A stretch of 50,440 bases of DNA from an uncultured Polaribacter sp. (lineage in GTDB: Bacteria > Bacteroidota > Bacteroidia > Flavobacteriales > Flavobacteriaceae): positions 1-50,440 of the forward strand of contig CAJWAC010000009.1 in the NCBI GenBank assembly GCA_913020555.1. The letters run 5' to 3'. A model generated the notes under the pieces. The model did no database searches and was not told where the DNA came from. It was given only the letters and a program-made list of their open reading frames with translations. Each line of letters opens with the position of its first letter. Position 1 is the stretch's first letter. Of the stretch, positions 1 through 50,440 are shown one piece after another. Made by a program: the position numbers and the translations under genes.

Positions 1-506
1 ACATCTACTGAATTCAGAACTGCATTTTGTTGCGCTATTTTTAAAGCATCTGCAGAAACATCTATTGCCGAAATAGTTGCATTTACAATATTTTTTGCCA
101 AAGAAATAGGTATACATCCGGTTCCAGTGCCAATATCTAAAATATTTAACTTTGAAACGCCAAAACTTTGTAAAGTTGAAACTTCTTTAATAATCCACTC
201 AACTAATTCCTCTGTTTCTGGTCTCGGAATTAAAGTGTTACCATCCACTAAAAAAGGGTAACCAAAAAATTCAGTTTTACCTATAATATATTGAATAGGT
301 ATCTCTTGTTTCAATCTTACTAAAGCACTTTTTAATAATGATAATTTTTCTTCACCAATTTTAAAATTAGGCTTAAGAACTGTATCAATTCTATTTAAGT
401 TGAGATATTCCTCAATCAATAAAAAGAAAAAAGTATCTATTTCTGTCTTGGGGTAAACTGATGAAAGTTCAGTTGAAAAATATATTCTGAATTCTTTTAA
501 TATCAT
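1..506 (-). CDS. prmC: Peptide chain release factor N5-glutamine methyltransferase (partial)
   Basis: PrmC methylates the glutamine of the GGQ motif of release factors RF1 and RF2, using S-adenosylmethionine, in the cytoplasm. The 168 visible residues contain the N-terminal helical substrate-binding domain (about 1-75), the family signature IPRPETEELVEW (about 93-104) and SAM-binding motif I, DIGTGTGCIP (about 124-133). The catalytic NPPY motif and the rest of the C-terminal domain lie beyond the left edge of the window. The ATG at 506 overlaps the TGA stop of the upstream acetyltransferase gene (ATGA), so translation is probably coupled. The assignment is firm; only the truncation by the window limits it. 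Confidence 0.95.
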   Translation of the reverse strand, partial: MILKEFRIYFSTELSSVYPKTEIDTFFFLLIEEYLNLNRIDTVLKPNFKIGEEKLSLLKSALVRLKQEIPIQYIIGKTEFFGYPFLVDGNTLIPRPETEELVEWIIKEVSTLQSFGVSKLNILDIGTGTGCIPISLAKNIVNATISAIDVSADALKIAQQNAVLNSVD

Positions 507-994
507 ATTTCCTTAATCATCCATACATTACAAGAATAGTGGCAAGTATTGCCCATTGGTTTATCTAAATCTTTGAAGCCATATCTTTTATATAATTTTA
601 CTGCAGCTTTCATGTAAGGTAAAGTTTCCAAATAACATTTTTCAAAACCGTAATTTTTTGCTTTTTCCAAACAAGTTTCAATTAGTTTAGTGCCCAAACC
701 TTTACCTCTAGCAATTGGCAAAAAGTACATTTTTTGAAGTTCACAAATATTGCCATCAAAATTATCTAACTGAGCAATTCCTGCACCTCCAACAACCTGG
801 TTTTTGTGCTCTACAACAAAATAAACGGCATTTTCTTTTTGGTAGGTTTCAAACATTTTATCAGTTGCTTCATCTTCAAAAGCAGTACCTACTTTCGGTG
901 CACCCATTTCTAGAATTACATTTCTAATAACTTTAGCAAGAGCAATATTATCTTTAACTTTTATTTCTCTTATGATAAAATCTTTACTTGTCAT
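503..994 (-). CDS. GNAT family N-acetyltransferase
   Basis: A 163-residue single-domain GNAT acetyltransferase, which transfers an acetyl group from acetyl-CoA to an amine; the substrate cannot be read from the sequence. Acetyl-CoA binding motif A is seen as RGKGLGTKLIE (about 96-106), preceded by the beta-4 strand ELQKMYFLP and followed by KLYKRYGF near 135, typical of the family C-terminus. It is the first gene of a leftward pair with prmC, with a 3-base overlap. A good -7 element (CAAAAGTA read on the + strand, 1035-1042) lies 41 bases upstream of its ATG. Confidence 0.88.
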   Translation of the reverse strand: MTSKDFIIREIKVKDNIALAKVIRNVILEMGAPKVGTAFEDEATDKMFETYQKENAVYFVVEHKNQVVGGAGIAQLDNFDGNICELQKMYFLPIARGKGLGTKLIETCLEKAKNYGFEKCYLETLPYMKAAVKLYKRYGFKDLDKPMGNTCHYSCNVWMIKEI

Positions 995-1003
995 TTATTC
1001 CTG

Positions 1004-1042
1004 TATTTTTGCAATGGCAAGTTACCCAAATTTTCAAAAGTA
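1004..1042. promoter_or_regulatory. Overlapping divergent promoters for the acetyltransferase and lipoprotein genes
   Basis: Two full matches to the Bacteroidota -7 element TAnnTTTG occur in the short gap between divergent genes. TATTTTTG at 1004-1011 (+) would serve the lipoprotein gene starting at 1047. TACTTTTG on the - strand at 1035-1042 would serve the acetyltransferase-prmC pair starting at 994. Each promoter would lie inside the other's transcribed or initiation region, so the two could interfere. The motif match is seen directly; activity is inferred, and such 8-mers also occur by chance in AT-rich DNA. Confidence 0.5.
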
Positions 1043-1046
1043 ATTG

Positions 1047-1511
1047 ATGAGAAAAGCATTCTATTTTTTAAGTTTATTTGTATTTTTAAGCAGTTGCAAT
1101 GTAAATAAAAAACCTGTTTTTATAAAAGTTGATGATCTACAATTTTTAAGTTTTAAAGGTGACACAATACACTTAAAAGCAAATGCTTTTTTTAAGAACC
1201 CAAACAATGTTAGTGGAAAAATTGCAACAGATGAGATAAAAGTAATTATGAATGATGAAGAAATTGCTCAAGTTTCCTCAGATGAATTTAAGGTACCTGC
1301 ACGAAAAGAATTTACAATACCTTTAAAAGTGACTATTCCTTCCAAAATGATTTTTGAAAACAATAAAAATGGAATTTTAGGTGGCTTATTAAATTCAATC
1401 TTGAATAAATCTGTTAAAATACAATTTAAAGGAGTTTTAAAATATAAAGTCTTTGGTTTTTCTAGCGATTATCCTGTGGATATTTCTAAAAATATAAAAA
1501 TAAAACTTTAA
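1047..1511 (+). CDS. LEA type 2-like lipoprotein
   Basis: A small lipoprotein of 154 residues with a signal sequence ending in a lipobox (LFVFLSSC). After the cysteine there is one beta-sandwich domain of the LEA14/WHy type, shown by the pattern of alternating hydrophobic strands and the FFKNPNN segment, which matches the conserved 'NPN' of LEA_2 proteins. It is probably tethered to a periplasm-facing membrane surface; its function in Bacteroidota is not established. The ATG at 1047 is preferred over an in-frame TTG just before it. It is followed closely by ribD. Confidence 0.72.
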   Translation: MRKAFYFLSLFVFLSSCNVNKKPVFIKVDDLQFLSFKGDTIHLKANAFFKNPNNVSGKIATDEIKVIMNDEEIAQVSSDEFKVPARKEFTIPLKVTIPSKMIFENNKNGILGGLLNSILNKSVKIQFKGVLKYKVFGFSSDYPVDISKNIKIKL

Positions 1512-1524
1512 ACCTTACTCATAA

Positions 1525-2586
1525 ATAAAAATACCCAATATTATCAATCACGAAATTTACATAGAACGTTGTTTACAGATTGCTAAAAATGGAATTGGTA
1601 TTGCAAGACCAAACCCAAGTGTTGGTGCTGTTATTGTGCATAAACAAAAAATTATAGCTGAAGGATTTACTTCTAAATATGGTGAAAGTCACGCAGAGGT
1701 AAATGCTGTTAATGCCGTAAAAGATAAGTCTATTTTAAAGGAAGCTACAATTTATGTAACCTTAGAACCTTGCTCTCATTTTGGTAAAACACCTCCGTGT
1801 GCTAACTTATTGGCAAAACATCAATTTAAAAATGTAGTGATTGGTTGTATTGATACCAATACTTTGGTTGCTGGAAAAGGAATTGAAATTTTAAGAAAGT
1901 CTGGAATTAATGTTATTGTTGGTATTTTAGAAAAAAAATGCCAAGAACATCATAAACGTTTTTTTACGGTTCAAAATAAAAAACGACCTTATATTATTTT
2001 AAAATGGGCTGAAACTACAAATGGCTTTCTAGCTCCTTTGCAAAAAGAAAAGCAATCTCCCATTTGGATTTCTAACAAATATTCAAAACAATTAGTTCAT
2101 AAATTACGCGCCAACGAGCATGCCATTTTAGTAGGCACAAATACCGTACTTGCTGATAATCCTAAATTAAATGTTAGAAGTTGGTCTGGGAAAAACCCTG
2201 TTCGAATTGTACTGGATGCTAAACTTAGAATCCCAAAGGATTTAAATATATTTGATAATAGTGTTAAGACCATTATTATCACAGCATCTAAAACCAAAAA
2301 TCAAGAATTAAAACATAATTTAATTTTTGAAACTATTGATTTTCAAAAAGATATTGCTAGCCAAATTTGCGCAGTTTTGCAAAAACATAAAATTGAATCT
2401 GTAATTATTGAAGGCGGTACACAAACTCTACAAACCTTTATCAATGAAAATTTATGGGATGAAGCATTTGTCTTTACTGGAAATAAAACGTTTGAAAAAG
2501 GTATTAAATCACCATTTTTATCAGCAAAAATCACATCCGAAGAAAAAATTAAAAACGATATTTTAAAAATTTATAGAAATGATTAA
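1525..2586 (+). CDS. ribD: Bifunctional riboflavin biosynthesis protein RibD, start codon unusual
   Basis: RibD carries out two steps of riboflavin synthesis: deamination of the pyrimidine from GTP cyclohydrolase II, then NADPH-dependent reduction of the ribose. The deaminase domain shows the zinc ligands in SHAEVNAV and EPCSHFGKTPPC; the reductase domain has LRANEHAILVGTNTVLADNP and VIIEGGTQTL. The conserved N-terminal segment RPNPSVGAVIV is encoded at 1603-1635, upstream of the first GTG (1636), so translation must start further left. Between the in-frame stop at 1522 and that segment there is no ATG, GTG or TTG; only ATA (1525, 1531), ATT (1540) or ATC (1543) could serve. Either a rare start codon is used or a base is wrong. 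It overlaps the next gene by 8 bases. Confidence 0.9.
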   Translation: MKIPNIINHEIYIERCLQIAKNGIGIARPNPSVGAVIVHKQKIIAEGFTSKYGESHAEVNAVNAVKDKSILKEATIYVTLEPCSHFGKTPPCANLLAKHQFKNVVIGCIDTNTLVAGKGIEILRKSGINVIVGILEKKCQEHHKRFFTVQNKKRPYIILKWAETTNGFLAPLQKEKQSPIWISNKYSKQLVHKLRANEHAILVGTNTVLADNPKLNVRSWSGKNPVRIVLDAKLRIPKDLNIFDNSVKTIIITASKTKNQELKHNLIFETIDFQKDIASQICAVLQKHKIESVIIEGGTQTLQTFINENLWDEAFVFTGNKTFEKGIKSPFLSAKITSEEKIKNDILKIYRND

Positions 2587-3187
2587 AAACATCATCTTCG
2601 ATTTTGGAGATATTTTCATCAACTTAGATAAACAAGGCACTTATAAAGCAATGGCTGCCTTAGGTGTAACAGAAATTACAGAAGAAATGATGGAAGTTTA
2701 TCATCAATATGAAAAAGGATTAATGACGACTGAAAATTTTATTGACTTTTTCTTTATAAAATTTAATATTCCAAAAAAAGATTTAATAAATGCTTGGAAT
2801 GCTGTTTTATTGGACTTTCCTAAAAGACGATTAGATTTCTTAACCGAGTTGGCAGAAAATAAAAAGTATAGACTATTTTTATTGAGTAACACTAATGATT
2901 TACATATAAAATGGGTGCAAAATTCTTTAGGTAAATCCTTTTACAATACTTTTAAAAATTCTTTTGAACAGTTTTATTTATCACACGAAATTCATTTTAG
3001 AAAACCAGACACAGAAATTTATGAATTTGTGTTAAAACAAAATAATTTAATCGCAAATGAAACATTATTCGTGGACGATTTAAAAGAAAATACAGACTCT
3101 GCAAAGCAATTGGATATTAAAACATGGAATTTAAATCCGAAAGAAGAAGATGTAACTCAATTATTCTCTAAAAACTATTTCAATTGA
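2579..3187 (+). CDS. HAD family hydrolase, YihX-like
   Basis: A 202-residue cytoplasmic HAD-superfamily phosphatase of subfamily IA. Motif I is FDFGDIF, with the nucleophilic Asp at residue 8; motif II is LLSNTN near 103; the motif III lysine lies in RKPDTEIYEF; and motif IV is FVDDLKENTDSA. The helical cap lies between motifs I and II, as in YihX (an alpha-D-glucose-1-phosphate phosphatase in E. coli), but the substrate here is unknown. The second acidic residue of the usual DxD is replaced by Gly, as is common in this branch. Its ATG overlaps the end of ribD, and its stop overlaps the next start. Confidence 0.85.
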   Translation: MIKNIIFDFGDIFINLDKQGTYKAMAALGVTEITEEMMEVYHQYEKGLMTTENFIDFFFIKFNIPKKDLINAWNAVLLDFPKRRLDFLTELAENKKYRLFLLSNTNDLHIKWVQNSLGKSFYNTFKNSFEQFYLSHEIHFRKPDTEIYEFVLKQNNLIANETLFVDDLKENTDSAKQLDIKTWNLNPKEEDVTQLFSKNYFN

Positions 3188-4047
3188 TATATCTTATATT
3201 AAGTATCCTAATTTCGTCAGGTTTATTTGTCATTTTTAAATATTTTGGTATTTATAAAGTGGATGTTTTAAAGGCAATATTCATCAATTATATTATTGCT
3301 TTTATAATGGGTTTTACTTTTGCAGAACGCAGTTTTTCAGTTGTTGAAGTACCAAACCAACCTTGGTTTTTTGGAGCTGTTTGTTTAGGAGCATTATTTG
3401 TATCTATTTTCTTTGTAATGGCATTGACTGCACAAAAAAATGGAGTTTCTGTTGCCTCGGTTGCTGGTAAAATGTCTGTGGTAATTCCTGTTTTATTTGG
3501 AGTGTTTTTATACAACGAATCTGTAACTTTCTTAAAAGTAATAGGAATTATAATTGCCTTAATTGCAGTGTATTTATCTTCTGTAAAAGAAAAATCTACC
3601 GCTAAAAAAAATGCAGGTTTACTTTTACCCATTCTTCTTTTTTTAGGATCTGGCGCCATAGATACCACCTTAAAATTTGTAGAAGTTACTTATGTGCCTA
3701 AAAACGATGTTTCTATATTTTCAGGAAGCTTGTTTGGCATTGCTGCTATTTTTGCACTTATTATTTTAATTGGAAAAGCAATTAAGAAAAGAGAACCTTT
3801 TGGTATCAAAAATATAATTGCAGGTATTGTTTTAGGAGTTCCGAATTACTTTTCTATTATTTTTCTGATAAAAGCGCTACAAACAGAAGGTTTTGAGAGT
3901 TCTACACTATTTACGATCAATAATGTAGGAATCGTCATAGTTTCTACCATAATTGGAATTCTTCTTTTTAAAGAACAATTTAGCACTAAAAATAAAATTG
4001 GAGTTACTTTAGCTATTTTAGGAATTGTAATTGTAGCTTTGGCTTAA
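3184..4047 (+). CDS. EamA/DMT-type transporter
   Basis: A 287-residue integral membrane protein with about ten hydrophobic helices arranged as two repeats, the pattern of the drug/metabolite transporter (EamA) superfamily. The segment GVSVASVAGKMSVVIPVLFG at about 88-107 and its second-half counterpart ending in ILGIVIVALA are typical. It would move a small metabolite across the inner membrane; the substrate is not predictable. The start is a TTG embedded in the stop of the upstream HAD gene (TTGA), and its TAA shares its last base with the ATG of the next gene, so the run ribD-HAD-EamA-YigZ behaves as a tightly packed operon. Confidence 0.85.
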   Translation: MIYLILSILISSGLFVIFKYFGIYKVDVLKAIFINYIIAFIMGFTFAERSFSVVEVPNQPWFFGAVCLGALFVSIFFVMALTAQKNGVSVASVAGKMSVVIPVLFGVFLYNESVTFLKVIGIIIALIAVYLSSVKEKSTAKKNAGLLLPILLFLGSGAIDTTLKFVEVTYVPKNDVSIFSGSLFGIAAIFALIILIGKAIKKREPFGIKNIIAGIVLGVPNYFSIIFLIKALQTEGFESSTLFTINNVGIVIVSTIIGILLFKEQFSTKNKIGVTLAILGIVIVALA

Positions 4048-4655
4048 TGGACAATGATTGCTATAAAACAATTTTAAAACCTTCTAAAGAAACACTCTTT
4101 AAAGAAAAAGGAAGTAAATTTTTTGGTTACGCTTTTCCGGTTTTTACTGAAAATGATGTAAAAAACTGTTTAGAAGAATTAAAGAAAAAACACCATTCTG
4201 CGCGTCATTTTTGCTATGCATACCAAATAGGAATTGAAAAAATAAAATTTAGAGCTAATGATGATGGTGAACCTAATAATTCTGCTGGCTTACCAATTTA
4301 TGGACAAATTCAGTCTTTTGAAGTAACAAATGTTTTGGTTGTTTCTGTTCGTTATTTTGGAGGCACAAAACTAGGAGTTGGTGGTTTAATTTCTGCTTAT
4401 AAAACTTCTGCTCAACTTACTTTAGAAATTGCCAAAATCATTGAAAAAACTATCGACATTCAATTTAAATTGAATTTTAATTATGATATGATGAACGCAG
4501 TACAAAGAATAATTAAAGAACGTAATATTACTATTATCAATCAAAAATTAGAATTGAATTGCGAATACATTATTTCTATTCGAAAAAAAGATGCAGAAAC
4601 TATTTTTGATGTTTTTGAAAACCTTTACAAGGTTGATATTAAATCTATAAACTAA
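4047..4655 (+). CDS. YigZ/IMPACT family protein
   Basis: A 202-residue protein of the UPF0029/IMPACT family. The N-terminal domain carries the signature DDGEPNNSAGLPI (about 72-84) and VVSVRYFGGTKLGVGGL (about 98-114); the C-terminal part matches the ferredoxin-like DUF1949 domain. In E. coli YigZ is a cytoplasmic protein of uncertain activity, and in eukaryotes IMPACT binds GCN1. It is the last gene of the operon and faces the DUF5777 gene across a 43-base gap in which I see no clear terminator. Confidence 0.9.
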   Translation: MDNDCYKTILKPSKETLFKEKGSKFFGYAFPVFTENDVKNCLEELKKKHHSARHFCYAYQIGIEKIKFRANDDGEPNNSAGLPIYGQIQSFEVTNVLVVSVRYFGGTKLGVGGLISAYKTSAQLTLEIAKIIEKTIDIQFKLNFNYDMMNAVQRIIKERNITIINQKLELNCEYIISIRKKDAETIFDVFENLYKVDIKSIN

Positions 4656-4698
4656 AAATTATATCATTTTAGTGATGAATAAAAAGATGTAATTTAGT

Positions 4699-5568
4699 TT
4701 AAAAGGTTCTTGAAATATTAAATCCAAAATGGATGTCGCCTCCAAAAAAATCTCCTGTATTTTCTGCAATAAAACTTTTTTCAATCATTGTTATTGCATT
4801 TGACAATATCAATTGAAAAACATGCCCACCGGTTTCAATATCTACACCAAAAGCTAAAGAATTTTTAGCATCAATGGAAGTGGACTTATTAAAAGCCCAA
4901 TAATATTCGCTATTAAAAGAAACTCTTTTACTTAATTTAATTCTACTTCCAAAACCTAAGGCATATATATTTTGAGGATCTTCTGCTATTCTTACCGTAT
5001 TTCTATGAATAAAAGTTGGTGTTAATTGCATAGAAAATGACGAACTGAATTTTCTTGCTAATAAAACCTGACCAACATAAGAGAGATTTTCAGAAAAAGT
5101 TCTTTCTACAATTGGAAACTCCTCATCTTGTGTTTTTGCAGCAATACTTCCAAAAATAGAAATTGCAAAAGGAAACACGCTTTGACCTTTTCTTTGTTTT
5201 ACAAGACTATATTTAAAAAAAGAATCAAAAGTTTTTTCGAAACTACTTCTTCCTAAACCCAAGGTTAAATTATCTGTTAAACCATATTCCAATGCAAATC
5301 GAATATTAGATTGATCTAAACCAAACAACTCCTTAAAGCCTAAATTAATGGCCCCAAATCTATGAGAAATAATAAATTCTAATTCCTCATTTTTTCTATT
5401 CTCTATAGAATGACCATTTAAAATTCGAGTTCCTTTAAAAGTAGCCGTTACAATATTTTCTGTTTTATTTTCTGGAGTTTCATCATCTAAGATATCTAAC
5501 AAATCATTTTGACTATAAAATAGAGTATGTATAGAAATCAAAACAATGGATAATAGTAGTTTTTTCAT
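4699..5568 (-). CDS. DUF5777 family beta-barrel protein, left cassette copy
   Basis: A 289-residue protein with a signal peptide ending near FYSQ (about residue 20) and alternating hydrophobic strands ending in a terminal aromatic residue (NISRTF), as in outer-membrane barrels. It resembles the product at 9282-10193 along its length: compare ATFKGTRILNGHSIENRK here with ATFKTTRIGLGHSIEVRK there, and the shared DN-TLGLG and QRKG/QKRG segments. I assign it to DUF5777; no function is known to me. It is the last gene of a leftward cassette (cytochrome c-like protein, OB-fold, YceI-like, DUF5777) with an 11-base gap to the previous gene. Confidence 0.8.
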   Translation of the reverse strand: MKKLLLSIVLISIHTLFYSQNDLLDILDDETPENKTENIVTATFKGTRILNGHSIENRKNEELEFIISHRFGAINLGFKELFGLDQSNIRFALEYGLTDNLTLGLGRSSFEKTFDSFFKYSLVKQRKGQSVFPFAISIFGSIAAKTQDEEFPIVERTFSENLSYVGQVLLARKFSSSFSMQLTPTFIHRNTVRIAEDPQNIYALGFGSRIKLSKRVSFNSEYYWAFNKSTSIDAKNSLAFGVDIETGGHVFQLILSNAITMIEKSFIAENTGDFFGGDIHFGFNISRTF

Positions 5569-5579
5569 AATTTTGATTG

Positions 5580-6125
5580 TTATTTGTGATATGGTTTATG
5601 ATTAAAATCAAAAGTAACTTTTATCCTTTTCGCTATTTTTTTAGAAACAATAGCTGGTATTGATATATTAAAGTCATCAATTTCAATAATAAAATTACCA
5701 TCAACTAAAATTGAATCATCTGTTTTAGTGAAATTCGCATCAATTACAATTTCTTTTGTGATTCCGTGAATGGTGATATTACCTTTTACTTTTTGCTTAC
5801 TCACAGTTTCATTAATAGCTTCAAAATTTAAAATATCACCCGCAAATGTTGCTTTTGGATATTTATCAGATTCCACGTAATTCTCATTAAAATGCTCTTG
5901 CATTAAAGCTTTTTCAAATAGAAAGGATTTCATTAAAATTTGAATGGCAATTTTCCCTTTATCAGCATCTATAATACTTAAAACTTGATTATTATCTGCA
6001 GTAATGTCTTCCATTGGTGCTTTAGAGTAAAAATTAATAGCACCACTTTTTGTTAAATATCTGTTTTGACCATTTATAAACATTGCAAAAAGTAAACAGA
6101 ATAGTATGGTAAAGATTGATTTCAT
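5580..6125 (-). CDS. YceI family protein, left cassette copy
   Basis: A 181-residue secreted protein: signal peptide of about 19 residues, then a YceI-like lipocalin-type barrel. The family pattern is seen in HFNENYVESDKYPKATF (the E-xx-KYP-x-F motif) and in KVKGNITIHGITKEIV. Family members such as TT1927b bind a polyisoprenoid chain, so a lipid or quinone-like ligand in the periplasm is plausible but not shown. It is a paralogue of the product of 8744-9292, and both copies sit between an OB-fold gene and a DUF5777 gene, which implies joint work with the barrel protein. Confidence 0.85.
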   Translation of the reverse strand: MKSIFTILFCLLFAMFINGQNRYLTKSGAINFYSKAPMEDITADNNQVLSIIDADKGKIAIQILMKSFLFEKALMQEHFNENYVESDKYPKATFAGDILNFEAINETVSKQKVKGNITIHGITKEIVIDANFTKTDDSILVDGNFIIEIDDFNISIPAIVSKKIAKRIKVTFDFNHKPYHK

Positions 6126-6143
6126 ATTTGATTGATTTTTGAA

Positions 6144-6560
6144 TTAATTTATAATTTCTGATTTCACTAAAATAACATCCATTAAAAATCCTGTACAAAT
6201 TCCTTTAATAGAAACAATTTCTCCTATTTTAAATGTACTCATCTTTTTTGTAGCTTCTGTAGATAAATGACACAAGATGTTTCCAAAATTATCATTTGTT
6301 TTTAAAGTGATGACTCCTTTTTCTCTTTCAATTTTTGTTTCTGAAATCTCACCTTTCACTAATATAACTTTTTCTAAATATTTTTTATTTGCTGCCGTTT
6401 CATCCTTAGAAAATTCATCTAAAATTTTATTTGCAGAAATACTAATTTCCGTTGATGATTTTAAAACATCAATATGAGGTTTATTGTACATCTTATACCC
6501 AAAAAATCCTCCAAAAGTTCCTAAAATTATAAATACTAAGATTATTTTTTTTCTATTCAT
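6144..6560 (-). CDS. Membrane-anchored OB-fold (tRNA_anti-like) protein, left cassette copy
   Basis: A 138-residue protein with one N-terminal membrane segment (about 5-22) and an OB-like domain facing the periplasm. The end of the domain, VSIKGICTGFLMDVILV, closely matches ITVKGICKGFLKDVILL in the paralogue at 8314-8751. I place it in the 'tRNA_anti-like' group of exported OB-fold proteins; despite the name, export argues against a role with tRNA. Ligand and function are unknown. It lies 11 bases after the cytochrome c-like gene and 18 before the YceI gene in one transcription unit. Confidence 0.72.
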   Translation of the reverse strand: MNRKKIILVFIILGTFGGFFGYKMYNKPHIDVLKSSTEISISANKILDEFSKDETAANKKYLEKVILVKGEISETKIEREKGVITLKTNDNFGNILCHLSTEATKKMSTFKIGEIVSIKGICTGFLMDVILVKSEIIN

Positions 6561-6571
6561 AATTTCTAAAT

Positions 6572-6916
6572 TTAATTATTTAAAGCTCCGGCATCTACCC
6601 AACAGCTTATGGCTGTAATTTCATCATTTGTTAAACTGCCTCCAATTGGCATTTCTCTTAATACAACTTCTGATTTTACTCTAAGTGCATTTGCACTAAC
6701 TGCATTATAAGTTTCTAAATTTGGAGATTGTCCACCTTCTAAACTATGACAACTAATACAATTATTATCGATAATTGGTTTTACATGCATAGAGAATGTA
6801 ATAGCTGCGCAAGGATCAATTTCTTCTATCTCATCTACATTTGATAAACAAGAGGACATGGCAACTGGTATCAAAAAGAGTAAAAAAGTATTTTCAAATT
6901 TTTGGATAGATTTCAT
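6572..6916 (-). CDS. Cytochrome c-like lipoprotein
   Basis: A 114-residue protein with a signal sequence and lipobox (PVAMSSC, Cys about 22). The mature part is a small cytochrome c domain: the heme-binding motif CISCH lies at about 53-57 and a possible axial methionine in REMPIGG near 88. The ending DEITAISCWVDAGALNN matches the last helix of 'VKPIIDNNC' type cytochromes. It would be attached to a membrane on the periplasmic side and carry one heme. It heads the left cassette and has no counterpart in the right cassette, so it is what distinguishes the two. Confidence 0.85.
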   Translation of the reverse strand: MKSIQKFENTFLLFLIPVAMSSCLSNVDEIEEIDPCAAITFSMHVKPIIDNNCISCHSLEGGQSPNLETYNAVSANALRVKSEVVLREMPIGGSLTNDEITAISCWVDAGALNN

Positions 6917-6983
6917 TATAATTGCTTTTAAATTACTCTAAAATAAGTAAAATTAAACAGTTTACAAACTAATAAGCTTTATG

Positions 6984-7020
6984 AAAGGGAAAGTAAAAAT
7001 GCTAAAAGGGAAAAAAATAG
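6984..7020 (-). promoter_or_regulatory. Putative LytTR operator upstream of the cytochrome c-like gene
   Basis: The 9-mer AAAGGGAAA (+ strand) occurs at 6984-6992 and again at 7005-7013, exactly 21 bases apart with a 12-base spacer. LytTR regulators such as AgrA classically bind pairs of 9-bp direct repeats with this geometry, two helical turns apart. The distal repeat is part of CTATTTTTTTCCCTTT (- strand, 7005-7020), which matches 15 of 16 bases upstream of the right cassette. It lies about 70-105 bases before the cytochrome start and just after the LytTR regulator gene. The repeat is seen; binding is inferred. Confidence 0.5.
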
Positions 7021-7061
7021 ACTGAAAACAAAGTGGATTTTCGTAAAATCTAAAATAAATA

Positions 7062-8183
7062 TTACATATTAAGCCATTGCTTAAATTCTGCTGCCTTATT
7101 CTTACTAATAATAATTTCTTCAGATGTTTTAGACTGTAAAACTATTTTTAATTGGCTATTGCCATATTTTATAATTTTATCAATAGCCGTGATACTGATA
7201 ATAAATTGCCTGTTAGCCCTAAAAAATAAAGTTGAATTTAAATTGGTGTACATATCATCTAAACTCATATTTGTTGTAGACCTTTTACCATCAAAACAAA
7301 CTACATAAGTTATGGTATTTTCCGTATGTACAAATGCAATATCTTTAATTGCAATTGGTACTAACTCATTTCTTACATAAGTTAAAATACGCTCCTTTTC
7401 TTTGTCCTTTTCTTTGTCTTTTTCTTTATCTTTTTCTTTACTAGAGTTAATTTCTGATGAGGATACAATTGGGCTTAAAGTCACTTTTTCTTTATAAGAA
7501 ACTAAATCTGTATTTAATTTAGATAGGTTTACAACTTCTGATGTTAAAGAAGAATTTTTTAACTCCAATTGTTTTTCATAAGCACTTCCAATAATTCTTA
7601 CAGCAACAAAAGAGAGTACAATCACCAAAATCCCCATTATTAAAAAAATTAAATAGAAATTACTTTTTAAAGCACTCATTTGATTTTTAATTCTATTCAC
7701 ATTAACGTTGGCAGCAACTATTAAATCTGACTTTTTTACAGGAGAAATATGAATAATTTCATAAGTTGAGACATTTTTGTTACGAATTAATAAATCGTAC
7801 AAATTTTCTGAATTATTTTTTTCCTTTAAGGAAGTTAATAACACCTCATCAGATTTTACAATTTGCCCCAACTTAGTTTTATCAGGATTCGCAACCTCTT
7901 TACCACTCCAATTAAACACACTAATAAACCAACTATCTGAATTAGAATCTTCAATAATCTTTTGAATATTGATTAGTATATCCTCTTTTTGAATTCCTGA
8001 TAATAATTGAAAATCAATAAGTTTTGCTACTTCTTTAGCTTCTCTTTTACTAGACTCTACTTGAACTTCTATAAGTTGATTGGCACTCACTTTTATAAAG
8101 TATTTTGATGCAATTAAAGCAACTAAAAGAAAAATAGCTGCAATAGATAAGAATGTTAAAAAATAAAGCTTGTCTTTTTTCAT
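7062..8183 (-). CDS. Membrane-bound sensor with LytTR DNA-binding domain
   Basis: A 373-residue one-component regulator. Membrane helices at about 7-29 and 176-198 enclose an extracytoplasmic sensor region of some 145 residues that resembles a Cache-type domain. A short coiled-coil stretch (about 200-225) and a lysine/glutamate repeat (249-264) lead to a C-terminal LytTR domain (about 266-373; FFRANRQFIISITAIDKI is typical). It should sense a signal outside the inner membrane and regulate transcription directly. It lies between the two paralogous cassettes, on the same strand as the left one and divergent from the right one, so both are its likely targets. No kinase or receiver domain is present. 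Confidence 0.85.
   Translation of the reverse strand: MKKDKLYFLTFLSIAAIFLLVALIASKYFIKVSANQLIEVQVESSKREAKEVAKLIDFQLLSGIQKEDILINIQKIIEDSNSDSWFISVFNWSGKEVANPDKTKLGQIVKSDEVLLTSLKEKNNSENLYDLLIRNKNVSTYEIIHISPVKKSDLIVAANVNVNRIKNQMSALKSNFYLIFLIMGILVIVLSFVAVRIIGSAYEKQLELKNSSLTSEVVNLSKLNTDLVSYKEKVTLSPIVSSSEINSSKEKDKEKDKEKDKEKERILTYVRNELVPIAIKDIAFVHTENTITYVVCFDGKRSTTNMSLDDMYTNLNSTLFFRANRQFIISITAIDKIIKYGNSQLKIVLQSKTSEEIIISKNKAAEFKQWLNM
7392..7439 (-). repeat. In-frame 12-base repeat encoding (KEKD)n in the LytTR regulator
   Basis: About four tandem 12-base units encode KEKD-KEKD-KEKD-KEKE at residues 249-264, between the coiled coil and the LytTR domain. Since units are multiples of three, slippage would change linker length without breaking the frame. 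The repeat is seen directly; length variation between strains is only a possibility. Confidence 0.8.
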
Positions 8184-8249
8184 TTGGTTATTAAAAAGTG
8201 AAATATACTACTATTCTTATCCTTTTGACAAAAAATATTCCTCTTTAAA

Positions 8250-8265
8250 CTATTTTTTCCCCTTT
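8250..8265 (+). promoter_or_regulatory. Shared motif upstream of the right cassette, possible LytTR site
   Basis: CTATTTTTTCCCCTTT at 8250-8265 differs at one base from the 16-mer upstream of the left cassette (- strand, 7005-7020) and has the same orientation relative to the genes it precedes. A weaker partner, TTCCTCTTT at 8238-8246, lies 19 rather than 21 bases from the matching TTCCCCTTT. The site lies in the 130-base region between the divergent LytTR gene (start 8183) and the OB-fold gene (start 8314), so it could also serve autoregulation. Confidence 0.45.
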
Positions 8266-8313
8266 CCGTAAGTTTCATTTTTAAAAAACAAGTTTTTTCA
8301 TTTTCTTTACTTT

Positions 8314-8751
8314 ATGAAAACTAAAAACAAGTTTTTTTTTATTACCGTGCTATTCTTGATTACGATTAATAGTTACTTTTATTTGAAACCTTACTTTTTA
8401 ACACCAGTAAATAATGTAATAAATGTTGATGCAGAACATCGTTTGACAGCAAATGAACTGGTAAGTAATTTTAATAATGATGAAGCAATATCTAAAAAAC
8501 GATATTCAGGAAAAGTGGTTGAAATTTCTGGCATTATCAAAGAAATTAATTTTTTAAATGATAGAACCACAATAATTTTAAAAAGTGATTCCGAAAATTT
8601 TGGTGTAATTTGCGATATAAATCCGAACCAAAAAGAAAACATAAATCAATTGAAACAAAATCAAAACATCACTGTAAAAGGTATTTGCAAGGGCTTTTTA
8701 AAGGATGTAATTTTATTAAATTGTAATTTCACCTTATCAACAGATGAATAA
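8314..8751 (+). CDS. Membrane-anchored OB-fold (tRNA_anti-like) protein, right cassette copy
   Basis: A 145-residue paralogue of the product at 6144-6560: an N-terminal membrane segment (about 7-25), then an exported OB-like domain ending in ITVKGICKGFLKDVILL. Both copies also share the LxxNFNNDEA / LDEFSKDETA region near residues 50-60. It is the first gene of the right cassette and overlaps the next gene by 8 bases, while the left cassette has small gaps instead. The ATG at 8314 is the only reasonable start. Function unknown. Confidence 0.72.
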   Translation: MKTKNKFFFITVLFLITINSYFYLKPYFLTPVNNVINVDAEHRLTANELVSNFNNDEAISKKRYSGKVVEISGIIKEINFLNDRTTIILKSDSENFGVICDINPNQKENINQLKQNQNITVKGICKGFLKDVILLNCNFTLSTDE

Positions 8752-9292
8752 ATTTTTACCACTCTTTATTTTAGTTTTATTTTTTGTAGATTTTAAGAGC
8801 AAACAAAGTCAATTTATTGCTAGACAGGGTCAAATAACTTTCTTTTCATACACTTCTGTTGAAAATATTGAAGCTAAAAACAATCAAGTTTTGAGTATTT
8901 TAGATGTAGAAAAACAAGAAATTGCTATTAGCATGTTAATGCGAGCCTTTATATTTAAAAAGGATTTAATGTACGAACATTTTAATGAAAGTTATATTGA
9001 ATCTGATATTTATCCTAAGGCAAGTTTTGAGGGAAAAATCATTGATTTTGATTCAAAAGAGATAGATACTCAGACAAAAATTATTAGAGGTAAACTCAGT
9101 ATTCACGGAATTACAAAAGAAATAGACATTAAAGCATCAATAAATAATGAGGATGGAAATTATGTGATTTCTGGTGAATTTGAAGTTTCAGTAAAAGATT
9201 TTCAAATTAAAATTCCACCTATTTTATCCAGTAATATCGCCAAAACTATTTCTGTGAAATTTCTATTCCAATATCAACCCTATGAAGACTAA
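8744..9292 (+). CDS. YceI family protein, right cassette copy
   Basis: A 182-residue YceI-like protein with a short hydrophobic N-terminal export signal (about 1-18). The family pattern is seen in HFNESYIESDIYPKASF and IRGKLSIHGITKEIDI, nearly the same as in the left copy (5580-6125), and both start their mature part with similar FIARQGQITFFS / YLTKSGAINFYS sequences. Family knowledge suggests binding of an isoprenoid-like lipid in the periplasm. Its start overlaps the end of the OB-fold gene and its end overlaps the DUF5777 start by 11 bases, indicating strict co-expression. Confidence 0.85.
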   Translation: MNKFLPLFILVLFFVDFKSKQSQFIARQGQITFFSYTSVENIEAKNNQVLSILDVEKQEIAISMLMRAFIFKKDLMYEHFNESYIESDIYPKASFEGKIIDFDSKEIDTQTKIIRGKLSIHGITKEIDIKASINNEDGNYVISGEFEVSVKDFQIKIPPILSSNIAKTISVKFLFQYQPYED

Positions 9293-10193
9293 AATTAAAT
9301 CTCTACTTTTTATTTCATTTTTCACGGTAGCAACCTCTTTTTTAAATGCGCAAAGCTTATTAAGTAAATTGGATAGTGAATTCCCGGACAAACCAGTTTA
9401 CGAAATCGCTACTTTTAAAACCACTAGAATTGGCCTAGGACATTCTATTGAAGTACGTAAAAAGGGAGCGCTAGAAATTTCTTTATACAATAGGTATTGG
9501 AATATTCCAGATTTTAAAGGACAACGTTTTCTGGCGGACGTGGTAAGCACACGCTATGGTTTAGATTATGCTTTTTCAGACAATTTTACTTTGGGTTTAG
9601 GGTATACTAATCATGACAAAATTTTCGATGGATTTATGAAGTATAAGCTTTTTAAACAGAAAAGAGGCTCAAAAAAAACACCTTTTAGTATCACTTTATT
9701 ACAAACCATTTCTCAAAGAAAATCAGAAAATACTACTGGTGATGTATATAAAGAAACTACATCTTCAATCAATAAATATGCGTTTACGAGTCAAATTCTA
9801 ATAGCCAGAAAAATTAATACAGAATTATCTTTACAAGTAGCTCCAACATTTATTCATAGAGAAAAAGATCCGTTAAAAGAGAATCCAAATAATCAATTTG
9901 CAATAGCCTTTGGTGGCCGGCATAAAATTGGCAAACATGCTTCTGTTGTATCAGAATATTTTTACGTGGCAAATCCTCTGAAATCAATTGAAACCTTTAA
10001 TACATTTATGGTAGGTGTAAATTGGGAATTGAGCCATTTACTTTTACAATTTCATATGACTAATGCGCGAAATTTTGTAGAAGACACATTTATTGCACAA
10101 ACTACTAATAACTTTAATGCAAAAGATGGCAATTTTCATTTTGGATTTAATGCAACTTGGGTTTTACAAACCAAAAAGAAAAAATTAGATTAA
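9282..10193 (+). CDS. DUF5777 family beta-barrel protein, right cassette copy
   Basis: A 303-residue exported protein, paralogous to 4699-5568. It has a signal peptide ending at about FLNAQ (residue 24), the shared HSIEVRKKGALE and DNFTLGLGY segments, and alternating strands suggesting an outer-membrane barrel. It ends in a lysine-rich tail (QTKKKKLD) rather than in the aromatic residue seen at the end of the left copy, so the barrel strand that BAM would recognise is followed by a short extension. Last gene of the right cassette, followed by a bidirectional terminator. Confidence 0.8.
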   Translation: MKTKIKSLLFISFFTVATSFLNAQSLLSKLDSEFPDKPVYEIATFKTTRIGLGHSIEVRKKGALEISLYNRYWNIPDFKGQRFLADVVSTRYGLDYAFSDNFTLGLGYTNHDKIFDGFMKYKLFKQKRGSKKTPFSITLLQTISQRKSENTTGDVYKETTSSINKYAFTSQILIARKINTELSLQVAPTFIHREKDPLKENPNNQFAIAFGGRHKIGKHASVVSEYFYVANPLKSIETFNTFMVGVNWELSHLLLQFHMTNARNFVEDTFIAQTTNNFNAKDGNFHFGFNATWVLQTKKKKLD

Positions 10194-10236
10194 AAATATT
10201 TATAAGATTCGTCTAAAAAAAAATTAAATGAAAAAA

Positions 10237-10260
10237 GCTCAAGAAATTAAATTCTTGAGC
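10237..10260. terminator. Bidirectional intrinsic terminator between the right cassette and typA
   Basis: A perfect 9-base stem, GCTCAAGAA (10237-10245) with TTCTTGAGC (10252-10260), and a 6-base loop. Six A residues precede it and a T-rich stretch follows, so it can end transcription from both of the convergent genes around it. Confidence 0.85.
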
Positions 10261-10308
10261 TTCAATAATTTTATTTTGATTCCTAAATAAAATGGAATTA
10301 TTAACTAA

Positions 10309-12081
10309 TTATGGTCTAAAAGAAATTTTACGCATACGTAAACTTGCAGGAGTAACTTCAAGGTATTCATCTACTTTGATATATTCCATATTTTCTTCTA
10401 AAGAAAAATCTACTTTTGGTGCAATTTTCATAGCATCATCTGTACCAGATTTACGCATATTTGTTAATTGCTTTCCTTTAATTAAGTTAACAGCTAAATC
10501 TGAATCTTTACTATTTTCTCCAATTACTTGACCAATATAAATTTCTTGATTAATATCGATGAAAAAACGTCCTCTATCTTGTAAACGATTCAATGCATAA
10601 GCTGTTGCTTTACCTGCTGCAGACGAAACAATAGCACCTTTAATATCTTCTGTAAAATCTCCTTTATAAGGTCCATATTCAGAAAAACGATGATTGATAA
10701 TTGCTGTACCAGCTGTTGCAGTTAAAATTCTATTTCTTAAACCAATTAATCCTCTAGAAGGGATTGTAAATTCCAAATGTTGTAAATCTCCTTTTGGCTC
10801 CATAATTAATAAATCTCCTTTTCTAAGAGATACTAAATTAATTGCTTTAGAAGCCATATCTTCTGGCACATCAATAGACAATGTTTCCATTGGTTCATGT
10901 TTCTTACCATCAATTTCTTTAATGATTACTTGTGGTCTTCCCACTTGTAACTCATACCCTTCTCTACGCATTGTTTCAATCAACACGGATAAATGCAAAA
11001 CTCCACGTCCAAAGACGTTAAATTTATCCTCGCTATCAGTGGTCTCTACTTTTAATGCTAAGTTTTTCTCTAGTTCTTTAAATAAACGATCTCTTAAGTG
11101 ACGAGATGTTACAAATTTACCTTCTTTACCAAAGAAAGGAGAGTTGTTAATTGTAAACAACATACTCATTGTAGGTTGATCAATTTCTGTTCTTGGTAGC
11201 GCTTCTGGATTTTCTAAATCTGCAATTGTATCACCAATCTCAAATCCTTCAATACCTGTAATAGCACAGATATCTCCGCAAGGTACAGAGTCTACTTTTA
11301 CTTTACCCATTCCTTCAAAAACATGCAATTCTTTAATTCTAACCTTTTTAGTAGAACCATCAGCTTTACATAACATATAATCTTTACCTGCAACTAAATC
11401 TCCTCTAAAAATACGTCCAATAGCAATTCTACCTGTAAAAGAAGAAAAATCTAAAGAAGTAATTTGCATTTGAGGTGTACCTTCATTGTATTTAGTTTCT
11501 GGAATAGATTCTAAAACTGCATCTAATAATGGTACAATATTATCAGTTTCGTTTTTCCAATCTGTAGACATCCAATTATTCTTTGCAGAACCATAAACAG
11601 TTGCAAAGTCTAATTGTTCTTCTGTAGCTTCTAATGCAAACATTAAATCAAAAACTTTCTCATGAACTAAATCAGGTGTACAATTTTCTTTATCTACTTT
11701 ATTTACAACAACAATTGGTGTTAACCCTAGTTCTAACGCCTTACCTAATACAAAACGTGTTTGTGGCATTGGTCCTTCAAAAGCATCAACTAGTAATAAA
11801 ACACCATCAGCCATTTTTAAAACACGCTCTACTTCTCCACCAAAATCGGCGTGACCAGGAGTATCAATTACATTGATTTTTGTGTTTTTATAATTCACAG
11901 AAACGTTTTTAGAAAGAATGGTAATTCCTCTTTCACGTTCTAAATCATTATTATCTAGCAATAAATCTTTACGTTCTTTTCTGTCGTCTAAAATTTTAGC
12001 TTGATCTATAATTTTATCTACTAAAGTTGTTTTTCCGTGATCAACGTGCGCAATAATTGCGATGTTTCTAATTGGTTGCAT
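10309..12081 (-). CDS. typA: Ribosome-associated GTPase TypA/BipA
   Basis: A translational GTPase of 590 residues, close to the usual length, that binds the ribosome at the EF-G site and helps 50S assembly and growth under stress or cold. The G domain shows G1 [10 protein letters not shown] (about 11-20), the switch region RERGITI, G3 [11 protein letters not shown] and G4 NKVDKE. The order of the remaining domains is the standard one: beta barrel, EF-G III- and V-like domains, and the TypA-specific C-terminal domain with [11 protein letters not shown]. It is transcribed alone, with a clear -7 element 23-30 bases upstream of its ATG and a terminator shared with the facing cassette. Confidence 0.97.
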
Positions 12082-12103
12082 TTGTACTTTCTTAAATTTC
12101 GTG

Positions 12104-12111
12104 CAAAAGTA
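12104..12111 (-). promoter_or_regulatory. -7 element of the typA promoter
   Basis: TACTTTTG on the - strand is a full match to TAnnTTTG and lies about 23 bases upstream of the typA ATG. The rest of the 238-base gap (12082-12319) is AT-rich; I see no gene or strong hairpin in it. Confidence 0.6.
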
Positions 12112-12319
12112 GTTGTTTCTGAGTGAATTATTCAGATTATAACAAATTATTTTTAGATTGAATCAAATGCTCATTATTTGGAAGTTATTCATTCTCATAT
12201 ATCCTAAAACAGGTAATTGTATACATTATAAGTATGTCTTGATTCCTAAAGCATCAATTTAAACATGTTTAGAGAATGATAAATAGTGCATCAACAATAA
12301 TTCGAATAGTACCAATAAC

Positions 12320-12601
12320 TTAAATATCATCTCTAAAAGAGGAAGGTAAAATATCTGGAATTAATTTAATTAAAAGAGGTAAAAGTAAGGCCCCACCTGG
12401 AAGTAAGAAAACCGCTAATGCAGGTATAGATTTACAAATATCTAGCAACTGAACTTTTATTTTTTGTTTTTCAATAGCTGATAATTCTGAGTTTATAGAT
12501 TTTTTGATTAAATATATTGCTTCCTTACTTTGAAATAATTCTTGCCTTAATCTCATTTTATTTTTATGCAACAATACTTTTATTTCTTCTACAGCTTGCA
12601 T
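12320..12601 (-). CDS. Small LETM1-like domain protein
   Basis: A 93-residue protein. The first 55 residues are charged and helical; the second part, with SIPALAVFLLPGGALLLPLL and then IPDILPSSF, matches the core of the LETM1 family (the hydrophobic helix followed by the 'P-xx-LPSxF' element). Mitochondrial LETM1 is an inner-membrane protein involved in ion exchange and ribosome binding; short bacterial relatives have no settled function. The ATG shares a base with the TAA of the proline dehydrogenase gene upstream, so the two are translationally coupled. Family assignment rests on my recognition of the hydrophobic core. Confidence 0.6.
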   Translation of the reverse strand: MQAVEEIKVLLHKNKMRLRQELFQSKEAIYLIKKSINSELSAIEKQKIKVQLLDICKSIPALAVFLLPGGALLLPLLIKLIPDILPSSFRDDI

Positions 12602-13764
12602 TACAATTTTCTACGTTTTCGTTCAGTTTTCAGCAAATTTAATTCTCTACTGGTTTGTCCCGCTACAGAAGTGTTTTCTTCGGCACGTCTTATTAAATAA
12701 GGCATTACATCTCTTACAGGACCAAAAGGTAAATATTTTGCAACATTATATCCTTGATTTGCTAAATTGTAGCTTATGTGATCACTCATCCCAAATAATT
12801 GGCCAAACCATAAGCGATTATCATTCTCTTGAACACCTCTTTTTTTAGCTAATTCCATTGCTAAATAAGAGCTTTCTTCATTATGAGTACCTACAAAAAT
12901 TGCCATTTTTGGGTGTTCCATCATATACTCAACAGCTGTATCGTAATTTAAGTCAGTCGCTTTTTTATTTTTACAAATTGGTGAAGGATATCCTTTTTCT
13001 AATGCTCTTTCTCGCTCTTTTTCCATGTAAGCTCCCCTAACCACTTTCATTCCAATATGGAATTCTTTTTTTTGTGCTCGTTGATGTAAACCTTTTAAAT
13101 AGTCCATTCTATCATGTCTATACATTTGTAAAGTATTAAACACAATGGCTTTGTCCTTATTGTATTTCTCCATTAAGGTTTCAATTAAGTCATCAGCTGC
13201 CTTTTGCATCCAGCTCTCTTCTCCATCAATTAACAAAGGAACATCATTTTGATGTGCAACTTTACAAACTTTATCAAAACGAGCTACTACTCTATCCCAT
13301 TCCTCTTGCTCATCAGTATTTAAGGTTTTTCCTTCTGATATTTTTTGATACAAAGCAAATCGTCCAAATCCTGTTGGTTTAAAAACAGCATATGGTATGG
13401 ATTCTTTCTCTTTACAAAAATTAATAATTCTTAAAATTTTTTCTAAAGCTCCGTCAAAACTTTCTTCTTCTTCTTTTCCCTCTACAGAATAATCTAAAAC
13501 ACTATGTACTTTTCCATTAGCATACATATTATCAATAATTGGTAAGCAGTCATCTTCAGTTACGCCTCCACAAAAATGATCAAAGACAGTAGAACGAATT
13601 AAACCTTCAATTGGCAAATGTGCTTTTAAAGCAAAATTTGTTACTGCACTTCCAATTCTTACCATTGGCTGATTTTGTATCATTCTAAACAAAAAATAAG
13701 CTCTTTCCAGTTGTGAATCAGATTTTAAGCCAAATGCAACCTCTGTATTATCAAAAAGTTTCAT
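12601..13764 (-). CDS. Proline dehydrogenase family protein
   Basis: A 387-residue FAD-dependent proline dehydrogenase (the PutA PRODH barrel as a stand-alone enzyme), oxidising proline to pyrroline-5-carboxylate and passing electrons to the membrane quinone pool. Diagnostic segments are VFKPTGFGRF, LLIDGEESWMQ, MKVVRGAYMEKER, VGTHNEES, GQLFGMSDHIS and KYLPFGPVRDVMPYLIRRAEEN. The ATG at 13764 is chosen because a -7 element lies just upstream (13786-13793) and the open frame further left, to 13932, would overlap aroB and has no family similarity. The last codon region overlaps the LETM1-like gene. Confidence 0.92.
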   Translation of the reverse strand: MKLFDNTEVAFGLKSDSQLERAYFLFRMIQNQPMVRIGSAVTNFALKAHLPIEGLIRSTVFDHFCGGVTEDDCLPIIDNMYANGKVHSVLDYSVEGKEEEESFDGALEKILRIINFCKEKESIPYAVFKPTGFGRFALYQKISEGKTLNTDEQEEWDRVVARFDKVCKVAHQNDVPLLIDGEESWMQKAADDLIETLMEKYNKDKAIVFNTLQMYRHDRMDYLKGLHQRAQKKEFHIGMKVVRGAYMEKERERALEKGYPSPICKNKKATDLNYDTAVEYMMEHPKMAIFVGTHNEESSYLAMELAKKRGVQENDNRLWFGQLFGMSDHISYNLANQGYNVAKYLPFGPVRDVMPYLIRRAEENTSVAGQTSRELNLLKTERKRRKL

Positions 13765-13785
13765 ACTATATCGATTTAGTGGATA

Positions 13786-13793
13786 CAAATATA
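13786..13793 (-). promoter_or_regulatory. -7 element of the proline dehydrogenase promoter
   Basis: TATATTTG on the - strand matches TAnnTTTG fully and lies 22 bases upstream of the chosen ATG (13764). This supports that start over longer open-frame variants. Confidence 0.6.
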
Positions 13794-13854
13794 CTATATG
13801 AATAGTAATAATTATAGAATTTCTATTTAATTTGCAATCAGAATTATAACATAA

Positions 13855-14913
13855 ATGAAAACTATTCAAGCCGCATCTTATCCTGTACATTTTGATAAAG
13901 AAAGTTATTTCGCACTTTCTGATTTGATACAAACTAATAACTATTCTATCATCTTTATTTTAGTTGATGAAAATACGTTAGAACATTGTTATCCAAGATT
14001 TATTCAAAATTTAAAAACAGATAAACTAATTGAAGTTATTGAAATTGAATCTGGAGAAATTAATAAAAATCTAGAAACGTGTATTGGGGTTTGGAATGCC
14101 ATCACAGAATTAGGTGGAGACCGAAAAAGTATCTTAATCACATTGGGAGGTGGAGTTATTACTGATTTAGGTGGTTTTGTAGCTTCTTGTTTTAAGCGTG
14201 GAATTGATTTTGTAAATATACCTACTACGTTACTTTCTATGGTTGATGCTTCCGTTGGTGGAAAAACTGGTGTGGATTTGGGTGTTTTAAAAAACCAAAT
14301 CGGATTATTTGCAAATCCGAAAATGGTAATTGTTGATGATACATATTTATCTACTCTTTCTCAAAGAGAAATTAAATCTGGAACTGCCGAAATCATAAAA
14401 TATGGATTGATTTATGACATCAAACTATTCAACCAAATTAAAGACAATAAATTTTTAGATATAAGCAGTTTAATTTTTAGATCTGTAGAAATAAAAAACG
14501 AAGTAGTTTTAAAAGATCCAAAAGAAAAACACTTACGTAAAATTTTAAATTTTGGACATACTTTGGGTCATGCAATTGAGTCTTTTTATTTGGAATCTGA
14601 AGATAAAGAGAACTTAACACATGGAGAAGCTATTGCTATTGGTATGGTTTGCGAATGTTATATGGCCTCTAAATTATTAGAATTTCCAATTGAAAAAGTG
14701 AATGCTGTTAAAGATGTAATTACATCAATTTATAATAAAACAAATTTACTTAAAAAAGATTTTCAATCGATACTTAGTTTATTAAAACACGATAAAAAAA
14801 ACGTAAATGGGCAGATAAATTTTGTTCTCTTAAATGATTATGAGAATTTTAGAATCGACTGTAAAGTTCCTGAAAATTTGATTTTGGAAAGTATGGACTA
14901 TTATAATAAATAG
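13855..14913 (+). CDS. aroB: 3-dehydroquinate synthase
   Basis: AroB converts DAHP to 3-dehydroquinate, the second step of the shikimate pathway, using NAD+ and a divalent metal. The 352-residue protein has the NAD-binding GGGVITDLGGFVAS (about 98-111), the signature PTTLLSMVDASVGGKTGVD (about 123-141), the substrate-binding KNQIG, and metal ligands in SGTAEIIKYG, NFGHTLGHAIE and THGEAIAIGM. It starts 90 bases from the divergent proline dehydrogenase gene and ends before a terminator shared with the facing cold-shock gene. Confidence 0.97.
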   Translation: MKTIQAASYPVHFDKESYFALSDLIQTNNYSIIFILVDENTLEHCYPRFIQNLKTDKLIEVIEIESGEINKNLETCIGVWNAITELGGDRKSILITLGGGVITDLGGFVASCFKRGIDFVNIPTTLLSMVDASVGGKTGVDLGVLKNQIGLFANPKMVIVDDTYLSTLSQREIKSGTAEIIKYGLIYDIKLFNQIKDNKFLDISSLIFRSVEIKNEVVLKDPKEKHLRKILNFGHTLGHAIESFYLESEDKENLTHGEAIAIGMVCECYMASKLLEFPIEKVNAVKDVITSIYNKTNLLKKDFQSILSLLKHDKKNVNGQINFVLLNDYENFRIDCKVPENLILESMDYYNK

Positions 14914-14950
14914 GCCTTTTTTTCGTAATCTTCTTCTATCAAAAAATTAA

Positions 14951-14982
14951 AAATTCCTATTATTCAAAAATAATAGGAATTT
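14951..14982. terminator. Bidirectional hairpin between aroB and the cold-shock-domain gene
   Basis: A perfect 12-base stem, AAATTCCTATTA (14951-14962) with TAATAGGAATTT (14971-14982), and an 8-base loop. It lies between two convergent genes and has A/T-rich flanks, consistent with termination in both directions. Confidence 0.75.
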
Positions 14983-15005
14983 ATATTGAGAGAAATATTA
15001 CCTCT

Positions 15006-15458
15006 TTATATCTTTTTAACTTTTACTGCATTCATACCACGCATTCCCTTTTCTAGTTCAAATGATACCTTATCATTTTCTGCAATAGTATCAATTAAAC
15101 CACTTACGTGCGTAAAATATTTTTCGCCGTTGTCTGAATCAATGATAAATCCAAATCCTTTTGATGTATCAAAAAAGTTTACTTTACCTTTTCTTACCGG
15201 ATCTTCTTCAGGTAAATCTTCTTTCTTTGTTGTAGAAATTTGAATATCTTCCAATTCATATTCTACTTTTAATTCTGGATCTGGAGGTGTATCTGTCAAG
15301 TTTCCATTATGATCTACGTAAGCAAACTGAATTCCAGTTGACCCACCCTCTTCTTTAGCAGCCTTTCTAGCTTCCATTTTTTTACGCTTATCTTGACGCT
15401 TTTTTAAACGTTTCTTTTCTTTTTCACTTTTACTAAATGTTTGTTGCGATTTTGCCAT
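15006..15458 (-). CDS. Cold-shock-domain protein with a basic N-terminal extension
   Basis: A 150-residue RNA-binding protein. The C-terminal 65 residues form a cold-shock domain with RNP1-like KGFGFI and RNP2-like YFTHVSGL. The first 40 residues are very rich in Lys, Arg and Glu (EKEKKRLKKRQDKRKKMEAR), a charged helix likely to add RNA or ribosome contact, and an acidic linker (about 75-90) joins the two. Classical CspA proteins are only about 70 residues. Such extended forms are common in Flavobacteriia and may act as RNA chaperones; the exact role is unknown. Confidence 0.88.
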   Translation of the reverse strand: MAKSQQTFSKSEKEKKRLKKRQDKRKKMEARKAAKEEGGSTGIQFAYVDHNGNLTDTPPDPELKVEYELEDIQISTTKKEDLPEEDPVRKGKVNFFDTSKGFGFIIDSDNGEKYFTHVSGLIDTIAENDKVSFELEKGMRGMNAVKVKKI

Positions 15459-15848
15459 TAATTATTTTACTACTTTTTAATTTAATTAAACATTGAGGAC
15501 TTCTAAATTACTTTACGTGAGCTAATTAATTTTAAGTTCGATAAACAAATTACAAACAATAAAATTAAGATTTTTAATTTAAAATAACCCCAACATTGCA
15601 AAGATATCATAAATTAAAAGGTTTTCAAAATTCATTTCAAATTAAAAAGGTTTAACCATAAACCAAAAGCTAAATACAATGATTATTTATACAAACAGTT
15701 CCTTGAATAAAATAGGATTAAAATGAAAAATCTGATTTTAATAAACGAAACCAAAAATTAAATCAACAGATTTTATTTTAAGTGAAAGTTTTTTTTAATT
15801 AAATATAATTAATTAAATTAGTTCGGGGATATAACTAAACCCCATGCA
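15459..15848. other. 390-base intergenic region without a recognised gene
   Basis: Very AT-rich sequence between the divergent cold-shock and haloperoxidase-like genes. It should hold both promoters, but I found no full TAnnTTTG match at a fitting distance. Just before the haloperoxidase start, GGGG (15825-15828 region) and CCCC (15840-15843 region) could pair over the ribosome-binding area; this is weak. No RNA gene or repeat was recognised. Confidence 0.5.
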
Positions 15849-18035
15849 ATGTTTATAAAATACAAATACATAAAACTATTTATTTTCTGCATTTTATGCT
15901 CAAATACCATTTTTAGTCAGCATTCTATTGCAAGAGAATGGAATGAACAATTATTACAAGCCATTAGAAAAGATTTTTCTCGACCAACAGTACACGCAAG
16001 AAATTTATTTCATACTTCAGTTTTAATGTATGATTCTTGGGCCATTTTTGATAACAATACACAAACTTTATTTCTAGGAAACACCTTAGGTGATTTTACT
16101 ACCAGCTATACTCCTATTTCAATACCAACAGATAAAAATGAAGCTACAAAAGAAATTTTAAGTTATGCAGTTTACAGACTCTTAAAGCATCGTTTTAAAA
16201 ATTCACCAAATGCGGAAGAAACTCTAAATACTTTTGATTCTTTTTTTAGTTCTATTGGATATGATATTAATTTCATATCTGTAGATTATAGTTCTGGCTC
16301 TTATGCAGCCTTGGGTAATTATATGGCAGAACAAATGATTCAATTTGGTTTACAAGATGGTGCAAATGAAGAAAATGATTACAAGAATAGATATTATGAA
16401 CCAACAAATCCAGTATTAGACTTAGAATTTTACAGAGATAACTCCTTTATAAACCCAAATAAATGGCAACCTTTATCTTTTAACACTTTTATCGATCAAA
16501 GTGGGAATCTTATTCAAGGAAATACTCCTGAATTCTTAAGTCCTGAATGGGGTGAAGTCACTCCTTTTTCTTTAAAAGACACTGATTTAGAAATTTTAAA
16601 TAATGGCTTTGATTCTTATGTTTACAATAACCCTGGACATCCTGTATATATTCAAGATTCTAATGAAAACGGAATAGACGATCCATATAAATGGAATTTT
16701 GCCTTAGTAATTTCTTGGTCTGCTCATTTAGATCCTACTGATGAGAATTTAATAAATATTTCTCCAAATTCTATTGGTAATTTAGATATGGAAAAATATC
16801 CGACTACTTTTGAAGAGTATATAAATTTTTATGATTTCACTCAGGGAGGAGATTTAGGTACTGGACATTCGTTAAACCCTAAAACGCAGCAACCATATGA
16901 AGACAACATTGTAAATAGAGGAGATTACACAAGAGTTTTAGCTGAATTTTGGGCAGATGGTCCAGATTCCGAAACACCTCCTGGACATTGGTTTACAATT
17001 TTAAATTATGTGAGCGATCATCCATTGGCAAAAAAAACATTTGGTGAAAACTCTTTAGAACTGTCTAATTTAGAATGGGATGTAAAAAGTTACCTTACAC
17101 TTAGTGGGGCCATGCATGATGTTGCTATTAATATTTGGGGTATAAAAGGTTACTATGATTACGTAAGACCAATATCTGCAATTAGGTATATGGCTTCAAA
17201 AGGTCAAAGTACAGATAAAAATTTAGCAAATTACGACCCACATGGATTACCATTAATTGAAGGTTTAATTGAAGTAATTGAGGAAGGTGATGATTTAATT
17301 GGATTCAATAATAATTTAATCGGTGAAATTAAAATAAAATCTTGGTTAGGTCACGATGTAGTATCTGACGTAAATACTGATATTGCAAAAGTAGGTTGGA
17401 TGTTAGGCACAAAATGGTGGCCATACCAAAGGCCGTCTTTCGTTTCACCTCCTTTTGCCGGATACTTATCAGGACACTCTACATTTTCTAGCGCAGCATC
17501 TACAATCTTAACTTTAATTACTAATGATGTCTTCTTTCCTGGTGGAATTGGAACTTTTGATATAGAGAAAAATGAATTTCTCGCTTTTGAATTAGGTCCG
17601 TCTCAAAGTTTTCAGTTAGAGTGGGCAACTTACAAAGACGCATCAGATCAAACTAGTTTATCTAGAATTTGGGGCGGAATTCATCCTCCAATAGATGATA
17701 TTAGAGGAAGAATAATTGGTGATAAAATTGGAAAAGAAGCTTTCAATTATGCAAATGAATTATTCATTGGAACACCATTAAACGGTGACAATAATTCTAT
17801 TCATCATTTTGAAATTTATCCAAATCCTATTTCAGATCAAATTACAATTAAAACCAATTACAATAAAACATTTAAAATATCTATTTATGACATTCTTGGT
17901 AAACACATATTTACAAATCCAAGTTTATCTGCAAATCATAAAATGAATATTCCAAATCTAACTTCGGGCATTTATTTTATCAAGATTATGAGTCAAGAAG
18001 ATAAAATATTACACATCAAAAAAATAGTGAAATAA
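15849..18035 (+). CDS. Vanadium-dependent haloperoxidase/PAP2-like protein with T9SS sorting domain
   Basis: A 728-residue exported protein. The signal peptide ends near TIFSQ (about residue 23). The catalytic core carries the three motifs of the vanadium haloperoxidase / type 2 acid phosphatase fold: KxxxxxxRP as KGYYDYVRP (433-441), SGHS (541-544), and SRxxxGxHxxxD as SRIWGGIHPPIDD (605-617). It could bind vanadate and oxidise halides, or hydrolyse phosphate esters; the sequence alone does not decide. The last 75 residues (IYPNPISD ... GIYFIKI) are a type A sorting domain for the T9SS, so the protein is probably secreted or displayed on the surface. No neighbour clearly belongs with it. Confidence 0.88.
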   Translation: MFIKYKYIKLFIFCILCSNTIFSQHSIAREWNEQLLQAIRKDFSRPTVHARNLFHTSVLMYDSWAIFDNNTQTLFLGNTLGDFTTSYTPISIPTDKNEATKEILSYAVYRLLKHRFKNSPNAEETLNTFDSFFSSIGYDINFISVDYSSGSYAALGNYMAEQMIQFGLQDGANEENDYKNRYYEPTNPVLDLEFYRDNSFINPNKWQPLSFNTFIDQSGNLIQGNTPEFLSPEWGEVTPFSLKDTDLEILNNGFDSYVYNNPGHPVYIQDSNENGIDDPYKWNFALVISWSAHLDPTDENLINISPNSIGNLDMEKYPTTFEEYINFYDFTQGGDLGTGHSLNPKTQQPYEDNIVNRGDYTRVLAEFWADGPDSETPPGHWFTILNYVSDHPLAKKTFGENSLELSNLEWDVKSYLTLSGAMHDVAINIWGIKGYYDYVRPISAIRYMASKGQSTDKNLANYDPHGLPLIEGLIEVIEEGDDLIGFNNNLIGEIKIKSWLGHDVVSDVNTDIAKVGWMLGTKWWPYQRPSFVSPPFAGYLSGHSTFSSAASTILTLITNDVFFPGGIGTFDIEKNEFLAFELGPSQSFQLEWATYKDASDQTSLSRIWGGIHPPIDDIRGRIIGDKIGKEAFNYANELFIGTPLNGDNNSIHHFEIYPNPISDQITIKTNYNKTFKISIYDILGKHIFTNPSLSANHKMNIPNLTSGIYFIKIMSQEDKILHIKKIVK

Positions 18036-18091
18036 ATACTTTATTCTATAATTAAGCTATTCATTTACAATAATCTTAAAACAAAATTTTA

Positions 18092-18556
18092 TTATTCAAA
18101 TAGAGCGGCTAAAAATTCAGCAACACAGGCTGGTTTTTCTTGTCCTTTAATTTCAATAATACAAGTAAATGTAACTTTAATGCCTTTATTAGCAAGACTT
18201 TCAATTTCCTTTATAGATGATAACATTCTTAACTCACTATTTACAGGAACCGGATTAGGAAAACGAACTTTATTTAATCCATAATTCAAGCCCATTTTTA
18301 TGCTTTTTATAAAAAATGCCTCTTCTAGCATTCTAGAAATCATTGCAACAGACATAAAACCATGCGCAACTGTGCTCTTAAAAGGGCTTTCTTGTGCTGC
18401 TCTTTTTTCGTCTACATGAATCCATTGCCTATCTAGAGTTGCATTAGCAAAATCATTTATCATTTCCTGAGTTACCGTATACCAATTACCCGCAGGTAAA
18501 TCCCTACCATTCATAGTTTTAAAATCATTTATATTTTCAAAAATTAATGTATTCAT
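18092..18556 (-). CDS. MaoC family dehydratase
   Basis: A 154-residue hot-dog-fold protein of the MaoC/(R)-specific enoyl-CoA hydratase type. The catalytic Asp-His pair lies in FANATLDRQWIHVD (about 37-50), followed by SPFKSTVAHGFMSVAM, the usual substrate-loop signature. It probably hydrates enoyl-CoA or performs the reverse dehydration; the chain-length preference is unknown. It is divergent from the tricorn-like protease gene and seems to be transcribed alone. Confidence 0.9.
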   Translation of the reverse strand: MNTLIFENINDFKTMNGRDLPAGNWYTVTQEMINDFANATLDRQWIHVDEKRAAQESPFKSTVAHGFMSVAMISRMLEEAFFIKSIKMGLNYGLNKVRFPNPVPVNSELRMLSSIKEIESLANKGIKVTFTCIIEIKGQEKPACVAEFLAALFE

Positions 18557-18633
18557 ATATGTTTATATTTTTTAACAATTTAATAAATAGAAAGCAAATT
18601 CAATTTTATTAAATTAGGCAAAATTTTTGACAA

Positions 18634-21600
18634 ATGAAACAACTAAGCTTATTCTTCACCCTAATTTCTATTTCCATTTTTGGTCAAACAAGTCCAAAAT
18701 GGATGAGACACTCTTCAATTTCTCCTGATGGAACTCAAATTGCATTCACATATAAAGGAGATTTGTATAAAGTAAATGCTAAAGGAGGAAATGCTCAACA
18801 ACTTACTTATCACAATGCACACGATTATAAAGCTGTTTGGAATAAAGATGGTTCTAAAATTGCTTTTGCATCTAATAGATATGGTAATTTTGATATTTTT
18901 GTAATGCCTTCAAAAGGTGGGCAAGCAACAAGATTAACTTACCATTCAAATGATGAAACTCCATATTCTTTTTCAGCGAATGACAAAGAAATAGTTTTTG
19001 GCGCCTTAAGGCAAGATGCTGTAAACCACAGACAACACCCACACAGATCTCAATCAGAATTGTATAGTGTTCCTGTAAATACTGGAAGGGTCACACAGTT
19101 ATTAACCATTCCAGCAGAGGATATTCAATTTTCTGAAAGTGGTGAAAAAATGATTTATCATGATAAAAAAGGTGGTGAAAACGAATGGAGAAAACATCAT
19201 ACTTCATCAATCACTAGAGATATTTGGATGTATGATACCAAAACAAAAGTACATAAAATGATAACTTCTCATAATGCTGAAGACAGACATCCTATTTTTA
19301 CAAAGGATGAAAAGAGCATTTACTTTTTAAGTGAAAGAAGTGGTTCTTTTAATGTATATAAATTATCCTTAGAAAACACGAATCAACTTGAACAATTAAC
19401 ATCTTTCAGCTTGCACCCTATTCGTTTTTTAAGTTATGGAAATGGTATCCTATCATTTGGTTATGATGGAGAAATCTATACAATGAAAGAAAATGAAAAA
19501 CCAAAAAAAGTAAACATTAATATCATTACTCAGGATAAATCAAATACAGATAAATTTATTTCTGTAAATGGTGGTATTAGCGAAATGTCTGTTTCACCAA
19601 ACGGAAAAGAAATTGCATTTATAGCTAGAGGTGAAGTATTTGTGACTTCTGTGGATAAATCTTTTACAAAGAGATTGACAAAAACTCCAGAAAACGAACG
19701 TTTTGTGACTTGGGGACCAGAAGGAAAATCTGTAGTTTATAGCAGCGAAAGAAATGGAAAATGGAGTGTTTTTAAAACGGAAAAAATTAGAAAAGAAGAA
19801 CCTTTTTTTTATGCTTCAACATTATTAAAAGAAGAAACTTTAATAGACAATAATCTCGATAATTATTTAGCTCAGTATTCACCTGATGGCAAGAAAATAG
19901 CTTTTGTAGAGGGCAGAAGAACTTTAAAAATCAAAGATTTAAAAACAAAAAAAGAAGTTACTTTATTAACACCAAAAGATTTATTCCACATGAGAGATGG
20001 AGATAAGTATTTTACTTGGAGTCCAGATAGCAAATGGATTTTAGTAGATTGGAGTAAAACACTAAGTAATAGTGAAGTTTTACTAATGGCTGCTGATGGC
20101 TCTAAAAGAGTAAATTTAAATGAAAGTGGTTATTACGATTCTAGTCCGAAATGGGTAAATGGAGGAAAACAAATGCTATGGTTTAGCAACAGAAATGGTT
20201 TAAAATCTTATGCTACTAGTGGTCGTTCTCAAAGTGATGTTTATAGTATGTTTTTTACACAAGATGCTTGGGATGAATTTAATTTAAGTGATGAAGATTA
20301 CAAATTACTGCAAGCTGTAAAAGAAGAAGAAAAGAAGCGCAAAGAGAAAGAAATTAAAGACAAAAAAAGTGAAAAAGATACTAAAGTAAAAGATAAAAAA
20401 GCCTCCGATAAAAAGAAAGACGATAAGAAAAAGGAAACAAAACCACTTACTTTTGACTGGGATAATATGAAAGACAGAACTAAAAGATTAACCATTCATT
20501 CCTCAAGATTAGGAGATGCTGTACTTTCTAAAAAAGGAGATTTCCTTTATTATTTAGCAAGTTTTGAAGGGCGTTCTAATCTATGGAGCACAAATTTAAG
20601 AACTAGAGAAACCAAAATGTTAATGAAATTAAATGTTGGTTTTGGAAGCTTACAATGGGATAAAGAAATGAAAAACTTGTATTTGTTAAGTGGAGGAAGA
20701 ATTTCTAAATTAAATCCATCCGCAAAAAAACGAGAAGGCGTAAAAATAAAAGGAGAAATAAAATTAGACGAATACGCAGAAAGAAAAGCTATGTTTGATC
20801 ATGTTTGGATTCGAACAAATGCCGTTTTTTATGAGCCAACTTTTCACGGCGTAAACTGGAAAAAAATGAAAAAGGAATACCAAAAGTATTTACCATACAT
20901 TTCAAACGGATTTGAATTTTCTGAAATGTTATCAGAATTATTGGGTGAATTAAATGTTTCGCATTCTGGAGCTGGTTACAGGGGCAACAATGTTTCTAAT
21001 GCAGATGCCACTGCTTCTTTAGGAATTTTTATGGATTATAATTACAAAGATGATGGAATTAAAATTGACGAAATTATAAAAGGAGGCCCTTTAGACAAAG
21101 CTAAATTTAAATTAGCAGCAGGAATGATAATCAAAAAAATAGATGGTATTGCAATTGATAAAAATGAAGACATTGCTAAATATTTTAATAGAAAATCTGG
21201 TAAATTTATGTTGTTAGATATTCTGGACCCTAAAACTAAAAAGTTACAAACTATTACAGTAAAACCAATTTCTTTAGGCCAAGAATATAACTTATTGTAC
21301 AAAAGATGGGTGAAAATTAATGAAAAAGAAGTTACAGATTTAAGCAAAGGACAATTAGGTTATGTGCATATTCCAGGTATGGGAGATGGTCCTTACAGAA
21401 GTATTTATCAAGATATGATGGGAAAGTACTTAGATAAAAAAGGAGTTATCATTGATACTCGCTTTAATGGTGGTGGCGATTTAGTTGCAGATTTAGCAAT
21501 GTTTTTTACTGGAGTTCCTTTTATAACTTATGCAACAGAAGCCAAAGTTGTTGGAGGTGAACCTACGAGTAGATGGACAAAACCAACCTTATCAATTTTT

Positions 21601-21900
21601 AATGAAAGCATGTATTCTGACGGGCATTGTTATGCACAAGGTTATACCGATTTGAAAATTGGAAAAACTGTTGGAATGCCAGTTCCTGGAACTTGTAGTT
21701 TTGCAGGTTGGGAAGGTTTACAAAATGGTGGTTATTGGGGAGTTGTGCCTGTAAGTGCAAAAAATAAAGCTGGAGAATGGATGGAAAACAACCAAACTGA
21801 ACCAACTATTAAAATAAAAAATATGCCTGGTAAAGTAGATAACGGAATTGATCAACAACTAATTCGTTCTGTACAAGAATTACTAGAAGACGTGAAATAA
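18634..21900 (+). CDS. Tricorn-like S41 family protease with beta-propeller and PDZ domain
   Basis: A 1088-residue exported protein (signal peptide MKQLSLFFTLISISIFGQ). The N-terminal ~550 residues are repeated WD40/PD40-type blades (for example SPDGTQIAFTYKGDLYKV), forming the propellers of tricorn proteases. A strongly charged Lys/Glu/Asp linker (about 562-604) follows. The C-terminal part has the core domain with the Ser-His pair S776-H777 (NVSHSGAGY), a PDZ domain (about 785-870), the DTRFNGGGDLV strand, the candidate nucleophile S995 (MYSDG) and a candidate acidic residue E1027. It should degrade peptides in the periplasm or outside the cell. It ends at a strong terminator. Confidence 0.9.
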   Translation: MKQLSLFFTLISISIFGQTSPKWMRHSSISPDGTQIAFTYKGDLYKVNAKGGNAQQLTYHNAHDYKAVWNKDGSKIAFASNRYGNFDIFVMPSKGGQATRLTYHSNDETPYSFSANDKEIVFGALRQDAVNHRQHPHRSQSELYSVPVNTGRVTQLLTIPAEDIQFSESGEKMIYHDKKGGENEWRKHHTSSITRDIWMYDTKTKVHKMITSHNAEDRHPIFTKDEKSIYFLSERSGSFNVYKLSLENTNQLEQLTSFSLHPIRFLSYGNGILSFGYDGEIYTMKENEKPKKVNINIITQDKSNTDKFISVNGGISEMSVSPNGKEIAFIARGEVFVTSVDKSFTKRLTKTPENERFVTWGPEGKSVVYSSERNGKWSVFKTEKIRKEEPFFYASTLLKEETLIDNNLDNYLAQYSPDGKKIAFVEGRRTLKIKDLKTKKEVTLLTPKDLFHMRDGDKYFTWSPDSKWILVDWSKTLSNSEVLLMAADGSKRVNLNESGYYDSSPKWVNGGKQMLWFSNRNGLKSYATSGRSQSDVYSMFFTQDAWDEFNLSDEDYKLLQAVKEEEKKRKEKEIKDKKSEKDTKVKDKKASDKKKDDKKKETKPLTFDWDNMKDRTKRLTIHSSRLGDAVLSKKGDFLYYLASFEGRSNLWSTNLRTRETKMLMKLNVGFGSLQWDKEMKNLYLLSGGRISKLNPSAKKREGVKIKGEIKLDEYAERKAMFDHVWIRTNAVFYEPTFHGVNWKKMKKEYQKYLPYISNGFEFSEMLSELLGELNVSHSGAGYRGNNVSNADATASLGIFMDYNYKDDGIKIDEIIKGGPLDKAKFKLAAGMIIKKIDGIAIDKNEDIAKYFNRKSGKFMLLDILDPKTKKLQTITVKPISLGQEYNLLYKRWVKINEKEVTDLSKGQLGYVHIPGMGDGPYRSIYQDMMGKYLDKKGVIIDTRFNGGGDLVADLAMFFTGVPFITYATEAKVVGGEPTSRWTKPTLSIFNESMYSDGHCYAQGYTDLKIGKTVGMPVPGTCSFAGWEGLQNGGYWGVVPVSAKNKAGEWMENNQTEPTIKIKNMPGKVDNGIDQQLIRSVQELLEDVK

Positions 21901-21918
21901 AAAATCTGAAAAATTGGT

Positions 21919-21949
21919 AAAAGCCTTGGTTAAAAACAAGGCTTTTTTT
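21919..21949. terminator. Intrinsic terminator after the tricorn-like protease gene
   Basis: A 10-base stem, AAAAGCCTTG (21919-21928) with CAAGGCTTTT (21937-21946), an 8-base loop and seven T residues. The A-rich left arm means it can also act for the convergent gene, whose stop codon overlaps the right flank. Confidence 0.88.
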
Positions 21950-22574
21950 ATTCATTATTCCCAAAAATATCGTCCTTAATTTTTGGTAGTTGTAAATGAA
22001 ATTTCACAGCAATTAATCTTACAATTATAATTATTGATGCAGAAATAATAAAATTATAGTCTTTAGGAATCTCTATGTAGTTTAAAATTAAATAAGAAAC
22101 CCCACCCGCTAAACAAGCAGAAGCGTAAATTTCCTTTTCAAAAATAAGAGGTACTTTATTTGTTAAAACATCACGTAAAACTCCACCAAAAACAGCTGAA
22201 AACATTCCCATAATTAAAGCTACAAGAGGATGTAAATCAAAGGTTAATCCTTTTTGCAAACCTAATAAAGTAAAAACACTAATTCCAACTGTATCAAAAA
22301 GAAATAAAGTTTTATACAATGGTAAAATTTTACTTTTAAATAAAAAAGTAGCTAAAACTGCTGCAAAAATAATGTAGATATAATTTAAATCTCCAATCCA
22401 ATTGATGGGATGAGCATTAATTAAAATATCGCGTAACATACCACCACCAACTGCAGTAACAAAAGCAATTATTACCACTCCAAATAAATCGAACTTTTGT
22501 TCAGATGCCACTAAAGCCCCGCTTATTGCAAAAGCAAAAGTTCCTAAAATATCAAGAAGATATATAAACTCCAT
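21948..22574 (-). CDS. Trimeric intracellular cation (TRIC) channel family protein
   Basis: A 208-residue inner-membrane protein of the TRIC/UPF0126 (YicG) family. Seven hydrophobic segments form two repeats, each with the glycine-rich signature GGGMLRDIL (about 63-71) or FGGVLRDVLTNKVP (about 149-162). Prokaryotic TRIC proteins are homotrimeric potassium- and sodium-permeable channels. Its ATG directly follows the stop of the DEAD-box helicase gene with no gap, so both are made from one transcript. Confidence 0.92.
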   Translation of the reverse strand: MEFIYLLDILGTFAFAISGALVASEQKFDLFGVVIIAFVTAVGGGMLRDILINAHPINWIGDLNYIYIIFAAVLATFLFKSKILPLYKTLFLFDTVGISVFTLLGLQKGLTFDLHPLVALIMGMFSAVFGGVLRDVLTNKVPLIFEKEIYASACLAGGVSYLILNYIEIPKDYNFIISASIIIIVRLIAVKFHLQLPKIKDDIFGNNE

Positions 22575-23696
22575 TTATACAGTTACTTCTGTAAATTTAA
22601 TATTCAATTCTTTTTGAATTTCATGAATTTTCTCTAATTCTGACGGTAATATAAAAGCAATAGAAGTTCCTGTTTTTCCTGCTCTTGCAGTTCTTCCACT
22701 TCTATGTGTGTAATATTCTAATTTTTCTGGTAATTGATGATGAATCACAAACTCTAACCCTTTTACATCTATTCCTCTAGCAGAAACATCTGTAGAGATT
22801 AAATATTGTAAAGATTCGTTTTTAAAAGCCCGCATTACTTTATCGCGTTCTTTTTGTTGCATATCTCCCTCTAATGCAGCTGTAGAAAAACCTTCTTCAA
22901 TTAGTTGTTTTGCTAAATTTTGGGCACCAGCCTTTGTTCTGCAAAAAATTATTCCTCTTTGAGCATCCCTTTTTTCCAAAAAAGTAACAATATCACTTGT
23001 TTTCTCTTTCAAGTTGGTTCTCGAAAATTGGTGACGAATGTTTGCATTTACCAATGTATTTCTATTAATTTCTACTCTTGGAGCATTCGCATCCATATAA
23101 GTTTTTACAATGCGCTTAATTTCATCTGGCATTGTAGCTGAAAATAACCAAGTTTTTCTATCTGACTTTGTTGTAAATTTTAAAATTCGATTCAAATCTT
23201 GTTTAAAACCCATACTCAACATTTCATCAGCCTCGTCTAAAACAACTGTTTTTACATGACTGATATCTATTGAGCCTCTTTCTATCAAATCGATTAATCT
23301 TCCTGGAGTAGCCACAACAATATGTGTAGTTCTCTTTAGATTATTCATTTGCCTATCTATTTTTTCTCCACCAAAAACAGCTTCTAAAAAAATGCGCTCA
23401 TCAACATATTTAGTAAATTTGAACAATTGCTTTTTTATCTGTTGCACCAATTCTCTTGTTGGCGATAAAATTAAAGCTTGAATATTTTCTGATTTAGCAT
23501 CAATATGATGTAAAATAGGCAAACCAAAAGCAGCTGTTTTACCGGTACCTGTTTGAGCTAAACCAATAAAGTCTGTTTTAGATTTTATTAAAGTTGGAAT
23601 TGTTTTTTCCTGAATTTCTGTGGGTTTAGAAATTCCGATTTCTTTAATTGATTTTATATAATCTTTTCGAATTCCTAAAGATGAAAAAGTGGACAT
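22575..23696 (-). CDS. DEAD-box ATP-dependent RNA helicase, short form
   Basis: A 373-residue RNA helicase with all core motifs in order: Q motif (KPTEIQ, about 25-30), motif I AQTGTGKT (about 46-53), Ia PTRELVQQ, Ib TPGRL, II DEAD, III SAT, then in the second RecA domain IIFCRTK, TDVSARGID and HRSGRTARAG. It ends soon after motif VI, without the basic C-terminal tail found in many bacterial members, so RNA specificity must come from the core. Role in RNA structure remodelling or cold adaptation is inferred. First gene of a pair with the TRIC protein. Confidence 0.95.
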   Translation of the reverse strand: MSTFSSLGIRKDYIKSIKEIGISKPTEIQEKTIPTLIKSKTDFIGLAQTGTGKTAAFGLPILHHIDAKSENIQALILSPTRELVQQIKKQLFKFTKYVDERIFLEAVFGGEKIDRQMNNLKRTTHIVVATPGRLIDLIERGSIDISHVKTVVLDEADEMLSMGFKQDLNRILKFTTKSDRKTWLFSATMPDEIKRIVKTYMDANAPRVEINRNTLVNANIRHQFSRTNLKEKTSDIVTFLEKRDAQRGIIFCRTKAGAQNLAKQLIEEGFSTAALEGDMQQKERDKVMRAFKNESLQYLISTDVSARGIDVKGLEFVIHHQLPEKLEYYTHRSGRTARAGKTGTSIAFILPSELEKIHEIQKELNIKFTEVTV

Positions 23697-23715
23697 TTTG
23701 TATCTTAATTTTGTG

Positions 23716-23723
23716 CAAAGATA
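23716..23723 (-). promoter_or_regulatory. -7 element of the helicase-TRIC promoter
   Basis: TATCTTTG on the - strand matches TAnnTTTG fully, 20 bases before the helicase ATG and just after the stop of the thioesterase gene. The helicase pair therefore probably has its own promoter. Confidence 0.6.
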
Positions 23724-23726
23724 CTT

Positions 23727-24122
23727 TTATTTAGGTGGTTGTAATACTTTTAAAACATTTTCTCTTATTCTAGAAGGCTTAAAAGTTTTAGCATCTAACA
23801 TTGCCCAAGTAGTTTTTGCTTTTACTAATAAAATGGAATCCTTATAAAATTCCATAAAACGTATTGAGGTAATTCCTCTTGTTTCTCCTACCCATGTTTT
23901 TACAGTAATTTCATCACCTAAACCTGCCTGCTTTAAATAATCGATTTCATGTCTCATAACAACCCAAACATATTGAGGTAAAGGATTCTCTTTAGTAAGA
24001 AAATTCCAATGTGTAGTTGCAATATCATCCATCCATTTTACATAAACTAAATTATTTACGTGATCTAACGTGTCTATATCATCAACAGAAACTTTAATTT
24101 TTAAAGTAAAAACAGGACTCAT
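23727..24122 (-). CDS. Acyl-CoA thioesterase, 4HBT family
   Basis: A 131-residue hot-dog-fold thioesterase. The 4-hydroxybenzoyl-CoA thioesterase motif is DDIDTLDHVNNLVYVKW (about 15-31), with the conserved Asp and the HVNN turn. It should hydrolyse an acyl-CoA or acyl-ACP in the cytoplasm; the acyl group is unknown. Same strand as the helicase downstream, and divergent from the MATE transporter gene across about 100 bases. Confidence 0.9.
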   Translation of the reverse strand: MSPVFTLKIKVSVDDIDTLDHVNNLVYVKWMDDIATTHWNFLTKENPLPQYVWVVMRHEIDYLKQAGLGDEITVKTWVGETRGITSIRFMEFYKDSILLVKAKTTWAMLDAKTFKPSRIRENVLKVLQPPK

Positions 24123-24225
24123 AATATCAATTTTAGCAAACTTAAATATTTTAAAATCCCTATAATAATTATTGATGATACATTTCTAAAAAACGTAATA
24201 TTTATGTTGATATTTGCACCTTATT

Positions 24226-25572
24226 ATGACAAAATTAGCAAACGAATTAGGTACTGAAAAAATAGGTAAACTATTAATTAAACAAGCGGTTCCTGCAACC
24301 ATTGGAATTTTAGTAATGTCTATAAATATGATTGTAGACACTATTTTTGTAGGCCAATGGATTGGTGTTTTGGCAATCGCTGCAATTACAGTGGTTTTAC
24401 CCATAGCCTTTTTAATTTCATCTATTGGAATGGGAATTGGAATTGGAGGAAGCTCAATAATTTCTAGAGCTTTGGGAGCAAACAATCCTGATAAAGCTTT
24501 TTTAACCTTTGGCAATCAGATTTGTTTAACACTCATTTTAGCCGTCATCTTTGTCTTTTTAGGTAACTTTTTTAGTGTACCGATTTTAAATTTATTCGGA
24601 GCAAAAGGAGCTATTTTACCAATCGCTTCAGATTATTTTGCAGTAATTATTTATGGAGTTCCTTTTTTAGCGTTTGCAATGATGGGAAACCCAGTAATAA
24701 GGTCAGAAGGAAAACCAAAATTTGCAATGTATGCAATGATGGTTCCTGCAGTTTTAAATATAATTCTCGATATAATTTTTATAAAAATATTCGATTGGGG
24801 AATGACGGGTGCTGGTTTAGCAACATCAATTTCTTTTGCCAGTTGTGGCTTATATATTCTATATTTTTTCTTATCAAAGAAAAGTGAATTAAAAATAATT
24901 CCGAAAAACTTTGCCTTAAACTTATCAATTGTAAAGGAAATTATAGCTTTAGGAGGAGTTTCAATTGTTAGACAAGGAGCAATTAGTATCTTAATGATTG
25001 TTTTAAATTATTCTCTTTTCACCTATGGTGGAGAAATTTCGATTTCAGTATTTGGAATTATAAATCGAGTAATGATGTTTGCATTATCTCCAGTAATGGG
25101 AGTTTCTCAGGGTTTTTTACCAGTTGCAGGTTTTAATATTGGAGCACAAAAAAATGATAGGGTAAAAGAAACAATTAAAAAATCATTTTTATTTGGTTCT
25201 GTTTTAGGAACCATCATATTTCTATTTGTAATTGTTTTTAAAGAACACGTAATTGCTATTTTTACTACTGATACAACTTTGTTAAATGACACTCCAAATG
25301 CAATGCTTATTGTATTTTTGGCATCTCCAATAATTACGATGCAACTAATTGGTTCTGCTTATTTTCAGTCTGCCGGAAAAGCAGTACCTGCATTGTTTTT
25401 AACACTTTTAAAACAAGGTATTTTTTTAATTCCTTTAGCTTATATATTGCCTAAATATTATGGTCTTGCTGGTGTTTGGTGGTCATTTCCTATTGCAGAT
25501 GTTTTATCAACAATAATTACATTAATTGTTTTAAAACGTGAAGTTGATAAAAATTTAATTGGCTGTGAGTAA
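24226..25572 (+). CDS. MATE family efflux transporter
   Basis: A 448-residue inner-membrane protein with twelve predicted helices in two halves, the arrangement of MATE exporters of drugs or cationic metabolites driven by Na+ or H+. Family features are KLLIKQAVPATIG at the first helix, VDTIFVGQWIG (about 33-43), the GIGGSSIISRALG loop and, in the second half, GVSQGFLPVAGFNIGA (about 291-306). The ATG at 24226 is preferred to the in-frame TTG four codons earlier. It converges on the DUF2461 gene without a visible terminator in between. Confidence 0.93.
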   Translation: MTKLANELGTEKIGKLLIKQAVPATIGILVMSINMIVDTIFVGQWIGVLAIAAITVVLPIAFLISSIGMGIGIGGSSIISRALGANNPDKAFLTFGNQICLTLILAVIFVFLGNFFSVPILNLFGAKGAILPIASDYFAVIIYGVPFLAFAMMGNPVIRSEGKPKFAMYAMMVPAVLNIILDIIFIKIFDWGMTGAGLATSISFASCGLYILYFFLSKKSELKIIPKNFALNLSIVKEIIALGGVSIVRQGAISILMIVLNYSLFTYGGEISISVFGIINRVMMFALSPVMGVSQGFLPVAGFNIGAQKNDRVKETIKKSFLFGSVLGTIIFLFVIVFKEHVIAIFTTDTTLLNDTPNAMLIVFLASPIITMQLIGSAYFQSAGKAVPALFLTLLKQGIFLIPLAYILPKYYGLAGVWWSFPIADVLSTIITLIVLKREVDKNLIGCE

Positions 25573-25604
25573 TATTACATATTTATCAGCTTTAAAAAAC
25601 GCAC

Positions 25605-26279
25605 TTAAATTAAGGATTCTCCATTTAAATTTGTAGTTAAAATATCACTAAATAAGTTGAAAAACGGGCGTAAAGCTTGAAAACTTTCATCTACTATATC
25701 AACAAAATCTTTTGATAAAACCTCTTTATCTGTAAAATTCTTAGTGGCAATAAATCCCTTTTTTCTTAATAATTCCACCTCTGGATGTTCTTTATCAAAA
25801 CCTCTTGGTGCCGTTTTTAATTCGCTAAAACTATCAAATTTCCCTCCAAAATGTTTTTGATAATTGGCATCTTTTAAAATGTCTTTTATTTCTGATGCAT
25901 CTTGTTCTATTTCTTTACGAATTCTAAACAAATCTTCTTTATTTGGTTCCCAAAAACCACCAGCTAAAAAAGATTCTCCTGGCCTAATTCTTAAAAAATA
26001 ACCTCCTCTTAATTCTTTACCTAACCTAGAGTATGAGTTTGCAAAATGAGCTTTGTATGGAGTTTTATCTTTAGAAAAACGAACATCTCTATAAATACGC
26101 ATCATTTTAGATTTTTCAATTTCATCATGCATTTCTAATTTTTGATGAATTGCATTAAAAACAGCCTTTGCATTTTGTTGTGCCTTTGTATACCTTGTTT
26201 TGTGATCTGCAAACCAATCTCGATTATTATTTTTATGTAAATCTATTAAAAATTGATACGTTAAATTTTCTATCTGCAT
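25605..26279 (-). CDS. DUF2461 family protein
   Basis: A 224-residue cytoplasmic protein of the DUF2461 (TIGR02453) family. The signatures are FLIDLHKNNNRDWF near the N-terminus, RIYRDVRFSKDKTPYKAHF (about 61-79) and GGYFLRIRPGESFLAGGFW (about 92-110). The family is widespread in Bacteroidota; its biochemical role is unknown to me. It is divergent from the DUF1853 gene across 55 bases. Confidence 0.92.
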   Translation of the reverse strand: MQIENLTYQFLIDLHKNNNRDWFADHKTRYTKAQQNAKAVFNAIHQKLEMHDEIEKSKMMRIYRDVRFSKDKTPYKAHFANSYSRLGKELRGGYFLRIRPGESFLAGGFWEPNKEDLFRIRKEIEQDASEIKDILKDANYQKHFGGKFDSFSELKTAPRGFDKEHPEVELLRKKGFIATKNFTDKEVLSKDFVDIVDESFQALRPFFNLFSDILTTNLNGESLI

Positions 26280-26310
26280 TGAAAGTATTTTAAAACTTCA
26301 ATTTACAAAA

Positions 26311-26318
26311 TAGATTTG
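26311..26318 (+). promoter_or_regulatory. -7 element of the DUF1853 gene promoter
   Basis: TAGATTTG is a full match to TAnnTTTG, 17 bases before the ATG at 26335. The short spacing implies a very short leader. Confidence 0.5.
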
Positions 26319-26334
26319 TAACTTCGATTTTCAG

Positions 26335-27147
26335 ATGCATCAAAAAACAAAAGACATCCAAAAAAGGTATGAGGGCTTTTTGCAAACTCCTAGTTTGTGG
26401 AAATCTGACGCTATTTTGAATTTACAGCAACTTAAAATTAACCAAATATCATCAAAAATAAATATTGATTTAGATGAAAAATTACGTTTGGGTAAATATA
26501 TAGAACGATTTGTTTCTTATCAATTAAACAACGAAAATGATATTTCAATTCTGTGCGAGAATGTTCAAATTCAACAAAACAAAAGAACTTTAGGCGAACT
26601 AGATTGTATCATTCAAAAAGGAAAAACTACAATTCATTTAGAAGTTATCTATAAGTTTTATCTGTTTGATGAAAGTGTGGGAACAACAGAAATTGATCAT
26701 TTTATTGGCCCAAATAGAAAAGACTCTTTACTGGAAAAGCTATTAAAATTAAAAGAAAAACAGTTACCTCTACTCTACTCTAATGAATGCAAATTATACT
26801 TAGATTCCATCAACCTAAAAGTATCTCGTATAAAACAACAGGTTTATTTTAAGGCTCAATTATTTATCCCTTTTTCAAGTAAAAATATTCAATTAAATAA
26901 AATAAATAAAGATTGTATTGTTGGCTTTTATATCAATAAAAAAGAAATGGATTATTTTTCTGATTGCAAGTTTTATCTTCCTATAAAAAAAGATTGGTTA
27001 ATTGAACCTCACAAAAATGTTTCGTGGTTAAAATTCAATGAATTTAATATTGAAATAAAAGAATATATGAACCGAAAATTTGCTCCACTTTGTTGGTTAA
27101 AAAAACAAAATGGAGAAATTTTCAAGATATTTATCACATGGTGGTAA
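26335..27147 (+). CDS. DUF1853 family protein
   Basis: A 270-residue protein of the DUF1853 family. Shared features are LRLGKYIERFVSYQL (about 46-60), TLGELDCII (about 83-91), HLEVIYKFYLFD (about 99-110) and IGPNRKDSLLEKL. The order E-x-D ... E-x-x-x-K resembles the catalytic core of PD-(D/E)XK enzymes, so a nuclease-like fold is possible, but this is an inference and no substrate is known. It ends 8 bases before the convergent creD stop. Confidence 0.8.
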   Translation: MHQKTKDIQKRYEGFLQTPSLWKSDAILNLQQLKINQISSKINIDLDEKLRLGKYIERFVSYQLNNENDISILCENVQIQQNKRTLGELDCIIQKGKTTIHLEVIYKFYLFDESVGTTEIDHFIGPNRKDSLLEKLLKLKEKQLPLLYSNECKLYLDSINLKVSRIKQQVYFKAQLFIPFSSKNIQLNKINKDCIVGFYINKKEMDYFSDCKFYLPIKKDWLIEPHKNVSWLKFNEFNIEIKEYMNRKFAPLCWLKKQNGEIFKIFITWW

Positions 27148-27155
27148 TTCTCATT

Positions 27156-28514
27156 TTATAAACTTTTAGACCAATCAATTTTTCTAGATACATACATAAC
27201 GGCTGCCAATATTGCAAAGAGCCCTAAACTGCCCACTAATAAAGAATAACTTTCTAGTTGAATAATTATAAATATAAATGTGTACAAAAATAGAAGTGAT
27301 GTAAAAATAAAAAGCATGAATTTTTTGCTTTTTAAAATACTTTTTGAATAAAGACTAATTAATAATATAACTAAAACACTCGCAATTGTATAAGCTTTTA
27401 AAAAATTACTATGTTCTGAAATAGAAATTAATAAAGTGTAAAACATAGATAATGCTATGCCTATCATTAAATATTGAAAAGGATGCATATTGATTTTACT
27501 AACAGATTGAATGATAAAGAAAATTAAAAAAGTTAGGGTAATTACTAAAAAACCATATTTAGCTGTTCTTAAACTTTTTTGATATTCATCTACCGGAATT
27601 TTAAAATTAACTCCAAATGCATAGTCTTTCAATCGTGGTAAAACTTTAAAATGTTCTTGTGCAAAAGGTCTATTAATATCTAAAACCTTCCATTTTGCAT
27701 TAAAACCGTTTTCATTGATTTTATTTGGATTATAAGGCAAGAAACTGCCGTTAAAATTAGCTGTTTTCCAAGATGAAGTTATCTGAGTATTTGTTTCTTT
27801 ACCAATTGGAATAAATTGAATTTCTTTACTTCCTTTTACTGCATATTTTAAATCAAAATTTACGTTTTCACTTACTTTATTTAATTCTTTAAGAGGAATA
27901 AAACCACTCTCTAAATGATGATAATAATCGTTTGAGTTGTAATCTGTAGCAGACGATAAATCATACTCTTTATTATTTATCAAAATGGAAAGCTTAGTAC
28001 TAATTCCTTTAACATTTGATGTTTTAAAAATAACTTTAGATTTATTCCATAAAATATCCTTGTCTTCAATATCTATTTTGGAAAAATTAAATCTTTTAAA
28101 ATTCCCTTGTAAATCAATTTCGCTTTTAAATACTGCTGTTTTGTAAATTCCTCTTTTCTTTTCCTCTGGATTGATTGTAGATGTAATGTCTAATTTATTT
28201 GGGAAGAAATACCCAAATTTAATATGCTCAACAAGTTCAGTTGTTACTTTTTGAGTTTCTTTATCCGTGATCGTTTTTTCTGTATACGTTTTATAAGGTA
28301 TTCTGATGATAGGACCATATAAACTCACTTCATTTCCCCATTGTTGATCAATTTCGTTAACTACATTTTTTTGATGATAAGAACGCTCAATAATTATATT
28401 TTCTATATAGTTTAAAGGAATTAATAGTATAAGACTTAATACACCAATTACAACCATTCTAGAAGTTGTAGATTTTTGAACCCATTGTAAAAATTTATTT
28501 GAATTTTGTTCCAT
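27156..28514 (-). CDS. creD: CreD family inner membrane protein
   Basis: A 452-residue protein of the CreD family ('cell envelope integrity protein'). One N-terminal membrane helix (about 20-37) is followed by a large periplasmic domain (about 40-315) with the family segments WGNEVSLYGPIIRIPY and KTANFNGSFLP, then a run of about five helices in the last 130 residues. In Enterobacteria CreD belongs to the CreBC regulon and affects beta-lactam and colicin tolerance; no creBC is adjacent here. A perfect 8+8 palindrome lies 19-38 bases before its ATG. Confidence 0.9.
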   Translation of the reverse strand: MEQNSNKFLQWVQKSTTSRMVVIGVLSLILLIPLNYIENIIIERSYHQKNVVNEIDQQWGNEVSLYGPIIRIPYKTYTEKTITDKETQKVTTELVEHIKFGYFFPNKLDITSTINPEEKKRGIYKTAVFKSEIDLQGNFKRFNFSKIDIEDKDILWNKSKVIFKTSNVKGISTKLSILINNKEYDLSSATDYNSNDYYHHLESGFIPLKELNKVSENVNFDLKYAVKGSKEIQFIPIGKETNTQITSSWKTANFNGSFLPYNPNKINENGFNAKWKVLDINRPFAQEHFKVLPRLKDYAFGVNFKIPVDEYQKSLRTAKYGFLVITLTFLIFFIIQSVSKINMHPFQYLMIGIALSMFYTLLISISEHSNFLKAYTIASVLVILLISLYSKSILKSKKFMLFIFTSLLFLYTFIFIIIQLESYSLLVGSLGLFAILAAVMYVSRKIDWSKSL

Positions 28515-28532
28515 AATAAGAAGTTTAAATAT

Positions 28533-28552
28533 TAATTTAGACTCCTAAATTA
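28533..28552 (-). promoter_or_regulatory. Palindrome upstream of creD, possible operator
   Basis: TAATTTAG (28533-28540) and CTAAATTA (28545-28552) form perfect 8-base arms around a 4-base spacer, 19-38 bases upstream of the creD start. The position overlaps the expected promoter/leader, fitting a repressor site. The binding protein is unknown. Confidence 0.4.
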
Positions 28553-28629
28553 TAGCTCTATGGAAACACTTTAAGATGTTAATTAGTATTCGCTATAATC
28601 TTGTTAGAATTCGTAAAAAATGAATAAAA

Positions 28630-28660
28630 AAAAGGAGCTCAAATTTGAGCTCCTTTTTTT
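28630..28660. terminator. Terminator downstream of the MacAB-type ABC operon
   Basis: A perfect palindrome: GGAGCTCAAA (28634-28643) followed directly by TTTGAGCTCC (28644-28653), with A and T tracts on both sides. The RNA hairpin would have a tight loop in the AAATTT centre. It lies 16 bases past the stop of the last gene of the leftward operon. Confidence 0.85.
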
Positions 28661-28675
28661 TATTCAGTTAAATTT

Positions 28676-29797
28676 TTATTTACTGTTCTCCTCTTCCTCT
28701 TTATCTTCTTTAGACACTTTGTTCCAAATTTTAATCTCATCAGTTTCAGAAACTCCTTCCAAAACTTCCACATTTACACCATCAGATGTACCTAGTTTTA
28801 ATGTTCTCCTTTCAAAACTATCTTCTCCTGTTTTCACCTCTACATAAGGTTCTTCAGTTTTTTTATCAAACTTTAATAGCGCTTCTTTAATTGACAAAAC
28901 ACTATCTTTTTTTTCTAGAACTATGTCTGCATTTGCACTATAACCTGCTCTTATAAAATATTGATCATCTAAAGAAACATCTGCCTTAATTTTAAACTGA
29001 ACAGCTCCTTGTTCTTCTGTTCCTTTTGGTGCTATAAATGTTAATTTTGCAGGAAACTTAACTCCTTCTATTGCTCCTATAGAGACATCAATATTGGAGT
29101 TTTTAACTAATTTGCCAACTTCAGATTCATCTACTTTACCTTCAAAAATCATCTTATTCATATCTGCTATTGATGCAATTGTAGTACCTGCATTAAAGTT
29201 GTTAGATTGTATTACTTGATCACCTTCTTTAACAGGTATTTCTAAAATAGTACCAGACATTTGTGCAATAATACTAGTATTTGCGGCACTACCAGAACTT
29301 GCTGATCCTCTTTTAATAATCATATAATCATTCTCGGCGTTTTTTAAATCTTGCTTCGATTGATTGTATGTAAGTTCAATCTGCTCAAATTCTTGTCTAG
29401 AAATCACTCCTTTATCAAAAAGATTCTTGTTTCTATCATACTGAATTTTAGCATTATTTACACGTATTTTAATATTGTTAACTCTACCTTTAGCGCTAAT
29501 TAAAGATTGCTCATTTGGCACTACTCTTACAGTTGCAATTAAATCTCCCTTTTTTACTTTAGAACCTTCTAGAAGTAAAATTTTATCAATTATTCCTGTT
29601 ATTTGAGGTTTTATTTCAATCTCTTCTAATGGAGTAACCTTTCCTGTAGCCACTGTTTTCTTTACAATTGTAGTTTTAAAAGGCGTTTCTGTTTCGTATT
29701 GAACAATACTTTTTTTGTTCTTTTTTCCGAACCAAATTAGTGCTGCCGCAAATCCGATAGCTATGATAATTAAAATAATTTTTGCTCTTTTACTCAT
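28676..29797 (-). CDS. HlyD/MacA-type periplasmic adaptor protein
   Basis: A 373-residue membrane-fusion protein, last gene of a four-gene ABC export operon. It has an N-terminal membrane anchor (about 7-25), a lipoyl/barrel-sandwich half (EIEIKPQITGIIDKILLLEG, about 61-80), a helical hairpin (about 100-160), the second lipoyl half (GTILEIPVKEGDQVIQSN) and a beta-barrel domain. The acidic tail (KEDKEEEENSK) is unusual. It would link the inner-membrane ABC complex to an outer-membrane channel, as in MacAB-TolC; no TolC-like gene is in the operon. Confidence 0.9.
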   Translation of the reverse strand: MSKRAKIILIIIAIGFAAALIWFGKKNKKSIVQYETETPFKTTIVKKTVATGKVTPLEEIEIKPQITGIIDKILLLEGSKVKKGDLIATVRVVPNEQSLISAKGRVNNIKIRVNNAKIQYDRNKNLFDKGVISRQEFEQIELTYNQSKQDLKNAENDYMIIKRGSASSGSAANTSIIAQMSGTILEIPVKEGDQVIQSNNFNAGTTIASIADMNKMIFEGKVDESEVGKLVKNSNIDVSIGAIEGVKFPAKLTFIAPKGTEEQGAVQFKIKADVSLDDQYFIRAGYSANADIVLEKKDSVLSIKEALLKFDKKTEEPYVEVKTGEDSFERRTLKLGTSDGVNVEVLEGVSETDEIKIWNKVSKEDKEEEENSK

Positions 29798-29818
29798 GAT
29801 TTATTAGATTGATTTTTC

Positions 29819-31063
29819 TTATTCTTCTCTTAATGCTTCGATTGGTTTTACTATAGTTGCCATATGTGCAGGTATTAAACCGATTAATGTACCTAAAACA
29901 ATTAGTGTAGTAAATGCGATAAAAATTATTGGAATATTCACTGTTGGATTAATTAATGGTACATCTTCACTATTACTAGCGATGTTATCTATTAAATACA
30001 ACACAGAGCTTCCAAAAATAATTCCTAACATACCGGCTACAGTTGTTAAAAACACAGACTCTAAAATAATTTGTTGTCTAATACTTTTAGGAGTTGCCCC
30101 TAAGGCTCTTCGAATTCCAATTTCCTTTGTTCTTTCTTTAACCGTAATTAATAAAATATTACCAATGGCAAAAACTCCTGCAATTAATGTAGCAATACCC
30201 ACAAACCAAGTTAAAAATTGCATTCCTGTTAAAAAACCTGTTACCTTCCCTATCTCTTTACCTAAATTTACACTTCCAAAGGCTCTTTTATCATCTGGAT
30301 GAACTTTATGCAAACCTTTTAATGTAAGAAGAACATCTTTTTCCATCTGTTCGATATTCGTTCCTTCATTTGCTGTTATCATCATCCAATCTACTTTATT
30401 AGCTGTGTTATAAACCTTTCTGAAAGTTGTAAATGGTATATAAGCGCTATCTCCATCAAAATTAATTGTATTTGAAGGTTCGTAAACTCCAACAACTTTA
30501 TAATTTATACCATTGATTTTAATATACGTACCGATAGGCATTTCTCCTTTATCAAATAACTGGATGTACATGTCCTCTGATATAACTACAACTTTAGCTG
30601 TAGAAAGAATATCATTTTCATTAATAAAACGACCGTATAATAATTTTTTCTTTTGTATTTGGTCTAAAACAGGATAATCTCCACTTACTCTAAAATTTCC
30701 GGATTTAAAATTGTGAACAATTAAATTACTCGTTTGATTTCTAGGTGCTAAAAGTTTAATTTCATCTGAATATTCAGATTTTAAAACCTCTATATCATTC
30801 ATTGTTAGTCGAAAACGTCTGCCTTCTTGAAAACCTTTAAAAGGTGTATCTGTAGATTGCGTCCAAACAAAAACACTATTGGTTGCAAAATTTCCAAAAA
30901 GTTTATTGAAACCATTTTCCATTCCTCTTGCCGCACCCAATAAAACAACCAATAAAAAAATACCCCAAAGTACTCCAATAATTGTAATCATTGTACGCAC
31001 CTTGTTTTTACGAATACTTCCGTATATCTCTTGCCAAGTATCTGAATCAAATAAAAACTTCAT
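29819..31063 (-). CDS. MacB/FtsX-type ABC transporter permease (second copy)
   Basis: A 414-residue ABC permease of the MacB type. A first membrane helix (about 22-44) is followed by a large periplasmic MacB_PCD domain (about 50-260), then three helices in the FtsX domain (about 285-405). The motifs ERTKEIGIRRALGATPKSI (about 311-329) and IEALREE at the end are typical. It pairs with the similar permease just upstream (2-base gap), probably as a heterodimer served by the single ATPase of the operon. Confidence 0.92.
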   Translation of the reverse strand: MKFLFDSDTWQEIYGSIRKNKVRTMITIIGVLWGIFLLVVLLGAARGMENGFNKLFGNFATNSVFVWTQSTDTPFKGFQEGRRFRLTMNDIEVLKSEYSDEIKLLAPRNQTSNLIVHNFKSGNFRVSGDYPVLDQIQKKKLLYGRFINENDILSTAKVVVISEDMYIQLFDKGEMPIGTYIKINGINYKVVGVYEPSNTINFDGDSAYIPFTTFRKVYNTANKVDWMMITANEGTNIEQMEKDVLLTLKGLHKVHPDDKRAFGSVNLGKEIGKVTGFLTGMQFLTWFVGIATLIAGVFAIGNILLITVKERTKEIGIRRALGATPKSIRQQIILESVFLTTVAGMLGIIFGSSVLYLIDNIASNSEDVPLINPTVNIPIIFIAFTTLIVLGTLIGLIPAHMATIVKPIEALREE

Positions 31064-31065
31064 AA

Positions 31066-32298
31066 TTAATCTGCTCTTAATGCTACTATTGGTTTAATAT
31101 TTGCCGCTCTTTTTGCTGGAACATATCCTGCAATTAATCCTGAAAGAATTAAAACGATTGTTGCCCCCACCACAATTCCAGTACTTACACTTGGATCTTT
31201 TATGAAATAATCTTTTTCTAGACTATCTCCTATTAAACTTAAAAGATAAGTTCCCAAAGAGAGCCCTAAATAGCCGGCCAAAGTTGTAATTAATACTGAT
31301 TCTTGAACAACCATACCCACAATTGAACTAGGTTTTGCTCCTAAAGCTTTTCGAATTCCAAACTCTTTAGTCCGTTCTTTAATTACAAATATCATGATAT
31401 TGGAAATTCCGATAATACCTGCTACAAGTGTTCCTGAACCTACTAATATTACAATGGCATATAAAACACCCATAAATTGCCCTATTCCCTGATTAGCTTC
31501 TGCCATGTTTCTTACAGAAAGTGCACTTTGATCATCTGGATGTATATTTAATTTACTACGTAAATTACGTTCCATTTTATTTCCAAAAGCAACGGCCGCA
31601 TCTAAACTAAGATTAGGATCATAACCAAATGCCATTTGATTAATGTAATCATTATTGCCATAAATCATTTGCGCTGTGCTTAAAGGTATAAATGCTTTTC
31701 TTTCTTCGTTATCCCCTCCTTCATCAGAAAAGATCCCTATAATAAGATAAGAACTGTCGTTTACATTTAAACGTTTTCCTAAAGCGGGTCTTTCACCAAA
31801 TAGATCTTCTTTAATTAAACGACCAATTACAATTACTTTAGCCTTTTCTTTAATATCTCTTTCATTAACATACCTACCTTCAGTAATAATTGTTTTTTCT
31901 ATAAACTGATGATCAGGGTTTATAGCCATTACACTATAACTACTAGCCTCATTTTTATACTTTAGAATAAAGTTTTTATAAATTCTACTTGATTGATATT
32001 GTAATTTTTCACCGTATTTTTCTGTAACAAAGTTATAATCGTCATTTTTTAACTGAATGCTTCTACCTTTTTGCAAACCTTTATAGGGCTTGGAGGTTTT
32101 CCAAACTCTCACAAACATGGAGTTCTGGGCATCATCTACAAAAGCACCTTGAAAAGAATTACTTAAACCACTAACAATACCAAAAAGTAAAGTGAATAGT
32201 AAAATAGCAAAAGCGACTGTAAATCCTGACATTACAGAACGCAACTTGTTTTTACTAATACTTTGAAAAATTTCCCTCCAGCGATCTATATCAAACAT
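31066..32298 (-). CDS. MacB/FtsX-type ABC transporter permease (first copy)
   Basis: A 410-residue permease with the same layout as the downstream gene: helix 1 at about 20-45, periplasmic MacB_PCD domain, then three helices with KERTKEFGIRKALGAKPSSI (about 308-327) and the ending IKPIVALRAD. Its start overlaps the stop of the ATPase gene by 8 bases, a sign of translational coupling. The two permeases are clearly diverged paralogues, as is usual in Bacteroidota systems of this type. Confidence 0.92.
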   Translation of the reverse strand: MFDIDRWREIFQSISKNKLRSVMSGFTVAFAILLFTLLFGIVSGLSNSFQGAFVDDAQNSMFVRVWKTSKPYKGLQKGRSIQLKNDDYNFVTEKYGEKLQYQSSRIYKNFILKYKNEASSYSVMAINPDHQFIEKTIITEGRYVNERDIKEKAKVIVIGRLIKEDLFGERPALGKRLNVNDSSYLIIGIFSDEGGDNEERKAFIPLSTAQMIYGNNDYINQMAFGYDPNLSLDAAVAFGNKMERNLRSKLNIHPDDQSALSVRNMAEANQGIGQFMGVLYAIVILVGSGTLVAGIIGISNIMIFVIKERTKEFGIRKALGAKPSSIVGMVVQESVLITTLAGYLGLSLGTYLLSLIGDSLEKDYFIKDPSVSTGIVVGATIVLILSGLIAGYVPAKRAANIKPIVALRAD

Positions 32299-32992
32299 AA
32301 TTAAGAACTTTAGAAGCTTGAGTTACTTCATCACTTATAATTACACCGTCTTTTAATCTCACAATTCTTTTTGTTTGCTCTGCAACTTCTTCTTCATGAG
32401 TAATTACAAAAACAGTCATTCCCTCATCATTTATGTCTTTTAGCAAATCCATTACATTGTCTGTTGTAGTAGAATCTAAAGCTCCTGTGGGTTCATCTGC
32501 TAAAACAACTTTTGGTTTTGTAACTAACGCTCTTGCAATAGCTACACGTTGTTTTTGACCTCCAGAAAGCTCATTTGGTAAATGATTTGCCCAATCTTTT
32601 AAACCTACTTTATCAAGATATTCTAAAGCGGTTTTTAATCTTTCTTTTCTGCTTATACCTTTGTAGTATAATGGTAAAGCAACATTTTCTAAAGCTGTTT
32701 TGTAAGAAATTAAATTAAAAGACTGAAAAACAAAGCCCAAGAATTTATTTCTTAATATGGCTGCTTTTTTCTCATTCATATCTTTAATTAGCTGACCATT
32801 TAAATAATAATCACCTTCATCATGAATATCTAACAAACCCACAATATTTAGTAAGGTAGATTTTCCTGAACCAGAAGACCCCATAATAGAAACAAACTCG
32901 CCCTCTTTAATATGCAAATCAATTCCTTTTAATACGTGTAAAGAGTCTTTCCCTATGGGATAAGATTTGTGAAGTTTTTCTATTCGAATCAT
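32291..32992 (-). CDS. MacB/LolD-type ABC transporter ATP-binding protein
   Basis: A 233-residue ATPase heading the export operon. It has Walker A GSSGSGKST (about 38-46), the Q-loop in FVFQSFNLI, signature LSGGQKQRVAIARAL, Walker B VVLADEPTGALDS and H-loop VITHEEE. The family powers lipoprotein release or tripartite export of peptides, macrolides or siderophores; the cargo here is unknown. The ATG at 32992 (MIRIEKLHKSY) matches the family N-terminus; an in-frame TTG at 33040 lies in what looks like the promoter (TACTTTCG on the - strand, one mismatch to TAnnTTTG). Confidence 0.93.
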   Translation of the reverse strand: MIRIEKLHKSYPIGKDSLHVLKGIDLHIKEGEFVSIMGSSGSGKSTLLNIVGLLDIHDEGDYYLNGQLIKDMNEKKAAILRNKFLGFVFQSFNLISYKTALENVALPLYYKGISRKERLKTALEYLDKVGLKDWANHLPNELSGGQKQRVAIARALVTKPKVVLADEPTGALDSTTTDNVMDLLKDINDEGMTVFVITHEEEVAEQTKRIVRLKDGVIISDEVTQASKVLNYV

Positions 32993-33135
32993 TGTCTTAT
33001 TAATTTTACTACGAAAGTATTGAATGCTACTGTTTGCCAATATTAATTTTATGTTAAAAGCAAATCACAAATTCAAATACAACCATAAGACGTTTGTAAA
33101 ACTAAAATGTTACAAACATTTTTAAAAATATAATG

Positions 33136-33143
33136 TATTTTTG
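33136..33143 (+). promoter_or_regulatory. -7 element of the DCC-family gene promoter
   Basis: TATTTTTG matches TAnnTTTG fully, 25 bases before the ATG at 33168. A TTG at 33141 lies inside it and is therefore an unlikely start. Confidence 0.5.
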
Positions 33144-33167
33144 TTTTGCTATTTTTTTTTACAGAAA

Positions 33168-33584
33168 ATGTTTGAAATTCCAAAAAATAAAAAATTAATC
33201 CTTTTTGACGGAGTTTGCAATCTTTGCAATGATTCTGTTTTAAAAGTGATTAAATATGATAAAAAAAACTCATTTGTTTTTACCGCATTACAATCTGAAA
33301 CTGGCAAAAAAGTAACGAATTATTTAAATATTGATATTGCAAAAATCGATTCTATAATTTTATATGAACCAGGAATATCTTATGTTATAAAATCTACTGC
33401 CGCTTTAAAGGTTATGAAACATTTTGGTGGTATTTGGCAAATTACTCAAATAGGTTTTATTTTTCCGGAATCTTTAAGAAACCATATTTATGATTTTGTT
33501 GCAAAAAACAGATACAAATGGTTTGGAAAAAAAGAAAGTTGTATGATACCCACTCCTGAACTCAAAGCAAAATTTTTAAATTAA
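33168..33584 (+). CDS. Thiol-disulfide oxidoreductase-like DCC family protein
   Basis: A 138-residue protein of the DCC (YuxK) family, named after its DGVCNLCN motif (about 14-21), which carries a CxxC redox pair in a thioredoxin-like fold. Other conserved parts are FTALQSETGKK and the C-terminal RYKWFGKKESCMIPTPELKAKF. Presumed role: thiol-disulfide exchange or a related redox function; no substrate is known. It is followed by a HAD phosphatase gene after a 47-base gap. Confidence 0.9.
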   Translation: MFEIPKNKKLILFDGVCNLCNDSVLKVIKYDKKNSFVFTALQSETGKKVTNYLNIDIAKIDSIILYEPGISYVIKSTAALKVMKHFGGIWQITQIGFIFPESLRNHIYDFVAKNRYKWFGKKESCMIPTPELKAKFLN

Positions 33585-33631
33585 TTTGATTATAATTTAA
33601 AAGTATTTTGAATAAAAATCTATCTATTAAA

Positions 33632-34288
33632 ATGAAAATCCCAAAGGAAATAAAATGTGTTATTTTTGACATGGATGGAGTAATTATTGACTCAGAAGAA
33701 ATTCATAAAAAAGCATATTATGAAACTTTTCGTTCTGTTGACGTTGATGTTTCAGAAAAACTTTATAAAACACTTACTGGTTCTTCAACCATAAATGCAT
33801 TTCAAAAACTTGTACATCATTTTAATTTAAAAGAAAAACCAGAGGAATTAGTATTAAACAAAAGAGCGCGTTATGTAAATTTATTTGAAAACGATCCTAC
33901 ATTGCACTTGGTTAAAAATGTCGAAAATCTCATCAAACATTGTTACTATAAAAAAATAACTTTAATTTTAGCATCTTCATCTGCAATGGTAAATATAAAT
34001 CGTGTTTTTAATCGTTTTGATTTGCATTCATATTTTACTGCTAAAATAAGTGGTGCAGATTTAATTGCCTCTAAACCTCATCCAGAAATTTTTGAAAAAG
34101 CTGCTATTTTAGGAAAAACATCAAAAGAAAATTGTATTGTTATTGAAGATTCTGATAATGGTATTAAAGCTGCAAACGATGCAAATATTTTTGTTTTTGG
34201 TTATAAAAATCCAATGTGTTCAGATCAAACATTAGAACACGCGGACGCAATTATTGAAGACTTTTATGAATTGCAAAAAATAATCTAA
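33632..34288 (+). CDS. HAD-IA family phosphatase, beta-phosphoglucomutase-like
   Basis: A 218-residue HAD hydrolase with a helical cap after motif I. Motif I is FDMDGVIIDSE (about 11-21), motif II is LASSSAM near 111, the motif III lysine is in ASKPHPEIFEKAA, and motif IV is CIVIEDSDNGIKAA. The DMDGV form and cap position match the beta-phosphoglucomutase/phosphatase group, so a small sugar phosphate is the likely substrate. The ATG at 33632 is preferred; a TTG eight codons earlier is possible. It converges on a membrane-protein gene 11 bases away. Confidence 0.9.
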   Translation: MKIPKEIKCVIFDMDGVIIDSEEIHKKAYYETFRSVDVDVSEKLYKTLTGSSTINAFQKLVHHFNLKEKPEELVLNKRARYVNLFENDPTLHLVKNVENLIKHCYYKKITLILASSSAMVNINRVFNRFDLHSYFTAKISGADLIASKPHPEIFEKAAILGKTSKENCIVIEDSDNGIKAANDANIFVFGYKNPMCSDQTLEHADAIIEDFYELQKII

Positions 34289-34299
34289 AGTTTTTGGGA

Positions 34300-35196
34300 T
34301 TAACTTAGTCCAATTTCGTCAATAATATCATTTGAAGTTGGATTCTTTTGTTCTCTGATATCAAAATATATAAAAACAGTAACTATTGTTGATATTATAT
34401 ATAAAATAAATTTTACTAAATAAGAAATTCCCAATAGTATTAAGTAAACAGGGTCAGAAAAAAGTTCTAACAGTTCATTTGGATATTCTCCTTGTAACAT
34501 AACTGCGGTATCAACTCCTTGATACATTCCGACTGGTAATTGCACAATAAAACTGATTATCAAAATTAAAATTTGTACAACAATTAAAATACCAAAAGTT
34601 TCCCACCAATTATCTTTAATTAGTGTAAAAGCACCATTAATTGAATCTAAAACACCACTATTTTGAAAGATCATTATAGGAATAGATAGTGATAAAACTA
34701 CTACAAAATAAATACCTGGCAGAAAACAGAAAAGAGTTCCTATAAATACAATAATACCAACCACAAAAAATAAACCTACATAAGGCCAAAAATTTGTTTT
34801 AGCATCATTTTGTATTTCTTCATAGTTTATAATTCCTCTATTTTTAATATACGATTTTATGTAAGATAAAGAGGCAACCGTAACAAGAGCATAAGCAATT
34901 AAATATGAGAAGGAAAAGATTGCTAAAGGAACAAAAATTGATGAGAAATTAAAGTTAATATCTTCAATTCCACCTCCATCAAAACTATTTAAATCTAATA
35001 AACCTCCATAAAATGAATTGGATTGCATTAAGAAATAAATTGCAGCTGCTATTGCAATTAAAACTGGTACGATCGCTAATTTAACAATAGTCATAAAAAA
35101 AGGTTGCCATTCTGTACTTAAAAACTTAAGCGTATCAGAAAGCATATCTCCTAAACTTCTAACCTTTTTAAAATTTATAAAATTTTGGTTTTGCAT
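34300..35196 (-). CDS. Polytopic membrane protein of unknown function
   Basis: A 298-residue inner-membrane protein. After a soluble N-terminus (about 1-30) there are about six hydrophobic helices (near 35-57, 95-120, 145-180, 195-225, 245-275), with a Gly/Asp-rich loop between the first two (GLLDLNSFDGGGIEDINF). The pattern SLGDMLSDTLKFLSTEWQPFF resembles bacterial proteins with a 'glycerophosphoryl diester phosphodiesterase membrane domain-like' fold, but I do not recognise a specific family. It starts 28 bases after guaB and is probably cotranscribed with it. Confidence 0.6.
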   Translation of the reverse strand: MQNQNFINFKKVRSLGDMLSDTLKFLSTEWQPFFMTIVKLAIVPVLIAIAAAIYFLMQSNSFYGGLLDLNSFDGGGIEDINFNFSSIFVPLAIFSFSYLIAYALVTVASLSYIKSYIKNRGIINYEEIQNDAKTNFWPYVGLFFVVGIIVFIGTLFCFLPGIYFVVVLSLSIPIMIFQNSGVLDSINGAFTLIKDNWWETFGILIVVQILILIISFIVQLPVGMYQGVDTAVMLQGEYPNELLELFSDPVYLILLGISYLVKFILYIISTIVTVFIYFDIREQKNPTSNDIIDEIGLS

Positions 35197-35224
35197 ATTT
35201 TCTATTTCTAAGCAATATTAAAAG

Positions 35225-36700
35225 TTATCTTCTACTGTAGTTAGGTGATTCTTTAGTAATAGCAACATCATGAGGATGACTTTCATTAATTCCACTTGCT
35301 GTGATTCTTATAAATTGCCCTGTTTCTTTTAAAGTCTCTATATCTTTTGCTCCACAATATCCCATTCCTGCGCGTAAACCACCAATAAATTGATGAATAC
35401 TTTCAAATAATTCTCCTTTGTAAGGAACTCTACCTTCAATGCCTTCTGGAACTAATTTCTTAATATCGTCTTCTACATCTTGAAAATATCGATCTTTAGA
35501 ACCTTTTTTCATTGCTGAAACAGACCCCATTCCTCGATATGATTTGAATTTTCTCCCTTCATAAATAATAGTTTCTCCTGGTGATTCTTTAGTACCAGCC
35601 AATAATGAACCTAGCATAACGCAATCTGCTCCAGCTGCAATTGCCTTTGGAATATCTCCTGTATAACGAATTCCGCCATCTGCTATTACCGGAACTCCAC
35701 TACCTTTTATAGCGTTTGCAACCTCTAAAACAGCTGAAAATTGAGGAAATCCAACTCCGGCTACAACTCTAGTTGTACAAATAGAACCCGGACCAATACC
35801 TACTTTTACGGCATCCGCTCCTGCATTCACTAAATATTGGGCTGCTTCTGGAGTTGCAATATTACCAACAACTACATCTAACTTTGGAAATTTATCTTTT
35901 ACAGCTCTTAAAACTTTGACCACACCCTCTGTATGCCCATGAGCTGTATCTATAATTACAGCATCTACTCCTGCATTTACTAATGCAGTTGCTCGTTCAA
36001 CAACATCTCCCGTAACACCTAATGCTGCAGCTACTCTTAATCTTCCATAAGAATCTTTATTTGCAATTGGTTTTTGAGTAACTTTAGTAATATCTCTAAA
36101 CGTAATTAATCCTTTTAATTTGTATTCAGCATCAACAATTAAAAGTTTTTCAATTTTATTCTTTTGTAGGATTGCTTCAGCATCTTTTAACGAAGTGCCA
36201 ACATCTGCAGTAATCAAATTGTGACTTGTCATTACTTCAACAATTGGTCTACTATTGTTATGCTCAAAACGTAGATCTCTATTTGTTACAATACCTTCTA
36301 ATCTGCCTTTTTTATCAACCACAGGAATACCACCAATACTATGTTCGCGCATATTATTCTTGGCGTCAAGAACTACAGCGGTTAATGGTAAAGTAACAGG
36401 GTCTAAAATCATTCCACTTTCAGCTCGTTTCACTTTTCTCACTTCTTGAGCTTGTTGCTCAATAGTCATGTTTTTATGTAAAACTCCAATACCTCCTTCT
36501 CTAGCCATTGCAATTGCCAAAGCAGATTCGGTAACCGTATCCATAGCTGCTGATACAATTGGTACGTTGATAGTAATATTTCTAGTAAATTTTGTTTGGA
36601 TTATTACTTCTCTTGGAAGTACTTTAGAAAAAGCTGGGACTAATAAAACGTCATCGTAAGTAAGACCTTCTCCTAAAATTTTGTTGTGGTGTGATGTCAT
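35225..36700 (-). CDS. guaB: IMP dehydrogenase
   Basis: GuaB oxidises IMP to XMP with NAD+, the committed step of GMP synthesis. The 491-residue protein has the N-terminal [12 protein letters not shown], two CBS domains inserted at about 95-205 (for example [20 protein letters not shown]), the catalytic loop [17 protein letters not shown] with its cysteine, the phosphate site [18 protein letters not shown], and the flap with YKGE and [12 protein letters not shown]. The ATG at 36700 is chosen because a -7 element lies at 36726-36733, which would place an upstream TTG (36724) at or before the transcription start. Confidence 0.97.
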
Positions 36701-36725
36701 ATTGCAATTAGTATATAATTGCATG

Positions 36726-36733
36726 CAAATTTA
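36726..36733 (-). promoter_or_regulatory. -7 element of the guaB promoter
   Basis: TAAATTTG on the - strand matches TAnnTTTG fully, 26 bases upstream of the chosen guaB ATG. No purine-type riboswitch is recognisable in the short leader. Confidence 0.55.
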
Positions 36734-36797
36734 CAATTAAAATATGACTTTGTTGTCTGCAACAATTTAATTTATGCTTAATAAGATATATTTAGCA

Positions 36798-37517
36798 CTA
36801 ATTAATCTTATCATATTGACTTTGCCAAGAATATTCACTGAAATTTTTACCTGAACTACCACAAAGAATAAAAACCATTCCAACAGCACCTTTGAAATAA
36901 AACATAAACAGCATTAAGAGGTAACCGAAACTAGCTGGCTTTGTAAAAAAGAAAGGATACGTTATGGCGGTAAAAATAACACTAATAATAGCCAATGCAA
37001 TTCCTAAATTCTCAATATTTTTTATAGACCAATATTTTAACTTTCTAAAAGGATGTACATCATTTCCCCATTTATGTATTAAATAATAAAATCCATTACC
37101 CATTGGAGCAAATAATAGTGGGTCGTCTGCTTTTCTTAATTTAAAAACATCCATAGGTGCTGCAATCTTAAAACCTTCTAACTTTATATCATGAATATTT
37201 TGCAATTCTTTAATCTTAGTAACAGCCTCTACAGGATAATTATCTTTAAAATAAACAGTGTCTAAAAAACGAAGTCTATAATCAACGCAAATCTTTTTAA
37301 TATCGGATATATGAAAAATGGCATTAGTATCTAACTCATCAAAAATAAAGTTGTTTTTTGATGCACTAGGTTCAGATGTCAACTTATTTAAAACTGTGTT
37401 GTTATCAACGTCAACCTTTTCAAAAATATCATGATAAAAATTAATTGTATTTTCTTCAGGGATCCATTTGTCTCTTTGCTTCTCTAGCTCACTTTTTAAA
37501 TTTACAACTTTCAACAT
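36798..37517 (-). CDS. Unrecognised protein with two C-terminal membrane helices
   Basis: A 239-residue protein I do not recognise. The first ~165 residues are soluble and predicted cytoplasmic: a charged helix, an acidic middle (FDELDTNAIFHISDIKKI) and a segment PLLFAPMGNGFYYLIHKWGND. After KYWSIKNIENLG come two hydrophobic helices (about 172-190 and 198-220) and a short tail. The soluble part sits before a short anchor, as in some regulatory or scaffold membrane proteins, but nothing identifies its job. Promoter element and palindrome upstream (37536-37612) resemble those of the iron-uptake region, so iron-linked control is possible. Confidence 0.7.
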   Translation of the reverse strand: MLKVVNLKSELEKQRDKWIPEENTINFYHDIFEKVDVDNNTVLNKLTSEPSASKNNFIFDELDTNAIFHISDIKKICVDYRLRFLDTVYFKDNYPVEAVTKIKELQNIHDIKLEGFKIAAPMDVFKLRKADDPLLFAPMGNGFYYLIHKWGNDVHPFRKLKYWSIKNIENLGIALAIISVIFTAITYPFFFTKPASFGYLLMLFMFYFKGAVGMVFILCGSSGKNFSEYSWQSQYDKIN

Positions 37518-37535
37518 ATCATTAATTTAGCTATA

Positions 37536-37543
37536 CAAAAATA
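37536..37543 (-). promoter_or_regulatory. -7 element for the unrecognised gene at 36798-37517
   Basis: TATTTTTG on the - strand matches TAnnTTTG fully, 19 bases before the ATG at 37517. It supports this start and shows the gene need not depend on the ABC operon upstream. Confidence 0.5.
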
Positions 37544-37585
37544 AGAAAAAAGGAGTATGCAATTCAAACCATAGATGTAAACCTA

Positions 37586-37612
37586 TTTTATTTAGATTTT
37601 ATCTAAATAAAA
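37586..37612. promoter_or_regulatory. Perfect palindrome with TTTAGAT half-sites
   Basis: TTTTATTTAGAT (37586-37597) and ATCTAAATAAAA (37601-37612) form 12-base perfect arms with a 3-base centre. It lies between the end of the ferric ABC ATPase gene and the promoter of the unrecognised gene. The TTATTTAGAT half is identical to part of the repeats around the DUF4856 promoter. It may be an operator; a weak terminator of the ABC operon is the alternative, though the T tract is on the wrong side for leftward transcription. Confidence 0.5.
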
Positions 37613-37639
37613 TATTTTTTATATACCACAGGCAGCTAA

Positions 37640-38365
37640 TTAGATTTTATAAGCATCAAATAACAATGATACATATTCACAATTAGGATTTTTAAATACT
37701 TCGTCCGTATTTCCATATTGTAATAAATTTCCTTTTTGAAGTACCAAAATTTCATCAGAAATTTTTAAAGCATCTTTAATATCATGAGTAACAAATATGG
37801 CAGTGGTATTTGTTTTTTTTAAAATTTCTTTGATATCACTCCTTAATTGTTGTCTTAAAATAACATCTAAATTACTAAAAGGTTCGTCTAAAATTAATAA
37901 CTCTGGTTTGGGTGCAAGTGCCCTAGCTAAGGCAACTCTTTGTTGTTGGCCACCTGATAATTCGTGAGGAAACCTTTTTTCAAAGCCTTCTAAAGCTACT
38001 AAATCTAAAACTTCTGTTACACGTTCTTTTTTATTTTTAGAAATACCAAATGCAATATTATCAAAAACTGTAAAATGAGGAAATAAGGCATACTCTTGAA
38101 AAACCATTCCTATATTTCTCTTTTCTGGTTCAATAAAAATTTTATTAGAAGAAAGTATATTATTCTTAAAAACTACAGACCCATTATTTTGTGTTTCTAA
38201 ACCTGTTATTATTCGAATTAATGTAGTTTTACCGCTTCCACTTTCTCCAACCAAAGCTAAAATTTTACCTTTACTTAAAGAAAATGATATTTCATTTAAA
38301 GCTTTAACTTTTCCTTTACTGAAAGTTTTTGTTAACTTTTTAAGTTGTAAAATAGGATTATTCAT
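37640..38365 (-). CDS. fbpC: Ferric iron ABC transporter ATP-binding protein
   Basis: A 241-residue ATPase of the FbpC/polyamine-iron type. It carries Walker A GESGSGKTT (about 39-47), the Q-loop MVFQEYALFPHFTV, signature LSGGQQQRVALARAL, Walker B LLILDEPFSNLD and the H-loop FVTHD. It lacks the ~100-residue C-terminal OB regulatory domain found in many FbpC proteins (usually ~350 residues), so it is a short form. It follows the permease gene by 1 base and closes the fbpABC operon. Confidence 0.9.
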   Translation of the reverse strand: MNNPILQLKKLTKTFSKGKVKALNEISFSLSKGKILALVGESGSGKTTLIRIITGLETQNNGSVVFKNNILSSNKIFIEPEKRNIGMVFQEYALFPHFTVFDNIAFGISKNKKERVTEVLDLVALEGFEKRFPHELSGGQQQRVALARALAPKPELLILDEPFSNLDVILRQQLRSDIKEILKKTNTTAIFVTHDIKDALKISDEILVLQKGNLLQYGNTDEVFKNPNCEYVSLLFDAYKI

Positions 38366-38366
38366 T

Positions 38367-39980
38367 TTAAGATTTAGATATTAATCTGTTTAAAAATACA
38401 ATTGGTAAAATACCAGTTAAAATAATAAATAAAGACGGCAACGCAGCCTCTGCTATTAATTCATCACTAGCATATTCGTATGCTTTTACTGCCAAAGTAT
38501 TAATGTGATATGGCTTTAAAATTAGTGTTAATGGCAGCTCTTTCATCACATCAACAAAAACCAAAATACAGCCACTTAAAATAGCTGGTTTTAAAATTGG
38601 CAATTCTATTTTAAAAAATGTAAAAACATTACTTTTTCCTAATAGTTTAGAAGCATCAACTAATGTATTATTTAGCTTTAAACTAGAGGCTTCTATAGGT
38701 GAATAAGCTACAGCTAAATATCGTATTATAAAGGCATATATTAGAATTAAAACTGTACCATTAATTAAAAAACCTATTTTTATATCTAAATTATTTTTAA
38801 AAAACATAACAATAGATTTATCTAAAAATAAAGACGGAATTAAAATTCCGACAGCAATTACTGCACCTGGAATAGCATAGCCTAAAACTCCTATTTTTTC
38901 AAATGATTTTAGAAATTGTAAACGATTCCATTTAGAAGCATAAATAAATATTAATGCAAAAGAAACTGTACAAACCGCTGAGACTAAAGAAATGCTTAAA
39001 CTTTGCAGCGCTATTGTAAAAAAAGATGTTGTAAAGACATCTTTATAGGTTAAAAAAGCCCAAAATAACAGTTGTAATAATGGTATTATAAAGCCTAACA
39101 AAAACGGAAGAATAGCCACAAACAACAAGATGTATCTCCACTTTTTTGATAATTCTAGTTTACGTACTTCTGTGTGATTTTTTACACTATTAAAATAAGC
39201 TGTATTTTTTCGTTGTTTTTTTTCTAAAATGATAAATAACAGAATTGTCACTAATAAAATTACGGATAAGTAAATAGCCGTTTCTGGCTCTTCTAAAGAG
39301 AACCAAGCTCTAAAAACACCTGTAGTAAATGTGTTTATTCCATAATATTTAGCAGCTCCATAATCGTTTAAAACTTCCATAATTACCAAGATTAATCCTC
39401 CAATAAAAGCAGGTCTTGCTAATGGTAAAATAAGTTTAAAAAATGTTTTTCTTTCACTTGCTCCTAATATTTTAGATGCTTCTATAATATTGTTAGATTG
39501 ATTTACAAAAAAAGCTCTAGAAGCTACAAAAACGTAAGGATAAAGAGAAATACTTAATATAAAAATAAGCCCATAAATATTCATAATATCTACTCGTAAG
39601 CCAGTTATTTTTTCAAAAAAACCAGCATAATCAAAAAAACCAGCATAAGCGTAAGCCGTAATATAAGAGGGTATTGCTAAAGGCAAAATTAATAGCCATT
39701 GTAATTGTTTAGCAAAGGGAATTTGATATCTAGAAACAATCCAAGCAGAAGAAATACCAAAAAATAAGGTTAACATGCTTGTCCCAAAAACCAACCAAAA
39801 AGAATTTTTAAGATAGTTAGGTAACATATTATGCACAATATGATCCCAAGATTCTCCAGGGCCATTTAAAGCATTAATAGCAATAGATAAAATTGGAATA
39901 GATACGAACAAAACAATGGTCAATAAAATTATTGACCATTTGTTACTATCTCTTAATATTTTTAATAAAATTTGTTTCAT
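38367..39980 (-). CDS. fbpB: Ferric iron ABC transporter permease (fused double unit)
   Basis: A 537-residue inner-membrane protein with about twelve helices in two permease halves, as in FbpB/SfuB. Each half has an EAA-type loop that contacts the ATPase: EASKILGASERKTFFKLILP in the first and DASKLLGKSNVFTFFKIELP in the second. It forms the translocation path for iron released by the binding protein. The ATG at 39980 (MKQILLKILRD) is preferred to a TTG at 40010; the gap to fbpA is about 40 bases. Confidence 0.92.
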   Translation of the reverse strand: MKQILLKILRDSNKWSIILLTIVLFVSIPILSIAINALNGPGESWDHIVHNMLPNYLKNSFWLVFGTSMLTLFFGISSAWIVSRYQIPFAKQLQWLLILPLAIPSYITAYAYAGFFDYAGFFEKITGLRVDIMNIYGLIFILSISLYPYVFVASRAFFVNQSNNIIEASKILGASERKTFFKLILPLARPAFIGGLILVIMEVLNDYGAAKYYGINTFTTGVFRAWFSLEEPETAIYLSVILLVTILLFIILEKKQRKNTAYFNSVKNHTEVRKLELSKKWRYILLFVAILPFLLGFIIPLLQLLFWAFLTYKDVFTTSFFTIALQSLSISLVSAVCTVSFALIFIYASKWNRLQFLKSFEKIGVLGYAIPGAVIAVGILIPSLFLDKSIVMFFKNNLDIKIGFLINGTVLILIYAFIIRYLAVAYSPIEASSLKLNNTLVDASKLLGKSNVFTFFKIELPILKPAILSGCILVFVDVMKELPLTLILKPYHINTLAVKAYEYASDELIAEAALPSLFIILTGILPIVFLNRLISKS

Positions 39981-40022
39981 AGTAATCCCATTACAAATAG
40001 GATTTAACAAAGATATTAATTT

Positions 40023-41057
40023 TTATTTCCAACTAGCTGCATCAAAAGCTAAAACCGCTTTCTTATTGTTTTCTCCTAATTTAGATAAAGATAAAGTATC
40101 TTCTTTAAAAGAACCCCAAGATTGTAGTAATTCTGATGGCATTACTTTTGTATTTACAGGATACTCATAATTTGCTTTGGCAAATACTTTTTGTGCTTTT
40201 TCACTAGCTAAAAACTCTATAAATTTTATAGCATTTACTTTGTTTGGTGCGTATTTAGCTACTCCTGCTCCGCTTACATTTACATGAGTTCCTCTGCCCT
40301 CTTGGTTTGGAAAAAACACTTTTATACCTTCACCAGCTTTTACTTCATCAGCATTTTTTGAGTTTAATAATTTACCAATATAATAAGTATTTACAACCGC
40401 TAAATCTCCTTCTCCGGCAACAACTGCTTTTATTTGATCTCTATCATTTCCTTTTGGAGAACGTGCCATATTTGCAACAATACCTTCAGCCCATTTTACG
40501 GCTGTAGCTTCATCAGAATTTGCAATAATAGATGCCATTAAAGATTGATTATAAATATTACTAGAAGAACGAATTAAAATTTTATTTTTCCATTTGTCAT
40601 CTGTCAAAGCTTCGTATGTAGATAAATCTTCCGCTTTCACATTATCTGGATTATAAACCACAACTCTTGCTCTTTTTGTTAATGCAAACCACTGATTGTC
40701 TGCGTCTTTTAAATGAGAAGGAATTGTTTCTTCTAAAAATTCTGATTTTACAGATTGTAATAATCCATTATTTTTTGCACGAACTAATCTCCCTGCATCA
40801 ACTGTTATTAAAACATCTGCTGGAGATTGTTCTCCTTCTAAAGACATTTTTTGAATTAATTCATCTGCGCTTGCATTGACAACATTCACTTTAATGCCAG
40901 TTTCTTTTTCAAATTGAGCAAATAACTCTTGATCTGGTTTATAATGTCTGTGCGTGTAAATATTTACTTCTTGTTCTTTTTCAACAGGTTCCTTTTTTTC
41001 TGATTTACAAGAAATGATTAAAACAGATAAAAGTAATATTGATAATATTCTATTCAT
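40023..41057 (-). CDS. fbpA: Ferric iron ABC transporter substrate-binding lipoprotein
   Basis: A 344-residue periplasmic binding protein of the FbpA/transferrin-like type, made as a lipoprotein (lipobox LIISC, Cys about 17). Metal-ligand regions expected of the family are present: YTHRHYKPD near the mature N-terminus and the adjacent tyrosine pair in VVNTYYIGKL (about 220-229), which in FbpA directly bind Fe3+. It hands iron to FbpB after uptake by the TonB-dependent receptor encoded upstream. A -7 element lies 23 bases before the ATG, so fbpABC can be transcribed separately. Confidence 0.93.
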   Translation of the reverse strand: MNRILSILLLSVLIISCKSEKKEPVEKEQEVNIYTHRHYKPDQELFAQFEKETGIKVNVVNASADELIQKMSLEGEQSPADVLITVDAGRLVRAKNNGLLQSVKSEFLEETIPSHLKDADNQWFALTKRARVVVYNPDNVKAEDLSTYEALTDDKWKNKILIRSSSNIYNQSLMASIIANSDEATAVKWAEGIVANMARSPKGNDRDQIKAVVAGEGDLAVVNTYYIGKLLNSKNADEVKAGEGIKVFFPNQEGRGTHVNVSGAGVAKYAPNKVNAIKFIEFLASEKAQKVFAKANYEYPVNTKVMPSELLQSWGSFKEDTLSLSKLGENNKKAVLAFDAASWK

Positions 41058-41079
41058 TGTAGTTTAGTTTAAATATTTA

Positions 41080-41087
41080 CAAATATA
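41080..41087 (-). promoter_or_regulatory. -7 element of the fbpABC promoter
   Basis: TATATTTG on the - strand matches TAnnTTTG fully and is the same 8-mer as in the DUF4856 promoter. It lies 23 bases before the fbpA ATG, within the 94-base gap after the receptor gene. Confidence 0.55.
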
Positions 41088-41151
41088 AATTATTAAGAAT
41101 TGATTTAAATAACAATTTTAATTATTTTGTGATAAAATTACAAGTTGATTT

Positions 41152-43575
41152 TTAAAATTTAAATTGAAGGGTAACATAATAATTTCTAGGCAAAGAAGGT
41201 ATAATTCCTGGTCCTGGATATCCACTAGATCTTCTTGTAAAGTAACTTTTATCTAAAAGGTTATTTACACCTGTTTCTAATTTTGCAAACTTATATTTAT
41301 ACGATAAAGAAAGATCAAAAATATCATAAGCAGGTATAGCTCCCCTAATTGGATTGGAAAAATCTGATGCTTCAGAATTTGAAGCGTCATTATATTGTTT
41401 TGATAAGTAGCTGTATTGAGCACTCATCAAAAAATTATTATACCCAAATTTAACTCCAGTTTTAAAATTTACATCAGGTACAAATTCTACTTTTTTTCCT
41501 ATAATTCCATTTTGTTTGGATTCTGTATATTCTGAATTGATAAAAGAAGTGTTTATGAATGCACTTAAGATATAATCATTAGAAATATTTAATATTTTTT
41601 TTAAATTAAAATCGATTAAAGATTCGATTCCTAAAATTCTAGCTTTACCAACATTTGTTCTTAATAAACCTGCATTATTTATTGGCGGAATTGTAGTGAA
41701 AATGTCACCAATTCTATTATTATAAAATAATGCGAAAAAGTTAGCATCATAAGAAATTTTTTGATTGATATTTCCTCGAATACCAATATCTGTAGTAAAT
41801 CCTTTTTCGTCTTCTAAATCTGGATCTACAGCATTCGATGGATTTACAATATTTAAATCTGTAAACGTTATAGATCTATAATTTTGAGAAATATTTGCAT
41901 AGGTTTCTAAAGATTTTGATGATTTGTAGCTAATTCCTAATCCGAATAAAGCCAAGGAACGTTCTTTTGTAATATTATCATCCTCTGTTATAGATCCAAT
42001 AGGATTTCCTGCACCATCAAAATTAGTACGTTTTTTAGTTCCCTTACTTCCTGTGCTTATATACTCAAATCGAAAACCTGGGGTTACTGATAGTTTATCA
42101 TTCAAGTAAAAAATATTTTCTCCAAAAACTGCAACGTTTTCATTCGGATTATTAAAGTCAGATTGAAAAATATAATTTGGGAATTGCTCTGTTGCCGGTA
42201 AAAAATTAGCATCACTGCCATCAAAACCTGGCCCTTGAAATGCATCATTGGAAGCTTTGTAGTATTTTACACCTAATAAATAAGTCGCTTTTTTATCAAA
42301 AACGGTATAATTATTTACAAAACGCGATTCAAAACCATAGTTATTAAAATCTCCAATTATCAACTCTCTTTCAAGAAAAGTGTCTTCTAGAGTAACTGCA
42401 GCTATTCTAAAACCTACTGATTTTCTTGAGGCATTTAATCCGAAAAAATTAAAACTAAATTTAGCATCATTAGAAAAATTATGAGAGAATTTTAAATTAT
42501 ATAAAAACCAGTCTATTTGAAACCAATTTCGCGTTCTATTACTTTGTAAAGGATCTTCTGCAAACATTTTATCTGACAAACCACCGGCTTGCTGTGCCAG
42601 GTAATTAAAATAAGTAAGTTCTAATGCCAGTTTACTTTTTATATTAAAATCATACCCTAAATGTAAAAATGCATTCTTGGAATTAAAATTAGAGTTTGGT
42701 CTAAATCCATCACCTTTTTTATAATTAAAATATGCATAATAATTCAACTTATCTTTTGAACCACTAACGCTCGTAAAATTGGTATAAAAGCCAAAACTAC
42801 CTGCAGTATTTCTACTAACGATTTCTAAAGCTTTAATAGGATTTGGTTTTTTCATCACAAAATTAATTAAACCACCAAACTGAGTTCCATATTGTAAAGA
42901 AGCTGCTCCTCTAATAATTTGAATTTCTTCTAAACCTTCTGAAGCAGGCGTATAATAACTTTCTGGATAGCCTAAAACGTCTGCACTAATATCGTAATCA
43001 TTTTGACGTGTATTAAAATTTCCTGTTCTAGTTGGATTTAAACCTCTACCTCCAATATTTAATTGTAAACCGCCATCATCATTTTCAAAAATATTTAACC
43101 CAGGAATTTGGTTGTAAATTTGTCTTGCATTATTACTTGCCAAATTTGCAGTTGATTGATTTACTAAAATTACCTCTGTTTTTTTACCTGCAAAAATAGA
43201 GGTACCCACTACATCCTTTAAACGTTTCAATTCAAAAACCTTACGTTTTCTTGCTTTAATTTGAATTTCTGATAATTCTTCTTGAAATGAATTTAAAATT
43301 ATGGTTGCATTTTTATAATCATCAGATTGCAGCAATATATTTTTAACCTTATAATTTTCTGCAAATAATACCAATGTAATTGCAGTTTTTTCGGTTGTGA
43401 AATTAATTTTTCCTGCTGTATTTGTTTTTGCTACAAAACCTCCATTTTTACTGTAAACTTCTGCATTTTTAATTGGTTTTTGCGCTTCTGATAAAACTGT
43501 AATTGAAACTTTTTTTTGACTGTAAATAGTCGTTTGTAATACTATAAATAAAACCGTTACAATTTTAAATTTCAT
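41152..43575 (-). CDS. TonB-dependent receptor, FecA-like
   Basis: An 807-residue outer-membrane receptor. The signal peptide ends at TTIYSQ (about 20). A carboxypeptidase-regulatory-like domain (about 22-95) precedes the plug, with IYNQIPGLNIFENDDGG, IGGRGLNPTRTG and EEIQIIRGAASLQYGTQFGG (about 215-235). The 22-strand barrel ends in PRNYYVTLQFKF with a C-terminal Phe. Similarity of the plug and barrel to ferric citrate-type receptors suggests iron chelate uptake, which fits its place between the imelysin/HTTM genes and fbpABC. Confidence 0.93.
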   Translation of the reverse strand: MKFKIVTVLFIVLQTTIYSQKKVSITVLSEAQKPIKNAEVYSKNGGFVAKTNTAGKINFTTEKTAITLVLFAENYKVKNILLQSDDYKNATIILNSFQEELSEIQIKARKRKVFELKRLKDVVGTSIFAGKKTEVILVNQSTANLASNNARQIYNQIPGLNIFENDDGGLQLNIGGRGLNPTRTGNFNTRQNDYDISADVLGYPESYYTPASEGLEEIQIIRGAASLQYGTQFGGLINFVMKKPNPIKALEIVSRNTAGSFGFYTNFTSVSGSKDKLNYYAYFNYKKGDGFRPNSNFNSKNAFLHLGYDFNIKSKLALELTYFNYLAQQAGGLSDKMFAEDPLQSNRTRNWFQIDWFLYNLKFSHNFSNDAKFSFNFFGLNASRKSVGFRIAAVTLEDTFLERELIIGDFNNYGFESRFVNNYTVFDKKATYLLGVKYYKASNDAFQGPGFDGSDANFLPATEQFPNYIFQSDFNNPNENVAVFGENIFYLNDKLSVTPGFRFEYISTGSKGTKKRTNFDGAGNPIGSITEDDNITKERSLALFGLGISYKSSKSLETYANISQNYRSITFTDLNIVNPSNAVDPDLEDEKGFTTDIGIRGNINQKISYDANFFALFYNNRIGDIFTTIPPINNAGLLRTNVGKARILGIESLIDFNLKKILNISNDYILSAFINTSFINSEYTESKQNGIIGKKVEFVPDVNFKTGVKFGYNNFLMSAQYSYLSKQYNDASNSEASDFSNPIRGAIPAYDIFDLSLSYKYKFAKLETGVNNLLDKSYFTRRSSGYPGPGIIPSLPRNYYVTLQFKF

Positions 43576-43628
43576 TTTTTATAAATTTAATTTACTAATA
43601 ACTTTAACTTCAAAATACAAACTCTCTA

Positions 43629-45011
43629 CTATATGCCCTTTATTTTTATTGCTGATGAAAAGGGAACAATCCAATCTTTGTGTTTAAAACTTTCTTTTTC
43701 TTGATACAGATCTACTTTTGGATTGATAAAAGTAGCACTCAATCTTCCATTTAACGCAACAAAACTATCCACATAAACTTGAATATTTTTGTGACCTTGA
43801 CTTTTAAAATGGTCCCCCAAATAATGTGCATATTCCAAGATAAATTCGGGTCTATAACTCATTTGCTTTTCTTGAATAGATGTTAAAAAATCTGTATTAT
43901 CCACATAAAAAAACTTTTTTGTTTTTGCATCAACAATTTTAAAACTTGCATATCCTGTTTTCTCAGTAAGTAAAACTCGCCAAGAATATTTATAGCCCTC
44001 TTCCGTCCAGAATAATTCATCTGCATAAAGTAAATATCTCCAAGGTAAAATAAACTGAATTAAAAAAAAGACACCAATTATGGGTAGTATAATACTTTTA
44101 GAAGCTTTAGGGTATTTGAATGAATCTATAATTTGAAGATTTTTATAAAATTTAATTTTCGCTTTAAAAAAATTCAAAAATTTTACATGAATATTTTCAT
44201 CTAAAAAGACCAATGTAGAAACAATCATAATAAAGGGAAACATTCCTATAGAGGGAAACAAAACACTTGTAGACAAATGAAAGAATAAAACTAATAAAAA
44301 GCCTAATGTTCTTGTTTTTTTATAAAATAATAAAAACGGAATAGATAAATCATATATAGCCCCACCCCAGCTCATTGCGTAATGAAACCATTCTTGTTGT
44401 AGGAATGTATTTCCAATTACAGGAAAGTCATATTTTGAAGGTAACCAAATTCTTAAAGGTTGCGCCCTAAACAACCAATCTGAATTTAATTTGGCTAAAC
44501 CAGCATGAAAATAGACTATCCCTAATAGTAATTTTATGCTATCTATAGACCATTTTGGAATTTTTAAAAATTCTCTTTTCCTTAAATAAGAATCTACAGA
44601 GAAAGTTGCATTAGCTGGTAAAAAAATAAGTAAAAAACTTAAAATACTTACAAAATAATAATGATTTAAATAAGTAGTTTTATCCATTAACTCTATATAA
44701 GTAAAAGACAGAAAAAAAGTAATAATTGCTAATCTATATTTGTAGCCTACTGCTATAAAAATGGAAGATAATCCACAAATAAAAAAAAGTAAATACGTAT
44801 AGTTATCTAGGGGCTTAACCCAATGAAAACCATAATATGTAAAATGAAATTTTGGTTGAATATAAAGTGAATCTATCCAACCTTTAGACCAGAATCGGAT
44901 AATACTCAGGAACATCATAAAACCAAATAAAAGCCTAAAAACCGCTAAAGAAGCGGTTTTTGTTTGTTTATGAAGATATGTGGTTAAAATTTTAACCATC
45001 TCCATCTCCAT
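43629..45011 (-). CDS. HTTM domain membrane protein (vitamin K-dependent carboxylase-like)
   Basis: A 460-residue inner-membrane protein with the HTTM domain: several helices in residues 20-300 with the segments SLAVFRLLFGFMMFLSIIRF, WIDSLYIQPKFHFTYYGF and KLLLGIVYFHAGLAKLNSDWL, then a soluble C-terminal part (about 320-460). It resembles the membrane part of vitamin K-dependent gamma-carboxylase, but activity in bacteria is unproven. HTTM genes are often next to imelysin and TonB receptor genes, as here. Three in-frame ATGs (45011, 45005, 44999) lie in a GGAGAT repeat that overlaps the imelysin stop. A terminator-like hairpin lies in codons 17-25. Confidence 0.87.
   Translation of the reverse strand: MEMEMVKILTTYLHKQTKTASLAVFRLLFGFMMFLSIIRFWSKGWIDSLYIQPKFHFTYYGFHWVKPLDNYTYLLFFICGLSSIFIAVGYKYRLAIITFFLSFTYIELMDKTTYLNHYYFVSILSFLLIFLPANATFSVDSYLRKREFLKIPKWSIDSIKLLLGIVYFHAGLAKLNSDWLFRAQPLRIWLPSKYDFPVIGNTFLQQEWFHYAMSWGGAIYDLSIPFLLFYKKTRTLGFLLVLFFHLSTSVLFPSIGMFPFIMIVSTLVFLDENIHVKFLNFFKAKIKFYKNLQIIDSFKYPKASKSIILPIIGVFFLIQFILPWRYLLYADELFWTEEGYKYSWRVLLTEKTGYASFKIVDAKTKKFFYVDNTDFLTSIQEKQMSYRPEFILEYAHYLGDHFKSQGHKNIQVYVDSFVALNGRLSATFINPKVDLYQEKESFKHKDWIVPFSSAIKIKGI
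44937..44961 (-). terminator. Terminator-like hairpin inside the HTTM coding region
   Basis: AAAAACCGCT (44937-44946) and AGCGGTTTTT (44952-44961) form a perfect 10-base stem with a 5-base loop; in the leftward RNA it ends in five U residues. It begins about 31 bases after the imelysin stop codon, in codons 17-25 of the HTTM gene. It has all parts of an intrinsic terminator, yet lies in a reading frame, so ribosomes on the HTTM start would compete with folding: a possible attenuator. Confidence 0.6.
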
Positions 45012-46095
45012 CTACATAATCTATATTAATACTGAAAGCTTGAAGCATATCTACTTTTAATAAAACAACTGCTTTTTGCAATTCATCATAAGCCCTAATC
45101 ATTTCCGTATTATTATCATCTACCTGATTAAAGAAATTATTATTTAAACTATTAATTTTAATTTTAGCTTCATTAAACTGATTTACAATACTTTCATTTA
45201 AATCTTGTCGTTCTAAATATAGTAAATAGTCAGAAAAACCAGTCCTAGAAGTAGAACTTCCATAGCTTTTTCCATTAAAATAATCTATAACGCTATTCAA
45301 AGCTTCTAAAGTCAATTCTTTAGATATGTCTTTTCTGTAAAAAGCCTCTACTTTTTCCGGTAATTTGTTATCAGAAAAAATACCCGCAGGTATTCCTACT
45401 TTATTAGCTCTTAAACCTTTTTCATAATAAAATATAAAATCATTAACTATTTTATTAACTGCACTAGTAGCTGTGTTAGAAGTACTTGCAACAAACTCAC
45501 TTCTATACGAGGACCAACTAGAAACAACCTCTTGTGTTTTAGTATCCATTTGATTTAAAACATCTGTAATATATTTTTTATAATTACTGCTATTCAAATC
45601 TGTAGTATATTTTGCTAAGATCTCTGCATCAGAATCTGCAACACCGTATAATAAATAGTCTAATGCAGGAAAACCCTGAGCATCATGGTTATTTGAACTA
45701 TTTAAATCGTAATTTCCAGAAGAAATATTAGATTCCACATCAGCAACTGTTAAAGGATAAATATTCATGAAAAATTTATATTGCAACTCCTCTGCTTTAC
45801 CAATATCAAATATTTCTATATGTTGCCAATTTTTGTAAGCATTATACCAAGAAGTTCTCAAGGCATCTAGATTGGATTGATTTGGATTTTCTGTAAAATT
45901 TACTCCAGCTCCTTTTAATGCCGCCAACTTATTAGTAAAATCTTGATGTGCAGGAATAATAATATTATCTGCAATATTGATTAACATTGCCCCTCGGTCA
46001 AAATTATCTGCTGAAGTTGTGTCTTCACCTTCAGATGAAGTACAAGCATAAATTATACTTACAGCGACTAAAATTATTGATATTTTTTTTAACAT
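44992..46095 (-). CDS. Imelysin family lipoprotein
   Basis: A 367-residue lipoprotein (lipobox ISIIYAC, Cys about 17) of the imelysin/EfeO-like (M75) family. The mature part is all-helical; the family segment HDAQGFPALDYLLYG (about 138-152) carries the conserved H...GxxAxDYLL pattern, and a second bundle begins near 225. Such proteins are iron-regulated and are believed to bind iron or an iron compound at the cell surface; proteolytic activity is doubtful. The C-terminus is an acidic (DG)n tail (VDGDGDG), whose codons overlap the HTTM start. A possible promoter (46119-46126) lies just upstream. Confidence 0.9.
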   Translation of the reverse strand: MLKKISIILVAVSIIYACTSSEGEDTTSADNFDRGAMLINIADNIIIPAHQDFTNKLAALKGAGVNFTENPNQSNLDALRTSWYNAYKNWQHIEIFDIGKAEELQYKFFMNIYPLTVADVESNISSGNYDLNSSNNHDAQGFPALDYLLYGVADSDAEILAKYTTDLNSSNYKKYITDVLNQMDTKTQEVVSSWSSYRSEFVASTSNTATSAVNKIVNDFIFYYEKGLRANKVGIPAGIFSDNKLPEKVEAFYRKDISKELTLEALNSVIDYFNGKSYGSSTSRTGFSDYLLYLERQDLNESIVNQFNEAKIKINSLNNNFFNQVDDNNTEMIRAYDELQKAVVLLKVDMLQAFSINIDYVDGDGDG

Positions 46096-46118
46096 GATTT
46101 ACTTTAAAATTCGAAAAA

Positions 46119-46126
46119 CAAAAATA
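46119..46126 (-). promoter_or_regulatory. Possible -7 element of an imelysin promoter
   Basis: TATTTTTG on the - strand matches TAnnTTTG fully, 24 bases before the imelysin ATG and just after the terminator that follows the DUF4856 gene. It overlaps the terminator's T-rich tail, so chance is a real alternative. Confidence 0.4.
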
Positions 46127-46133
46127 AGAAAAA

Positions 46134-46154
46134 AGCAGTTCAAAAAGAACTGCT
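46134..46154 (-). terminator. Intrinsic terminator between the DUF4856 and imelysin genes
   Basis: AGCAGTTC and GAACTGCT form an 8-base stem with a 5-base loop. In the leftward RNA it is followed by a U-rich run (UUUUUUCUUAUUUUUG). It lies 20 bases after the DUF4856 stop codon, inside the iron-uptake gene run, and would separate the first gene from the rest or limit read-through. Confidence 0.8.
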
Positions 46155-46174
46155 CTATTATAATTTACAAATTA

Positions 46175-47386
46175 TTAACTACCTGCTTGTAAAACGGTAA
46201 AGTTAAATTTACTTGCTATTGTATTAGACATCGTTTCTAAAGCATCTTCACTAATATCCCAAAAACCATTTCCTGCTGATAATATACTTATAAATCCATC
46301 TACTTCAGATTTTGTAAAATAAGGTTCATTAGAATTTGGTTTTCTAGTAAATTGAAGACTATATACAAAACCGAAACCTTCTGATAAATCATGAAAAGAA
46401 TCTTGTACGTTTGGAGATAGCGCATTTTTACCTTGTTGTAAATAATATACAGCTCTAATACCAATAATCTCTGAAATCTTTTCTTTTAAAATATTTGCTT
46501 GAGCATCTCTTACTTCGTAATTTTTAGCTACAATTGCAGCTCTTCCTAACTTAAAAGCATTATAAATATCATCTGCAATACCTGTAAAATCAGCATCTCC
46601 TTCTACTCTACTCAAATATTTATTTAAATATTTATCTTTGTTTAATTCAGGAGCGGTAGCATTGTCTAAACCATATAAATAACCAAAAGCTTCATCCCAT
46701 TTATGTTCCATTAAAGTATAATCTTTAACATTTCCTGATGAATCTACATACAAAGTACCTGCATCATTATCTGTTCTATTTGTAGCTTCATCTAAAACTG
46801 CTGGGCTTAAATAATTATTTAGAATTTGATCTACCATCAAACCTCCTATCAAACTTTTGATAATAGCCTGATTGTATTCTAAACCTTTAGAATTTATATA
46901 TCTTGTAGAACCACCACCAGATTCCTGAATTTTTCCTGGTACACCTACAGACGCATCATTATCCCAATTATTAAAAACTTCATTAACTTGCGCAGCTATC
47001 CAAGAATCAAAATCTCCTTTTATTGCAGTTCCATCTGTTGCATTTTCAGAAAAGAAATCTTTAGAAGCAGCAACTTTTTTTCTAACATTTTTAGTAGATT
47101 CGTTTAAAGATGCATCAGAAAATTTATTTCCAGTATTAGTGAACATACCATCAAGATCTTCCTCGCTTTTTGATGTATCCTTTAGGACACCTTCCAATTC
47201 TTGTGCCATTTCAATACGAGTTGTTTGTCCACTATAACTTACTGTTGAATTCCCATCTCTTACAAAAGAATAAGTTGCAGGAGTTATAACTTCATTGTTA
47301 ACGTCATTATCATTTTCATCATCACTACAAGAATAAAACAATGAGAACATCGCCGACATTACTAAAAATAATAGTACTTTTTTCAT
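46175..47386 (-). CDS. DUF4856 domain-containing lipoprotein
   Basis: A 403-residue lipoprotein (lipobox SLFYSC, Cys about 20, followed by an acidic stretch SDDENDND that favours surface export in Bacteroidota). The mature part matches DUF4856: TYSFVRDGNSTVSYSGQTTR at the N-terminus, then MEHKWDEAFGYLYGLD and FVYSLQFTRKPNSNEPYFTK. The fold is mostly helical and may be distantly related to imelysin. Genes of this family sit beside imelysin genes in flavobacteria, so a role in iron capture is likely but unproven. Its promoter is framed by two repeat copies. Confidence 0.85.
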   Translation of the reverse strand: MKKVLLFLVMSAMFSLFYSCSDDENDNDVNNEVITPATYSFVRDGNSTVSYSGQTTRIEMAQELEGVLKDTSKSEEDLDGMFTNTGNKFSDASLNESTKNVRKKVAASKDFFSENATDGTAIKGDFDSWIAAQVNEVFNNWDNDASVGVPGKIQESGGGSTRYINSKGLEYNQAIIKSLIGGLMVDQILNNYLSPAVLDEATNRTDNDAGTLYVDSSGNVKDYTLMEHKWDEAFGYLYGLDNATAPELNKDKYLNKYLSRVEGDADFTGIADDIYNAFKLGRAAIVAKNYEVRDAQANILKEKISEIIGIRAVYYLQQGKNALSPNVQDSFHDLSEGFGFVYSLQFTRKPNSNEPYFTKSEVDGFISILSAGNGFWDISEDALETMSNTIASKFNFTVLQAGS

Positions 47387-47387
47387 T

Positions 47388-47477
47388 TTATTTAGATTAA
47401 TTTAAAATAATTTGTTTAATAAATGCAAATATATGAAGCATCTTTAAATTTTAAAAACTTATTTAGATTAATTTAAG
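47388..47477 (-). promoter_or_regulatory. DUF4856 promoter framed by two 18-base operator-like repeats
   Basis: TTATTTAGATTAATTTAA occurs at 47388-47405 and again, identical, at 47459-47476, 71 bases apart. Each contains TTTAGATTAATTTAA(A/G), an imperfect palindrome around TTAA. Between them lies a full -7 match, TATATTTG (- strand, 47426-47433), so one copy is upstream of the promoter and one is downstream, 2 bases from the ATG. This layout suits a repressor that blocks polymerase or loops DNA; a Fur- or DtxR-type iron regulator is the natural guess. Confidence 0.6.
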
Positions 47478-47492
47478 ATAAAAATCTTAAAT
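47471..47492. repeat. Perfect 9+9 palindrome adjoining the upstream operator
   Basis: ATTTAAGAT (47471-47479) and ATCTTAAAT (47484-47492) form perfect arms with an AAAA centre. It overlaps the end of the upstream 18-base repeat and abuts the terminator of the neighbouring T9SS gene. It may extend the operator or form part of the terminator region. Confidence 0.55.
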
Positions 47493-47494
47493 AA

Positions 47495-47525
47495 AAAAAG
47501 GTTCGCTCAAAACGCGAACCTTTTT
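47495..47525. terminator. Intrinsic terminator after the T9SS protein gene
   Basis: AAAAAGGTTCGC (47495-47506) and GCGAACCTTTTT (47514-47525) form a 12-base stem with a 7-base loop and A/T tracts on both sides. It lies 31 bases past the stop of the gene ending at 47557 and insulates the iron region from it. Confidence 0.88.
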
Positions 47526-47556
47526 AATACTTTTAAAAAATGTTATGATTGATTCC

Positions 47557-49509
47557 CTATCTAAATATAATCTTAGAAGTTCCGTAATCATTTTCAGGGG
47601 AAGTTACCTGTAGTAGCATTACGCCTGTTTTTACTTTGAAATCAAATTCTAATTCGTTCTTACCTGCATTTATCTGTATTTCTGAGCTGTAAATAATTTT
47701 TCCTGTAATATCAGATAGTGTTACTGTAGCTTCAGTATCCGTTTCACTGAATAAAAGTAAATTTACATTTCCTGCTGATGGATTTGGGTATGCCATAAAC
47801 TCATTCTCAAACTTCTCTATCTTTTGTACAATCTGATCTTCAACAGCTACCTTGGTAAACTTAACATCCTTGATTTCTAAATCTAAAATATTTGTTTGTG
47901 CTTCTACTGGTAAAAAAGTAAATAATAAAGTGGTTAAATCCTCTGTGGTTAACTTATCCTGAGTAGCACTTGAACTAAATATTTCAAATGGAACGTAATA
48001 CGTTTGCTCTTCTTCTGATAAATCTACCATTACTCTATACTGAGCTCTCCAATCTTCAATGGATGATTTTAGTAACCCTAACTCCATCAAACCTGATCCT
48101 CTTGCTGTAAATGAAAGATAGCTGTATTCTGAGTAATCCGCTGATAAAGTACCTGGTAATAACGATTTATAAATCGTTAAATAGTCATAATCACTGGTTG
48201 CTTGAATCTCTACTCCTCTATTAATCGTGTATTCATCATCCTGATATTCTCTGTCAAAATCATTCCATACAAAGTAATTTTTAATCTCCGTATATCTCTT
48301 ATCATAATCTAAGCCCCAGTTTCCATCTGCATGATAAAAAGCATCTTCTACATCTCCTTCTACTTCAATAAGACCATCATATTCATATCCATCTGCAATA
48401 TCTAATCGTAAAGATTGCTGAATTTCTGTAGTTACTGAATTGTTTCTATGCTTAATATTGTTTGCGGTCTCAGAATATAGCTCCACCATTGATACTTCGG
48501 CTGTATTACCTTCTTGTGTACTTCTCAAGGCTACAATTAACTCTCCTTTCTCTCTGTATATTTTTGAAGCATACGTTTCAGGAAATTTCTGAACCTCAGA
48601 CTGTTGCACAGGAATATAAGATTTTAAATTATTTAAAATATCTCTTACTAATTTTTGAGTATCTTTTGGTTTTGTTGTCCAAACTTGGAAATTGTAGACA
48701 TCATTAAACTCTGTGTAATGGTTTACATACCAGTTCGTTTGGATCGTATACTTACTATCATTATTATTCTTTGCAATTGCAAAAGAAATTGCATATTCAA
48801 CAACACCATCTCGTTGTTTAATTCCTTGCATTAAGAAATTATAACCTCTGATTTGTACTTTTTGAATATTCAAAATCTCAGCTCCTCTTAATCGATCACA
48901 AGATGCTTTGGTATGATTGTAAATCCTATCTGAAGTTTTAATTCCTAAAACAACTCCTTTTGTCTCTCCATTCATAGAGAAATCTACAGACAATACTTCA
49001 TCTGCTATGGTGTAATCTAAAATATCAGTAGGGGAAGTTATGTTGGCTATATTACCTGGATACAACTCCTCAGGAAACATATCTAACATCGTTTGCCCTT
49101 TTCCTTGATAAGGCTGTGAAGCTTTCATCTTATCTTTCTGATACAAGTTCGCACTTGACTTTACAAACTCTGTTGGTACAGAATTTTTCTTTCTTCCTAC
49201 ATAGATTTTTGAAATTGCATCTCCTAAAGACTCAGACTCAACTCCTCCATTATTTCCCCCTCCTGTATTTCCAGAAGAAACACCATAAGCAAAATCTTGA
49301 TCCAAATTATTTACTCCTAAAGGTAAAGAAAGAGTACTCGTATTTGGAGTACCTACTCCATCTGCATCAAAAGTTGGTATTAAATCTGCTATTACTTTTC
49401 CTGCTGGTAAACCACCTGTTACTGTACTTATATCTACAGTTACTATGTAACCTCCTAATACAGATAAATTATCAAATAAATAATTATGAATACTTGGATT
49501 ATCTGGACA
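47557..49509 (-). CDS. T9SS-sorted surface protein, N-terminus missing (partial)
   Basis: The C-terminal ~640 residues of a secreted protein. At its left edge (about 49300-49480) is the end of an SdrD-B-like domain: [18 protein letters not shown] ... [10 protein letters not shown], whose LDQDFxY ending is typical. A Gly/Asn linker follows, then a large middle region without clear family, a jelly-roll carbohydrate-binding-like domain (WNDFDREYQ ... [10 protein letters not shown] ... [13 protein letters not shown]), and a type A sorting domain ([11 protein letters not shown] ... GVMLLQV). Open reading continues to a stop at 49510-49512 with no start signal or export peptide; similarity ends near 49480, where unrelated sequence begins. 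An internal TTG at 49305 is not a credible start. Confidence 0.8.
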
Positions 49510-50262
49510 TTAGCTCTAATTGTTTTAGGAATCTTTATTTATTCCATGACTCTTTATGTGTATGGTGATAAATATTTGCCTAATAACAATTTAACTGATG
49601 GTGTTTGGTGTGTAAATGACTTAGCTACAGATTTAGGTTTTGAAACTGGAGATAAAATTATTAGTGCTGATGGTGTTGAGCTGAAAAGGTTTTCAGATGT
49701 TTTAGAAAAAATAATTATTTCTGACGTTATTACTGTATTAAGAGATGGTGATATGGTTGATCTTACTATGCCTATTGATGTGATTGATAAATTTTTAAAT
49801 AGCGATAATAAGACTGTTTTATATCCTAGAATCCCAACTATTATAAGTGGTTTTACTGAAAATTCAAATTGTGAAAAAGCTGGGCTATTAGTTAAAGATA
49901 GAATAGTTGCAATTAATGGTATTTCAGTAAACTACCATGATCAGCTTACAAAAGAACTTACGGTGTATAAAGACACTGTTGTGCTGGTTGATGTAATTAG
50001 GGGTGGTGAAAAAATTGTGTTTAGCACTAAAGTAGATGAGGATGGGTTATTGGGTTTTACTCTTGCAAATTTAAGTTTGGTTCAGTTAGAGGAGTTAGGG
50101 GTTTATAATATGGCTTCATTTAAATATACTTTGTTGGAAAGTTTCCCTGCTGGGTATAACAAAGCAATTAAAAAACTAAATAGTTATATTGATCAATTTA
50201 TCTTGATCTTAAGCCCAAGCACTGGTGCTTATAAGGGTTTAGGTGGTTTTGGTGCTATGTTT
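49486..50262 (+). CDS. rseP: Internal fragment of RseP-type site-2 protease, chimeric at both ends
   Basis: About 258 residues of a Bacteroidota RseP (inner-membrane zinc protease that cuts anti-sigma factors). Seen are a membrane segment ([19 protein letters not shown]), two PDZ-like domains ([39 protein letters not shown]) and the start of the region before the last helix ([17 protein letters not shown]). The HExxH helix, which should lie upstream, and the LDG motif downstream are both missing. Upstream in frame there is a stop within ten bases and then antiparallel sequence of another gene; downstream the frame passes into PurM. It is a piece joined in, not an intact gene. Confidence 0.75.
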
Positions 50263-50440
50263 GAACTACCGAAAGGTTACGACGAGCCAGTACTCATTTC
50301 AGGCACAGACGGTGTTGGCACCAAACTGCGTTTAGCCATGAACTTAAACAAACACGATACCATTGGTATCGACCTTGTCGCGATGTGTGTTAACGACTTG
50401 ATTGTCGGTGGTGCTGAACCTCTATTTTTCCTTGATTATT
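50233..50440 (+). CDS. purM: PurM fragment of gammaproteobacterial type (partial)
   Basis: About 65 residues of phosphoribosylformylglycinamidine cyclo-ligase (AIR synthetase), the purine-pathway enzyme. [12 protein letters not shown], then [19 protein letters not shown] and [20 protein letters not shown] match E. coli PurM closely, including the DGVGTK nucleotide-binding turn. Base use changes sharply: after about 50260 codons such as CTG, GTC, GCG and ACC appear, unlike the rest of the window. The first ~10 codons could belong either to RseP or to PurM, since both families have GLGGFGA(M/L) here. The gene runs off the right edge. Confidence 0.85.

Follow-up and report, generated by a model that had tools for sequence, protein, structure and literature searches.

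Two outward-facing gene cassettes, arranged around a gene for a membrane-anchored regulator, occupy positions 4699 to 10193 of the window, by which we mean the whole stretch of 50,440 nucleotides analysed here. The left cassette, of type I, is read on the minus strand and begins with a gene for a monoheme cytochrome c-like lipoprotein (6572..6916), followed by genes for an OB-fold protein of the tRNA_anti-like kind (6144..6560; Pfam 7e-25), whose hydrophobic N-terminus probably acts as a membrane anchor, for a secreted YceI-family protein (5580..6125; Pfam 2e-17), with an isoprenoid-binding fold by family, and for a DUF5777 protein (4699..5568; Pfam 1e-94), which carries a signal peptide, is conserved in a segment near its N-terminus and is predicted to form a 12-stranded outer-membrane barrel. 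The right cassette, of type II, is read on the plus strand and contains an OB-fold gene (8314..8751; Pfam 9e-27), a YceI-family gene (8744..9292; Pfam 7e-13) overlapping it by 8 bp, and a DUF5777 barrel gene (9282..10193; Pfam 4e-69) overlapping the YceI gene by 11 bp. The regulator gene (7062..8183, minus strand) is co-directional with the left cassette and divergent from the right one, with gaps of 145 bp to the cytochrome gene and 130 bp to the OB gene of the right cassette. Its product is a one-component regulator composed of a transmembrane segment, a putative Cache-like extracytoplasmic sensor, a second transmembrane segment, a coiled coil and a LytTR domain. The eight reading frames have the strands and coordinates given in a preliminary description of this DNA, Pfam supports its DUF5777, YceI, OB-fold and LytTR assignments, and the cytochrome is, as claimed there, confined to the left cassette, leaving type II without one. 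All eight genes are intact and unchanged in layout in 13 of 27 named relatives, the locus being present also in the cultured Polaribacter glomeratus and P. vadi, and the window's own genome assembly, which is 76.5% complete, has these two DUF5777 matches only.

Proteins of the cassettes

The DUF5777 (PF19089) matches extend over the whole profile length, with 316.9 bits on the left and 233.1 bits on the right against a cut-off of 23.1. The AF2 model of the left barrel (pLDDT 80.8) has 12 strands and matches both FapF and KdgM at a VIA Z of 18.7 (for FapF, rmsd 3.6 with 209 aligned), and it also resembles the NanC porin and the COG4313 channel, which are 12-stranded as well. It differs from all of these in sequence (6-12% identity), and no PDB sequence matched it below an E of 0.1; PDB sequence searches with the OB protein, the cytochrome and a PF03640 protein likewise returned nothing useful. 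The YceI assignments are clear (64.6 and 49.7 bits for left and right, respectively, against a cut-off of 23.7), and a profile built from the two sets of YceI proteins finds YceI chains of the PDB at 5e-5. The cytochrome has one heme motif, CISCH, in 114 residues, with a downstream Met in MPIGG, and its weak c-type matches stay under the curated cut-offs (21.7 against 27 bits in Pfam, 22.2 against 118 bits in NCBIfam). Its family in the fetched loci (n=135) has CxxCH or CxxxCH in 119 members and MP..G in 122. For 55 of 60 family loci and 32 of 39 loci from outside the family, the distance between DUF5777 and a c-type cytochrome is at most 2.5 kb.

Note that these shares are not random-sample estimates, since the loci were picked: L030-L089 come from the upper part of the family DUF5777 list and L090-L129 were hand-picked from the phylum sample. 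The fetched sequence is confined to the surroundings of DUF5777 genes, although among the ORFs called in L118 there is no DUF5777. DUF5777 itself was found in 108 of the 199 Flavobacteriaceae genomes searched and in 115 of the 296 genomes of the phylum sample.

History of the cassettes

The paralogy proposed for all three left and right pairs is borne out by BLASTP, which gives 37% identity over 289 columns for the barrels (2e-59), 45% over 173 columns for the YceI proteins (4e-55) and 32% over 129 columns for the OB proteins (1e-19). In the barrel (BAR), YceI (YCE) and OB trees, each of 33 rows, type II is a single clade with SH-aLRT values of 100, 100 and 98, respectively. All three also have in common a split of types I and II from types I2 and III (94, 97 and 100), the split counts leaving out three "other" rows of the BAR tree, one "other" and six unassigned rows of the YCE tree and one unassigned row of the OB tree. 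Cassette types were at first assigned by gene order, and six loci (L008, L032, L039, L059, L060 and L084) were re-labelled after the BAR tree, on which type II required three changes with the raw labels; this re-labelling has no bearing on the YCE and OB trees. The three protein trees, which had been suggested as a check, thus agree on the cassettes, and the contrary outcome, in which the pairs would not be sister cassettes, did not appear. As read from these trees, the cassette was duplicated as a whole, and earlier than Polaribacter. A recent duplication within Polaribacter is ruled out by the left and right clades, each of which covers many genera, and the right-type cassette is partnered by another cassette, of type I2, in twelve fetched loci that belong to twelve other genera. 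Of the earlier idea of two versions that may handle different ligands or electron partners, the part that stands is that the versions are long diverged and form two old subfamilies.

Regulator and predicted operator

The LytTR domain of the regulator (residues about 262-373) is recognised by Pfam at 66 bits against a cut-off of 22.6 (4e-18), and in the AF2 model, which has a pLDDT of 74, it matches the LytTR structure 3d6w at a VIA Z of 17.3 over 109 residues. The extracytoplasmic part of the same model resembles Cache/PDC sensors at a VIA Z of about 8-11, with no Pfam Cache match. Among the 199 family genomes, 32 of 36 regulator orthologs have a DUF5777 gene no more than 5 kb away, and all 35 genomes holding the regulator also hold DUF5777, as against the 108 of 199 overall. 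Judged by gene neighbourhood, the regulator is dedicated to DUF5777 cassettes, and the lack of linkage that would have told against the preliminary description was not what we found. The regulator match at locus L111 belongs to a two-component system.

Both cassettes of the window carry the same predicted operator, namely two tandem TTTTTCCyTTTwA-like boxes 19-21 bp apart. On the left it lies at 6982..7015 (minus strand, direct boxes 21 bp apart) and on the right at 8235..8266 (plus strand, direct boxes 19 bp apart). With a position-weight model trained without the window, these are its best (30.6) and second-best (27.4) places; the third, at 19750-19785 with a score of 23.6, lies within coding sequence and was set aside. 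With a threshold of 17, which was chosen after the model scores of the window were known, an operator-like site stands 5' of a module gene in 23 of the 28 loci that have LytTR and in 0 of the 84 that do not. Where the regulator is absent, the 11 type I/I2 cassettes that were tested all lack the site (best score 7.7), the Polaribacter loci among them scoring 2.0 (L012), -8.9 (L015), -0.6 (L017) and -10.2 (L027). In L088 and L111 a regulator match is present and no site was found, and in L031, L059 and L060 a site is present that does not map to any called module gene. Two strict patterns each have one match in the window's own genome, one per operator, where control matches number 0. Across genomes the strict patterns are no commoner than their reversed controls (40 against 38 in 58 genus genomes, 19 against 19 in 199 family genomes), so that regulon members elsewhere cannot be claimed from them and a large regulon, as judged by pattern, is not supported.

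A promoter-like element, TTTG-N19-TAnTTTA, lies at 6939..6968 on the minus strand, 22 bp upstream of the cytochrome start codon. Of 17 loci, 7 have such an element 5' of the cytochrome gene (mean after shuffling 0.13) and only 1 has it 5' of OB. Because the boxes sit upstream of it, the regulator is probably an activator. Control of both cassettes by the regulator through a common DNA signal is well supported by these comparisons, and we infer that the regulator binds the predicted operator. In AgrA-type LytTR sites, direct repeats are spaced by about two helix turns. The present system resembles those of AgrA and ComE in its LytTR fold (Z 10-17; 3d6w) and in its predicted direct-repeat pair about two turns apart, whereas its regulator is without a receiver domain, is anchored in the membrane and has a Cache-like sensor outside; the box sequence also differs from AgrA-type sites.

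Secreted partners in relatives

In relatives, the module gains an exchangeable secreted protein, which is a PF03640, lamin-tail (LTD), CHRD, blue-copper or probable blue-copper protein, as for instance in Sinomicrobium and Galbibacter, and a gene under the operator there codes for such an interchangeable protein; the cassettes of the window have no secreted-partner gene and keep the remaining module. PF03640 membership was checked with Pfam for nine proteins, the rest of the 22-member group being assigned by BLAST clustering; one of the 22, L019, is assigned to CHRD by Pfam. In the fetched loci, 25 ORFs have copper-type domains with C-x(n)-H-x(n)-M, and each of them is no further than 1.2 kb from a DUF5777 gene, in loci that extend several kb past this zone. 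Thirteen are of the plastocyanin/amicyanin type, and the six that were scanned all pass the Pfam Copper-bind cut-off; the partner in L053 matches amicyanin at 2e-7. The other 12 are C-terminal domains related to these, with a probability of 95.8% for the profile match. In type II operons, the domain that is fused to PF03640 is probably blue-copper as judged from its sequence; Pfam is silent on it in the two PF03640 proteins scanned and in L019, and its best PDB match is azurin at 0.018, with the ligand motif outside the match. Among the 16 loci of the Polaribacter group that have a type II cassette, only 3 contain a copper-type ORF, and the search for a PF00127 copper protein in the genome of the window itself (the 76.5% complete assembly) gave no match.

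Redox partners with heme domains occur in two further loci, where L034 has Haem_bd with cytochrome P460 and L104 the heme domain of an ethylbenzene dehydrogenase. In many cases, however, the outside partner has a domain without redox character, namely LTD, CHRD or Reeler, and such partners fit display or adhesion equally. All four type III partners that were scanned (L044, L049, L053 and L077) carry T9SS tails.

Discussion

The gene sets, the co-evolution of the cassettes as such, the linkage of a dedicated regulator and the common conserved site are all evident from comparing sequences. What we infer on this ground is activation of both cassettes, a quinone cargo, and electron flow together with its direction. 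The reading we favour, as plausible though somewhat short of an even chance, is that a Cache-LytTR one-component switch controls an envelope module for electron or quinone transfer. Namely, the regulator, Cache-type outside and LytTR inside, would bind the paired boxes upstream of the left cytochrome and right OB genes, and operator binding would turn both cassettes on together. Menaquinone is the isoprenoid quinone of this bacterial group. YceI would carry an isoprenoid quinone or similar lipid across the periplasm, the monoheme cytochrome c lipoprotein would accept or donate the quinone's electrons, the anchored OB protein would assist, and the DUF5777 barrel would link the set to the cell surface. 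In relatives, the secreted blue-copper, PF03640, LTD or CHRD protein would be the outside partner, and the type II cassette would be an old paralogous version under the same switch.

The near-constant c-type cytochrome, the copper-type domains, the heme domains beside DUF5777 in L034 and L104 and the experimental precedent of BcnA-LcoA for pairing YceI with a heme protein (PMC9113575) speak for a redox reading; the absence of a detected copper protein from the window's genome, a cytochrome below cut-offs and a type II cassette without cytochrome speak against it. The preliminary description had proposed an envelope system in which a lipid- or quinone-like ligand, a heme protein and a barrel act together, induced by an external signal; a system of lipocalin-like YceI, heme protein and barrel under the sensor between the cassettes is supported, and the earlier reading as a whole is partly so. 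MtrCAB-type porin-cytochrome conduits consist of a multiheme cytochrome within a large barrel, unlike the single heme motif and 12-strand barrel found here. The type III partner of L053 is akin to amicyanin and plastocyanin in its match and its ligands; it differs from them in that copper-type partners occur in relatives only and carry T9SS tails. We regard it as rather unlikely, if of wider reach, that Bacteroidota have a general small-carrier electron path to the surface, composed of menaquinone-YceI, the monoheme cytochrome c lipoprotein, the DUF5777 barrel and an exchangeable terminus, with no multiheme conduits, of which the window would be a double version under one Cache-LytTR switch. 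The exchangeable terminus would here be a blue-copper protein, PF03640 Tyr-rich repeats, or an LTD or CHRD protein.

The precedent comes from Burkholderia, where, according to PMC9113575, cytochrome b561 LcoA and the lipocalin BcnA are proposed to act in lipid-peroxyl detoxification and bcnA and lcoA mutants have raised membrane lipid peroxidation. By analogy, the module could be an envelope antioxidant system, in which YceI would present a quinol or lipid antioxidant against lipid peroxyl radicals, cytochrome c would re-reduce it, and the sensor would detect envelope or outside stress. The layouts are alike in that a YceI lipocalin gene adjoins an envelope heme protein gene in both, with a second lipocalin gene, bcnB, in the LcoA-BcnA(-PsrA) system, and PMC11392042 gives a strictly aerobic way of life for Polaribacter sp. 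MSW5 (locus L026). However, the heme protein there is a b561 and here a c-type lipoprotein, the eight proteins of the window having no cytochrome b561 match in Pfam. The constant OB-fold protein and DUF5777 barrel, the membrane LytTR regulator with its predicted operator, and the copper/repeat proteins of relatives further set the module apart, the barrel and secreted proteins being foreign to the LcoA-BcnA system as presented in the abstract of PMC9113575. The Cache-like sensor, moreover, resembles small-ligand sensors. We hold this explanation to be fairly improbable.

The same sensor would suit an uptake module, in which the barrel would be a channel, YceI the periplasmic carrier and the cargo a hydrophobic compound sensed by Cache, or heme or metal in type III. 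The likeness of the barrel to the KdgM/NanC sugar porins and the COG4313 channel fits such a role, as do the long hydrophobic chains bound in YceI tunnels (PMC9113575). Type III cassettes, which are without the regulator, lie in several genera near genes of a FecCD-type ABC transporter and near FecR/sigma/TonB-plug genes, so that an uptake role retains some probability; the clusters, each identified from one scanned member, are FecCD permease (7 loci), ABC ATPase (12), FecR (14) and TonB-plug (13). These neighbours belong to type III loci, though, and none was seen among the annotated neighbours of the window or of type I/II cassettes. As uptake would also leave the near-constant cytochrome and the copper proteins unexplained, we consider it improbable.

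FapF is a trimeric 12-stranded barrel that exports FapC-type repeats. Its place among the best structural matches of the barrel (Z 18.7) and the interchangeable secreted protein under the operator in relatives suggest, by analogy, a barrel that, helped by OB and YceI, passes this partner on or displays it at the cell surface, the cytochrome serving folding or modification only, which is quite improbable, since KdgM and NanC match equally well, the window cassettes keep the rest of the module without such a gene, and the four scanned type III partners, given their T9SS tails, have their own exporter.

In the open-licence literature we found no published description of the DUF5777-YceI-OB-LytTR arrangement, in keeping with the earlier remark that no description was known, and, at the level of search listings, no functional account of Lipoprotein_15 or PF03640/COG4315. 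DUF5777, PF12869 and PF03640, families without assigned function, are now placed in a single module with YceI, heme and copper-type proteins. New here are a dedicated regulator and a predicted operator for this module, which open its function and its signal to experiment. If the envelope redox reading is true, the module would be a further route joining the quinone pool to the outer membrane in common marine bacteria.

Gene content and duplication of the cassettes

The eight genes of the left cassette (6916-4699, minus strand), the right cassette (8314-10193, plus strand) and the regulator between them (7062-8183, minus strand) lie where the preliminary description had placed them, and belong to the families it had named: each cassette has a DUF5777 barrel, a YceI protein and an OB-fold protein of the tRNA_anti-like kind, the left one also has a small lipoprotein with a CISCH motif (the cytochrome), and the regulator is a LytTR protein that has two membrane helices. 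The proposed paralogy of all three left-right pairs was likewise borne out by direct pairwise comparison, with identities of 37% for the barrels (289 columns), 45% for YceI (173 columns) and 32% for the OB-fold proteins (129 columns). The nearest named loci are from Polaribacter, at a barrel identity of at most 78%, and the Polaribacter-like assembly itself (2.59 Mb, 76.5% complete) has no DUF5777 matches other than the two window genes. Elsewhere in the window, 15849-18035 encodes a secreted protein of 728 aa, which may be of the PAP2/haloperoxidase type, and whose C-terminal part resembles T9SS sorting tails (match at 17796-18032).

Four kinds of cassette were defined by gene order: type I (cytochrome-OB-YceI-barrel, the window's left), type II (OB-YceI-barrel, its right), type I2 (cytochrome-YceI-OB-barrel) and type III (OB-x-barrel-cytochrome-YceI). 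In the barrel, YceI and OB trees, the 33 rows of type II make up exactly one clade (SH-aLRT 100, 100 and 98, respectively), and types I and II are split exactly from types I2 and III (94, 97 and 100), with unassigned rows excluded from the counts; because the barrel tree had led to a change of type label for six loci, it is the YceI and OB trees that are the fair tests. Given this clade and this split in all three families, whole cassettes, as the idea of sister cassettes had implied, were duplicated as units, and this before the genera separated. Moreover, left and right barrel divergence is correlated across 15 Polaribacter-group loci (Mantel r 0.37, p 0.005). Type II is accompanied by a cassette of type I or I2 in 30 of 33 loci by script, or 31 if the split gene of one locus (L026, see below) is counted, and by none in two (L088, L089); the regulator gene is present in 33/33 type II loci and in 0/26 of type III.

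The regulator and its predicted operator

Regulator orthologs were sought in 199 genomes of the family with a whole-protein profile (A2, E <= 1e-40), their distances to DUF5777 being compared by hand. The profile matched 36 proteins in 35 genomes, all of which carry DUF5777, and the supposed linkage to the cassettes proved usual, since 32 of the 36 lie within 5 kb of a DUF5777 gene. Of the others, one is 21 kb away (genome G063, contig 48), and those of G034, G191 and G192 are on other contigs than DUF5777 in fragmented assemblies. That the regulator is dedicated to DUF5777 cassettes is thus well supported by gene neighbourhood. Its model begins with a long helix, which is followed by an outside domain of PAS-like fold and by the second transmembrane helix with a coiled coil, and ends in the LytTR domain (Z 10-17 against LytTR structures). 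Because the outside domain resembles the Cache/PDC sensors Mlp24, PctA, TlpB, CitA and DcuS (Z about 8-11), the model suggests that a small ligand is sensed. In the linker between coiled coil and LytTR domain (about 7390-7440), a KEKDKEKDKEKDKEKE run, encoded by a short DNA repeat, is present in the regulator of the window and absent from the 19 aligned relatives.

In 17 Polaribacter-group loci, the two intergenic regions have in common a direct-repeat pair of TTTTTCCyTTTwA-like boxes, which stand at a distance of 19-21 bp and are oriented alike relative to each cassette. Under a two-box model built from 16 loci, the window excluded, the best-scoring places of the 50,440 bases are 6982-7015 (minus strand, 30.6) and then 8235-8266 (plus strand, 27.4), scores which 0/2000 single-base shuffles of each intergenic region attained. 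When the window and 111 loci outside the training set were scanned, a site scoring at least 17, a threshold fixed only after the window's scores were known, was found upstream of a module gene in 23/28 loci with a LytTR match vs 0/84 without (24/44 vs 0/83 per cassette). Such sites number 32, of which 20 lie 71-85 bp 5' of the start codon, and the genes downstream encode cytochromes, secreted proteins and, twice, OB proteins. Elsewhere, 13 sites reach the threshold in 0.47 Mb with the regulator and 5 in 1.21 Mb without; the 13 include strong ones in L031, L038, L059 and L060, which probably belong to genes that were missed or misplaced in ORF calling. Genome-wide pattern searches for the predicted operator revealed no additional regulon members.

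The most telling comparison for a tie between regulator and site is one within Polaribacter. Namely, four loci (L012, L015, L017, L027) keep a close type I cassette and have lost the predicted operator (best scores 2.0, -8.9, -0.6 and -10.2), and no regulator is found within 6.6, 6.7, 1.7 and 1.6 kb, respectively, upstream of their cytochrome genes. Three further loci (L011, L021, L022) also lack both, but contig ends are close by. Directly 5' of the cytochrome gene, L012 (3999-6409) and similarly the other three of the four, which have neither regulator nor right cassette, carry a 488-aa ORF; the one in L012 encodes an AAA ATPase and comes after a gene for a VWA-domain protein.

A promoter-like TTTG-N19-TAnTTTA element comes after the boxes, 5' of the left cytochrome gene, in 7/17 loci (shuffled mean 0.13), an order that would fit activation by the regulator from upstream.

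Conservation of the module

The window's complete arrangement is intact in 13 of 27 named loci with a relative of the left barrel, 11 from Polaribacter and two known to higher taxon only. The left OB gene is missing from L008, two overlapping ORFs stand for the left DUF5777 gene in L026 (Polaribacter sp. MSW5, 8001-8869), where it is split, and L005 is truncated by a contig end. DUF5777 occurs in 108/199 genomes of the family and in 115/296 of a phylum sample, and 100 further loci were fetched. Within 2.5 kb of DUF5777, 60 family loci have YceI and OB in 59 each and the cytochrome in 55, and 39 loci outside the family (40 fetched, those with a DUF5777 ORF counted) have the cytochrome in 32, YceI in 26 and OB in no more than 5. 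Because of this scarcity of OB, the old core looks like cytochrome, YceI and barrel, the OB gene having mostly been added within the family. One outside locus, with the order YceI-barrel-YceI-cytochrome (L111, 2542-9069), adjoins a two-component system whose histidine kinase is of the propeller type and which includes a LytTR protein; the same module may be regulated in another way there.

Secreted and putative redox partners in relatives

In many genera, a secreted-protein gene lies under the predicted operator, 5' of the cytochrome or type II OB gene. Its product has PF03640 repeats, in 11 type II operons followed by a C-terminal copper-like domain, lamin-tail repeats (L030, L038, L082), or a CHRD lipoprotein make-up (L032). 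In L019, the protein encoded 5' of the type II OB gene has CHRD domains with a copper-like domain. In 10/31 loci of types III and IIIb, gene x between OB and barrel encodes a plastocyanin/amicyanin-type protein; those scanned, from L049, L053 and L077, exceed the Pfam Copper-bind cut-off and have a T9SS tail, and that of L053 matches amicyanin at 2e-7. All 25 copper-type ORFs of the fetched loci are within 1.2 kb of DUF5777, and the C-x(n)-H-x(n)-M motif is retained in each. They occur in 14/33 type II loci, 10/31 type III loci and 1/2 with type I2 alone, and in 0/19 with type I alone and 0/40 outside the family. For the 12 C-terminal domains encoded in type II operons, cupredoxin identity is no more than probable: a Pfam scan named no such domain in L076, L080 or L019, the best PDB match is azurin at 0.018, outside the ligand motif, and profile comparison with the Pfam-type copper set gives 95.8% with ligand motifs aligned. 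Other heme proteins are one with Haem_bd and cytochrome P460 (L034) and an ethylbenzene-dehydrogenase-type domain (L104). The window's own genome (76.5% complete) has no PF00127 match, and therefore the copper partner informs on the module, not on that genome.

L006 (10580-11347) and L029 (10925-11710) encode Reeler-domain proteins with T9SS tails some 2 kb 3' of the left cassette, where in L009 and L014 a T9SS protein that binds copper is encoded within 0.8 kb. In L007 (9016-9441), the left barrel is followed by a gene of about 140 codons for a 4HBT-type thioesterase, which the window does not have and whose cluster spans 15 mostly Polaribacter-group loci; other cassettes have 4HBT proteins of a different kind nearby (L045 5879-6415, L013 9912-10466).

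Discussion

We propose a signal-controlled envelope redox module, which would be switched by the regulator via the predicted operator. The regulator, the predicted operator and the unity of the cassettes all have good support. As to function, transfer of electrons or quinones is the likeliest, given that a quinone-binding family recurs in the module together with heme and copper-type proteins. The preliminary interpretation, an induced envelope system of ligand, heme protein and barrel, is partly supported and extended; the redox function of the module is what we infer.

The barrel model (12 strands, pLDDT 80.8, residues 31-47 of low confidence) resembles KdgM, FapF, NanC and a COG4313 channel (Z about 18), a likeness in fold that is compatible with a channel, an exporter or a scaffold; residues 43-58, around the end of the low-confidence segment, are nearly invariant.

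The genes near type III cassettes would also fit uptake of iron, heme or metal. They form recurring clusters in several genera, each identified from one scanned member: FecCD permease (7 loci), ABC ATPase (12), FecR (14), TonB-plug protein (13), ECF-type sigma factor and 4HBT thioesterase. Examples are the TonB-plug, FecR and sigma-factor genes of L044 (566-4543) and the FecCD permease and ABC ATPase genes of L045 (2185-4007). Because of these FecCD/FecR-type neighbours, some weight shifts to uptake; however, the loci in which they were seen lack the LytTR regulator, and the clusters may be plain synteny of related genera.

For the redox module, the nearest described system is LcoA-BcnA of Burkholderia, in which a cytochrome b561 and a YceI lipocalin guard against lipid peroxyl radicals (PMC9113575). 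The one trait shared is YceI with a heme protein. The present module is not classed with it because b561 is lacking (none among the eight window proteins) and a barrel, an OB protein, copper-type or repeat proteins and its own switch are added. Literature searches of open-licence papers found no published description of the module, which is widespread, apparently undescribed, and testable.
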